From: a virus
Reading direction: 5' to 3' (one strand)
Virus record (IMG/VR): IMGVR_UViG_3300022932_000008
Coordinates: 1-40,653 of that record
Length of the DNA stretch: 40,653 nucleotides
The notes beneath the pieces were generated by a model. The model had not been told where the DNA came from. It did no database searches and saw nothing but the letters and a program-made list of their open reading frames with translations. The translations under genes were made by a program, and so were the position numbers. Positions 1 through 40,653 of the stretch are shown here, in pieces (within the stretch, counting starts at the first letter, position 1; every line of letters starts with the position of its first letter).

Positions 1-127
1 GGTCTTACCCTCATAGTCCTACCGTCATATTCATCATAATCTTCATCTACTTTTTTAAAAAAATGCATCCATAAACTATAGCTCATCCATCCATTTCCAT
101 CAATATTATGTGAATTGTATCTTTCTC
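1..127. repeat. Contig-end direct repeat, left copy
   Basis: The first 127 bases are identical to the last 127 (40527-40653). The exact length of 127 and the gene that reads cleanly through the join indicate assembly overlap of a circular or circularly permuted genome, rather than a biological terminal repeat. The unique length is 40,526 bp. Confidence 0.95.
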
Positions 128-161
128 CGTAAGCTTTTTTTATTTTATCTTCTTTAGTCAT
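1..161 (-). CDS. DUF551-like protein, 5' part (gene crosses the contig junction)
   Basis: The ATG at 161-159 opens a frame that runs off the left end and continues without interruption at 40526 to the stop at 40316-40318, giving a 123-aa protein. This part carries the N-terminal region (MTKEDKIKKAYGER...), which is missing if only the right end is read. The start overlaps the TAA of the upstream 65-aa gene by 8 nt, typical of the tight coupling in this genome. The domain that identifies the family lies in the other part, 40316-40653. It is probably the last gene of the leftward operon that starts at 733. Confidence 0.85.
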   Translation of the reverse strand, partial: MTKEDKIKKAYGERYNSHNIDGNGWMSYSLWMHFFKKVDEDYDEYDGRTMRVR

Positions 162-351
162 TTTTATCGTTTTTAAAGGTTTCGTTACAAAATTTACTTC
201 TCAGCTCTTTGGATAAAATGTCAATAACAATAAGTCCATATTCCTTTTTGGTTATATGGGTTCCATCTTGATTAAATAATCTATCAATAGGGATTGCTAT
301 TTCTGAATCATTCTCTATGTAGTTTATTATATCTTCTACTTCTTTACTCAT
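154..351 (-). CDS. Hypothetical protein, 65 aa
   Basis: Not recognised. The protein is acidic at the N-terminus (MSKEVEDIINYIENDSE) and basic at the C-terminus, with no membrane segment or zinc motif. Its start overlaps the TGA of the upstream gene as ATGA, and its stop overlaps the start of the junction-spanning DUF551 gene. It is the third gene of the short leftward operon driven from 760-790. Confidence 0.7.
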   Translation of the reverse strand: MSKEVEDIINYIENDSEIAIPIDRLFNQDGTHITKKEYGLIVIDILSKELRSKFCNETFKNDKND

Positions 352-557
352 AACTCTATTTTTATAATTAATTTTTTACTTACCGTCACTTTACACACAT
401 AACCGTGCATAATATTGTGAAGAGTTTGTATTGCTGTGTGGTTAAGTTCAACAGCATTCACAATAACACTGTTTCCTCTTATCGAAATTTTACCCTCCAA
501 ATTATCTTCCAATAACTTGATGATTTCCTTTGCTTGTTCTAGGTTGGTTGTTTTCAT
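348..557 (-). CDS. Hypothetical protein, 69 aa
   Basis: Not recognised. I chose the ATG at 557 (MKTTNLEQAKEII) because it overlaps the upstream stop by one base (TAATG); the longer frame starting at 569 would run into the upstream gene. The predicted order is an N-terminal helix, then alternating beta strands (GKISIRGNSVIVNAVEL) and a basic C-terminal strand. It is second in the operon downstream of the promoter at 760-790. Confidence 0.7.
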   Translation of the reverse strand: MKTTNLEQAKEIIKLLEDNLEGKISIRGNSVIVNAVELNHTAIQTLHNIMHGYVCKVTVSKKLIIKIEL

Positions 558-733
558 TACGCGTACCATTTTTCTATTTTGTTAAACTCTTCTACCACCT
601 CTTTGCATCCTAATTTCTCCAACAAATCCAAGAGTATTTCATCCGCATTACAGTGAGCTATTTCTATATCTGTATTTAATTGCTCTTTTTTTAGTAAATC
701 AACTGCTTTCTGTATTTTTTCTTTCTTGTTCAT
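557..733 (-). CDS. Hypothetical protein, 58 aa, first gene of leftward operon
   Basis: Not recognised; helical and charged (MNKKEKIQKAVDLLKKEQ...). The start at 733 is preferred over an upstream ATG at 793, because 793 lies inside the -33 element of the promoter. From 733 the leader is about 20 nt. The gene heads the operon 733, 557, 351, junction gene, and is divergent from the rightward operon starting at 871. Confidence 0.7.
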   Translation of the reverse strand: MNKKEKIQKAVDLLKKEQLNTDIEIAHCNADEILLDLLEKLGCKEVVEEFNKIEKWYA

Positions 734-759
734 AACCTTTTTAATTTTTAAGTTCGAAG

Positions 760-790
760 CAAATGTATGGAAATGTTTTTGATTACACAA
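760..790 (-). promoter_or_regulatory. Leftward promoter, flavobacterial type
   Basis: On the minus strand TTG (790-788), 20 nt, then TACATTTG (767-760). This matches the established Bacteroidota consensus TTG-N17-23-TAnnTTTG. It lies 27 nt upstream of the ATG at 733 and is back-to-back with the rightward promoter at 811-843. Confidence 0.75.
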
Positions 791-810
791 CAATAAAAAT
801 ATAATTTTAA

Positions 811-843
811 TTGCATTTAATTAAAATGTTATTCGTATGTTTG
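811..843 (+). promoter_or_regulatory. Rightward promoter, flavobacterial type
   Basis: TTG (811-813), 22 nt, then TATGTTTG (836-843), an exact match to TTG-N17-23-TAnnTTTG. It is the only good plus-strand promoter I found and explains transcription of the rightward cluster starting at 871. Because of it, an ATG at 811 cannot be the start of the first gene. Confidence 0.75.
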
Positions 844-870
844 CAGAGAACAAATAAAAGTATAAATATT

Positions 871-1134
871 ATGAATCATTTAAAAGAAATTACAAATATC
901 AATACAAAAATATCATCATTAGAATTTGACAAATTACAGTTGAATTTTATTAATGAATTAGTTGTAAAAGAAGAAAAAAATAAAATAACAGATTTAATTC
1001 AAAGCTCGGGATGCTATTTCAATGATGATGAATCAATCAGAATTAAAATTTGTCTTCAAAATATATTTTTAAATAGAATACAAAATACTGAAAACGAATT
1101 AAGAAAATTTAAAATTACCGAAAATGGCATATAA
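871..1134 (+). CDS. Hypothetical protein, 87 aa, first gene of rightward operon
   Basis: Not recognised. The start at 871 (MNHLKEITNINTK) is used because the longer frame from 811 begins inside the promoter; the leader is then about 20 nt. The protein is helical, Asn/Lys/Glu-rich and probably cytoplasmic. It overlaps the next gene by 11 nt. The whole cluster 871-3089 runs against the rest of the genome and holds only small accessory genes. Confidence 0.7.
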   Translation: MNHLKEITNINTKISSLEFDKLQLNFINELVVKEEKNKITDLIQSSGCYFNDDESIRIKICLQNIFLNRIQNTENELRKFKITENGI

Positions 1135-1372
1135 TCACGGATATAAAGCCCCAGGAACTGCATTGAATGGAGTAATGAAATATTTAAGAGAAAACCATTA
1201 CGATGTTTTTAGTAAAATTAATACTTGGGGAGATTTGAATATTCATCTAAAAAATATAAGATTGCAACAAGAACCTAACAAAAAGGTTTCAAAATCAGTT
1301 GAAGATAACTCTGAATACATTTCTAAAAATTTTGATTTTAAAATTGTTAAAGAATATTTCAACTCAATATAA
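1124..1372 (+). CDS. Hypothetical protein, 82 aa
   Basis: Not recognised. The N-terminus (MAYNHGYKAPGTALNGVMKYL) is followed by a helical, charged region. It overlaps the upstream gene and is followed after 12 nt by the small GRK-motif protein at 1385. There is no signal peptide or membrane segment. Confidence 0.7.
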   Translation: MAYNHGYKAPGTALNGVMKYLRENHYDVFSKINTWGDLNIHLKNIRLQQEPNKKVSKSVEDNSEYISKNFDFKIVKEYFNSI

Positions 1373-1384
1373 AACAAATAAACA

Positions 1385-1537
1385 ATGGCAGGACGAAAAG
1401 AATTACCAGAGGGAGAAAAAAAAATAAGATTGATACCTTTTGTACAAAAAAAGATTATCGATGAGCTAGGGCGAAAAGAATGCGAGAAAATAGCAGAAAA
1501 TGCAATCATCAAAGCGTATAACGAATTAAAAAAGTAG
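1385..1537 (+). CDS. Small basic protein, ribbon-helix-helix-like candidate, 50 aa
   Basis: The layout is MAGRKELPEGEKKIRLIPFV, then a helix, then a second helix ending NELKK. A GRK segment, a short beta-strand motif (IRLIPF) and two helices resemble the Arc/MetJ ribbon-helix-helix plan. Similar short proteins in this genome lie at 11188-11349, at 28387-28525 (broken) and, more loosely, at 36678-36836. This is a candidate transcription regulator of the rightward operon. The function is inferred from motif layout only. Confidence 0.55.
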   Translation: MAGRKELPEGEKKIRLIPFVQKKIIDELGRKECEKIAENAIIKAYNELKK

Positions 1538-1541
1538 AGTT

Positions 1542-1868
1542 ATGAAAACAGAAGAAACAAAACCAAGTAATCCTAGAATGCACAATCCAGATGGTCAATA
1601 TGCTTCTGAGGCAAGAAATGAAGATTATGTGTCTTTAAGGGATGAATTTGCAAAGGCCGCTATGGGTACTATTTTAAATCACAAAATGTATGATGGACAA
1701 CAAATACATGAACTTAACGAATCAAGATTTTTAAATACGCATTGGGATTCAGAAGTCACAGAAAAAGAAAAAGAACAGGCTCTTAAGTGTGTTTTAGATG
1801 AAGCTGATTTTATAGCAAAAAGAGCTTATTTAATGGCCGATGCAATGCTAAAACAACGTGAGTTATGA
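1542..1868 (+). CDS. Conserved phage/prophage protein, 108 aa
   Basis: The middle and end (SLRDEFAKAAMGTIL... and ...DEADFIAKRAYLMADAMLKQR) match a very common small phage protein pattern in which a SLRDYFA-like segment precedes a C-terminal A-Y-x-x-A-D-A-M-L helix. Its role is unknown in the family; it usually sits among accessory early genes. The N-terminal 25 residues are polar and disordered. It starts 4 nt after the 50-aa regulator candidate and overlaps the next gene as ATGA. Confidence 0.75.
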   Translation: MKTEETKPSNPRMHNPDGQYASEARNEDYVSLRDEFAKAAMGTILNHKMYDGQQIHELNESRFLNTHWDSEVTEKEKEQALKCVLDEADFIAKRAYLMADAMLKQREL

Positions 1869-2170
1869 GTGAATTACTAACAGGAAAATGCAAAGAGGAT
1901 TTTGAAAAGTGGTTTGAAATAAATTACCCATATAAACGATATGATCTTCAAATAGAACTATATCTAAACGCCTTAATAATCGAATTTTTTGACTCGGTTG
2001 GGATTTATATTTCTGTTAAATGCTCTTTTTGTTCTTGCAATATATGGAAATATTTAGTGCATGAAATAAACTTTGAGGACATAGAATTGAATATACTTAA
2101 TTTTGACAGTCGCCAACAAGCAACTAACGAAGCGATTAAAAAAGCTAATTTAATATATAATGGATTATGA
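1865..2170 (+). CDS. Conserved hypothetical phage protein, 101 aa
   Basis: The pattern (LLTGKCKEDFEKWFE at the N-terminus, a central IIEFFDSVGIYISV segment, and a C-terminal EAIKKANLIYNG helix) resembles a small protein often seen in Bacteroidota phages and prophages, without known function. Three central cysteines (residues 53-58, CSFCSC) are notable. It overlaps both neighbours by 4 nt. Confidence 0.7.
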   Translation: MSELLTGKCKEDFEKWFEINYPYKRYDLQIELYLNALIIEFFDSVGIYISVKCSFCSCNIWKYLVHEINFEDIELNILNFDSRQQATNEAIKKANLIYNGL

Positions 2171-2394
2171 CACCGAAAGAAAAAGCTGATTTTTTATATA
2201 AAAACTTCTTAAACAAAAATACGGTATGGGTGGATGATGAAAATTACTATACAAGCCCAAAAAAGACAAGGGAATGTGTATTAATTTTAATTGATGAAAT
2301 AATTTCAGAAAATAAACTTTTTCCTTACAATACCATATTTTACGAAAGATTAGAGTTTTGGGAAAAAGTAAAACAAGAAATAGAAAAAATATGA
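2167..2394 (+). CDS. Conserved hypothetical phage protein, 75 aa
   Basis: It resembles a widespread Bacteroidota phage family with an MTPKEKAxxL start, a central cysteine-containing helix (RECVLILIDEII) and a C-terminal FWEKVKQEIEKI helix. The family function is not known. It is translationally coupled on both sides by ATGA overlaps. Confidence 0.7.
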   Translation: MTPKEKADFLYKNFLNKNTVWVDDENYYTSPKKTRECVLILIDEIISENKLFPYNTIFYERLEFWEKVKQEIEKI

Positions 2395-2594
2395 AAACAC
2401 ACGTAACATTTGCCGAAATAGAGCAAACAGAAACATTTAAAAATCTGGATAAATGCTATCAGAACATTTTAAAGAAGAAATCCAGCAAAGACGATATTAA
2501 CCACGGACTAACCGTATACAATTCAACAGGGGTAATTCCTAGTACTGTATCAGGGAATAATTTGAAGGTATTGAGGGAGATAATTAAAAATTAA
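2391..2594 (+). CDS. Hypothetical protein, 67 aa
   Basis: Not recognised. The start at 2391 (MKTHVTFAEIEQTE) overlaps the upstream TGA as ATGA; an in-frame ATG at 2358 would lie inside the upstream gene. The protein is lysine-rich and helical, ending in NLKVLREIIKN. Confidence 0.65.
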   Translation: MKTHVTFAEIEQTETFKNLDKCYQNILKKKSSKDDINHGLTVYNSTGVIPSTVSGNNLKVLREIIKN

Positions 2595-2606
2595 ATAGAT
2601 AAAATT

Positions 2607-2837
2607 ATGATAGTAGAAATGGCAAATGAATTGCTAAAATATGGAAATATTGAAGTAATTAAAAATGATTATGTATTTACTCTTTTAATGACAAAGTCTA
2701 ATAAATGCAGTTTAACTTCTGAACAAATTCCTTTAAAGGTATTGGGTGTTGTAACAAGTTATTTAGGTCAAGAAAAATCAAACATAGAAGTCATGAAGAA
2801 CGAAGAGGATTATCTCATTTTGATTCTTAAGCCTTAA
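2607..2837 (+). CDS. Hypothetical protein, 76 aa
   Basis: Not recognised. It has an alternating strand/helix pattern with hydrophobic C-terminal strands (DYLILILKP) and no signal peptide. An alternative start four codons in (MANELL) is possible. It is the last clearly intact gene of the rightward operon; the next gene (2861) is disrupted. Confidence 0.65.
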   Translation: MIVEMANELLKYGNIEVIKNDYVFTLLMTKSNKCSLTSEQIPLKVLGVVTSYLGQEKSNIEVMKNEEDYLILILKP

Positions 2838-2860
2838 AAATAAAGCAAAAACAAATAACT

Positions 2861-3089
2861 ATGAAAAAATTAATTTTAATACCAATACTATTTATTGGTT
2901 GTTGCGTCAATTCACAGAATAAATTGCTATCAAAAGAGGATATTCATTACTTTAAAATAGTAGTTGTGGATAGTATCCAAAAGCCATTAATAACAATGGG
3001 ATAAAGAAGGTGAAATTAAAGTATATGGATGTACTTTGAAAGCTTTAAAAGTTTTATTGAAGTATTATATTATAAATAATAAATCATAA
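2861..3089 (+). pseudogene. Small secreted or lipoprotein gene, frameshifted
   Basis: The ATG at 2861 encodes a signal-peptide-like start (MKKLILIPILFIGCC) with a cysteine that could be a lipobox, but the frame stops at 3004 after 47 aa. Just before that stop the +1 frame opens and reads WDKEGEIKVYGCTLKALKVL... to a TAA at 3087-3089. This looks like the natural C-terminus, so a frameshift near 2985-3003 is likely. It could be genuine decay or a sequencing error. If intact the product would be about 75 aa, exported at the end of the rightward operon. Confidence 0.5.
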
Positions 3090-3111
3090 ACAAAAATTAT
3101 CTATAGCAAGA

Positions 3112-3591
3112 CTAAGAATTAGGCATCTTTACTTTAACCAAATGCAGATAAACATATCTAAAGAATAATAACACACCTCCAATAAACACAAAAAACAGAC
3201 CGATATACACATTACTGTAATCGGTCTTTTCTGTTTCCTTTTCTTTCAACTCGGAACTAACACTTCCTTGTGATAAATTCTCTTTTGCTTTTATTTCTAT
3301 ATTCTCAAACTTCGACTTATCAAACCGTATAGAAGCATTGTAGTACGAAATCCCGTTGTAAATTATAGGCTTAGTGTTATCTATAGGATAAATCGAAAAC
3401 ACGTCAAATAACGTGCTATTTTGCCTTAATTCGAATTGCCCACTGTATTGTAGAGTATCGGTTTTAATTTCAGTTCTTGAATACGATGTTGTTCTGTGTC
3501 CGCAACTACTGAAAACGCCAACCGCCACCAGAATTGCCAAATAAAAACTTGCTGATTTTGTTCCAAATATTTTCCATAACGTTTTTTTCAT
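3112..3591 (-). CDS. Candidate unimolecular spanin (u-spanin), 159 aa
   Basis: An N-terminal lipoprotein signal (hydrophobic stretch, then VFSSC with Cys30) is combined with one C-terminal transmembrane segment (about residues 128-150, VYIGLFFVFIGG...). Between them lies a periplasmic region rich in beta strands. An outer-membrane lipid anchor plus an inner-membrane TM on one chain is the defining topology of u-spanins such as T1 gp11, which fuse the membranes at the last step of lysis. Its place directly after the endolysin supports this. A strong hairpin at 3197-3227 lies inside the TM-coding part. There was no homology search; the call rests on topology and context. Confidence 0.7.
   Translation of the reverse strand: MKKTLWKIFGTKSASFYLAILVAVGVFSSCGHRTTSYSRTEIKTDTLQYSGQFELRQNSTLFDVFSIYPIDNTKPIIYNGISYYNASIRFDKSKFENIEIKAKENLSQGSVSSELKEKETEKTDYSNVYIGLFFVFIGGVLLFFRYVYLHLVKVKMPNS
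3197..3227. terminator. Bidirectional terminator-like hairpin inside the u-spanin gene
   Basis: A perfect 8-bp stem AGACCGAT/ATCGGTCT has a 15-nt loop. It is followed by T-rich sequence on both strands (TCTTTTCTGTTT on plus, CTGTTTTTTG on minus). The rightward operon ends at about 3089 with no other terminator before the convergent gene, so this is its best terminator. On the minus strand it would stop transcription before the end of the spanin gene. Confidence 0.5.
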
Positions 3592-3662
3592 AAGCTTAAT
3601 ACAATAAGTATGCCAATAGCTATAGCGAAAGACAAAATTAAACTTTTAGTTCCTTTTTCCAT
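3588..3662 (-). CDS. Single-span membrane micropeptide, 24 aa, lysis cassette
   Basis: The frame encodes MEKGTKSLILSFAIAIGILI plus four residues, essentially one transmembrane helix. It overlaps the end of the endolysin gene by 25 nt and the start of the u-spanin gene by 4 nt (ATGA). It may couple spanin translation to the endolysin, or act as a holin-like or antiholin-like peptide. Its size is below routine gene-calling limits; the support is its hydrophobic composition and exact overlap. Confidence 0.5.
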   Translation of the reverse strand: MEKGTKSLILSFAIAIGILIVLSL

Positions 3663-4189
3663 TTTGTAAGTAGTTCTTTTCGGTGTTCAATACCGTTATA
3701 TCCTCCGTTTATTCTTTTAGTGATTGCTTTTATCAAATCTTTATCTGCTAAAGAGTTTAATCCTTTCTTTTTCCAAAACCAACAAGCTGATAACATCGCA
3801 TTAGCTTCTTCTAGGAGTAAATCAGGATTTTTTAATAGTGGCAAATCAGTATCTACCTGTAAATTAAAATAATTTTCTTTTCCTGTAATTTGAATAAATC
3901 CACGACCTCTGTATCTCCAGCCTTCGCCACTCGCTTCATTTCCGTTTCCCATTCTATTGGCATAAACTCTGCTTGCTATTTTTTCTGGTTTTCTAGCGTA
4001 GTCAATAGCTATTCCAGTACTTTCAAAGTATTTTTCAAAAGTTCCAAGCAAACCAATCACACTATAATTCAAATTCTCACTAATAGGTTTGAGTCCGCTT
4101 TCATGTTCTATTTGAGCCATAAAATGTGCAATACGTAACGGTGTATTGATTCCATATCTATCTAAAAGTGATTTGTATTTTTTGTACAT
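3638..4189 (-). CDS. Endolysin, glycoside hydrolase family 19 type, 183 aa
   Basis: It degrades host peptidoglycan at lysis. The GH19 signature is clear: IAHFMAQIEHESG (residues 20-32, with Glu30 the expected catalytic acid), ENLNYS just after, and GRGFIQITGKENYF in the middle. The length suits single-domain phage GH19 lysins. The start at 4189 (MYKKYKSLLDRYGINTPLR) fits the family and avoids a 35-nt overlap that an ATG at 4228 would cause. There is no signal peptide, so release should need the holin candidates encoded just upstream. Confidence 0.9.
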   Translation of the reverse strand: MYKKYKSLLDRYGINTPLRIAHFMAQIEHESGLKPISENLNYSVIGLLGTFEKYFESTGIAIDYARKPEKIASRVYANRMGNGNEASGEGWRYRGRGFIQITGKENYFNLQVDTDLPLLKNPDLLLEEANAMLSACWFWKKKGLNSLADKDLIKAITKRINGGYNGIEHRKELLTKWKKELKV

Positions 4190-4193
4190 AATC

Positions 4194-4496
4194 TTAATTT
4201 TTTTGAAATAACCAAAATATAAATCCAATTAGTCCCATAATAAAACCTCTTGATATGAATTTTACATTTCGCATATTTTCCTCTAATAATATATTTTTCT
4301 GTTCCATGTTATCAACTTTAGAATCAATCTCATTAAGTAAGTGAAGAAATCCTTTATTACCGTTTACATCGTTTCCAATTATAGCAGTTTTCAAGTCTTT
4401 AATAGATCCTTTTACATCTTCCATGTCATTTTTATAAACTTGGAAATGATGTTCTATTCTCTCCACTTTGCCTAATAATGTTTTTGATTCGTCCAT
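4194..4496 (-). CDS. XhlA-like membrane-anchored coiled-coil protein, lysis accessory, 100 aa
   Basis: An N-terminal heptad-rich coiled coil (about residues 5-75) is followed by a C-terminal membrane helix (GFIMGLIGFIFWLFQ). This is the topology of the XhlA hemolysin family, which works with a holin and endolysin in PBSX-type lysis cassettes. It lies between the holin candidates and the endolysin. The call is from topology and context. Confidence 0.65.
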   Translation of the reverse strand: MDESKTLLGKVERIEHHFQVYKNDMEDVKGSIKDLKTAIIGNDVNGNKGFLHLLNEIDSKVDNMEQKNILLEENMRNVKFISRGFIMGLIGFIFWLFQKN

Positions 4497-4497
4497 G

Positions 4498-4833
4498 CTA
4501 AATAAATGTTCTGATAATTGGATATGCTATGATTAACAAATATAAAAAATAATAAACACTTTCAGTTACATAATAATACACTAATTGTAATTGAACAATT
4601 AAAAACAGACAAAAGAAGTATCTTATTTTATTTTTGGAATATATTTCTATAAATGCCAAAAAATGAATTATAGAAAATCCAACAATGTAATTATCTATAT
4701 CATCTATCAACTGTTGATTATCTGCGTACCATCCCGTATCCTTAATTAAGAATAAAAACAAATATTCCCAAACTAAAAGAATGGGAATATAAGTAATTGC
4801 GTTATTTATTCTTTGGAACACGTGGCGTGGCAA
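4498..4833 (-). CDS. Multi-span membrane protein of the lysis cassette, 111 aa
   Basis: About four hydrophobic segments are visible (IPILLVWEYLFLFLI, YIVGFSIIHFLAFIEI, IRYFFCLFLIVQLQLVYYY, and FLYLLIIAYPIIRTFI). It overlaps the upstream holin candidate by 32 nt and ends 2 nt before the XhlA-like gene. It could be a second holin or an antiholin. No catalytic motif is seen. Confidence 0.65.
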   Translation of the reverse strand: MPRHVFQRINNAITYIPILLVWEYLFLFLIKDTGWYADNQQLIDDIDNYIVGFSIIHFLAFIEIYSKNKIRYFFCLFLIVQLQLVYYYVTESVYYFLYLLIIAYPIIRTFI

Positions 4834-5029
4834 TTGAATGAATATCTACTTTTGTCTGTAATGATTTACTGAACGCTGTCCATAACAGACCAGCTAGCAT
4901 TATAATTTTAGTAACCTTAGGCGAAACTCCTAGTTCCGCTAATAATCCTTGGTTTTCCGATAAAACACCGTAAGCAGTATCTAAAAAAGCGCCCAACGTA
5001 ACTAACCATGTGATAATTCTTGTTTTCAT
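4802..5029 (-). CDS. Candidate holin, 75 aa
   Basis: A short protein with two hydrophobic helices (IITWLVTLGAFLDTAYGVL and VTKIIMLAGLLWTAFS) and a charged C-terminal tail (HSIATPRVPKNK), as in class II holins. It heads the lysis cassette: holin, membrane protein, XhlA-like protein, GH19 endolysin, micropeptide, u-spanin. It would open the cytoplasmic membrane to release the endolysin. Confidence 0.7.
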   Translation of the reverse strand: MKTRIITWLVTLGAFLDTAYGVLSENQGLLAELGVSPKVTKIIMLAGLLWTAFSKSLQTKVDIHSIATPRVPKNK

Positions 5030-5053
5030 TTTATATTTATTTTAATTTGTTAA

Positions 5054-7672
5054 TTAATTATAAACCCGAATCTCAATTGAATTATTAAACAACTTACCAT
5101 CTGCATCGGTAAATGGCATTGTCCCATTGTCCTGTGTTCTAATTACTATTACATCGTCCGTATTTCTTAGAATCGCATAGTTTCCTGTAGTGCTAGATGG
5201 CGTAATTGATAAATGTGTTTTAGTTGCTGGAAATGCTCCTGACAAAGTTACAAAATAAAAACCTGGTGCTACATAGCTAAAAACAGGCGTCCCCCCTAGT
5301 GTATTTTCTAAAACTGTTACCGTGGGCGCACTTGTCCCTGTTTGATTAACTAAGGCTGAATAGACTTTGTAAGGTCTTATCGCTTTAACCTGTCCTAATG
5401 TTGCTAATTCAGTATCAACTGTTGCAGGTGGTGCCGTCACCTCTCCTGTTTTTTTAACTTTATATACTAACGTGCCGTTATTCTTTCCTTGATACAAATC
5501 TCCAGTAGCAGTAGGTTCTGAATCAGCGGAAAAAGCAACTCCTGAAGTTCCCGATATGTTTGCGACCGATATAGCCGAATTACTGGACGAATTATTTATA
5601 AAAACCGCTCGGCTGGAAGATGATATGTCAACTCTCATAAAATCACCAGAACCGTTAGATATACCGTTAATTACCCTGCTCCCTGTAGTTCCTGAGTTTG
5701 TTAAGGTAAATCCATTTGTTACACTATTCCCTGTATTTGTTGCTGATTTTACTCCTGTAAATGTCTGATTCCCTGATGATGCTAAAAAATTAGCGAATCC
5801 AAAAGCCGTTGTGGCAACCTGAGTTGTATTTGTTCCTGGTGCTGCTGTTGGTGCTGTTGGTGCGCCTGTTAAAATTGCACTACCTTTAAATATAGTTGCA
5901 TATACGCTACCGTTTACCTGTAATTTGTCCGTCAAATTGTCTGAAGTCTGACCGATTAAAACATTCCCGCCATCAGGATTTAAGGATAGGTTTCTGTAAT
6001 TTACCGTTGTTTCAATAGATTGGATGTAACCATAATTTCCCGACTGGTCATACCCTAATTGTAATTGTTTGTTGGGATTTGTTGCAGTTTTCAGCATCAA
6101 TTGACTTAAATCCGTTACAACACTAAATGACCCGTTCAATGTCGAATTTCCGTTTCTTAATATTTTAAGTAATGAATTTGCCCCACCTCTAACAAAGTTA
6201 AAAGCGCTTTTAGTATTATCTGTGAAATCTGTTCCTAAAAGAGATCTTACACTGAACCTCATGTCGTCAGTCATATTGTCGTCAGGAGTTGAAGACATCA
6301 GTGATAATCCTATTGAGTTAGAGGATTTTCCCACTAATACAGGGGTATTGAATCCCTCTTGGTCGTTAAGAAAATAAACATTGCCAGAACCTAAAGAAGA
6401 TATAGTGTTGGTAAAAGAAGTTCCTGTGGAGACATTAAATCTTCCTATTACAGATAAGTTTCCGATTTTTGTTTCGTCTAATGTTTTATGTAAAACATCA
6501 GAATCGTTAGCTGGAGTATATCCTAAAGCGCTAACCACATTAGCGAATGTCAAAGCTACGCCACCAGAAGCAATTCCTCCAAATTTCTGAGCCTCTACTA
6601 TTTTTGAATCACTAGCATTCAGTAAAGAAGTTGTATTATTTTTTAGAATTATATAAGCTCTAGTAACTCCATTTTCCTTGATGTTCGATTCCACATTATA
6701 GTCACGTGTAAATATTGCTGCTTGAGCGCTTTGTATATCGTCGTATACATTTTGACCATATTGGATTCTAGTCAATCCAGTTTGAAACATAGTTACAGTC
6801 TGAATTGTAAATTTATTATTTGGTACAGAAGTTAAAACATTATTTAAATCATATAGCGCAGGATTTAAGTTTATCCTGTCTGTTCCTTCAGTTCCGTTTT
6901 GAGTTCTATACCTAAAAGTTAAAGCTGTTTCTGATAATTGTGATATTTCGTGAGGGTTTTTCCAATCATTAGCAAAATTTACCCCAAACTTAAAAATAGT
7001 TCCAGCGCTTTTATTTAATGCTAAATTTGCTCCGTTGGCAGAATATTTATTGCCTGTTAAATTCAAAGCCCCTACAGCTTCAATAAAATCATGTAACTGA
7101 TTCCCTACTGCATTTGATGGAGCGGATATGTTGTTAACTACATTTATATTTGTTAAATTAGAATGTACTACAGCGCCTAAAACTATCAAATCACGCCTTT
7201 GCTCGGGCGTAAAAGGTGAGGCTTGCATTACAACAGATGGAGTGCTATTTATAGCTATATAAGTAATATTTCCAGTGGTTAAATAAGTTGGTGTAACTGC
7301 TGTAAATGCAGGAAAATTAATTATTGTACTTACTGGTATTTCTGGATTTGTGAAGTTAGAAATTATGCCTATTCCAGCAGATATATTAAATTTTGTAGGA
7401 TCTGCGTTAATTGATATTAAACCGTTTTTTAACAAGCCTGTTGATAAATCTGCTTTTTGCTTAATAGCATTTATCACAGATGTAGGTACAGGTAAATTAA
7501 CCGCATCAATATAGTTTATTTGTCCGTCAGATTCTTGGGTATTAATCTTTGTCGTTGAAGTCGAAACTCCGTTGGTATTCAAAGAAATCTTTCCGAATTT
7601 AGTCGGGTTAACTGGATATGTTTGACCGTAACTCGCTACGGTAATTAAAAGTAAAAAAAGTATTTTTTTCAT
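5054..7672 (-). CDS. Tail fibre / receptor-binding protein with N-terminal signal peptide, 872 aa
   Basis: A long, Ser/Thr/Asn/Gly-rich repetitive protein. The C-terminal third holds a motif common in tail fibres (GAPTAPTAAPGTNTTQVATT, about residue 600) and ends in a beta-rich domain, likely the receptor-binding tip. Unusually for a virion protein assembled in the cytoplasm, it begins with a typical flavobacterial Sec signal peptide, MKKILFLLLITVASYGQ. It follows the other distal tail genes and precedes the lysis cassette. The exact fibre or spike type cannot be told from sequence. Confidence 0.75.
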   Translation of the reverse strand: MKKILFLLLITVASYGQTYPVNPTKFGKISLNTNGVSTSTTKINTQESDGQINYIDAVNLPVPTSVINAIKQKADLSTGLLKNGLISINADPTKFNISAGIGIISNFTNPEIPVSTIINFPAFTAVTPTYLTTGNITYIAINSTPSVVMQASPFTPEQRRDLIVLGAVVHSNLTNINVVNNISAPSNAVGNQLHDFIEAVGALNLTGNKYSANGANLALNKSAGTIFKFGVNFANDWKNPHEISQLSETALTFRYRTQNGTEGTDRINLNPALYDLNNVLTSVPNNKFTIQTVTMFQTGLTRIQYGQNVYDDIQSAQAAIFTRDYNVESNIKENGVTRAYIILKNNTTSLLNASDSKIVEAQKFGGIASGGVALTFANVVSALGYTPANDSDVLHKTLDETKIGNLSVIGRFNVSTGTSFTNTISSLGSGNVYFLNDQEGFNTPVLVGKSSNSIGLSLMSSTPDDNMTDDMRFSVRSLLGTDFTDNTKSAFNFVRGGANSLLKILRNGNSTLNGSFSVVTDLSQLMLKTATNPNKQLQLGYDQSGNYGYIQSIETTVNYRNLSLNPDGGNVLIGQTSDNLTDKLQVNGSVYATIFKGSAILTGAPTAPTAAPGTNTTQVATTAFGFANFLASSGNQTFTGVKSATNTGNSVTNGFTLTNSGTTGSRVINGISNGSGDFMRVDISSSSRAVFINNSSSNSAISVANISGTSGVAFSADSEPTATGDLYQGKNNGTLVYKVKKTGEVTAPPATVDTELATLGQVKAIRPYKVYSALVNQTGTSAPTVTVLENTLGGTPVFSYVAPGFYFVTLSGAFPATKTHLSITPSSTTGNYAILRNTDDVIVIRTQDNGTMPFTDADGKLFNNSIEIRVYN

Positions 7673-7684
7673 GTTTATATTGGT

Positions 7685-8398
7685 TTATATTACTCCTGTA
7701 ACTATCACTCTATCATTAGTGTTTAATGTCCATGTTGGCAGTATTGTAAGTAGATTTCCTGATTGTAACCAGTCTACTGGATCTACAACAGTTCCGTTTA
7801 TTACAACAGAAATTAAGCTTGCTGTTGTTGCCAATGTGAATTCTTGCGGGTCTGGACTTGTGTAAGTAAAAATTTGTACATATCCGTTTGCTCCTGCTGG
7901 CGGATTAACTAACTCAAAAGATGTCCCTGTAGAATTTACTTGTAATATTGTTCCAGGGACTAAAGTAGTGGGAAAAAGGTTTAAATAATCTGTATTCGGC
8001 AATACTTTTGCAATAAGTCTTAACTGTGCCTCGTCTACTACAGGGACTTGACCATCTTTTCCAAAATAACTAAAAGTATCTTCTAATTCGTCAAATCTAT
8101 TAACTCCAGTACCGCCGCCTTCAGTTTGCCAATCAAAGAACCCTATTGATTCAAGTTTCAGTATTAAATCATCCATTGAAACCGCCTGAGGTAAAGAAAC
8201 TCCATCAATCAAAGTAACGTTTGAAAAAACAATATTCTGTTCTTTAATTATGTTTGCCCCATTATCTGTTTTGAAATGACAAAACTCTTTATAGCCAAGC
8301 AGGTTGTTTCTATTATTAGTCACAATATCAGCAACGTTTCCGTTAACCACGAAATCAAAGTAACCAACAGGTTTTTTTGTTATTGTTAATAGATTCAT
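7685..8398 (-). CDS. Distal tail / fibre-associated structural protein, 237 aa
   Basis: Not recognised as a named family. The N-terminal region is beta-rich (TITKKPVGYFDFVVNGN), the middle has an acidic linker (RFDELEDTFSYFGKDGQVPV), and the C-terminus is a Thr/Val-rich beta domain. The central motif resembles segments seen in Bacteroidota phage tail proteins. Its place between tail collar and fibre genes suggests a baseplate or fibre-adaptor role. Confidence 0.6.
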   Translation of the reverse strand: MNLLTITKKPVGYFDFVVNGNVADIVTNNRNNLLGYKEFCHFKTDNGANIIKEQNIVFSNVTLIDGVSLPQAVSMDDLILKLESIGFFDWQTEGGGTGVNRFDELEDTFSYFGKDGQVPVVDEAQLRLIAKVLPNTDYLNLFPTTLVPGTILQVNSTGTSFELVNPPAGANGYVQIFTYTSPDPQEFTLATTASLISVVINGTVVDPVDWLQSGNLLTILPTWTLNTNDRVIVTGVI

Positions 8399-8401
8399 AG
8401 C

Positions 8402-9142
8402 TTAGTCGTTAATATTTATTTCATAACAAATTAATGCGTTATAACACTCTTCAGAAATAATACCATTAGAGTAATATAGTAGGGCTAAATCTTTTATATG
8501 ACCCTCCTTTTCTTGTTTGTATTTTTCAAAAGCTTCCAACTCTGTATTAAAACGACCTAAAGATTTTGTTTTTGAGTCAATAGTTATTTGAGTTGAATAT
8601 TTTCCGTTTGTTAACTTATAAGTACCTATTAGTCCGTTTCTAGTTGTTTTACTATTAGTTAGCAGTGTGTTTATTTCTTTTGGCACAAAACAACACGTTT
8701 TTGGAGAATAAATTTTATTGCCTTTTATTAAAATATCTTTGTCCAGCTCATATCCTTCAATATATTTTTTTGAATACCAGTCTAAAAAATTTGGAAAAAA
8801 ATGCCATTCATCATCAGTTTTGCACCCAATATATGTAGGCTGTTTCTTTTGAATATTATCATCGTAACATCTTCCCATAATTCCTCTCCACGTCAAATAA
8901 GCTTTTTTAAAGTGTTTTAAGTTCGTGTCAGGTTGTCCAAATATCCCCACTCCATAAGCTGTTATTTCTAAAGGATTTGAAACTTGTCTATTTTTTAGAT
9001 TACCTATTGTTATAGATTTTATAATACAACCATTACTTAGAATTACGTCAACATTTCTTGCTCCTTTATAATTTATTACGGTGGCTGTTATATTGTTTTT
9101 TAACGTAAAAACTTTTCCTATATGTTCATTTGAGCCTTTCAT
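8402..9142 (-). CDS. Phage homing-endonuclease-like protein, 246 aa
   Basis: The middle region matches a family of free-standing phage endonucleases: AYLTWRGIMGRCYDD, then a DEWHFFPNFLDWY segment, then LDKDILIKGNKIYSPKTC and CFVPKEINTLL. After it comes an AP2-like DNA-binding region (GTYKLTNGKYSTQITI, then LGRFNTELEAFEKYK). The N-terminus has an extra small beta domain ending in a VSNP motif. It sits between two virion genes with 1-3 nt spacing and is not structural itself, as expected for an inserted selfish gene. Activity is not shown. Confidence 0.75.
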   Translation of the reverse strand: MKGSNEHIGKVFTLKNNITATVINYKGARNVDVILSNGCIIKSITIGNLKNRQVSNPLEITAYGVGIFGQPDTNLKHFKKAYLTWRGIMGRCYDDNIQKKQPTYIGCKTDDEWHFFPNFLDWYSKKYIEGYELDKDILIKGNKIYSPKTCCFVPKEINTLLTNSKTTRNGLIGTYKLTNGKYSTQITIDSKTKSLGRFNTELEAFEKYKQEKEGHIKDLALLYYSNGIISEECYNALICYEININD

Positions 9143-9143
9143 T

Positions 9144-9650
9144 TTATAGTTTCATTATCATTAAAGTCACAATGTAAGGTTGCATATTTTTACCCACTCC
9201 AGATTCCCCTGCATTATCAGTATAAGGAATGCCAAGTGTATTGCTTTCTATTTCCCTGCCTAAATATCTAATATTAGTCGTTCCGCTTCCAGAAGATCCT
9301 GATTGATCGCCCATTGCGTGATTGTGTTGAACTAAAACAGCGTTTTCACTTCCTCCTGTTGCTCCTAATGTTGGATATGTTGTACTGTATTGCATTGCTA
9401 CACGCCCGCTTCTATTACGAGTTCCGTTGTTTCCGTTGCAAATTGCCCATCCTAAACGCTCGTTAATTCCTAGTCCTGTGGGGTCGAAATTAGCAGCAAT
9501 ATAAGAAGTAGCAACATCAATTTCTTTAACGTCACCGCTGACTCCAGAGCCATCTGCAATAGCGTTGAGCACAGTTCTAACTTTAAGAGCCGTATTAGGC
9601 ACTCCATCAGCAATTGCATCTATTAAAACTTGTATTTCTGTTCTTGTCAT
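9144..9650 (-). CDS. Tail collar domain protein, 168 aa
   Basis: The C-terminal half carries the phage tail-collar pattern: GWAICNGNNGTRNRSGRV, a GATGGSEN loop, QHNHAMGDQ, and an ending MQPYIVTLMIMK. The N-terminal half is a helical segment (RTEIQVLIDAIADGV) that may attach it to the tail. These domains occur at fibre or baseplate tips. It lies between the 275-aa structural gene and the homing endonuclease. Confidence 0.8.
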   Translation of the reverse strand: MTRTEIQVLIDAIADGVPNTALKVRTVLNAIADGSGVSGDVKEIDVATSYIAANFDPTGLGINERLGWAICNGNNGTRNRSGRVAMQYSTTYPTLGATGGSENAVLVQHNHAMGDQSGSSGSGTTNIRYLGREIESNTLGIPYTDNAGESGVGKNMQPYIVTLMIMKL

Positions 9651-9659
9651 AATATAATT

Positions 9660-10487
9660 TTATATGTAAATTAACCAATCATCAGTATCCCAGTCAACAT
9701 CCAAGAAATCCCCATTACTCGCCTCTGGTTGTGTAAAAATATCGTTTGGGTGAAAATTTAAAACAAAAGTCATTTCTGCAAAGTTTTCTTGCGCTACTTT
9801 TTTAGGAGTTTCGGATGCTTCTTTTAAACTTGCTCTAATTGAATTAAGGTAAACAAACGGCAGTCCTAGTATTTCTTTTAGTTTTAGTAAAACAGATTTG
9901 TGCATCAATTCAGTTTGCCACATTTCAATGTATCCCTGTTCCATACTAGCAGATACCCAGCTTTGAGTAGATTCCTCGTAATAGGTTGTTAGTTCCTGCA
10001 ATAAATCTTCATCATCATACCAAATAGAAAACCCCATTGATTGAATTTCGTCTGTTTCTTTGAACTTATAATTTATCTGGGTTACTTTTTCTTCGTTTAT
10101 TGAAGTTATTTTAAACGGTTGTGAGTAGAAAGTTTCTCCAACTGCTTGTGTGATTTGCATGTAAATCAATCCGAAACCAAAATCCTGTGTGATATTCTGT
10201 AAACTCCAAAAAAACTGAGGGTTTCCGTTGTCAGAATTGGTTAACGATTCAACCATAAACGAGTCAGTAATATCTCCTAATTCTTCTCCACAGATAGACA
10301 TCACCTTTACAGTCCAATCTTCTAAATTGATTCCGTTTGGCGTATTTGTTACTTGAATGTATTTATTTGGATTATTTGGAATGACTTGAACTCCCGAGAA
10401 GATAAATTGAGTATTTATCTGGGAGTTTTTAAAATACATCGCTTCTTCTAACGACTTAAAAAGATTTATTACTGGTTTATGTGCCAT
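9660..10487 (-). CDS. Putative baseplate or distal tail protein, 275 aa
   Basis: No family recognised. The protein has many aromatic and acidic beta strands, an N-terminal segment about a preceding fold (QFIFSGVQVIPNNPNKYIQV), and an acidic C-terminus (DFLDVDWDTDDWLIYI). It is the first gene after the terminator at 10531-10561 and starts the distal tail block 10487-5054. The structural role is inferred from context. Confidence 0.6.
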   Translation of the reverse strand: MAHKPVINLFKSLEEAMYFKNSQINTQFIFSGVQVIPNNPNKYIQVTNTPNGINLEDWTVKVMSICGEELGDITDSFMVESLTNSDNGNPQFFWSLQNITQDFGFGLIYMQITQAVGETFYSQPFKITSINEEKVTQINYKFKETDEIQSMGFSIWYDDEDLLQELTTYYEESTQSWVSASMEQGYIEMWQTELMHKSVLLKLKEILGLPFVYLNSIRASLKEASETPKKVAQENFAEMTFVLNFHPNDIFTQPEASNGDFLDVDWDTDDWLIYI

Positions 10488-10530
10488 ATATCGCCCTGAT
10501 TCACATCGTTGCTTTGAATCGTAAAGATAT

Positions 10531-10561
10531 AAAAAAAACCTACAAGTATTATGTAGGTTTT
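10531..10561 (-). terminator. Intrinsic terminator
   Basis: A perfect 10-bp stem AAAACCTACA/TGTAGGTTTT with a 7-nt loop is followed on the minus strand by a run of eight T. It ends the accessory operon 12046-10567 and precedes the distal tail genes. A weak -7-like box (TATCTTTA) follows it. Confidence 0.85.
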
Positions 10562-10566
10562 AAAAT

Positions 10567-10833
10567 TTAGTTAACGTAATGATATATTGGATATTTTTTA
10601 TAATATTCTATCCACTTTAAACAATCTTCTTTTGTATTAAATTTTGTTTCAGTTTTACAATTATAAACGCTTAATGCTTGTCCGTTCTTGTTTATTAAAT
10701 GCCAGCCTTCTGTTTTTTGTGGCATACAAAAAAACATGTGAAATATTGTTTTGTATTTTTCTACTATTACTTTTTTTGATATCGTAAAATGATCCGAATA
10801 TTCGTTAATTCTAAATTCCTGTTCTTTTTTCAT
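10567..10833 (-). CDS. Hypothetical protein, 88 aa
   Basis: Not recognised. It is basic, aromatic and rich in beta strands (WHLINKNGQALSVYNCKTET), with a helix near the C-terminus (FNTKEDCLKWIEYYKKY). It is the last gene of the accessory operon, overlaps the upstream gene as ATGA, and is followed by a strong terminator. Confidence 0.65.
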   Translation of the reverse strand: MKKEQEFRINEYSDHFTISKKVIVEKYKTIFHMFFCMPQKTEGWHLINKNGQALSVYNCKTETKFNTKEDCLKWIEYYKKYPIYHYVN

Positions 10834-11009
10834 ACTATATCATCTTTAAATAATTTATGCTCTTCCGCAAACTCAATTATTTCCGTAGCTATTTTTTGAG
10901 ATTGTTTTATTTTTTCTCTATGTTTTTCTTCAAACATTTCAGAGATAGGTACATCGTCTAATATTTTACCAAGTATGAGTTGTCTAAATATGTTTTTTGT
11001 AATTTTCAT
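10830..11009 (-). CDS. Hypothetical protein, 59 aa
   Basis: Not recognised. It is a helical, highly charged protein (MKITKNIFRQLILGKILDDV..., ending HKLFKDDIV). It overlaps the downstream 88-aa gene by 4 nt and starts 2 nt after the stop of the 59-aa membrane protein gene. It is too short for many gene callers; the support is the coupling on both sides. Confidence 0.55.
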   Translation of the reverse strand: MKITKNIFRQLILGKILDDVPISEMFEEKHREKIKQSQKIATEIIEFAEEHKLFKDDIV

Positions 11010-11011
11010 AA

Positions 11012-11191
11012 CTATTTGTTTTTAATTCTCATCCAAATCACACCTATTAAAAATCCGAAACTAAGCAACATAGCATTATGTGTTACGCTAGAAAGTTTTT
11101 CGTCCCAAACTATCGATATTAAATAACCTAATCCCAATTCAAAAACGTAAATTGAGATAATCCAAAACAACATGTATTTTATATTTTTCAT
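11012..11191 (-). CDS. Small two-span membrane protein, 59 aa
   Basis: Two hydrophobic segments are evident (YMLFWIISIYVFELGLGYLI and MLLSFGFLIGVIWM) joined by a short polar loop (VWDEKLSSVTHN). The gene overlaps the upstream regulator-like gene as ATGA. Function unknown; within an accessory operon it could modify the host envelope or act in superinfection exclusion, which is speculation. Confidence 0.55.
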   Translation of the reverse strand: MKNIKYMLFWIISIYVFELGLGYLISIVWDEKLSSVTHNAMLLSFGFLIGVIWMRIKNK

Positions 11192-11349
11192 AAATTCTTA
11201 TTTTTAAGTGATTCTTTTAATTTCGCTGCATCCTGATAGCTTTTAACTAAATCACTTACAGCTTGTTTGTTTTCTTTTGGAATAATATAAGTTACTCTTA
11301 TTCCATTTGGGATAGGTTTTCTTCCTGCTCCTTTTGTGTTTTCAGCCAT
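11188..11349 (-). CDS. Small basic protein, ribbon-helix-helix-like candidate, 53 aa
   Basis: The sequence reads MAENTKGAGRKPIPNGIRVT, then a YIIP strand and two charged helices ending KESLKNKNL. The GAGRKP segment followed by a short strand and helices is shared with the broken gene at 28387-28525 and is similar to 1385-1537. This is the layout of small RHH DNA-binding proteins common in Bacteroidota mobile elements. It is coupled to the downstream membrane protein gene. Confidence 0.55.
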   Translation of the reverse strand: MAENTKGAGRKPIPNGIRVTYIIPKENKQAVSDLVKSYQDAAKLKESLKNKNL

Positions 11350-11360
11350 GGTTACTTTGT

Positions 11361-11957
11361 TTAATCTATTCCAAAATATAAGTCATTACTCAAGTCGTCT
11401 GTGTTTGAGTTTTTTAATGCTTCGATTAATTTAGCCTTACTTTCTTTGCATAATCCAAATCCGTAAGTCCTGTATCTATACGATCTTTCAAAGCTACTAA
11501 CAGGATATAGTAAATCTCCATCAATAACAAGCTTGTTGTTTGTCATATCTTCAAAAAAAGTATCTACAAGTAGGTTATAATAAATAACTCCTTCTGGCTC
11601 TTGTTTTCTTGCGTATGCAAATTTTGTAATACTGAAATCAAACTTTGAAATAATTTATTCGGCAGTTCCGTATGTGTTTCTTATTAGTTCAATTCTAATA
11701 TTCGTATTCTTGTTTTTATACGAAATTGTATTGTCGTTTTCGTATGATAAAATGTAATTTTCATTACTTTTAAAGTGTTCAACTGCTTCTAAAAAGTCTT
11801 TTTCATTCTCGAAGAAAATATCTAAATCTTTTATTTTCTGATTTTTAAATATATTCTTGAAACATCCACCAGCAATAAAACCTTTGTGGCATTCCATATA
11901 ATAATCTAAAAATCTAACTTTATTAAAAGTTTCTTTTGGGCGTTCAATAAAATTCAT
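11361..11957 (-). pseudogene. Nucleotidyltransferase-like gene with one in-frame TAA (readthrough candidate), 198 codons
   Basis: From ATG 11957 the frame runs 100 codons, meets TAA at 11657-11655, then continues in the same frame for 97 open codons to 11361. The first half has a nucleotidyltransferase-type motif (GFIAGGCFKN, residues 26-35, then KDLDIFF with Asp44 and Asp46). The second half starts ISKFDFSITKFAYAR, which looks like the continuation of the same phage family, where a YGT-P/A-E-E/Q segment precedes an FDF motif. The stop thus replaces one codon in an otherwise whole protein. It may be decay (the second half could restart at ATG 11546) or suppression by the UUA tRNA at 24998-25070. 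Confidence 0.7.
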
Positions 11958-11968
11958 ATATTTTTCTT

Positions 11969-12046
11969 TTAAGATTGCATTTTAACCGCAATGATTAATA
12001 CTAATGTAAAAAATGCTACTAACTTGATAATTTCTGACTTTTTCAT
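11969..12046 (-). CDS. Membrane micropeptide, 25 aa
   Basis: The frame encodes MKKSEIIKLVAFFTLVLIIA followed by VKMQS, a single transmembrane helix with positive N-terminus. It lies 31 nt below a strong promoter (12078-12110) and just before the split nucleotidyltransferase-like gene. A similar 31-aa peptide follows another promoter at 28221-28316. Confidence 0.45.
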   Translation of the reverse strand: MKKSEIIKLVAFFTLVLIIAVKMQS

Positions 12047-12077
12047 AACTGTTGGTTTTTAATTGATTATTACACTA

Positions 12078-12110
12078 CAAATATAATACTTATTTTTAAT
12101 TAAATGACAA
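12078..12110 (-). promoter_or_regulatory. Promoter of the accessory operon
   Basis: On the minus strand TTG (12110-12108), 22 nt, TATATTTG (12085-12078), matching the Bacteroidota consensus. It lies between the terminator at 12131-12159 and the micropeptide gene at 12046. Just upstream, 12117-12130 carries a loose variant (ATGCAAAATATTTT) of the 13-mer found at three other promoters. Confidence 0.75.
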
Positions 12111-12130
12111 TTAATTAAAATATTTTGCAT

Positions 12131-12159
12131 AAAAAAACCGCCCTGTTTTAGAGCGGTTT
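12131..12159 (-). terminator. Intrinsic terminator of the tail operon and candidate small RNA
   Basis: A 10-bp stem (AAACCGCTCT/AGGGCGGTTT, one G-U pair) with loop AAAAC is followed by a run of seven T on the minus strand. It lies about 90 nt below the end of the 836-aa tail gene and closes the candidate small RNA 12131-12228. Confidence 0.9.
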
Positions 12160-12228
12160 AAAATCAAAAAGATTTGTCTTATTTTTTCGTTAGATTGATT
12201 CTCAGTCCATCGAGAACCCCACAACGAA
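12131..12228 (-). ncRNA. Candidate small RNA, three hairpins, about 98 nt
   Basis: A complete promoter (12232-12262) would start transcription near 12226, and the terminator at 12131-12159 would end it. The first hairpin nests an outer stem TTCGTT/AACGAA and an inner stem GGTTCTC/GAGAATC. A weak AAATC-TTTTT-GATTT hairpin follows, then the terminator. There is no convincing short reading frame. Alternatively it is the 3' untranslated region of the tail operon. Target unknown. Confidence 0.5.
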
Positions 12229-12231
12229 TTA

Positions 12232-12262
12232 CAAATATACAAAAAACTTACAACAAATCCAA
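12232..12262 (-). promoter_or_regulatory. Promoter at the 3' end of the tail-hub gene
   Basis: On the minus strand TTG (12262-12260), 20 nt, TATATTTG (12239-12232), a full consensus match that overlaps the last codons and stop of the 836-aa gene. The only product before the terminator at 12159 would be the candidate small RNA. Confidence 0.6.
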
Positions 12263-14758
12263 CCAACTTTTTAATATTTCTATAGTTTCTGGAATCGCTC
12301 CGTTTACTGAAACTTTATCCCAATATACTCCATTATATAAACGCTGTCTTTCTAAATCATATAAAATAACCTGCTTATCTCTGTCTAACACAACTTTATC
12401 ATAAATCAATTTGCGTAATCTAGTTTCGTCGTTAATCGTAATGATTCCGTTCTGTTTAGTAATGGTTAAATATGATTTTTCGAACTTCTCCTGACCCGAA
12501 ATAGTTAATTGTCTGTTCTTGTTCTCGTAGCTCATTTTAATCGGATAAAGCTTTAAAACACGGTTGTTGTTGTCTATAGTTCGGATAAAACCACGGTTAA
12601 CTCTTAAGCTATCCCACATTGTAAGAACTTTTTCAAAATCAACATTCGCAAAAACTACATCTTCATACATATAAGGCGTTACAATTGGATCAGTTGGTGT
12701 CCAGTCCTCTTTTTCAATAATTCTTAATCCTGCGTATTCAGTCTCGCATAATCCATTGTTTTTATAAAATGTATTCTTTAGAACTTTGTCTTTGTGGTAA
12801 ATATTGACAGTTGCTAAAAATCTATTCCAATAGTTACGAATATTTCTTTGAACTGAGTAACGTAAATTGCTGTATCTGTCAGGAGACAATAAATTTAAAA
12901 TAACATTAAACCCTTGATTAGTTCTGTTGGTTAACGGAATTGTTTCTTTTTTGATTTCGTATGTATATTTAGTCAATCGTATACCATCATTAGATGCTGA
13001 AATTGAACCTCCGCTAGTTTTTGTTAATATCAATTCAGTGTTAACAACAGAAACAACATTATAAACTCCTGCGTTTGCATCTGGGTATTCTATTGTAAAA
13101 GAAGAATTCTCTCTGATTCCTAAAACTATAAAATTAACATCGCCATTACTTCTTAATGATAATTGACCATTTCCGAATGAATGCTGTAAATTAGTAGACT
13201 CAGTGAATTTCTGATCGTTTTCTGTCGCAATAGTATCAATGGCAAAAATCTTGTCATCGTCCTGCGTTGCTGTATCTTTGCTTACTTTAGTGGATAACCT
13301 CTGCTGAACATCTAACAATATTGCATCACGAATCCATTTAACTGTCAATTCACGTGCATTTTCAACTCTTTTATTGAAAGGTGTAAATTTACTTTCTCCG
13401 TGAATTGTACTTTCCGAATTAGGCTCTGTAATTTCTTTTTTTGATTGGTAGTTTTCATACTTAAAACCAAAATCATTAAGCATGTATAAAGGATTAGGCT
13501 TTCTATTTAATCCCGAGAATTGAGTATTATTAAAAAAGCCACATTCAATATTTGTATAAAAATCATCTTCATTACCAACGAATACCCGTTTATCTATTTG
13601 TATGTAGGAATCCGCATTGTGTTCTGGAATAAAAGATTTTTCTAAATCATCCCAACTAACATAAAACGGATCTGTAATATTTCCTCCTAGCATTTTACCG
13701 TTTGTTAATATAGTGTCGTAGTGCTGTCCACCAACATCGTAACGGGGCGCAAATACTTCTAGTCCTGATGTTGATTTTGCAATTTGCTTCATTACATCTA
13801 TTAAACGAAAACACGGAACTATCGAATTGTAAGCGGTTGATTCTGCTGTTATTTCAATATATTCGTTTTTTATATTTATTTGACCGGCTACTCTAAAAAA
13901 TATTGCTAATTCAGAATTTCTACTCATCTCAGGAATATTGTAATTTACATCTCCTGTCCAAATAGGAGCGTTTGCTGGAAAAGTTCTGAGTAATATTTTT
14001 TGACTATCAACCATTAAGAATAATTCTCCAATGTTTGTTGTCGTAAATTCCAATCCTTTTATTAATATTTTAACGTTTTTAAGATTGCTTTGCGCTTTAA
14101 TAAGCATAAAGTTTTGTCTGTTTACATTATCGTCATTATTATAAAAGCGATTATCGGATAGAAAAGTTAAAGAATCTTCTATGCCTGACAAGGATAAGTT
14201 CTGGCAAATATTTACAGCAGCTCTAATATTTTGCGTATTGTAAAATTTTGATTCTGTAATTGGTGTCCACTTACTAGTCTGCAAAGTCGGCTTAGCTTGC
14301 AACAACATATTAATAGGTGTTAACGTCTCTATTGATTCATTATCTGTGTTTAAACTAGAAAACAAATCTACTTTAGTTTCGCTTCTACGTCTAAAAATCT
14401 GCATTTGACTTTCTAAAATAACAGGACATTCAAAGTAATTGAAGTCGTTGGTTTCAGCCATTGCAAAATCTAATTCACCTGTATATTCTTGACCAGTAGA
14501 AAGAACAATTATAAGTTTTATGTTTGCTTCAAAACCGTATCTGTGCGCGTAATACAATATTTGGTCGAAAGCCGATCCGTGTCTGTACATAGTAAATCTA
14601 AAACTTACTGAGCCGCCAGACAAAGAAACGTCTAAAGCCATTCCGTTCTTGCGTCTTTCGAGAACGAAATCTACTTCAGAATAGTTTATCGGTTCGTTAA
14701 TTTGAACGCGATTATTTGGTTGTTCACTGAATATCAAATAGAATTTTTCTCCCGCCAT
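12248..14758 (-). CDS. Tail hub / baseplate protein candidate, 836 aa
   Basis: A large protein directly downstream of the tape measure gene (one-base overlap), the usual position of the distal tail, hub or tail-associated lysin proteins in siphoviruses. It is beta-rich with many aromatic and Asn residues; no lytic domain was recognised. The N-terminal 130 residues (YLIFSEQPNNRVQI, then TYRHGSAF-like and EYTGELDFAMAE segments) look like a distal-tail-type domain. The function is inferred from gene order. Confidence 0.65.
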   Translation of the reverse strand: MAGEKFYLIFSEQPNNRVQINEPINYSEVDFVLERRKNGMALDVSLSGGSVSFRFTMYRHGSAFDQILYYAHRYGFEANIKLIIVLSTGQEYTGELDFAMAETNDFNYFECPVILESQMQIFRRRSETKVDLFSSLNTDNESIETLTPINMLLQAKPTLQTSKWTPITESKFYNTQNIRAAVNICQNLSLSGIEDSLTFLSDNRFYNNDDNVNRQNFMLIKAQSNLKNVKILIKGLEFTTTNIGELFLMVDSQKILLRTFPANAPIWTGDVNYNIPEMSRNSELAIFFRVAGQINIKNEYIEITAESTAYNSIVPCFRLIDVMKQIAKSTSGLEVFAPRYDVGGQHYDTILTNGKMLGGNITDPFYVSWDDLEKSFIPEHNADSYIQIDKRVFVGNEDDFYTNIECGFFNNTQFSGLNRKPNPLYMLNDFGFKYENYQSKKEITEPNSESTIHGESKFTPFNKRVENARELTVKWIRDAILLDVQQRLSTKVSKDTATQDDDKIFAIDTIATENDQKFTESTNLQHSFGNGQLSLRSNGDVNFIVLGIRENSSFTIEYPDANAGVYNVVSVVNTELILTKTSGGSISASNDGIRLTKYTYEIKKETIPLTNRTNQGFNVILNLLSPDRYSNLRYSVQRNIRNYWNRFLATVNIYHKDKVLKNTFYKNNGLCETEYAGLRIIEKEDWTPTDPIVTPYMYEDVVFANVDFEKVLTMWDSLRVNRGFIRTIDNNNRVLKLYPIKMSYENKNRQLTISGQEKFEKSYLTITKQNGIITINDETRLRKLIYDKVVLDRDKQVILYDLERQRLYNGVYWDKVSVNGAIPETIEILKSWLDLL

Positions 14759-17412
14759 TATGAAAATCTTGTTTTAATAGAGTTTCCTCTGTTGCTTGCC
14801 GAACGTGTAATGTTTCCTTTTTTCATTATGTAGGATGTCGCACCATTGGCATCAAAATTAGAATGATATTGAGGTTGTTCTCCAATAGCCTCAATCATTG
14901 CGCTTTTCATGTCCTCTTTTGTGATACCTGATTTGTGATGCTGTGGTAAGCTCCAATTAATTCCGTTTCCTTGTAACATATTATTCATTTGCTCCGACCA
15001 TTGATCGTGTGTAAATATTTCAGTTCCTGCTGGAGCGTTCATTATTACGTTTTTACCCTGTGGCTTATGAATGTTTCCGTCTGGAGTGACAATTGTCTCT
15101 CTGTAATTACTTCCTGATCCGTCATTAACCATCATTAAACCACCGTCGTGAGTTCCCCCCATCCAATACTGAGGTATTTTTTGACTTGCTACTAATGCAA
15201 TCTGTGCAGCTCCTAAGGCGCCTACAACAGCAGCCAATGGAATAGCAGCAGGAAACCCAGGTTTAGCCCATAATCCAATTATAGCCTGCGCGGTGTCAAC
15301 TGCAATATTAAATATAGCTTGTTTTTGCTTAGCTTTATTTTCACGATTAGCAATATCTTTTTTCTGCTTTTCTAAATCTAATGCTAACTTTTCTTGCGCT
15401 GCTTTGTTCCCGTTTGCGAATTCATATGCTATATCGTATTGATTCTGCAAACGCTCTCTTTCTGCATCGAAATTTTGTTGACTAGCGTTTGATATAAAAT
15501 TAAATGCCTCTTGTGCGCTTTCTGCTATTGCGTTAAATGTGACTGCAAAGTTTTTTCCAAATCCATCAATATCACCGTTAAGCATTTTGAATGTTTCGGA
15601 AAATCCACTATTTTGAAAAAACTCGCTAGAGAATGATTCTAAATACTGTTTTTGTAAGTCGGTTAGCTGAGTTTTTAAAACCTCTAACTCAGTAGACACT
15701 TCTTTTATATTTGCCGTAGATATAATTTCTCCGTTTCCTGTTATTAAATCTGATTTAGCTTTATTTACCTGTTCTAAAGCTATTTTTATATTCTTATAAG
15801 CTTCTTCGTTTCCTGCATTTAAAATCAGTTCGGTTTCAAGCATGTCAATATACTTGTCTAGCTGTTGTATTGTTGTTCCAATAGCAATACTTTCTAAATT
15901 TAAAGCCTCTATTTTTTCTCGCTTATCCTGTTTTTCTTTTTTTATTTTTGGCTCTGTTATTTTAATTCTATCAGCCTCCAATACAGCAGAGTTTTTCTCG
16001 AATTTTTCTTTTGCTTTAAGCAATAAATCATCTTCTTGCAACGATCTTCTTCTAAAATCTTCTAATTCTTTTCTTCTTTTGTTTAAGTTTTTTTGCAAAT
16101 TGACAGTAACCTCTTCAGCTGAAAATATTTCTGCATTATCTTCTCCTCCTAAAAACGCTCTTGGATTAGCTCTTTGTTTTGCTAATTTTTCTTCAAGTTC
16201 AGCAATACTTTCTCTTATTCCTAATTCTTTTTCTAGTCTATCGCTAGCTCTGCTTTCTAATTCAGACTGAACCGCCTTAGCTCTTGCTGAGTCAAAAATA
16301 GCTTCACGCAATAAAACATAAGAATCTTTTGCTTTACCGTTTAATATAATTTCATCCTGAATATTGGCGAAATAAGAAGGGTATTCTTTTTGTAATTTAT
16401 TAACTGCTCTTTGTCTTTGCTCAGTAGACAAAGCAACGTTAGTAGCTGTTTTATATAAAATATCTAATTGACTTATTTCTTTTGCAGCATCCTTGTTACC
16501 TTCTTTTATCGCTTCGTTTAGTGATGTTTGATTCTCTTTTAAGCTTTTTATACTGTCAGACCCTTTTGATACTGAAGAAATCCATTTTAAAAATTCACCT
16601 CCATATAAAGTAAGCAAGGTAACTCCTAATGAAATAGCGGTTTGTAAAGAGAAAAAAGAAGTTGCAATTTGTCCTAAAACAGATTTTGTTGGCTGTCCGC
16701 TTTTTGCTAACTCCTTATTGGCGTTGGTTAGCTTTATAATTTCATCTGTAAATATCGGAATATTGTTTGATAAGGCTAAAAAACCCGTATTTAAAGACAC
16801 AGCGAAAGCAGGAGCTTCACGGGTTAATTGATTTATAGAATTTCCTAATGAATTGAAACCACTGGCATAATTTCCAACATTACGCTGATTTTTACCTATT
16901 TGAGTATCTGTGTTTTTTAATGCTGTTTGATAAGTGTTAATTCTAGCTGATAAAGCAGTTAGTTGTTTTTCTTCTTTTGCCGTTAATGTATTCCCAAGCT
17001 CTTTTCTTATTGCTAAATCATTATATGTTTTAGTCAGTAAGTTTAAACTATTTTGGATTCTTTGATAAGCTCCTTCTGCTTTTATTAATGCAACCTCTTC
17101 TTTTTTAGCGTTTTTCTCAAATGAATCAAATGATTTTTCCCTTTGTTGTTGTAAACGAATTTCTGCTAATCTGCTTTGCTCTGCTTTTTTAACAATAGTA
17201 TCACTTAGAGATACGTATTTAGCTTTTAAAGCGTCTATCTCAACTCCAGCCTTAGCGTTATCGCTCACTGATTTATTCAATCCTCCAGGAGTAGTTATAT
17301 TGATTGTGTTTTTGTTCACATTCATAACCTCCTGAGAAAGTTTAATTAATTCAGCTCTTAAATCCTGTACTTGCTTTATCGCCTTTGAGCCAATTTCTAT
17401 TTCGTCAGCCAT
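14758..17412 (-). CDS. Tape measure protein, 884 aa
   Basis: It sets tail length and may form the DNA channel. The N-terminal half is a long coiled coil rich in Lys/Glu/Gln; central hydrophobic helices occur at about 245-270 (ISLGVTLLTLYGGEFLKWI) and about 730-760 (IPLAAVVGALGAAQIALVA). The Gly/Asn-rich C-terminus (GGTHDGGLMMVNDGSGSNYR, then a TEIFTHDQW motif) matches the usual end of such proteins. It is the longest gene in the genome, directly after the chaperone candidate. The opposite-strand reading frame at 15842-16270 is a shadow. Confidence 0.9.
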   Translation of the reverse strand: MADEIEIGSKAIKQVQDLRAELIKLSQEVMNVNKNTINITTPGGLNKSVSDNAKAGVEIDALKAKYVSLSDTIVKKAEQSRLAEIRLQQQREKSFDSFEKNAKKEEVALIKAEGAYQRIQNSLNLLTKTYNDLAIRKELGNTLTAKEEKQLTALSARINTYQTALKNTDTQIGKNQRNVGNYASGFNSLGNSINQLTREAPAFAVSLNTGFLALSNNIPIFTDEIIKLTNANKELAKSGQPTKSVLGQIATSFFSLQTAISLGVTLLTLYGGEFLKWISSVSKGSDSIKSLKENQTSLNEAIKEGNKDAAKEISQLDILYKTATNVALSTEQRQRAVNKLQKEYPSYFANIQDEIILNGKAKDSYVLLREAIFDSARAKAVQSELESRASDRLEKELGIRESIAELEEKLAKQRANPRAFLGGEDNAEIFSAEEVTVNLQKNLNKRRKELEDFRRRSLQEDDLLLKAKEKFEKNSAVLEADRIKITEPKIKKEKQDKREKIEALNLESIAIGTTIQQLDKYIDMLETELILNAGNEEAYKNIKIALEQVNKAKSDLITGNGEIISTANIKEVSTELEVLKTQLTDLQKQYLESFSSEFFQNSGFSETFKMLNGDIDGFGKNFAVTFNAIAESAQEAFNFISNASQQNFDAERERLQNQYDIAYEFANGNKAAQEKLALDLEKQKKDIANRENKAKQKQAIFNIAVDTAQAIIGLWAKPGFPAAIPLAAVVGALGAAQIALVASQKIPQYWMGGTHDGGLMMVNDGSGSNYRETIVTPDGNIHKPQGKNVIMNAPAGTEIFTHDQWSEQMNNMLQGNGINWSLPQHHKSGITKEDMKSAMIEAIGEQPQYHSNFDANGATSYIMKKGNITRSASNRGNSIKTRFS

Positions 17413-17415
17413 AAT

Positions 17416-18048
17416 TTAATTTTTTTTAGATATTTCGTGTATCATTTTACAAATCTCTATCCATTCAGAAAGAACCATTATTCTAGGATTCATTTCGTAA
17501 TTTGGAAGTGCTGACTTTGCAATAACTATTTGAGCATATAAATTCTTGGCTTCTTTTCTTCCATCGTCTTTTAATTCATTAGCTAATAAAGCAATTTGAG
17601 TACTAATACCTTCTAGTGATTTTCTAAAATTTATTATCAATTCTTTATCAGCTTCAAGGCTATTTAATTCTGGAAACTTAAATCCCCATTTTCTTAACTC
17701 TTTAATGATTAAAAACCTTTGCTCCTGTTCTTTTATGTCGTTTCCGAATCCCATCCACATAAACTCTAGAAGCGAATCGACGATTTTGTACTTAGATTTT
17801 AATGCATCTATTTTAGCCCATTTCTGTATTTTCAATGAAAATGATCTATCATCAATTGCTTTAAAATACTGGTCTTGTATCGATTCCTCTACTTTGTCAA
17901 GTTCAGGGCAAGATATTTTTTTTTGTCTACCGTCGTAATCTACCAAAAACCAATTATTATCCTTGGTTTGGGTGTATTTATCCCATCTATAAAGCGTCAA
18001 GTGGTCTATAGTAGAATAATGGTTAGGTAATGAATTAACTTTTTTCAT
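17416..18048 (-). CDS. Putative tail assembly chaperone, 210 aa
   Basis: No clear family. It is a soluble, mostly helical protein with a beta-rich N-terminus (HLTLYRWDKYTQ) located immediately before the tape measure gene, where tail assembly chaperones are normally encoded. I looked for a programmed -1 frameshift joining it to the upstream 61-aa gene; they only share an ATGA overlap, so a frameshift is not needed. Confidence 0.5.
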   Translation of the reverse strand: MKKVNSLPNHYSTIDHLTLYRWDKYTQTKDNNWFLVDYDGRQKKISCPELDKVEESIQDQYFKAIDDRSFSLKIQKWAKIDALKSKYKIVDSLLEFMWMGFGNDIKEQEQRFLIIKELRKWGFKFPELNSLEADKELIINFRKSLEGISTQIALLANELKDDGRKEAKNLYAQIVIAKSALPNYEMNPRIMVLSEWIEICKMIHEISKKN

Positions 18049-18230
18049 GTTATGATCTTAAATGTATTAAACACCTCTCCAAACATAAAGTCCTTTAAGT
18101 TTTCGTTAGGAAATTCAACAAAATAACCATCTTGTAGATAGTTGTAAATAGTATCATTTTCTTCAAATTTGAATCCATTAGGAATACTTAAGAAGTCTAT
18201 TCTCTGCATTTTTATTGGTGATGTTTTCAT
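18045..18230 (-). CDS. Small tail-region protein, 61 aa
   Basis: Not recognised. The start at 18230 (MKTSPIKMQRIDFLS) overlaps the upstream TGA as ATGA; an ATG at 18248 lies inside the upstream gene. It is beta-rich with a C-terminal FGEVFNTFKIIT. It overlaps the chaperone candidate by 4 nt and could be its partner. Confidence 0.6.
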   Translation of the reverse strand: MKTSPIKMQRIDFLSIPNGFKFEENDTIYNYLQDGYFVEFPNENLKDFMFGEVFNTFKIIT

Positions 18231-18688
18231 AAGTATCTTTTTATCCATTTAATCAACTCAGGTTTTATTATTTCGTAGTTTAGTATTCTATTATTTTCTT
18301 TATTCAATCCAAATAAATTAGTATATCCAGTAAAGAAAATAGATTTGTCTCCTGTTCCTATTCCTGTAGAAAAAATATCTAACTGAACTAAATTAGGTCT
18401 AACTTCTAACTGCAAACCTCTTAAAAAATCCCCAGTGACATAGAAATTATACAAATTACCTGCAATTTTTCTTTCGTTTGATAATGCGGTACTTAACGAA
18501 TAAACACCATCAAATACTGGATTCTTATTAAACAACGGCTTACCATCATTCCCCATTCCATCATCGAATTGACTACTATTTAAGGCTATAATTTTAGCTT
18601 CATTTCTGTAAATAATTCGCTCCTGTTCATCCAATATATTTGCAAGAACGTAGTCACAAGCCTTTATTTTATCTTTAATAGATGTCAT
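18227..18688 (-). CDS. Putative tail protein, 153 aa
   Basis: Not recognised by name. An N-terminal helix (SIKDKIKACDYVLANIL) is followed by a beta-rich domain (GVYSLSTAL, NLVQLDIFSTGIG, DKSIFFTGYTNLFG). It is the first gene after the terminator that follows the tail tube gene, and the promoter at 18693-18726 would make it essentially leaderless. Position suggests a tail completion or tail assembly role. Confidence 0.55.
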   Translation of the reverse strand: MTSIKDKIKACDYVLANILDEQERIIYRNEAKIIALNSSQFDDGMGNDGKPLFNKNPVFDGVYSLSTALSNERKIAGNLYNFYVTGDFLRGLQLEVRPNLVQLDIFSTGIGTGDKSIFFTGYTNLFGLNKENNRILNYEIIKPELIKWIKRYL

Positions 18689-18692
18689 ACAT

Positions 18693-18726
18693 CAAAAATA
18701 CAAAAAAAAGCCGTTACATTTAGCAA
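18693..18726 (-). promoter_or_regulatory. Promoter overlapping a terminator, near-leaderless
   Basis: On the minus strand TTG (18726-18724), 23 nt, TATTTTTG (18700-18693), at the upper limit of the consensus spacing. The TTG lies in the stem of the terminator at 18702-18734, and only 4 nt separate the -7 box from the ATG at 18688. The same design occurs at the TerS gene. Confidence 0.6.
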
Positions 18727-18734
18727 CGGCTTTT
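18702..18734 (-). terminator. Intrinsic terminator after the tail tube gene
   Basis: A perfect 10-bp stem AAAAGCCGTT/AACGGCTTTT with 9-nt loop is followed by eight T on the minus strand. It would limit read-through from the highly expressed head and tail tube genes into the tape measure block. Confidence 0.9.
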
Positions 18735-18756
18735 AATATTAAAATCAATCAGTAAT

Positions 18757-19659
18757 CTAAGATACTACAGCAGTGGCTGTATTTGATTTGTATAAAACAT
18801 CCAAAGGAGTTAGAATAGTACCGTTTAAAGAAACTGTTACAATATCAGCAGCCAATAAAGCAGGTACTGTTAATGTATATTTCTTTGTGGTTGAGTTATA
18901 AGCCGCAACTGTTGGATTATTAGCTGTACCGTTTTTAGTCACTTTAAAATCACCAAATAACAATCCTTCTACCGAATGACTTTTATCTAGCAAGTAAGCG
19001 CTAACTACAATTGAAGTTCCTGCAACAATCGGATCAACCGTTACTAAAACTTCATTTACTCCTGTTAACTCAGTATAAATAAAATCAAGTTCGTTGTTTT
19101 CAATCCATCCTGCATACATATCCCACTCAATACGATTAATCAATTGAAACGTTACAACCTGACTAGCTGAATCAGTACCGTTTGAACCAGTATATTTACC
19201 GTTTTCAAACATACCCATAGTCAAACCTTTCAATCCTCCTGTTTTTGGAGTAGTTCCCCAAAGAGTATTATCAACGTCAAAAAGGATTAAATCGTATGCC
19301 TCATAAGAAGATAACGATGTCAATGCTTTGTGAAAGTTAATACCGTTGTCAAAAGTGGCTGCGTACTCATACGGCATCTTACCAGCTACTTTTTTAATTC
19401 CAGAACCTTCACGAGTGATAATAGTATCTTCTGCTGTATTATCAGCAAAAGAAACAACACCTTGCAACATAATCAATGTTCCGTCTTGTTGCAGTTCTCT
19501 TAAGTATTCTTTTGTAATTTCTTCAGAAAACACAAAACCTTTTTTCAACAAACCTAAAGCCGTAACTCTCTGTCTATCGATTCTGCATCCTGCTAACCCT
19601 GTTCCAATAACTCCAGCGCCAGAACAGTCTACTTTGTTAATTTGATCTTCTAATGCCAT
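18757..19659 (-). CDS. Major tail (tube) protein with C-terminal Ig-like domain, 300 aa
   Basis: The tube-like core (about residues 1-200) is followed by a separate Thr/Val-rich domain (about 205-295, PIVAGTSIVVSAYLL... to ...LLAADIVTVSLNGTILTP), typical of the Ig-like decorations on tail tube proteins. It sits between head completion genes and a terminator, just before the chaperone and tape measure, as expected for the most abundant tail protein. Its start overlaps the upstream stop by one base. Confidence 0.75.
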   Translation of the reverse strand: MALEDQINKVDCSGAGVIGTGLAGCRIDRQRVTALGLLKKGFVFSEEITKEYLRELQQDGTLIMLQGVVSFADNTAEDTIITREGSGIKKVAGKMPYEYAATFDNGINFHKALTSLSSYEAYDLILFDVDNTLWGTTPKTGGLKGLTMGMFENGKYTGSNGTDSASQVVTFQLINRIEWDMYAGWIENNELDFIYTELTGVNEVLVTVDPIVAGTSIVVSAYLLDKSHSVEGLLFGDFKVTKNGTANNPTVAAYNSTTKKYTLTVPALLAADIVTVSLNGTILTPLDVLYKSNTATAVVS

Positions 19660-19817
19660 TATATAAATTTATTAGAAATTAATGTTTCTTTTATTTTTCC
19701 GTTCGGCAATTCAATAGCACTACCTACTTTGTAAAGCTTATCAAGAGTAAACTCTTTTTTAACTTTGTATTTTGTTGTTTTCACAGGCTTTTCTTCCTGC
19801 TTTTTATCTTCTGCCAT
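19659..19817 (-). CDS. Small head/tail-region protein, 52 aa
   Basis: A Lys/Glu-rich N-terminus (MAEDKKQEEKPVKTTKYKVK) is followed by a small beta-rich part (FTLDKLYKVGSAIELPNGKI). It fills the gap between the coiled-coil gene and the tail tube gene with a TAATG overlap. The style resembles the 79-aa gene beside the capsid (21189-21428). Function unknown. Confidence 0.6.
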   Translation of the reverse strand: MAEDKKQEEKPVKTTKYKVKKEFTLDKLYKVGSAIELPNGKIKETLISNKFI

Positions 19818-19818
19818 T

Positions 19819-20013
19819 TTACTTTTTGTTTAAATGTTTTTCTAAAACTTGTTTTTCATGAGCTAAAGAGTGGATATTAAGAGACAAAGCTTGCTGTTTT
19901 AATGAAATCTCGTTTTCTAAGTACTCAATGTTCAATTCAAAAGTAGAAATCAAATTCTCCTGTTCTTTTACCCAGTTATCCATGCTTACTTCGTAATCGG
20001 TCTTTTCTGCCAT
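19819..20013 (-). CDS. Small coiled-coil protein, 64 aa
   Basis: The start at 20013 (MAEKTDYEVSMDN) is used because it lies next to the stop of the upstream gene at 20015; the longer frame from 20079 would overlap it. Heptad-like spacing runs through most of the chain (ENLISTFELNIEYLENEISL). It is located between a head-tail joining candidate and the tail tube gene; role unknown. Confidence 0.6.
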   Translation of the reverse strand: MAEKTDYEVSMDNWVKEQENLISTFELNIEYLENEISLKQQALSLNIHSLAHEKQVLEKHLNKK

Positions 20014-20014
20014 T

Positions 20015-20530
20015 TTATGTAAATTTAATGGTGTTAATACATTGTGCTGTACCGTCTGATTTTTCTTTAAACAAAACATTAATATCTAAAACTATCACGT
20101 TCCAGAAATCAGTAGCTTTAGTTAAATCTTCCTCAGTATAGTTAGCTTCTCGTCTTTGATTCTCAATACTTAAAATAGTCGTTACTCCTGACCTGTCTAA
20201 TGCTTTCAAAACGTTTTCTAACAATGGATTTAAGCAATTTACGAACTCAGTATCCCAAACTGTAGGATTTCTGTTAGTTACGTGCTGGCTATCCTTAGCT
20301 AAAATTAATCTGCATCGTCTTGTAAGCGTGTGACGTACTCTATCAACTGTTTCGTCTCCGTTTACCAACCAAACTAAAGGATATTTGTTATCCTTTATAG
20401 TTTTAAGAAACAATAACAAATCAGGTTGATCTCCCCACTCATATCTTATTGGAAATAATTTTGAATTACTGTCTATGTAAGACGGTAACTGTGAAAAAAT
20501 ATCTCTTAAAATTGTTTCAGAAACTATCAT
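20015..20530 (-). CDS. Putative tail terminator / head-tail joining protein, 171 aa
   Basis: No named family recognised. An alpha/beta protein with RDIFSQLPSYIDSNSKLFPI at the start and a central YPLVWLVNGDE segment, similar in layout to tail terminator proteins. Its place between the connector candidate and the tail tube gene fits head-tail joining. It overlaps the upstream gene by 4 nt. Confidence 0.5.
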   Translation of the reverse strand: MIVSETILRDIFSQLPSYIDSNSKLFPIRYEWGDQPDLLLFLKTIKDNKYPLVWLVNGDETVDRVRHTLTRRCRLILAKDSQHVTNRNPTVWDTEFVNCLNPLLENVLKALDRSGVTTILSIENQRREANYTEEDLTKATDFWNVIVLDINVLFKEKSDGTAQCINTIKFT

Positions 20531-21177
20531 AATCCTAATTGGTTTTTTACTTCAAAGAACTTTCGATTGTCGTTTGGATAATCCGTTTCGTTGTCTTGCA
20601 GGAATTGAATCAATGATACTTCTTGGTTTTGTCTATATTCCCAAAACCAAGGATAAATTCTAGACATAGTATAATCATAATCTACCCACCCACGGCCGTA
20701 ATCAGATTGATAAGCCTTAACAAACTCATTCCAAGTACCTACATATCTTTGGGTTGGATTAACTAAATTAGCTCCCTTTGGGTTCGCCTTTGAGTCACCA
20801 ACTCCAGTCATGTAACTTACCTGTGATTCCAGCCAAAACGAATAAACGTAATCAGCCAACAACGACCCTTTGTAAGTTCCTCTTTCAAATATCAATCCTT
20901 TCCAAACTAAACTAACATCATTTTTTTGATAAGTAGTTCCGTTTACTAAGTCAATCCATTTCTGAGGAATACCAGTAGTGTCAGTTGGAAAAATACCGCT
21001 AACCAGATAACTTTCAAATTGCGTTATTTGCTCAGGAGTTAAAAAATAAGTAAACAATAGACGGCACTTATCATCAATAATCATTTCTAGTTCGGCAAAC
21101 GATTTGCTGTCTGCTTCGTCCAAATTTGGAACTTCTCTTTTAGGAGCTTGAAAATATGTGTCGTCTATTATGTACAT
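20527..21177 (-). CDS. Putative head-tail connector protein, 216 aa
   Basis: Tyr/Trp/Asp-rich with many aromatic residues in the middle (VYSFWLESQVSYMTG, YTMSRIYPWFWEY). It is located two genes after the capsid and before the tail joining candidate, where neck or connector proteins are encoded. The specific family is not recognised. Confidence 0.5.
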   Translation of the reverse strand: MYIIDDTYFQAPKREVPNLDEADSKSFAELEMIIDDKCRLLFTYFLTPEQITQFESYLVSGIFPTDTTGIPQKWIDLVNGTTYQKNDVSLVWKGLIFERGTYKGSLLADYVYSFWLESQVSYMTGVGDSKANPKGANLVNPTQRYVGTWNEFVKAYQSDYGRGWVDYDYTMSRIYPWFWEYRQNQEVSLIQFLQDNETDYPNDNRKFFEVKNQLGL

Positions 21178-21188
21178 TTACTTAATTT

Positions 21189-21428
21189 TTATTTTACGTA
21201 TTCGGCTAATTTTTGATTCACCAATGCTTCAGCTTTAATTTTGTGAGGAGAATATTCTTTACCTGCTTTTTGGTAAGTTGTATCTTTTAAAAGTCTCACT
21301 TTTACTCTATCCTTGTAACGAATAACAGTTTTTGCTTCTGCATTTTTTGAAATCATTTCTTTTGCGTCAAAATTAACTCCGTCTGGATTTTGTCCTTCTG
21401 ATACTTTTTTAACTTCTTCTTTTGCCAT
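21189..21428 (-). CDS. Small capsid-adjacent protein, 79 aa
   Basis: Lys/Glu-rich, with a basic C-terminal half that looks like a small beta barrel (TVIRYKDRVKVRLLKDTTYQ). It is directly downstream of the capsid gene. It might be a decoration or head completion protein; no family is recognised. Confidence 0.6.
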   Translation of the reverse strand: MAKEEVKKVSEGQNPDGVNFDAKEMISKNAEAKTVIRYKDRVKVRLLKDTTYQKAGKEYSPHKIKAEALVNQKLAEYVK

Positions 21429-21440
21429 CTTTATTTAAAA

Positions 21441-22691
21441 TTAAGGTGTTACTACTACTAAATCGTCTTGGATATCTGAAATATCTCCAAATAATATAGC
21501 TCCAGCGTCAGAAGCTTTAATGTAAGTTCCTAAGAACGCTTCTAATTTACGTGAAACTAAGTTTTTAGAGAAATCGTCATTCTCATATCCTTCATCGTAC
21601 ATGATGTTTTCAGCAAAAACAACGTTGAATTTCTTTAAATCTCCTAACAAAATAGCATCGTCTCCGATTTTATTAGAAAACTTAACGTTTACTTGACCTA
21701 CACGAGTACCGTCAGGAGAAACGAAAGGAGCAATAATATATCTTTCCTCAGCATCTTTGATACCTGCCATTTTAGCCATCCAAACAGTGTTCAACACAGC
21801 AGTCAATTGCCCTTTAAAGTTAGACAATCTTACACGTGTAGCCATTGCCATAATTACATCATAAATGTTTGGAGCAACGTAATAACCAGCCAATCCAGCA
21901 GGAACAATAAAAGCAGAAGCTTCTGTTTCTAATCCAGAAAGGTTAACAGTTAATCCGTCACCGTCTAGCAATTGATCGTCAATTTTCTGGTCTACTAATT
22001 CCCTTGCGTGTTCTTGAAAATCTTGAACAATTGCAGGAGCGTGCATCATTAAACGTTTTGTGAATTTCCATCTAACAGCAACCTCTTTAATGTCATGTTT
22101 TGTTGAAGTCCAATCTGCGTCTGCTAAGGGTTTCAAAGCTCCCTCTGCAATAAATGCAGCATCGCCATCTTCGTTGATACGGTCAGAAGTCCAAATACTT
22201 TCAGTGCCTGGTTGTGTCTTAACAGTTACCAATGGTAAAATGATATTCTCAGGCTTTGGAACGTGTCCTATTTCTGTATCAATATAATTACCAAATAAAG
22301 GTGAAAAACCTCCAGCAACGTTAGGTGTAACGTTTGCAGTAGTCATAAGTGCAGCGACCTTAATCACAGTGCTTGATCCATACTGTTTGTTCTCAGGATT
22401 TTTAGTGTACTCTTCTACGTTTTTCTCAACGAAAGTAACAAAAGTGCCTTTTTGGATAGCTTCTTTACCATCAGCGGTCTCTTTCATCTGGTTAATGATT
22501 TCTTGCATATCCGAAACAGCTTTGTTTGCTTTTTCTAAATCTCCTTTAAACTCTTCTTTCATCTTTTCAGCTAATGCGTCTAAAGATTTTTGTTGCTCTG
22601 CTTGCTCGAACTCTCTTTTTGCAACTGCGTAAGCTTCAGCTTCAGCAGAAGTCATTTTGTCAATTTCTTCTTGACTTTTGTACTTAAACAT
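21441..22691 (-). CDS. Major capsid protein, HK97 fold, 416 aa
   Basis: It forms the icosahedral head. The N-terminal ~100 residues are a helical, charged scaffold-like delta domain (DALAEKMKEEFKGDLEKANK), which the prohead protease would remove. The rest follows the HK97 layout: a Gly/Pro-rich turn after TTANVTPNVAGGFSP, a long P-domain helix near VQDFQEHARELVDQK, and a Val-rich C-terminus. It follows portal and protease in standard order. Confidence 0.9.
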   Translation of the reverse strand: MFKYKSQEEIDKMTSAEAEAYAVAKREFEQAEQQKSLDALAEKMKEEFKGDLEKANKAVSDMQEIINQMKETADGKEAIQKGTFVTFVEKNVEEYTKNPENKQYGSSTVIKVAALMTTANVTPNVAGGFSPLFGNYIDTEIGHVPKPENIILPLVTVKTQPGTESIWTSDRINEDGDAAFIAEGALKPLADADWTSTKHDIKEVAVRWKFTKRLMMHAPAIVQDFQEHARELVDQKIDDQLLDGDGLTVNLSGLETEASAFIVPAGLAGYYVAPNIYDVIMAMATRVRLSNFKGQLTAVLNTVWMAKMAGIKDAEERYIIAPFVSPDGTRVGQVNVKFSNKIGDDAILLGDLKKFNVVFAENIMYDEGYENDDFSKNLVSRKLEAFLGTYIKASDAGAILFGDISDIQDDLVVVTP

Positions 22692-22707
22692 AGTTTTTAA
22701 TTTTTAA

Positions 22708-23535
22708 TTAAATTTGTCTTCTTTTTTTCGTCTGCTGAGTGTATTCTAACGGCTCTTCTTTATTATCCTCAAGTGATTTCTCGGCTTGTTTATTGTTTGA
22801 TATTACTCCAGTTGTTGAGTTGCTCCCAAAAACAACTAAACTAGATTCTTTTACGTTTTTAGCTTCTTTTATCCCAAAGAAATATGGGATATACTCAAAG
22901 TCTTTTTTATTAGCAATTGTATCAATGTAATCATCATAATTTTTCTTAGCTACAGCATCAACAGGATCATTACTATCTAATGCAAAAAACAAAGAAACAT
23001 ATTGCATTCTAACACTAGCCTCTATATCATCACCGCTTTCTAACCATTCTTTAGCAACTCTGTTGATTATTTTATCTTTTGGAACTTTGTATATTAAAGC
23101 TTGTGTTTCCCCTTCGTAATCTTTACCTAGTAAAGCGAATGGAATCTTAGCAATCAACATTTCAACGTATTCCTTTTTTACAATCACTTTATCTATTTCT
23201 AGGTCATGATCGGCAATCAAATAGTTTTTATACTGCTGGTCTTTTACTGTTTTATTCCATATACCATCAATATGCAAATCATCGTGAGAGTCTAGTATTC
23301 TGGTGGTATTAACCGCAATGTACCAATAATTATCATCAATTTTAATCCCTTTTAACTGATCCGTGAACTTCAACAAGTCCAAAGATTTGCAAGTTACAGA
23401 CAAACCTTTTTCGCAAGACTTTTGTATTTGTGCTTTTTTCAAAGACATAATATCTTCTGCATTGTCTCGCAAATCTTTAAACAATTCTTCTTTAGTTGAA
23501 TATGTTTTATCAGGAAAGTAAATTGATTTTATCAT
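22708..23535 (-). CDS. Prohead maturation protease candidate, 275 aa
   Basis: A likely serine protease of the HK97 (U35-like) type that trims the capsid delta domain. In the middle, NTTRILDSHDDLHIDGIW precedes YLIADHD with candidate catalytic His110; IEASVRMQYV contains candidate Ser174. It lies between portal and capsid, the expected position. The charged, Gln/Lys-rich C-terminus could be a scaffold extension. Motifs are recognisable but divergent. Confidence 0.7.
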   Translation of the reverse strand: MIKSIYFPDKTYSTKEELFKDLRDNAEDIMSLKKAQIQKSCEKGLSVTCKSLDLLKFTDQLKGIKIDDNYWYIAVNTTRILDSHDDLHIDGIWNKTVKDQQYKNYLIADHDLEIDKVIVKKEYVEMLIAKIPFALLGKDYEGETQALIYKVPKDKIINRVAKEWLESGDDIEASVRMQYVSLFFALDSNDPVDAVAKKNYDDYIDTIANKKDFEYIPYFFGIKEAKNVKESSLVVFGSNSTTGVISNNKQAEKSLEDNKEEPLEYTQQTKKRRQI

Positions 23536-23645
23536 TTCTTAATATCTTTTTTGTCTTGTAATTTATTTATTTTTTTGGAAAGCTTTTCTTCAGCTTCTTT
23601 TTTAATACTGTCCTGAATTTCTTTATTAGTTAACTTAGTCCCCAT
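23532..23645 (-). CDS. Small charged protein between portal and protease, 37 aa
   Basis: A Lys/Glu-rich single helix (MGTKLTNKEIQDSIKKEAEE...). It starts 6 nt after the portal gene and overlaps the protease start as ATGA, so it is probably translated and couples the two. Function unknown. Confidence 0.5.
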   Translation of the reverse strand: MGTKLTNKEIQDSIKKEAEEKLSKKINKLQDKKDIKK

Positions 23646-23650
23646 AATAT

Positions 23651-24874
23651 TTAATTTAAAAGTTCAGACATTTTTTTATTAGCTTCTTGTTCACTTATTC
23701 CTCCAGCATCTTTAACCTTTATAATGTTGTCAATTTGCAAACCTACTCTTTCAGCTCTTTCTTTTTCAAATACTTGATTAAACATTAAGTGCGACCAGCT
23801 CATTCTTATGTCTTGGTATCCATATTGATTTTCTAACCAGTCTGTTAACATCTGTCCTTTTGGAGCTTCACAATATTCGATCAATCTAGCCATAGATTTT
23901 TCTTGATTTTCGTAAGTAGATCCCTTTAAATTCGCCTCTAAAATATCACGTGGGATATTATACATTGTTCCGAACATGAAATAGTCATTGTAAAAACTTT
24001 CGTCTATTTTTAACTTTCCAATATCTTCTACAAAACGCTTAATGTCAATCATTGATTTAACAGCGTGTACTTTTTTGCTAGAACGTATCTTTTCTTCAAT
24101 ACTCAGTTTCTCGGTTTCGTCCATTGGCAACTGAGTAACATTTTCTGGATCAGAAGTTCCTGCAACCAAAAACTTTTGAGCAAATTCTAAATTTATTCCT
24201 TTAGCATCTAAAGCTAATTCACTGTTTTTTATAACTTTATATAAAGCATCTATTCTGCTATATCCCTTCATAGGATTGTTAGAACCAGCGTTAGTTAAAT
24301 CGTGAAACGGTGTTATTTCGCTTAATTTAATCCACTTACTATCTCCGTTGTCAAATCTATAAAGAACTGAGTTTTTAAAAATATCATTATAAGACTGCTT
24401 TGACAATATTAAAGCTTGTAGCTTTTGAACTATACTAGAATCCCATTGAAAATTACAAGGGTTTAGCCATTGCAGGTTACTATTTTCATTTAGTATTTTT
24501 GAATTATTGGGATTATACAAATAAGCCGTACCAAAAATATTTAACCAAAATTTATAATCGTAATCAAATTGCGTCCAGCTTTGAAGCATGTTAGGCTTCT
24601 TTGTCTCTGAATAAAGAAAATCAACCTCTTTTATTTTTTTGTCTTGATATTTATTTATTTTACCAAGTGAAAATATGTCGCAATCTAAAGCAATAACTTT
24701 TAATAAAGCTGGATTATTAAGAACGATTCTTAATTTATCTGCATCAGGTATAACTTTGCCTAATGCACTGCTAGAGCTGAACATTGTATAAAATATATTC
24801 CCTGCGTTATCAGTATCTATACTTAACGGCTCTCTTTGATTGCCTCCAAAGCTTATATTAAAAGAAAATCCCAT
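23651..24874 (-). CDS. Portal protein, 407 aa
   Basis: It forms the dodecameric DNA gate at the capsid vertex. The layout agrees with phage portals: an aromatic-rich middle (QSWTQFDYDYKFWLNIFGTA), a conserved-looking segment NYNIPRDILEA-like (FGTMYNIPRDILEANLKGST, about residues 305-324) and a C-terminal helical region. It lies between terminase and protease genes, in standard order, and begins just after a terminator. Confidence 0.85.
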   Translation of the reverse strand: MGFSFNISFGGNQREPLSIDTDNAGNIFYTMFSSSSALGKVIPDADKLRIVLNNPALLKVIALDCDIFSLGKINKYQDKKIKEVDFLYSETKKPNMLQSWTQFDYDYKFWLNIFGTAYLYNPNNSKILNENSNLQWLNPCNFQWDSSIVQKLQALILSKQSYNDIFKNSVLYRFDNGDSKWIKLSEITPFHDLTNAGSNNPMKGYSRIDALYKVIKNSELALDAKGINLEFAQKFLVAGTSDPENVTQLPMDETEKLSIEEKIRSSKKVHAVKSMIDIKRFVEDIGKLKIDESFYNDYFMFGTMYNIPRDILEANLKGSTYENQEKSMARLIEYCEAPKGQMLTDWLENQYGYQDIRMSWSHLMFNQVFEKERAERVGLQIDNIIKVKDAGGISEQEANKKMSELLN

Positions 24875-24886
24875 TAATTATTAAAG

Positions 24887-24925
24887 TAAAAAAGGACTAC
24901 CCACAATTAAGCAGGTAATCCTTTT
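24887..24925. terminator. Terminator between tRNA and portal gene
   Basis: A 12-position stem with one mismatch (AAAAGGACTACC/GGTAATCCTTTT) and a 12-nt loop is flanked by T runs on both strands. It would end the terminase-tRNA transcript; the portal ATG is only about 13 nt downstream, with no good promoter between, so read-through or a weak promoter is needed. Confidence 0.8.
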
Positions 24926-24997
24926 GTTATTTTTTAAAACTGATTTTGTCATATTATCGATGTTATCGCAACATTGAAAGTTTATAATTTAATAAAT

Positions 24998-25070
24998 AGT
25001 TTATACAGGATTCGAACCTGTGACGCAGGCGACTAAAACGGTCTTGCTCTACCAGCTGAGCTAATAAACT
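24998..25070 (-). tRNA. tRNA with irregular anticodon arm; best-folding anticodon UUA (ochre suppressor candidate)
   Basis: The acceptor stem AGTTTAT/ATAAACT, the D arm GCTC/GAGC and the T arm ACAGG-TTCGAAT-CCTGT are all perfect; no CCA is encoded. The anticodon stem is imperfect. The best fold pairs AG(A)CCG with CGCCT (one bulge, one C-C mismatch), giving loop TTTTAGT, a 5-nt variable loop and anticodon UUA at 25036-25034, which would read UAA. A register giving UUU (Lys) forms only one stem pair. Flanks extend the acceptor helix to 14 bp. A TATATTTG box lies at 25090-25083, but no clear -33 element. It could be functional, an odd suppressor, or decayed. Confidence 0.75.
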
Positions 25071-25100
25071 ATTTATTTAAAGCAAATATAGTAATTTATT

Positions 25101-26474
25101 CTATACTTTTTTAATTACTCCTAATTTTTGTAACCAAAGAACAATATAACGAGCTGGATCCATCAAGTGATTGTTTGCGTCCTCGGCTTCGTCCTGTACA
25201 ACTCCGTACTTGTCGACTACCCTACTATAGTTTTCTTGCTCGTAAGCTAAGTTTTCGCTGCAATCTGTGTAATATACTTCTAAGTTATCAAGTAAGTCAA
25301 TACCATCTAATATACTCCCTGCTGGCTTCAATGCTGCAACGGCTCGTTCCCATCCTGATTTCCTTAATGCTAATATTTTTAATGGTCGGTTACTGTCACA
25401 AAAAACATCTAAGTTTTGATTTATACCTAGTTTTTTAAATAACCAAGTTACAAAACCTTCATCAACTCCTTTAATATTCTGTCTTTCCAAAGGTGTTAAT
25501 TTATTTTCCCATTTATTTTCAGAGTCATAATTAAGTTCGTGTAAATATAATTTTCCATCGTAATATTTAGCTTTTAATATCCCGAAGGCATCTACCTTTC
25601 CCCAGTCAACGCCTACATATTCTTTTACATCTAATTTTAAATATTCTGAATACGGAATAGATTCCCATTTAAAAATTCGGTTTGGTCTTTCCGCTTTTAC
25701 CCCTAATCCGTAAATATCCCATTTTGTAATGTTTGCAGAGCGCTGTTCTTCGTTTAATAAACAACGATACAATTCTTTTAAATACGGTTCGGGTATCGAT
25801 AACGGGTTTAATTCGAAATCGTACCCAAACACATCTAGTTCTGATATTAATTTATTCTCAACAGCAAAGCTTCTAATTATAGGCTGATAACTTAAAATCT
25901 TTATACGCTGCTCTACAGGGCAAAAAGGATTGTCTTGGAATGTAGAATGAATTACTATTGCATTATCTTGTTTTGCAATATCATCAATCCAATGTGATTT
26001 TTTAGGATTCCAATCTATAAAAACAAGGTCACTTCTTTGGTCGACTTGATCAAATGTATCTTTTGAAATCTTATAAGGTTCATTAAACCAACTTACTTGC
26101 TGAGTAAGTCCGTGTACTTTTTCTTCATCGTCTGCTCCGTGGATTTCAAAAGTGGTATTGTTTTCTGGATAAGAATAATAAGATTCTGTTTTGTTCCTGT
26201 TCTTATAAATTAATCTTCCAGATATAGAAAGTACTTTCTGGAAATCCTGCCAAATAGTATCTTTAGCGTCTTTCTTTGTATCACGCCAAGCGGTAACTCT
26301 AAAGTTTTTATTGTTTTCACAAATACGGTGCAACAACTCTATTAAAGAATATGTTTTAGAACTTCGGGAAGATCCAGTATTGATTATGTATTTATACTTT
26401 CGAGTACCGTCTTCGTTTTTTACTTTTAACGCCTGGTAGTTTTTATAAAAAACTGGTGTGATTCCGTAATTCAT
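25101..26474 (-). CDS. terL: Terminase large subunit, 457 aa
   Basis: The DNA-packaging motor. It has an ATPase domain with Walker A-type GSSRSSKT (residues 34-41) and a Walker B-like VSWFNEP (127-132), followed by a nuclease domain with three expected acidic positions (VGVDWG, Asp290; VFCDSN, Asp360; NNHLMDPARY, Asp439). The order and spacing are those of Terminase_3/PBSX-like large subunits. It overlaps TerS by one base and is followed by the tRNA. Confidence 0.95.
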   Translation of the reverse strand: MNYGITPVFYKNYQALKVKNEDGTRKYKYIINTGSSRSSKTYSLIELLHRICENNKNFRVTAWRDTKKDAKDTIWQDFQKVLSISGRLIYKNRNKTESYYSYPENNTTFEIHGADDEEKVHGLTQQVSWFNEPYKISKDTFDQVDQRSDLVFIDWNPKKSHWIDDIAKQDNAIVIHSTFQDNPFCPVEQRIKILSYQPIIRSFAVENKLISELDVFGYDFELNPLSIPEPYLKELYRCLLNEEQRSANITKWDIYGLGVKAERPNRIFKWESIPYSEYLKLDVKEYVGVDWGKVDAFGILKAKYYDGKLYLHELNYDSENKWENKLTPLERQNIKGVDEGFVTWLFKKLGINQNLDVFCDSNRPLKILALRKSGWERAVAALKPAGSILDGIDLLDNLEVYYTDCSENLAYEQENYSRVVDKYGVVQDEAEDANNHLMDPARYIVLWLQKLGVIKKV

Positions 26475-26935
26475 TAGTCAATTGAAAAATCATCTATTGT
26501 TTTTCCGTCTGGCATTGTGATGTCAATCTTTGTGGTAGATTGCAGTTTTTCACCCCCCGAGGTTATATCTGTCTTATCTCCATACTTTTTAGGGTTCATT
26601 TTACCTAACATCCACTTACGAGCATCTACACGTAAACGACTTCTTTGAACGTGTTCTGAATTAAATTTTTCAATTTGAATACCATCACCAATATCAGCTA
26701 ATGTAAAATCATTACTTGCATCATCTGCTATTTCTAAAATATCTTCAAATATACCTTCTGCTCTTACTTCACAAGCTCGCGCGTATTGGTTAGCTTTTTC
26801 TTCATCATCTTTTAACCACTCGAAAAAAGCATACCTACTTGGCATATCTTCTCTTGATAAAATAGAACGCAAAGAACTACCTTCTTCTATTTCTGAAAGT
26901 ATCATAGGGAAAAATATGTCTTTGTCGTACGCCAT
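26474..26935 (-). CDS. terS: Terminase small subunit, 153 aa
   Basis: It recognises phage DNA for packaging. The N-terminal HTH-like region (SLRSILSREDMPSRYAFFEW) is followed by a helical part and the typical QRSRLRVDARKWMLGKMNPKKYGDK motif (about residues 97-121) of Sf6 gp1-like small terminases. It overlaps TerL by one base. A promoter lies only 7 nt above its ATG. Confidence 0.9.
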   Translation of the reverse strand: MAYDKDIFFPMILSEIEEGSSLRSILSREDMPSRYAFFEWLKDDEEKANQYARACEVRAEGIFEDILEIADDASNDFTLADIGDGIQIEKFNSEHVQRSRLRVDARKWMLGKMNPKKYGDKTDITSGGEKLQSTTKIDITMPDGKTIDDFSID

Positions 26936-26942
26936 AATAACC

Positions 26943-26972
26943 CAAAATTACATAAAAAAAACTCAACTACAA
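26943..26972 (-). promoter_or_regulatory. Promoter of the terminase/structural genes, near-leaderless
   Basis: On the minus strand TTG (26972-26970), 19 nt, TAATTTTG (26950-26943), a full consensus match. Its -33 TTG falls in the loop of the terminator at 26952-26990, and 7 nt separate the -7 box from the TerS ATG, so the mRNA would have almost no leader. Confidence 0.7.
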
Positions 26973-26990
26973 AATTAATTGTGTTGAGGT
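26952..26990 (-). terminator. Intrinsic terminator before TerS
   Basis: A stem CTCAAC/GTTGAG with an inner ACAA/TTGT extension is followed by eight T on the minus strand. It would stop transcription coming from the accessory genes and the tRNA-like relic, and shares bases with the terminase promoter. Confidence 0.8.
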
Positions 26991-27002
26991 TAAAAAATTA
27001 AG

Positions 27003-27103
27003 CCAAGTATGGGGATCGAGACTGTTCGGCAAATTGTGAACTTAGTTGTGCTTTTTTGCTTAACTTACTTGCCACCTGCGTCTACCGATTCCATTACCTT
27101 TGG
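27003..27103 (-). other. tRNA-Leu-like relic
   Basis: The segment TGGAATCGGTAGACGCAG near the 5' end is the classic D-arm region of bacterial tRNA-Leu. The 3' end (CGATCCCCATACTTGG) resembles a T-arm 3' half plus acceptor, and CCAA/TTGG closes the ends. The anticodon arm cannot be folded and the T stem lacks its 5' half, so a working tRNA is unlikely. A degenerate tRNA-like element between the accessory genes and the terminase operon is the best reading. Confidence 0.45.
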
Positions 27104-27142
27104 TTTTTAAAAAAGTGAGTTATGAAGTCGGTGTAAAGGTAG

Positions 27143-27346
27143 TTAAAGATTTTCTAATAACTCCTTTTTTGATTTAAATAACTTAATTTCTTCAAATATA
27201 TTTTGAGAATCTGAGTTTCTGTATTCGACTTCTGTTTTATCTTCTGTTGTTTCTATAAATATTTTAGTAATCCTGCCATTTCTTACGGAGTTACTTTCTA
27301 AAAAATAAACCGTTTGCCCTATTGAGTATTTTGTTTCTATTTTCAT
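27143..27346 (-). CDS. Hypothetical phage protein, SH3-like N-terminus, 67 aa
   Basis: It begins KYSIGQTVYFLESNSVRNGR followed by ITKIFI, a pattern of small SH3/KOW-like beta barrels in phage proteins, and ends with an acidic helix (SKKELLENL). It starts 3 nt after the stop of the 256-aa gene. Function unknown. Confidence 0.6.
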   Translation of the reverse strand: MKIETKYSIGQTVYFLESNSVRNGRITKIFIETTEDKTEVEYRNSDSQNIFEEIKLFKSKKELLENL

Positions 27347-27349
27347 AAC

Positions 27350-28120
27350 CTAAACTATTTTACAATTCAACAACTTTTCAGCTTCTTCTTTTGTTTTTGT
27401 TGGGATAATTGAAGCCCAGATGCCGTCTTTGAAAATGCAATAATCTCCATAATATAAGATAGAGTTATTTTTTGGATTTAATATAATTTCATTTTCGCAT
27501 TTTGAAATTGTCAAGCTATTTGGAACTTGAAAGTACACACCTTCAACAAAACCTCTCCTAACCGCTTCATTTTTCAAAGCTTGTTCAACTTCTTGAGGGG
27601 TGGCTGGTTTAAAACCGTGGCAATCATCATGCATAACATCAAAGCAAAAATTATTATATCCTGTTGGTGTATTAAAGCCATAGCAATGAAATCTTTGAAA
27701 AAACCTTCCTTTAGCATCAATGAAATTTATTAAACATAATAAATCATCTTTTTTATACCACTTCCCGACCTCTAACTTAACCTCAAAAAATTCCGGAAAC
27801 CATTTTTCAGCTACAGTACCTTTTAGCTGTAAAAGCTGATCTTTAGTTATCACATACTCCGGCTCTGTATCAATCCCACACGCTTCAAGAAATACTTTTT
27901 CGTTCCATTGTTCGTGGACTATTCTGTTAAATTCATCTATCCATAATACAGATACGTTAGACACTGAACGTTTTCCTATATAATTATTAACTAAGTAACA
28001 GTAGCGACCAAAGTTATCTGATATATTCTTAATCTCTATTTTCGCTTTCTCCAACTTAGGTTTAATCGCCTTGAATTGTTCCTTGTCGCAACGCATTGCA
28101 ATCGGTTTTTTGTTTTTCAT
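27350..28120 (-). CDS. Conserved Bacteroidota phage protein, 256 aa
   Basis: It resembles a family common in Bacteroidota phages: EVGKWYKKDDLLCLINF in the middle, then KPATPQEVEQALKNEAVRRG and GFVEGVYF, and a C-terminal repeat-like part with YCIFKDGIWASII. The family function is not known. A terminator (28135-28177) lies just upstream, so expression needs read-through from the promoter at 28350-28379. Confidence 0.7.
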   Translation of the reverse strand: MKNKKPIAMRCDKEQFKAIKPKLEKAKIEIKNISDNFGRYCYLVNNYIGKRSVSNVSVLWIDEFNRIVHEQWNEKVFLEACGIDTEPEYVITKDQLLQLKGTVAEKWFPEFFEVKLEVGKWYKKDDLLCLINFIDAKGRFFQRFHCYGFNTPTGYNNFCFDVMHDDCHGFKPATPQEVEQALKNEAVRRGFVEGVYFQVPNSLTISKCENEIILNPKNNSILYYGDYCIFKDGIWASIIPTKTKEEAEKLLNCKIV

Positions 28121-28134
28121 AACTGTTTTGATTT

Positions 28135-28177
28135 AAAAAAAAGCCTTAAAAATTGCTGTCAGTTCTGTTTTAAGGCT
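28135..28177 (-). terminator. Intrinsic terminator after the 31-aa peptide gene
   Basis: A perfect 10-bp stem AGCCTTAAAA/TTTTAAGGCT with a 16-nt loop is followed by eight T on the minus strand. With the promoter at 28350-28379 it outlines a transcript of about 210 nt encoding only the 31-aa peptide. Confidence 0.85.
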
Positions 28178-28220
28178 ATAACTACTTCTAGTTTTATCGT
28201 GTTGAAATTATTAAATTATT

Positions 28221-28316
28221 CTAAAATATTTTTGCTCCAACTAAATGAAGCGTTATTAATGTGATTGCAACTCCTGCCACAACGTATAATACCTGTATAT
28301 AATCTTTTGTTTTCAT
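28221..28316 (-). CDS. Membrane micropeptide, 31 aa
   Basis: The frame encodes MKTKDYIQVLYVVAGVAITL and eleven further residues, one transmembrane helix. It follows the promoter 28350-28379 by 33 nt and is itself followed by a terminator. It is similar in style to the 25-aa peptide at 11969-12046. Either a real membrane peptide or a leader peptide in an attenuation arrangement. Confidence 0.5.
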   Translation of the reverse strand: MKTKDYIQVLYVVAGVAITLITLHLVGAKIF

Positions 28317-28349
28317 AATTCCTATTTTTTAATTGTTGTTATCTGAGTT

Positions 28350-28401
28350 CAAATATAAGACTATTTTTGAATACTGCAACACAAATCTAAAACTTTAACA
28401 T
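28350..28401 (-). promoter_or_regulatory. Promoter with upstream 13-mer
   Basis: On the minus strand the 13-mer ATGTTAAAGTTTT (28401-28389), 9 nt, TTG (28379-28377), 19 nt, TATATTTG (28357-28350). The core matches the flavobacterial consensus. The identical 13-mer sits at the same place at 37482-37535 and 40263-40314, so it is probably an operator or activator site. Confidence 0.75.
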
Positions 28402-28525
28402 TTTTATTTTAATATATCTTTCGATTATAGGTTTTAATACTTTTGGGATCCTGATAGTTATAGTCTCAATCCCCTTTGGTCTTCCTGCGCCATTTCTAGC
28501 CCCTCCCCTTGTTTCTTTTTTCATA
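28387..28525 (-). pseudogene. Ribbon-helix-helix-like small gene broken at a G5 tract
   Basis: From ATG 28525 the frame reads MKKETRGGG and stops at TAG. With four instead of five G in the tract at about 28500-28504, it would read on as RNGAGRPKGIETITIRIPKV... to a TAG at 28387 (45 aa). The GAGRPKG segment plus a TITIRIP strand is a typical small RHH DNA-binding layout. This could be an assembly error, decay, or slippage-controlled expression. Its 3' end overlaps the 13-mer of the promoter 28350-28401. Confidence 0.5.
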
Positions 28526-28580
28526 ACTAACGGTTTATATTGTTTTATTTATTTTCGTTGTTTAAATTGGGTTGTTATAA

Positions 28581-28895
28581 TTAAGATTGAGCAATAGCGT
28601 TTTCATAATCAACTTTTAATTTTTCAATTGACTTTTCAAAAGCCAACGCAATATCTTTATGAAGTTCTTTGTCGGCATCTATTAAATATCTTCCGTAAGT
28701 TTCTCCATCTTTCCAAAATAAATTTGGAGCCTCAGGTTTTTTTATTATTAGAAAATTTCTAATAAAATTAGATACAAATCCTTTTTCTTTGTACGAATCC
28801 CATTTTAATTGCCTTAAAACACCTTCTCTGTATTCAATTTCATTTAGTAATTTACTTTTCAGCTTTAAAAAATCTTTTTGTTTTTGTGTATCCAT
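28581..28895 (-). CDS. Hypothetical protein, 104 aa
   Basis: Not recognised. Helical and lysine-rich with a charged N-terminus (MDTQKQKDFLKLKSKLLNEI), a central aromatic loop (EAPNLFWKDGETYGRYLID), and a C-terminal helix. There is no membrane segment. It is the first gene on the left side of the candidate origin. Confidence 0.65.
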   Translation of the reverse strand: MDTQKQKDFLKLKSKLLNEIEYREGVLRQLKWDSYKEKGFVSNFIRNFLIIKKPEAPNLFWKDGETYGRYLIDADKELHKDIALAFEKSIEKLKVDYENAIAQS

Positions 28896-28949
28896 TTTTA
28901 TTTTTTTTTAATCCATCCGATTTATAGGGATGGGGGTTTGTTTTTCTAT

Positions 28950-29190
28950 CGGTTTATTGGTTTAGGTTACGCACCCTATTATATAGGGGTGCGTAAACCA
29001 TCACCCTATTGCGAATAACTTGGTTTAAAAATATGTTTTGTTGAGAATACCATCGTTGTTTTTGTTAAATTATTGAATTATTAATGTTAAAACTTGGTTT
29101 AAAAATGCGAATTCTATTTTTAAACCAAAGTATTTGTAAGTTTTTTATCTTGGTTTAGTAGTTGTTATTGATTTTAAACCTTAAACCGAG
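28950..29190. other. Iteron-rich candidate replication origin
   Basis: This non-coding stretch has at least eight GGTTTA/TAAACC repeats. Two exact 13-mers TTGGTTTAAAAAT lie at 29020-29032 and 29094-29106; an inverted exact copy ATTTTTAAACCAA at 29116-29128 makes an inverted repeat with a 9-nt spacer. Shorter copies lie at 28951, 28959, 29150, 29174 and 29182. The region is AT-rich and adjoins the RepA-like ATPase gene, as in iteron origins. The rest of the gene-free stretch 28896-29204 holds the hairpin at 28965-28999 and a CCATCC/GGATGG hairpin near 28915-28931. Confidence 0.55.
28965..28999. repeat. Long imperfect palindrome in the origin region
   Basis: GGTTACGCACCC and GGGTGCGTAAACC are near-complementary around a short AT-rich loop, giving a stem of at least 11 bp. 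There is no T run, so it is not a typical terminator. It could form a cruciform or a protein-binding site within the candidate origin. Confidence 0.7.
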
Positions 29191-29204
29191 TTTGAAAACT
29201 TTTC

Positions 29205-30263
29205 CTACTTTTCAAAAGGATGTATAAAATAATTTCCTCTAGGAATATCTTGACAAATCCACTTCATTTCTTTGCAATATGTTACAAGTTCTTTCAAAGC
29301 ATTTACACCAATACTTCCATGTTTTTCTAAATGTATTGTTTTTATCTTCTCTGTAAGAATTGTATAACCTATTCCGTTTGATAAAAAAGTACCAACAAAT
29401 ATTTCGTTTAAAATAGAATACTTTTCATAATCCTTTAGCTGCTTTTGTAATTTTCTACCTGGCTTTTGTTCTTCGTAGCACTCATCCATTATAGTAGGCA
29501 TGCCGTCTATTATTTCGAAAGACCAATTATCAGGTTTAGCATTACGCGTTTGAGTAGTCTCTACTAGCTTTACAGATTCGTTTTCCTTACTGGAAGATAT
29601 TTGTATAACAGTCTCGCTTTTGTTCATTAAAACAGTTCCTAAATGACCTCTCATTTTAGCGTTATCGCTTGGGTTTTGATGCAGAACATAACCAATTGCA
29701 ATATCGTTCAATGTAGCCCATCTTCTTAGCGTGTCGGACATATCTACAGCTATTATTTCATCGTTAACTGTTTTAACTAAATCCGCTATACCGTCTATAA
29801 TAACCAACCCTACACCTTTTGTATTGTTAATTAACCATTCAGTATAAGCATATCTTTCTGTTGTAGGAACTGCGTCAAAAGCGTACATAAATAAGTTTTC
29901 TATTTTTTTTTCATCTACCATATCTTTTATACGTTTCAAAGCTAATGATACATGATAGTCTGATTGCTCAGTATCTATGTATATTATTTTGTCTTTCCCT
30001 TTTGGAAGATAAGAAGAAAGTGTTCCGAATTCACCCTTTTTTAATACAGCAGCATTTATTAAAGCCATTAAAAAAGACTTACCTACTTTTGCTTTTCCAG
30101 TTATTCCGAAAATGTTTTTTCTAGTAGAAACAACTTTTCCATTTACAGATAAAACAATGTCTGGTTTTGGTATTTCATCACTTGGAAGTATCCTATGTTT
30201 TTCAATATCCAGTATAGATATTTTTTTCTTAATTTCTCCGTTAATAGGGATTTCATCAATCAT
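29205..30263 (-). CDS. RepA-like AAA ATPase / replicative helicase candidate, 352 aa
   Basis: A RecA-fold ATPase of the AAA_25/RepA type. Walker A is GKAKVGKS (56-63), Walker B LVIID (153-157), followed by a RRWATLNDIAIGYVLHQNPS segment like the sensor region, and a C-terminal winged-helix-like part (about 275-350). Such proteins act as hexameric replicative helicases in plasmids and phages. The iteron array immediately after the gene supports a replication role. No DNA polymerase or primase is recognised in this genome, so host enzymes are probably recruited. Confidence 0.75.
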   Translation of the reverse strand: MIDEIPINGEIKKKISILDIEKHRILPSDEIPKPDIVLSVNGKVVSTRKNIFGITGKAKVGKSFLMALINAAVLKKGEFGTLSSYLPKGKDKIIYIDTEQSDYHVSLALKRIKDMVDEKKIENLFMYAFDAVPTTERYAYTEWLINNTKGVGLVIIDGIADLVKTVNDEIIAVDMSDTLRRWATLNDIAIGYVLHQNPSDNAKMRGHLGTVLMNKSETVIQISSSKENESVKLVETTQTRNAKPDNWSFEIIDGMPTIMDECYEEQKPGRKLQKQLKDYEKYSILNEIFVGTFLSNGIGYTILTEKIKTIHLEKHGSIGVNALKELVTYCKEMKWICQDIPRGNYFIHPFEK

Positions 30264-30747
30264 TGTTTTTGAAGTTTATTATAGATTGATTTAATGTAAA
30301 TTGAAAATGTGCTGTAAGATTGTCAGTATCCCAAGCATGAAAAGCGTAATCGATACCTTCTTTAGAAATCTCAGGGAACAATTTTTTGTATGTATCTAAG
30401 TTCTCTTTATTCAATAACGGATCATAAATCTCTTTACTTTTAAAGTAGTTAGATAAATTTTGATGTTGTAAAACTAAAAGAAGCCTTTGTAACTGATCTT
30501 CTAACGGACTAGAAAGAATATTATTAACTGTTCTATTTGCCTCGACTATATCACCTAAAAACTCAGTGTTTGACCTTAATACAACAGCGTACAACTTAGC
30601 CAATAAATAATGCTCTTTGGTTGTTTCTTCTGCTTGTTTTTTCTGGTCTCTTATTATTTGGTTTAAAGCCTGTATATCTACTTCATTAGGCTTATTCCCA
30701 TTTGATATTGTGAAATGAAGTCTTTTCATTGCTTCGGCTGTTTTCAT
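30256..30747 (-). CDS. Hypothetical replication-region protein, 163 aa
   Basis: Not recognised; helical throughout (e.g., IRDQKKQAEETTKEHYLLAK). The start at 30747 (MKTAEAMKRLHFTIS) overlaps the upstream TGA as ATGA; an ATG at 30792 would sit inside the upstream HTH gene. It overlaps the RepA-like gene by 8 nt. A helicase loader or accessory role is possible from position, not from motif. Confidence 0.6.
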   Translation of the reverse strand: MKTAEAMKRLHFTISNGNKPNEVDIQALNQIIRDQKKQAEETTKEHYLLAKLYAVVLRSNTEFLGDIVEANRTVNNILSSPLEDQLQRLLLVLQHQNLSNYFKSKEIYDPLLNKENLDTYKKLFPEISKEGIDYAFHAWDTDNLTAHFQFTLNQSIINFKNND

Positions 30748-30905
30748 AACTTTTGAATATGTGATATTTCTGAAATTTTCCAAGTATGCCATTGTATTCT
30801 TGCGTCTAATGTAGGTCTTGAAATACCTATCTCTTTAGCTACTTCCTCTTTGCTGGATTCCTGAATTCTTTTTTTTACCTTTTGAGTGCATTCGTATCTT
30901 GTCAT
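30744..30905 (-). CDS. Small HTH DNA-binding protein, 53 aa
   Basis: A helix-turn-helix is evident: SSKEEVAKEIGISRPTLDAR (residues 17-36), with a short basic N-terminus and a C-terminal helix. It is the first gene after the terminator at 30934-30957 and is coupled to the next gene by ATGA. A likely regulator of the replication operon. Confidence 0.65.
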   Translation of the reverse strand: MTRYECTQKVKKRIQESSKEEVAKEIGISRPTLDARIQWHTWKISEISHIQKL

Positions 30906-30933
30906 TGTAAAATTTTTTACGTTTTTTCTGAAT

Positions 30934-30957
30934 AAAAAACCACTCTTTAGAATGGTT
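30934..30957 (-). terminator. Intrinsic terminator after VRR-NUC
   Basis: An 8-bp stem AACCATTC/GAGTGGTT (one G-U) with a 4-nt loop is followed by six T on the minus strand. It separates the long early operon from the HTH-RepA operon. Confidence 0.75.
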
Positions 30958-30968
30958 CTGTAAATATA

Positions 30969-31373
30969 CTAATATTTTCCTAATAACCAATCAAAGTCTA
31001 TTAATTTTATATCTTCAACCGATCTTAGAAGATAGTATTTTCCTTGTAATGATTCTATTCTTTTTTGGAATTTTATTTGGTCTTCCGATTGTGTTCCTGT
31101 GTTGGTTTTTATTTCACAATGAACACAACGACCATACATACCATGTATCTGTAAGTCAGAAGCTCCAACGGTTAAACCTATCTGCTTCATAATTTCTATA
31201 GCTACAGAAATAGCTTTGTCGACTATTTTTTTTATAGATATAGGAACGTTAATACCGATACCATTAGGCACACTCATAATCAAAAGCCTTGGTTCACTTT
31301 CAGGCTTGCAATAATTCTTCCGTATCTCTTTTACTATTTGCTGCTGTATTAATGTTTCGTTTTGATTTTTCAT
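30969..31373 (-). CDS. VRR-NUC domain nuclease, 134 aa
   Basis: A PD-(D/E)XK-type VRR-NUC domain: an N-terminal ETLIQQQIVKEIR helix, then GASDLQI (Asp73), VHCEIK (Glu87, Lys89) and QSEDQIKFQKRI. Such domains act as structure-specific nucleases and in phages usually stand next to an SF2 helicase, as here. Its 5' end overlaps the helicase gene by 74 nt in another frame; no later start keeps the conserved N-terminal helix. Confidence 0.85.
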   Translation of the reverse strand: MKNQNETLIQQQIVKEIRKNYCKPESEPRLLIMSVPNGIGINVPISIKKIVDKAISVAIEIMKQIGLTVGASDLQIHGMYGRCVHCEIKTNTGTQSEDQIKFQKRIESLQGKYYLLRSVEDIKLIDFDWLLGKY

Positions 31374-33021
31374 AATATTTCTCTAATTTTTGTTTAATTT
31401 TATTTATTAACCATGCTTTGGTTCTCATTGTTCCGCTTTCTAATTCAGACCCTTGAATTGACTGATAAGGCTCTTTTATTATTCGTCTCATTGACTGTTC
31501 GAATTTTCCATTATCAAGCGTGTTTGTAAAATTGCCAAATGTTACTGAGTGCCGTATAAAAAGATCGAGTATTTGATTCTGAAGAATAAGCCAAGCGAAG
31601 TTCTTGTCTTTCCCAGAACGCTCACAATATTCGACAATCTTTCTTCCATTTGGCAACGGTATTTCATCAACCAAAACAGCTACTTCATCAGAAAAAGTTT
31701 TTTCTTTATCTTTATCTTTAAAAATAAATCCGCATTCCTCGCATTCCAAAGAATTTTTAGGTATTAAACACTCGCAATTTTCACAAAGTTTTGTGCTTTC
31801 TAAAGCTTCTTTTTTTGGTCTTGGTTTTTCATTTGTTCCGTGGAAAATGCTTTCCCAATCATATTCATCAGACCACTTACCAGTACCCCCATATTTTGCA
31901 GCGAAGTATTGAATATTACCACCTCCATCTATCACTTTGAAATGTGGTTTATAAATTGATTCGCATTTCCTCCCTCCACGTCCAACCATTTGTAGAAACA
32001 AAGAAAGAGATAAAGTCGCACGGTTCAGAATTACAGCCTGTATAGTAGGTTCGTCAAATCCAGCCGTTAACACTCCGCAATTAAGTAAGATAGCATCTGG
32101 TGTATTTTTAAACCATTCTAAAATAGGTTTTCTTTCTGAACTCTTAGTATTTATACTATCCAACATTCTAACATTTGTATATCCTGCATCTATAAAATAA
32201 TCGAACGTACTTTTGTTTGTTGATGTTGAACTATTAAAAACTATCGTCTTTTCTCCTTTACAAATTTCTTCATAATTCTTTACTACGTTGAATTCTCCAA
32301 AATATTTATCCGTACTCTTTGTATCGAAATCTCCTGTTTTTGAATCAATAGCAAATGAATTCCTGTCTATATTTCCTATCTCATAGTTTAGGTCTCGAAC
32401 AAGTCTATCGTCCATTATCAATCCTGAAATAGATTTCCCAATAATGATATTTTCGTAAATCTCAGAATATGTGAAATTTCGTGTATACTCGTATGTTTCA
32501 AAACCACAACATTGAACGACTTCTTCATGATCTTTTTTACAAATCGAACAACGGGAGAAAGAAATCTTTTTTAGCGATATTGGAGTAGCGGTAACAGCTA
32601 ATATTTTTGCTTCTTGGAAATAATCAAATATTTCTTTGTGCATATCTAAATGCGCTTCATCAACTATAATCATTCCTATGTCTTTGCAAAATTCAGAATC
32701 GCTACGAAGTCTATTTTTGATTGTCTGAATCATCGCAACATAACAATCAGAATTATGCAATAATCTCTTTTTTGCAGCTACAACACTTTCGCAAGTGACA
32801 CCAATTGTGCGCAATGTTCGAAGTGTTTGTGTTATTAATTCTTCTCTATGAGCTAATACAAGAACACGTTTTTTTTCTTGTTTAATAAAACGTTTTGCTA
32901 TGAATGAAAATATAGCCGTCTTTCCTCCGCCAGTTGATAGCTGATAAAGTATTCTTTTCTTATTCTCAAATTCTAAAAATATCTCGTCTATGCTTTTTTG
33001 TTGGTCTGGATATGGTTTCAT
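31300..33021 (-). CDS. SF2 DEAH helicase with zinc-binding inserts, 573 aa
   Basis: An ATP-dependent DNA helicase. Motif I GGGKT (31-35), motif II DEAH (121-124), motif III VTATP (143-147), motif VI QMVGRGGR (344-351). Two Cys clusters are inserted: C158-C161 with a CC at 171-172, and CENCECLIPKNSLECEECGF near 403-422. A basic C-terminal region follows. With the VRR-NUC nuclease and the HNH gene it forms a DNA-processing cluster. It overlaps VRR-NUC by 74 nt and the HNH gene by 4 nt. Confidence 0.9.
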   Translation of the reverse strand: MKPYPDQQKSIDEIFLEFENKKRILYQLSTGGGKTAIFSFIAKRFIKQEKKRVLVLAHREELITQTLRTLRTIGVTCESVVAAKKRLLHNSDCYVAMIQTIKNRLRSDSEFCKDIGMIIVDEAHLDMHKEIFDYFQEAKILAVTATPISLKKISFSRCSICKKDHEEVVQCCGFETYEYTRNFTYSEIYENIIIGKSISGLIMDDRLVRDLNYEIGNIDRNSFAIDSKTGDFDTKSTDKYFGEFNVVKNYEEICKGEKTIVFNSSTSTNKSTFDYFIDAGYTNVRMLDSINTKSSERKPILEWFKNTPDAILLNCGVLTAGFDEPTIQAVILNRATLSLSLFLQMVGRGGRKCESIYKPHFKVIDGGGNIQYFAAKYGGTGKWSDEYDWESIFHGTNEKPRPKKEALESTKLCENCECLIPKNSLECEECGFIFKDKDKEKTFSDEVAVLVDEIPLPNGRKIVEYCERSGKDKNFAWLILQNQILDLFIRHSVTFGNFTNTLDNGKFEQSMRRIIKEPYQSIQGSELESGTMRTKAWLINKIKQKLEKYYEKSKRNINTAANSKRDTEELLQA

Positions 33022-33581
33022 TGTTTACAATTATTACATAGGTTAAAATTTCCATTTTCGTGATACTCTCCGCAATGTTGACAAAGCCCTAATCTTCCAA
33101 AATCCGCCCTTAATCCTCCAAAATAAATAACTTTATTTCCATGTATTCCTTCGTGACAATTTTTACACACAGAAATTAATTCTTTTTCTTTTTCATGATA
33201 AACGTGATTGTAATTTATGTGATGTACTTGAGTAGCTTTGTCTTCGCAGCAAACACAAGTATAATTGTCTCTTTTTAAGGTATTTTCTCTTTTGTTTTTC
33301 CACTCCGTAGATTTTAAATAAACATCATTATAGTAGTGTTTAGCCCCAATATCTCTTCTTAAATATCTTTGGTCGGCTTTATCTTGAATAAATTTTTCTC
33401 TTAATTTGGGCTGATATATTGGTAGTGTATAAATATTTTTAAATAGAGAATGTTTATAAGTAGTTGCGTCAGAATTTCCACATTTTAAACATTGTTTACG
33501 AACTCTTTTTTGTCCGTTTTTCATAGTGAACAACACAAAAGTTAATTCATTATTACCACAATTGTTGCAATTGTTTTCCAT
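33018..33581 (-). CDS. HNH endonuclease with flanking zinc ribbons, 187 aa
   Basis: The HNH core reads RDNYTCVCCEDKATQVHHIN then NYNH, with CxxC (109-112), HH (120-121) and CxxCxxxH (139-146). CxxC pairs precede it (C5/C8 and C31/C34) and follow it (around 168-185, CQHCGEY and CNNC). It probably nicks or cuts DNA, as a homing or packaging-type nuclease. A 164-nt structured leader lies directly upstream. There is no RuvC domain, so it is not IscB-like. Confidence 0.85.
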   Translation of the reverse strand: MENNCNNCGNNELTFVLFTMKNGQKRVRKQCLKCGNSDATTYKHSLFKNIYTLPIYQPKLREKFIQDKADQRYLRRDIGAKHYYNDVYLKSTEWKNKRENTLKRDNYTCVCCEDKATQVHHINYNHVYHEKEKELISVCKNCHEGIHGNKVIYFGGLRADFGRLGLCQHCGEYHENGNFNLCNNCKQ

Positions 33582-33601
33582 ATTAATATTATATAAAAGT
33601 T

Positions 33602-33689
33602 AAAATTCCAGATAAAAAGCCGATATGTGAGACGGGCTTCCTAAATGGAATTTTTATAATATTTTCGGTAAATTTGCAATGCGTCTCAC
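33602..33689 (-). other. Structured leader with pseudoknot potential upstream of the HNH gene
   Basis: An outer stem AAAATTCCA/TGGAATTTT (33602-33610, 33646-33654) encloses an inner stem AAGCC/GGCTT (33617-33621, 33635-33639). The loop of the inner stem holds GTGAGACG (33627-33634), perfectly complementary to CGTCTCAC at 33682-33689 outside it. The three helices can coexist as a pseudoknot. On the minus strand this forms the 5' leader of the HNH mRNA. Function unknown; no known riboswitch class recognised. Confidence 0.5.
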
Positions 33690-33699
33690 TTCATTACAA

Positions 33700-33721
33700 A
33701 AGCCTAATTTTCACTAGGCTT
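33700..33721. terminator. Weak terminator-like hairpin
   Basis: A perfect 7-bp stem AAGCCTA/TAGGCTT with 8-nt loop lies just below the 49-aa membrane protein gene. It is followed on the minus strand by TTTTG, a weak T run. It may separate that gene from the HNH leader. Confidence 0.5.
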
Positions 33722-33745
33722 ATTTTATTGTGCTAATATAGGGAA

Positions 33746-33895
33746 TTATCTCAATTTTACCAAAGAAATAGCTATTATTAGTAAAACTAAATTAAGTAAA
33801 AAGTATTTCTTTGGTTTTTTATTATAAAAAATAAGACCACACAATATATATCCTCCTATTGAATTAAGTATGAATATTAATATTTCTTTTTCCAT
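33746..33895 (-). CDS. Small two-span membrane protein, 49 aa
   Basis: Two hydrophobic segments (ILIFILNSIGGYILCGLIFY and YFLLNLVLLIIAISLV) are joined by a basic loop (NKKPKKK). It starts 3 nt after the 126-aa gene and ends before a hairpin. Function unknown; topology suggests both ends on the same side of the membrane. Confidence 0.5.
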   Translation of the reverse strand: MEKEILIFILNSIGGYILCGLIFYNKKPKKYFLLNLVLLIIAISLVKLR

Positions 33896-33897
33896 TT

Positions 33898-34278
33898 TTA
33901 TAACTTTAATTGTTCTCCAGTTAATGCAAAATAAAGGTTTTGGAGTTGGTGTACATATTTAACATGATCGTGACTACAGTCTAAACATTTATATTTATCT
34001 ATACTAAAACTTATAATTCTTTTGTTAGCTTCTAATGTGTAGTTATTATAAGTTACTCTTTCGAAGTAATTGAATTTCTCTTCAGATTTTACAAACCCAA
34101 ACTTAGCTAACCATTCTTCGGTTAGCGGAATTGGTTCAAAAGTTTCTAATTCAATCCAAGTTTTATCCGACTTATTTTCAACCGTTAATCCTTCGCTATC
34201 AATTTCGACAATCTGAAATAACACGTTTTCTTCTGCGAAATTTACCCAATTCCCAATCATCAACTCACTTGCTTTCAT
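33898..34278 (-). CDS. Conserved Bacteroidota phage/prophage protein, 126 aa
   Basis: It matches a very widespread Bacteroidota family: ELMIGNWV at the start, PIPLTEEWLAKFGF in the middle, and YVHQLQNLYFALTGEQL at the end. The function is not known; it is frequent in phages, prophages and mobile elements of this phylum and helps confirm the host group. It overlaps the upstream micropeptide by 4 nt. Confidence 0.8.
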   Translation of the reverse strand: MKASELMIGNWVNFAEENVLFQIVEIDSEGLTVENKSDKTWIELETFEPIPLTEEWLAKFGFVKSEEKFNYFERVTYNNYTLEANKRIISFSIDKYKCLDCSHDHVKYVHQLQNLYFALTGEQLKL

Positions 34279-34340
34279 TTTTTATTAATTTTAGATTCAT
34301 AAATTTCGTAAATCTCAACTCTAATTGGTTCTGTTTTCAT
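34275..34340 (-). CDS. Coupled micropeptide, 21 aa
   Basis: ATG 34340 opens a 21-codon frame (MKTEPIRVEIYEIYESKINK plus one residue) that overlaps both neighbours as ATGA. The exact double coupling suggests that it is translated. It may be a product or only a device that carries ribosomes between genes. Confidence 0.4.
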   Translation of the reverse strand: MKTEPIRVEIYEIYESKINKK

Positions 34341-34654
34341 AATATTTTTCTAATTTCAAATGGTATATTGTGTTCTTTTGCGTAATCCATTCCGTACTGC
34401 ATACCTTTACTAATTCCATAATCAACATAAAATACTTGCAAGTCTGCTACTTCTTTCCATTTTAAACCAGCATTAATGCCTTGGGTTCTTTCCTCTGGAA
34501 TATCGTCATTTAATATACCTAATTGAGTATAGAGTAGATGGGATGCTATTGGAGCTTCACCACGATTTAAGCTATCCTTAACACACATTCTAGCGTACTG
34601 AATATTTCTTTCAATAAAACCAGCGTATGGAGATTCTAATATTACTCTTTTCAT
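34337..34654 (-). CDS. DUF7768-type protein, 105 aa
   Basis: A strongly conserved phage family: KRVILESPYAG, then NIQYARMCVKDSLNRGEAPI, then ASHLLYTQLGILNDDIPEER and GINAGLKW. The fold resembles nucleoside-deoxyribosyltransferase-like proteins, and a role in nucleotide-related chemistry has been suggested but is not established. It lies between the Dam-like methyltransferase and the 21-aa peptide. Confidence 0.8.
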   Translation of the reverse strand: MKRVILESPYAGFIERNIQYARMCVKDSLNRGEAPIASHLLYTQLGILNDDIPEERTQGINAGLKWKEVADLQVFYVDYGISKGMQYGMDYAKEHNIPFEIRKIL

Positions 34655-34658
34655 AATT

Positions 34659-35084
34659 TTAAAATATTACAATCATACTATCCTTGGTACCACCTTGTTT
34701 GCTTTGGATAAAATTACCTTTTGAATCAAGCTTACCAAATTTCACACGACCTTTTAAAAATCTTATTTCTTTTGCATTTGGCTTAATATGATCGTGAAAT
34801 AACTTTGTACTTGTAGATACTGGAATTAAAAAAACACTTGTATTACCTTTTTTCTGTTCTTGAATTCCTTTTAAGACAAAAGCCTCTTTTATTTTTTGAC
34901 TATAGGGAGGATTTACAAAATTTGATTTCCCCCAGTTTTTTAACAATCCATCCGTTTCAGGAGTTATTTCTCCTTCATTATAAGGACAAGGATCGAAATC
35001 AAAACTAAATTCCTTGTCAAGTTCGTTGTACAAATCTGGTGGAGTTGCATAATTATCATCGTTATTAATGTGTATTTTTTTCAT
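34659..35084 (-). CDS. Dam-like phage DNA N6-adenine methyltransferase, 141 aa
   Basis: The family pattern is clear: YATPPDLYNELDKEF (12-26), FDFDPCPYN (28-36), DGLLKNWGKS, and the catalytic NPPY (58-61). Short single-domain phage enzymes of this type methylate adenine, probably protecting phage DNA from host restriction. Start and stop overlap neighbours by a few bases. The target sequence cannot be told. Confidence 0.9.
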   Translation of the reverse strand: MKKIHINNDDNYATPPDLYNELDKEFSFDFDPCPYNEGEITPETDGLLKNWGKSNFVNPPYSQKIKEAFVLKGIQEQKKGNTSVFLIPVSTSTKLFHDHIKPNAKEIRFLKGRVKFGKLDSKGNFIQSKQGGTKDSMIVIF

Positions 35085-35185
35085 AATCCAAGTATTTTTC
35101 TATAAACATTATTTACTCTCTCCGAATTAATACCCCTCTCGTGGTAAAAATTCATTACTTTTAGGATTCTTTGTAGTGGTGTCAT
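35081..35185 (-). CDS. Coupled small protein, 34 aa
   Basis: MTPLQRILKVMNFYHERGIN and 14 more residues; basic and helical. It overlaps the upstream Cys-rich gene and the downstream methyltransferase gene, each as ATGA, so it is very likely part of the coupled operon. Function unknown. Confidence 0.5.
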   Translation of the reverse strand: MTPLQRILKVMNFYHERGINSERVNNVYRKILGL

Positions 35186-35394
35186 ACTATCCCCCCATTT
35201 AAAGTTGTTAATTTTTCAGTTAAGTAAGCTAATCTTTCTGGATTATCACCAGACAACAAAAGTTTATTCCGTTCTTTTATTAGAGTGTCAATCGGAATAG
35301 CTCGGAATGTAACACAATTTAAGTACCCATTTTTTTTATTCTTTGCGCATCCTTTTGGTGTGATATAAATGCAATCTATGCAGTGTTTTTTCAT
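35182..35394 (-). CDS. Small Cys-containing protein, 70 aa
   Basis: Four cysteines in the first half (CIDC at 5-8, C16, C27) suggest a small zinc or metal site; the second half is a charged helical region (LIKERNKLLLSGDNPERLAY). It sits between the two DNA methyltransferase genes and overlaps the C5 methyltransferase by 4 nt. Function unknown. Confidence 0.65.
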   Translation of the reverse strand: MKKHCIDCIYITPKGCAKNKKNGYLNCVTFRAIPIDTLIKERNKLLLSGDNPERLAYLTEKLTTLNGGIV

Positions 35395-36467
35395 AATTTA
35401 CTTAACCATTGATCGTAAATATTTGATGCAATTTGAGCAGTCATAACGGGAGGTACTGACATTCCAATTAAATAATACCATTGATTAGAAACGAAATCGT
35501 AATCTTGTGGATAAGATCCTCCACATTTCATTTCTTTTTCAGAAATATAAACAGGTTTGTCGTAATGAATGTATGAATGATATCCATTTGCCGTTAGTGT
35601 TGATAATGGTTTATCTTTAAAAATGTATTTACAATTGAAATTAGTTTCTTTCATTCCAACAGCTTTTTTAGAATCAGACAATTTAGTGTGATTTTTTTCT
35701 CTACCATCCCAAGCTTGTTTTGCGTGGTCCGTTATCGGTAAACCTTTGTAATCGAAATATTCTCTACCTGGTATTTTCTTTTCATTGAAAATCATTTCAA
35801 TTTTAGGTAAAAACGTAAACATATCTTTTTGTTCCATAAATTGATTAGATAAATCTTTACGTAAGCAAATAAAAAAAACTCTTTCCCTTTTCTGAGGCAC
35901 ACCCATTGAAGAAGAATCTAATAAAAAGTGCTGCACATAATAACCTGCTTTATCAAATTCTTTGTAAATTTCAATTACGTATGATTTTGCATTGCCCATT
36001 AATAAGCCAGAAACATTTTCGGCGACAACAACTTTAGGTTGTAATTCTTTAGCTAAATCAATGAAATCAAAAAACAATGTATCTAATACTTGCATTGCTT
36101 GACCCTCTCTAAAAACTTTATCTTTACCCCAGTCTTTTTCACGATTCCCTGCCATTGAAAAACTACTGCATGGTGGAGACCCGTCCAAAATATCTAATTC
36201 GTATAATTCTTTTGGCAAGTCTTTACGTAATTTAAATGTTTGTATAGGCTCTAAGAATGCATATTTTGGATTATGATTGGTTTTATACGCTTCAATCATT
36301 TTTGGGTCTATTTCATTACATCCCAAAACATCGAATCCGGCTAACTTATACCCCATAGTTGAACCGCCACCGCATGCAAAACAGCTAAAAACTTTCCCTT
36401 TATCTTTTGTAAATACTGCATCTTTTAATGTCCAATTGTATGGGAATTTATGTTCTTTTTTACTCAT
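35391..36467 (-). CDS. DNA (cytosine-5-)methyltransferase, 358 aa
   Basis: It transfers a methyl group to cytosine C5. Motif I FSCFACGGGSTMGYKLAGF (27-45), motif IV GSPPCSSFS with catalytic Cys100, motif VI ENV (150-152) and motif VIII QKRERVFFI (192-200) are all present, and the C-terminus has a GMSVPP-type ending. No restriction endonuclease partner is visible, so it probably protects phage DNA. The second methyltransferase of the cluster lies at 34659-35084. Confidence 0.95.
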   Translation of the reverse strand: MSKKEHKFPYNWTLKDAVFTKDKGKVFSCFACGGGSTMGYKLAGFDVLGCNEIDPKMIEAYKTNHNPKYAFLEPIQTFKLRKDLPKELYELDILDGSPPCSSFSMAGNREKDWGKDKVFREGQAMQVLDTLFFDFIDLAKELQPKVVVAENVSGLLMGNAKSYVIEIYKEFDKAGYYVQHFLLDSSSMGVPQKRERVFFICLRKDLSNQFMEQKDMFTFLPKIEMIFNEKKIPGREYFDYKGLPITDHAKQAWDGREKNHTKLSDSKKAVGMKETNFNCKYIFKDKPLSTLTANGYHSYIHYDKPVYISEKEMKCGGSYPQDYDFVSNQWYYLIGMSVPPVMTAQIASNIYDQWLSKL

Positions 36468-36541
36468 CCCTCTATTTGTTTTTGTGCCGAAGCGGTTAAT
36501 TGTAGATTGTATTTTCTATCTCCGCCTTTATGTTTTTAAAC

Positions 36542-36738
36542 TCACTCATTTTTCCTATATATTTCAAAATTAATAATCATTTCTAATTGGTGTTCGTTAT
36601 ACCACCATCTTTCAAACGGTACAATGCCTAATATTCTAATCCTATAAGCAATTGTTCTTTCTTGGATATTGGTTAACTCAGCTATTTCCTGTAATCTCAG
36701 AAGCCCTATCGATAACAGTTGTTGTGTTCTTGACATAT
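36542..36738 (-). CDS. Small HTH DNA-binding protein, 64 aa
   Basis: The start at 36738 (MSRTQQLLSIGLLRLQEIAEL) is preferred over 36772, as GAGGAAT stands just before it. A helix-turn-helix is suggested by LLRLQEIAELTNIQERTIAY followed by a wing-like WWYNEHQLEMII. It overlaps the upstream 52-aa gene by 61 nt in another frame. A likely regulator of the methyltransferase operon. Confidence 0.6.
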
Positions 36739-36836
36739 TCCTCGCTTTTTTCTTTTGCGTACTTTCTAACATCCTTGATTACTTTCGGATGGCATATCAC
36801 TGGATAACGCTTGCCTATAAATTTTTTTCTTCCCAT
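36678..36836 (-). CDS. Small basic protein, RHH-like candidate, 52 aa
   Basis: It reads MGRKKFIGKRYPVICHPKVI and on through a KDVRKYAKEKSEEYVKN helix to ITGNS. A GRKK start, a strand (YPVICHP) and following helices fit the small RHH-like layout, although similarity to the other three is loose. It is 2 nt below the 204-aa gene and overlaps the 64-aa HTH gene. Confidence 0.5.
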   Translation of the reverse strand: MGRKKFIGKRYPVICHPKVIKDVRKYAKEKSEEYVKNTTTVIDRASEITGNS

Positions 36837-36838
36837 GA

Positions 36839-37453
36839 TTAAAAAGGATTATCTCCATCTGTTCTTAAATCAATACTCATATCACTAGATTGACCGTTAA
36901 TGATTTTTCTAGTATAAACATCTAAATTGCTTAAAACTGAATTGCACTTTTCTTGAGCAACTATTGCCTTTTCTTGAAGCTCTAATTTTATTCTTTCAAA
37001 TCCATCTTTTAACAATTCTGGTATTTCTTTTGCGCAATCTCCCCAACGGGCAATTAAGTAAGCGTCTTTTTGCCAAGAATACCCTTTTTCTTTAGCAGTA
37101 TCATTTTGCCATTTGTAACCAATCATTAAGGGGTCTAATTGCTTATCATCAAACCAAATTTTTACACTTTCAAACATATCATTGTCTTTAGCAAATTTAT
37201 ACACTTCCAATATTTCTAAAGGAATAGTGGATCTCTTGTACTCTGAAATGTCTAAACTAGAAGGGCACAACGCTTTTAATTGTCTTTGCATAGCTTGGTT
37301 TAAAATAGGATATACTACTGGGCATTTCTGTTGCTCAACATCTTGCTGTGTGGCTAAACCTAGTTCGCTAGCTAAAGCATTATATTTCTCTAAATCTTGT
37401 TCATTGAAAATTAAAGTTTCGTTCTCCAATTCTCTGTAAATTTTTACTTCCAT
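36839..37453 (-). CDS. Early phage protein with SSB-like C-terminal tip, 204 aa
   Basis: No family recognised. It is a mixed alpha/beta protein with two Trp-containing segments (IGYKWQNDTAKEKGYSWQKD) and a helical C-terminal half, ending in an acidic tail SIDLRTDGDNPF. The final D-N-P-F resembles the D-D-x-P-F tip that bacterial SSBs use to recruit partners. It is the first gene after the promoter at 37482-37535 and lies next to the SSB-like gene. Confidence 0.6.
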   Translation of the reverse strand: MEVKIYRELENETLIFNEQDLEKYNALASELGLATQQDVEQQKCPVVYPILNQAMQRQLKALCPSSLDISEYKRSTIPLEILEVYKFAKDNDMFESVKIWFDDKQLDPLMIGYKWQNDTAKEKGYSWQKDAYLIARWGDCAKEIPELLKDGFERIKLELQEKAIVAQEKCNSVLSNLDVYTRKIINGQSSDMSIDLRTDGDNPF

Positions 37454-37481
37454 AATTTTTATTTTTTAAATTTATATACCA

Positions 37482-37535
37482 CAAATATAAGTAACTTTTA
37501 TTTATAAACAATACTTTTATTTAAAACTTTAACAT
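37482..37535 (-). promoter_or_regulatory. Early promoter with upstream 13-mer
   Basis: On the minus strand the 13-mer ATGTTAAAGTTTT (37535-37523), 11 nt, TTG (37511-37509), 19 nt, TATATTTG (37489-37482). It drives the long early operon starting at 37453. It immediately follows the terminator at 37536-37564. Confidence 0.8.
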
Positions 37536-37564
37536 AAAAAAATAACCCTCGGCTAGGAGGGTTA
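37536..37564 (-). terminator. Intrinsic terminator after the SSB-like gene
   Basis: A perfect 8-bp stem TAACCCTC/GAGGGTTA with 6-nt loop is followed by seven T on the minus strand. It separates the recombination operon from the 37453 operon. Confidence 0.85.
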
Positions 37565-37572
37565 GGATTGTG

Positions 37573-37938
37573 TCAGAATGCTAAATCATCATCTTCATCT
37601 ATTTCAATGTCAGCCTCTGGAACTGCATCATTTGATTTTTTTTCGAATATTTTTAAATTTCCAAAATAAGGCAGTTTGATTTCTTTTGCTTTTTCTGCAC
37701 CTAACTTTTTATAAATTTCAGAAGGTAATTTTTGAACTTGAAAGCCCCAATTACCATTAGAGTCCTCGCTATCCATTGTGACAACATCCGTCTGCATATA
37801 AACAGCGTCTTCTTTTAGAGTTAAATAATTGTCATCAATCGGGATTACCAAGCATTTTTGACCTGATTTAGACGTAATAATTTTGTGTTGTAATTTTGTA
37901 AGCGATACGCTCATTGCGTAAGATTGTAATTTTGCCAT
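37573..37938 (-). CDS. SSB-like single-stranded DNA-binding protein candidate, 121 aa
   Basis: It consists of beta-rich sequence over about 95 residues followed by an acidic, disordered tail ending DIEIDEDDDLAF, closely resembling the D-D-D-I-P-F tip of bacterial SSBs. The core was not matched to a named OB-fold family. Its position next to a RecT-like annealing protein, a common pairing, supports ssDNA binding in recombination and replication. Confidence 0.65.
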   Translation of the reverse strand: MAKLQSYAMSVSLTKLQHKIITSKSGQKCLVIPIDDNYLTLKEDAVYMQTDVVTMDSEDSNGNWGFQVQKLPSEIYKKLGAEKAKEIKLPYFGNLKIFEKKSNDAVPEADIEIDEDDDLAF

Positions 37939-37943
37939 TGTAT

Positions 37944-38393
37944 TTAAAATTTAATTGTTATTGATGATTTACGTGGTGTTGATGATACTTTTGGAATCGT
38001 GTTTCCGTAAGCATCAAAAAATGAATCTTTCGATTTGTAAGCTAATTTTAAAAGCTCTTCCCTTTCTTTTAAATCATTGAATAAAGTTAAATAAACTTCA
38101 TCTTCTTTATAATTCAAAGTTTCTCCTCCGTTAACAGGATTGAACTCTACACCTAATACACTTACTTTTTCCGTATCAATAATTGACTCACGGAATGTTG
38201 ACAAGGCAGAAGAAATAACTTCGTTTAAACGGGCTAAATTTGCTCCAAAGTGCATTTTGTCAACCTCTCCAGATTCTAAAACCGATTTAACTAAATTAAT
38301 GCCTGTCGCTGTAGCTTCTTTTTTTGTAAAAGTGCTATCGTATAATGTTGCCATTTCTTCGGCACGCATAACCTCGAATAAATTTTTACTCAT
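37944..38393 (-). CDS. Conserved early protein of recombination operon, 149 aa
   Basis: Not recognised by name. Helical N-terminal half (KKEATATGINLVKSVLESGE) and a beta/loop-rich centre (GVEFNPVNGGETLNY) with basic C-terminus (KSSITIKF). It overlaps the RecT-like gene by 8 nt and precedes the SSB-like gene by 5 nt, so the three are probably one functional set. Confidence 0.6.
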   Translation of the reverse strand: MSKNLFEVMRAEEMATLYDSTFTKKEATATGINLVKSVLESGEVDKMHFGANLARLNEVISSALSTFRESIIDTEKVSVLGVEFNPVNGGETLNYKEDEVYLTLFNDLKEREELLKLAYKSKDSFFDAYGNTIPKVSSTPRKSSITIKF

Positions 38394-39069
38394 TTCTTAA
38401 TTGTTTTAATTTTTCTTCCAAAGTTAATACTTGTGCAGCAGTAGCGGTTAATTTACATTCTTCAATTGCGTTAAGCACTTCTTCCAATCTTTCGGCTGTT
38501 GCTGTATCTAAAAGCTTTTTATGTTGAGCATTATTCATTGATGGAATAACTTCTGCTTTATCCTCTACAACCGTGTGCGGAACATCTTCTGTTTGTTCTG
38601 GCATTTCTTCTGGAACGTAAACAGGGCCCGAAAATACATCAGGACAAAACCATTTAACACCGTTTGAAATAGCACGAGCAAATAACATATTCTTAGGAAA
38701 CTTATCGATATTCTTAGTCAATGCTTTTTTAGCATCTTCAATTGAAAAACTAGAGTTTCCAATCATTTCTTTACCTTGGTAAAAGTCAATAGAACAGTTT
38801 TTTTCTGTCATTTCTACTACCTTGTAATCATACTTACCAGACCCCTTAACGGTCGAAGCGATCAATCCAGCCCCAATAGTTGGCTTGCCTTGTATAATGT
38901 GTATCCCTGACATTGCAGCAAAAGGAGGTATTCCAATTTCTTGACCTGCTTGAATTTTAACAAAAGCCTGTCCCATTGCTTTTGCATCTGTAAACATTCC
39001 GCTTTCTGCAAATGTTTTAGCCATAACCATAATATCGTTTACTGGCATAATTGTAATCTCATTTTTCAT
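38386..39069 (-). CDS. RecT-like single-strand annealing protein, 227 aa
   Basis: The core follows the RecT-type pattern of Bacteroidota and other phages: FVKIQAGQEIGIPPFAAMSG (about 30-49), IHIIQGKPTIGAGLIASTVK (50-69), and FARAISNGVKWFCPDVF near 135-151. Such proteins anneal complementary strands during phage recombination. The C-terminal region is an extra helical tail (SMNNAQHKKLLDTATAERLE). An SSB-like protein is encoded in the same operon; no dedicated exonuclease is adjacent. Confidence 0.75.
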   Translation of the reverse strand: MKNEITIMPVNDIMVMAKTFAESGMFTDAKAMGQAFVKIQAGQEIGIPPFAAMSGIHIIQGKPTIGAGLIASTVKGSGKYDYKVVEMTEKNCSIDFYQGKEMIGNSSFSIEDAKKALTKNIDKFPKNMLFARAISNGVKWFCPDVFSGPVYVPEEMPEQTEDVPHTVVEDKAEVIPSMNNAQHKKLLDTATAERLEEVLNAIEECKLTATAAQVLTLEEKLKQLRNE

Positions 39070-39077
39070 AACTTTCT

Positions 39078-39272
39078 CTATTTTGAATTAGCTGCCACTT
39101 TTGCTCTAGCGTGGCACATTGATTTGTAATTATGTTGGTGGATGTTTTGTATTTTTTTCATCCAAACATCGAATTTTTCTACTCTTGATATTTTTTCCTC
39201 AGTTATTACATCTTCCATAATTTCAGAAGCTATAAGATTGTTGTGTTGTCGGAATATTTGTTGTGTATTCAT
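39078..39272 (-). CDS. Hypothetical early protein, 64 aa
   Basis: Not recognised. Helical, His/Gln-rich N-terminus (MNTQQIFRQHNNLIASEI) and basic C-terminus (CHARAKVAANSK). It lies between the 72-aa gene and the RecT-like gene with 2-8 nt spacing. Confidence 0.6.
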   Translation of the reverse strand: MNTQQIFRQHNNLIASEIMEDVITEEKISRVEKFDVWMKKIQNIHQHNYKSMCHARAKVAANSK

Positions 39273-39274
39273 AT

Positions 39275-39493
39275 CTAAACTATTTTATCAAGATTGTAAT
39301 GATTTTTGATATAACTAACATTTTCAGGATTTTTGAAATGTTTGCTTGTTTCTTCTAACGCTTCGGTAACTTTTAGTTTAGCGAATTCAATCATCATTTC
39401 TACCGCATCTGTATTTTTTTCCGTATAAAGCATTCTGTCAAAAACTTGTTTTGCTGTCTCAGAAACTGGCGCTTGTTTTTTCTCTTTTTTCAT
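39275..39493 (-). CDS. Hypothetical early protein, 72 aa
   Basis: Not recognised, but typical of small helical Bacteroidota phage proteins (KNTDAVEMMIEFAKLKVTEA). A basic N-terminal stretch (MKKEKKQAPVSE) leads into two helices. It overlaps the upstream gene as ATGA. Confidence 0.65.
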   Translation of the reverse strand: MKKEKKQAPVSETAKQVFDRMLYTEKNTDAVEMMIEFAKLKVTEALEETSKHFKNPENVSYIKNHYNLDKIV

Positions 39494-39720
39494 AATCCAA
39501 AATGTTTTTGTTTTAATTTTTCAGTTAACATTGATAGTTCTTTTTCGTAGTCTATCATTTTATCGATTGTGTTTTCAGTCACTTCAATGTAAGGCTTTGG
39601 AACAGCAGAGAATAACCTAAACCAATTATTTTGAATTGATTGAGGATTGCACCCTGTTAGTTTTGAAAGCACATTACAAAATAACTTTCGGTCTTTAATT
39701 TTTTTGAATTTGTCTAGCAT
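39490..39720 (-). CDS. Hypothetical early protein, 76 aa
   Basis: A helical protein with basic N-terminus (MLDKFKKIKDRKLFCNVLSK) and a possible HTH-like segment (KLTGCNPQSIQNNWFRLF). It overlaps the upstream gene by 7 nt and the downstream gene by 4 nt. No function is assigned. Confidence 0.65.
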   Translation of the reverse strand: MLDKFKKIKDRKLFCNVLSKLTGCNPQSIQNNWFRLFSAVPKPYIEVTENTIDKMIDYEKELSMLTEKLKQKHFGL

Positions 39721-39947
39721 ATTTTTAATGATTTTAATTTGTTTAACAAATAAATGTTACCAACTTGTTCAGCGTAGTCAATAAGCTCTTTGATGATTTC
39801 CCTTGCGTTTTTTAGGTCAGTCCTGTCATTTACTAATTCCCAATACCAATCCTCGTCAATGGTAACCTGAGGCGCTTCAATTTCTTTCTGGTTCGCTGGA
39901 TGTTGTGAATTTTCAACTCCTAAATGTGCTTCGTCGTAGTTTGTCAT
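39714..39947 (-). CDS. Hypothetical early protein, 77 aa
   Basis: An acidic, Trp-containing N-terminal half (ITIDEDWYWELV-like) and a helical C-terminal half (EIIKELIDYAEQVGNIYLLN). It overlaps the upstream gene as ATGA. Function unknown. Confidence 0.65.
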   Translation of the reverse strand: MTNYDEAHLGVENSQHPANQKEIEAPQVTIDEDWYWELVNDRTDLKNAREIIKELIDYAEQVGNIYLLNKLKSLKIC

Positions 39948-40237
39948 ATTTTGTCATATAAATTAAGCCTCAATATTTCGTCAAGTTTCGCTTCGTTTTG
40001 TGATTTTATTTTACTCCATATCTTACCTATTAATTTACAGTTTTCATAAATAACATTTTCAGGACAGTGAAAATAATCGTTTTGCTCTGTTCTAAAATTC
40101 CAAGCAAAAGGAAATCTAATTTCTATTTTTTCTCCCTTATTAAGTTTTAACTTACGGTTGAAATGTTTTTTATCTTCTCCTGTTAAAAAATTGTCAGTTG
40201 TTATTTCCCAAATCTGACCTACTTCAATTTCTTTCAT
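39944..40237 (-). CDS. Hypothetical early protein, beta-rich, 97 aa
   Basis: The start at 40237 (MKEIEVGQIWEITTDNFLTG) is used; an upstream ATG at 40276 would lie within or above the promoter. The opening V-G-Q-I-W-E and the beta-rich sequence (KIEIRFPFAWNFRTEQ) resemble small SH3-like phage proteins. First gene of the recombination operon, 26 nt below the -7 box. Confidence 0.65.
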   Translation of the reverse strand: MKEIEVGQIWEITTDNFLTGEDKKHFNRKLKLNKGEKIEIRFPFAWNFRTEQNDYFHCPENVIYENCKLIGKIWSKIKSQNEAKLDEILRLNLYDKI

Positions 40238-40262
40238 AATTTCTATTATTTTTTTGTTGTGA

Positions 40263-40314
40263 CAAATATACAACAATTATTAATATAAATAATAATTAAT
40301 TAAAACTTTAACAT
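40263..40314 (-). promoter_or_regulatory. Early promoter with upstream 13-mer
   Basis: On the minus strand the 13-mer ATGTTAAAGTTTT (40314-40302), 9 nt, TTA in place of TTG (40292-40290), 19 nt, TATATTTG (40270-40263). Spacing is the same as at 28350-28401. It lies 2 nt after the stop of the junction-spanning gene and drives the recombination operon. Confidence 0.75.
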
Positions 40315-40315
40315 A

Positions 40316-40653
40316 TTAATATAGTGGTGGATTTGGTTTTTGTATTGGTTGGTAGTGGGTGCTGAATTGTTTAAAATAATCAGGGTTAATGCTTTCAAAA
40401 AACCTATCTGTAATATTTAACGTTTCAGAATCTACCACCCAGTAAAACCCGTCTTTTTTAGGCAAATCATCCTCACTATTTATTTTGATCCATCCATTAT
40501 TATCTTCAATTCCTTGTAGGGATTTAGGTCTTACCCTCATAGTCCTACCGTCATATTCATCATAATCTTCATCTACTTTTTTAAAAAAATGCATCCATAA
40601 ACTATAGCTCATCCATCCATTTCCATCAATATTATGTGAATTGTATCTTTCTC
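40316..40653 (-). CDS. DUF551-like protein, 3' part (gene crosses the contig junction)
   Basis: The 3' part of the 123-aa gene that starts at 161. The recognisable domain is at the C-terminus: GWIKINSEDDLPKKDGFYWV, then FSTHYQPIQKPNPPLY, matching the W-I...L-P...Y-W-V and T-H-W-x-P-x-x-x-P-P pattern of DUF551 phage proteins of unknown role. Read alone, this end would suggest a start at 40612, which is an artefact of the cut. Confidence 0.8.
   Translation of the reverse strand, partial: ERYNSHNIDGNGWMSYSLWMHFFKKVDEDYDEYDGRTMRVRPKSLQGIEDNNGWIKINSEDDLPKKDGFYWVVDSETLNITDRFFESINPDYFKQFSTHYQPIQKPNPPLY
40527..40653. repeat. Contig-end direct repeat, right copy
   Basis: Identical to bases 1-127. 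Collapsing the two copies gives a continuous circular map in which the DUF551-like gene is intact. Confidence 0.95.

Follow-up and report, generated by a model that had tools for sequence, protein, structure and literature searches.

The window, a stretch of 40,653 nucleotides (positions 1 to 40,653 of IMG/VR record IMGVR_UViG_3300022932_000008), carries a gene of a phage nucleotidyltransferase family that is broken by one in-frame stop codon (Table 1). Translation of the window gave a frame of 198 codons followed by a terminal TAA, in which the TAA at codon 101 is the sole internal stop and all 97 codons 3' of it are open, as the initial annotation had read it. The same genome carries a tRNA gene called by ARAGORN as tRNA-Stop(tta).

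Table 1. Positions of the interrupted gene, the tRNA and associated features in the window
Feature	Position	Strand	Description or basis
Nucleotidyltransferase gene, CCA-adding-enzyme head-like, PHROG 4400	11361..11957	-	198 codons, interrupted at codon 101
In-frame TAA, codon 101	11655..11657	-	Glu codon in 6/6 IMG/VR relatives
N-terminal half: GG (30-31), DxD (44, 46), E90	11658..11957	-	Invariant columns
C-terminal half: FDFxI..F block (106-113), FE (135-136), LV (143-144), R158, YG (165-166)	11364..11654	-	Conservation, own PHROG match, dN/dS
Upstream region: Bacteroidetes-type promoter-like TATATTTG and short leader ORF (MKKSEIIKLVAFF...)	11965..12100	-	Sequence read; promoter by motif only
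tRNA-Stop(tta) gene	24996..25071	-	ARAGORN; acceptor and T stems intact, anticodon stem 3/5 pairs, no CCA encoded
~100-bp tRNA-carrying insertion	24978..25079	-	Missing from sister phage L083/L017

A CCA-adding-head-like protein encoded by a probable cargo gene

Exploring the read-through product by profile search, we found that PHROG 4400 matches it over residues 6-198 (E 1.3e-56) and that each half searched alone matches its own part of the profile (first half E 1.3e-25, second half E 5.4e-25), which bears out the proposal that both sides of the TAA belong to the same protein. A PDB sequence search returned no match up to E 1, and the family call therefore rests on the fold together with PHROG. 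The AlphaFold model of the read-through protein, taken from a run with 13 input sequences, had a mean pLDDT of 86.8 (a run with 6 sequences gave 60); its best Foldseek matches were CCA-adding enzymes (E 1.4e-7), and VIA-align superposed it on a Thermotoga CCA-adding enzyme with CTP with a Z of 15.0 over 183 aligned residues (rmsd 3.6 A), in agreement with the nucleotidyltransferase identity given to the gene at the outset. Since the Pfam PolyA_pol match (12.9 bits) fell below the gathering cutoff of 23, we call the predicted protein CCA-adding-head-like and do not claim CCA-adding activity. Its function is probably to mend or extend 3' ends of RNA (tRNA) during infection; CCA-adding enzymes of jumbo phages have been discussed as agents of tRNA end repair (PMC7824862). 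Residues G30 G31, D44, D46 and E90, invariant in 10 and in 13 sequences and presumed catalytic by analogy with the superfamily, all lie 5' of the stop. The FDFxI..F block and other residues, together about half of those that are invariant, fall after it, and a truncated product would be without roughly half of the aligned fold. In the model the stop itself falls within helix 99-103.

The gene was found in none of 34 phage records related to the window through terminase or tail genes, many of these records being fragments. It is 89% identical at the nucleotide level to the copy in G003, with which few other stretches can be aligned, at 69-76% identity. It thus appears to be accessory and looks like horizontally moving cargo; the promoter-like TATATTTG and the leader ORF upstream suggest that it is transcribed separately. 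The promoter motif points to a Flavobacteria-like host, and the phage is a probable Bacteroidetes phage. In a Robertmurraya prophage (L127) the homologue is split by a frameshift, hence loss of the gene is seen elsewhere; there the frameshifted homologue (4974-5623) is directly followed by a second, larger nucleotidyltransferase-like gene (5641-6840). Between the tail and nucleotidyltransferase genes of the window, at 12130-12245 on the minus strand, lies a candidate small RNA composed of TATATTTG, ~100 nt and a GC-rich hairpin with a T-run.

Origin of the stop and selection on the two halves

Alignment of homologues showed that codon 101 is a sense codon in all close relatives: the six IMG/VR relatives L001-L006 have Glu, with GAA in the five that were read at codon level or translated in frame (printed for L001-L004). 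The TAA differs from this GAA by one base, as expected of a recent nonsense allele, and therefore most likely arose by a single G-to-T change. A Glu/Gln/Lys-type residue had been anticipated at this position; the six close relatives agree with this, but in wider phage relatives the position is occupied by E, W, K, V or M. Because of this variation the residue at codon 101 is not critical, and the position does not qualify as a conserved Glu/Gln/Lys site. The same data could be accounted for by a one-base error of sequencing or assembly in a phage that really has GAA. No more than a single miscalled base is required, the frame is otherwise intact, Glu is found in 6/6 relatives and the source is an uncultivated-virus record. 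Against this, well-covered assemblies seldom carry consensus errors, and we regard an error as unlikely. A search of IMG/VR for near-identical copies of the stop site returned none, so there was no near-identical contig to compare.

To characterize selection on the two halves, we compared the window with L003. The N-terminal half showed 28 synonymous and 0 nonsynonymous codon changes (dS 0.97, dN 0.004) and the C-terminal half 25 and 2 (dS 1.25, dN 0.016), the two nonsynonymous counts being the stop itself and an artefact of the doubly changed codon 158, which is Arg in both. On the window branch, polarised synonymous changes in the C-terminal half number 6 and, apart from the stop, no amino-acid change is clear, whereas ~24 amino-acid changes would be expected under neutrality (estimated by hand from 188/46 sites); an untranslated state could therefore cover only about the last fifth of the branch or less. 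Strong purifying selection thus acted on the C-terminal half until very recently, or acts on it still. Given heavy synonymous change and a nearly unchanged protein after the stop, either the interruption is young or production of the second half continues, and conservation of this half alone does not distinguish between a recent nonsense mutation and functioning readthrough.

The tRNA-Stop(tta) and the use of TAA in the genome

The initial annotation had proposed that the TAA is read through by the phage's own suppressor, a tRNA with the anticodon UUA. In such a scheme the tRNA would read the TAA in some ribosomes, and the full enzyme would be made only once the tRNA had accumulated. Several features are consistent with it. 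The anticodon read by ARAGORN is UUA, which pairs with UAA; the gene reaches the Rfam tRNA threshold (48 bits), has perfect acceptor and T stems and lies directly behind a promoter-like TATATTTG; the C-terminal half of the enzyme is conserved, and given the tolerance of codon 101 among relatives any inserted residue should do. The base after the TAA is A, not U, and a U at this +4 position is reported to lower readthrough (PMC5289835). The anticodon arm, on the other hand, is abnormal. In the ARAGORN drawing its stem reads G-U, A/C, C/C, C-G, G-C, that is, three of five pairs, one of them G-U, with the mismatches in the centre, and not the 5-bp stem of a canonical cloverleaf; in 42 tRNAs of three other phages, 41 have five (33) or four (8) pairs and one has three. 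Cloverleafs forced to hold UUA in the loop reached -12.4 to -12.7 kcal/mol and an open arm scored better (-13.1), while the best local fold, with a GAC/GUC arm (-15.0 kcal/mol), shifts the loop and places a different triplet in it. The call of a UUA tRNA thus stands, but as a decoder the molecule is structurally doubtful.

The insertion that carries the tRNA has no counterpart in a sister contig (L083/L017), although the sequence to either side of it matches there at 88-89% identity. This absence also argues against the suppressor; the element is recent, or has been lost in the sister. No exact relatives of the anticodon arm were found in IMG/VR, and a search for the origin of the tRNA in phage and plasmid records gave only generic tRNA matches. 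Around the tRNA (24980-25085, minus strand), matching flanks AATAAATAGTTTAT and ATAAACTATTTATT lengthen the acceptor stem into a 14-bp perfect inverted repeat. The surrounding region between the terminase and portal genes (24890-25090, minus strand) consists of the promoter-like TATATTTG, ~100 nt and a hairpin with a T-run; the arrangement recurs in L017, L049, L059 and L033, where the tRNA is lacking. This unit, which the one at 12130-12245 resembles, may be a small RNA gene that has received the tRNA by insertion.

Analysis of stop codons across the window likewise speaks against suppression of TAA. TAA ends 25 of the 43 genes (58%), compared with 55-77% in 14 related phages, and is thus not depleted as a terminator. 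Backup stops within 7 codons show no excess after TAA (22/37 TAA ends vs 19/31 others). With relatives covering 69% of the window, the stop in the nucleotidyltransferase gene is the only in-frame stop inside a conserved gene, and together with the undepleted TAA terminators this rules out genome-wide TAA recoding. ARAGORN called no suppressor tRNA in the 14 related phages; in the available parts of their genomes, twelve lacked tRNAs altogether and two had ordinary ones. Several tblastn alignments crossed other stops; after filtering of shadow frames, those left lay either before a start or where a gene ends. ORFs 8402-9142, 7685-8398 and 5054-7672 (minus strand, 5054-9142) share a frame with only TAA stops between them, yet relatives do not support a fusion, and what aligns across the TAA at 8402-8404 is noise, located before the next start. 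Similarly, ORF 17416-18048 and the large ORF 14758-17412, probably the tape-measure gene, lie in one frame with only a TAA between them (14758-18048, minus strand), probably by chance. With the arm defective, the insertion absent from the sister, TAA in full use as the main stop and no second suppressed TAA in genes comparable with relatives, suppressor-dependent expression seems quite improbable, and beyond coincidence nothing here points to readthrough. An elaborated form, in which an ochre (UAA) suppressor tRNA without an encoded CCA permits by readthrough the phage's own CCA-adding-like enzyme, and the two control each other as a self-contained switch, would be very improbable indeed.

A probable recent nonsense allele and its relation to known systems

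It is also very unlikely that the gene is kept partly active by low-level readthrough by near-cognate host tRNAs or as a functional split protein made as separate halves: conservation after the stop would fit, and some in-frame stops have been argued to persist with dN/dS below 1 (PMC7918605), but basal readthrough would yield very little enzyme, and the second half would not be made whole. The first ATG, GTG or TTG after the TAA is ATG 11546; it is codon 138 and lies beyond the 106-113 block, so independent expression from this ATG, as had been considered, is unlikely to give a useful product.

Together, the data suggest that the TAA is probably a loss-of-function nonsense allele that arose recently, by a change from G to T, in an optional nucleotidyltransferase gene of the phage, and not a programmed stop. 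An ordinary loss-of-function mutation is most likely because the nearby 'suppressor' tRNA looks damaged. On this nonsense-allele reading, an optional cargo gene would encode a small nucleotidyltransferase similar in shape to the catalytic head of class II CCA-adding enzymes, and a single change would very recently have turned Glu101 (GAA) into TAA. Translation would halt after 100 residues, leaving a product that lacks the second half of the fold and should therefore have no activity; meaningful suppression would be absent, and the allele would be one of those that survive in populations for a short time. In bacterial genes such in-frame stops are frequent and do not last long, and the mobilome category has more than its share of them (PMC7918605). 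Two points weigh against a nonsense allele: the call of a matching suppressor tRNA behind a promoter-like motif in the same genome would be a coincidence, and the lack of decay in the C-terminal half would also be explained by sustained readthrough.

If the stop is an ordinary nonsense allele, the case is mainly a caution that one in-frame TAA accompanied by a 'tRNA-Stop' call from ARAGORN does not amount to evidence of recoding, and that the anticodon stem should be looked at first. If readthrough were true, the window would offer a rare example of a small phage suppressing UAA in a single gene, and a suppressor tRNA would be linked to an enzyme whose substrates may be the ends of tRNAs.

The allele resembles the short-lived in-frame stop alleles described for bacterial as well as mobile genes by Belinky et al. 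2021 (PMC7918605) in being a single nonsense change with low dN/dS in a mobile gene; unlike those, the stop is carried by only one sequence. As in crAss-like phages and phages with theta-ribozyme-linked suppressor tRNAs, a tRNA called as a suppressor is found in a probable Bacteroidetes phage, and suppressor tRNAs without visible recoding have been reported in crAss-like phages (PMC12386605). In those two groups, however, the reported cases consulted use UAG or UGA (99.7% of theta-ribozyme-linked suppressor tRNAs are of the UAG type; PMC10879173), whereas here a single TAA in an accessory gene is accompanied by a malformed tRNA. The encoded protein shares with the head of the T. maritima class II CCA-adding enzyme / poly(A) polymerase (3h3a, 3h39) the fold over 183 of its 198 residues, the GG and DxD motifs and, in what appears to be the place of motif B, the FDFxI block. 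It differs from class II CCA-adding enzymes in that its ~200 aa are too few to include the body and tail domains that bind tRNA, and sequence identity to 3h3a and 3h39 is only 16-18%. Its full-length homologues are the PHROG 4400 proteins of Streptococcus thermophilus, Listeria, Maribacter and Thomasclavelia phages (39-46% identity), the Thomasclavelia protein being annotated as a CCA tRNA nucleotidyltransferase, and what sets the window copy apart from these is its internal TAA.
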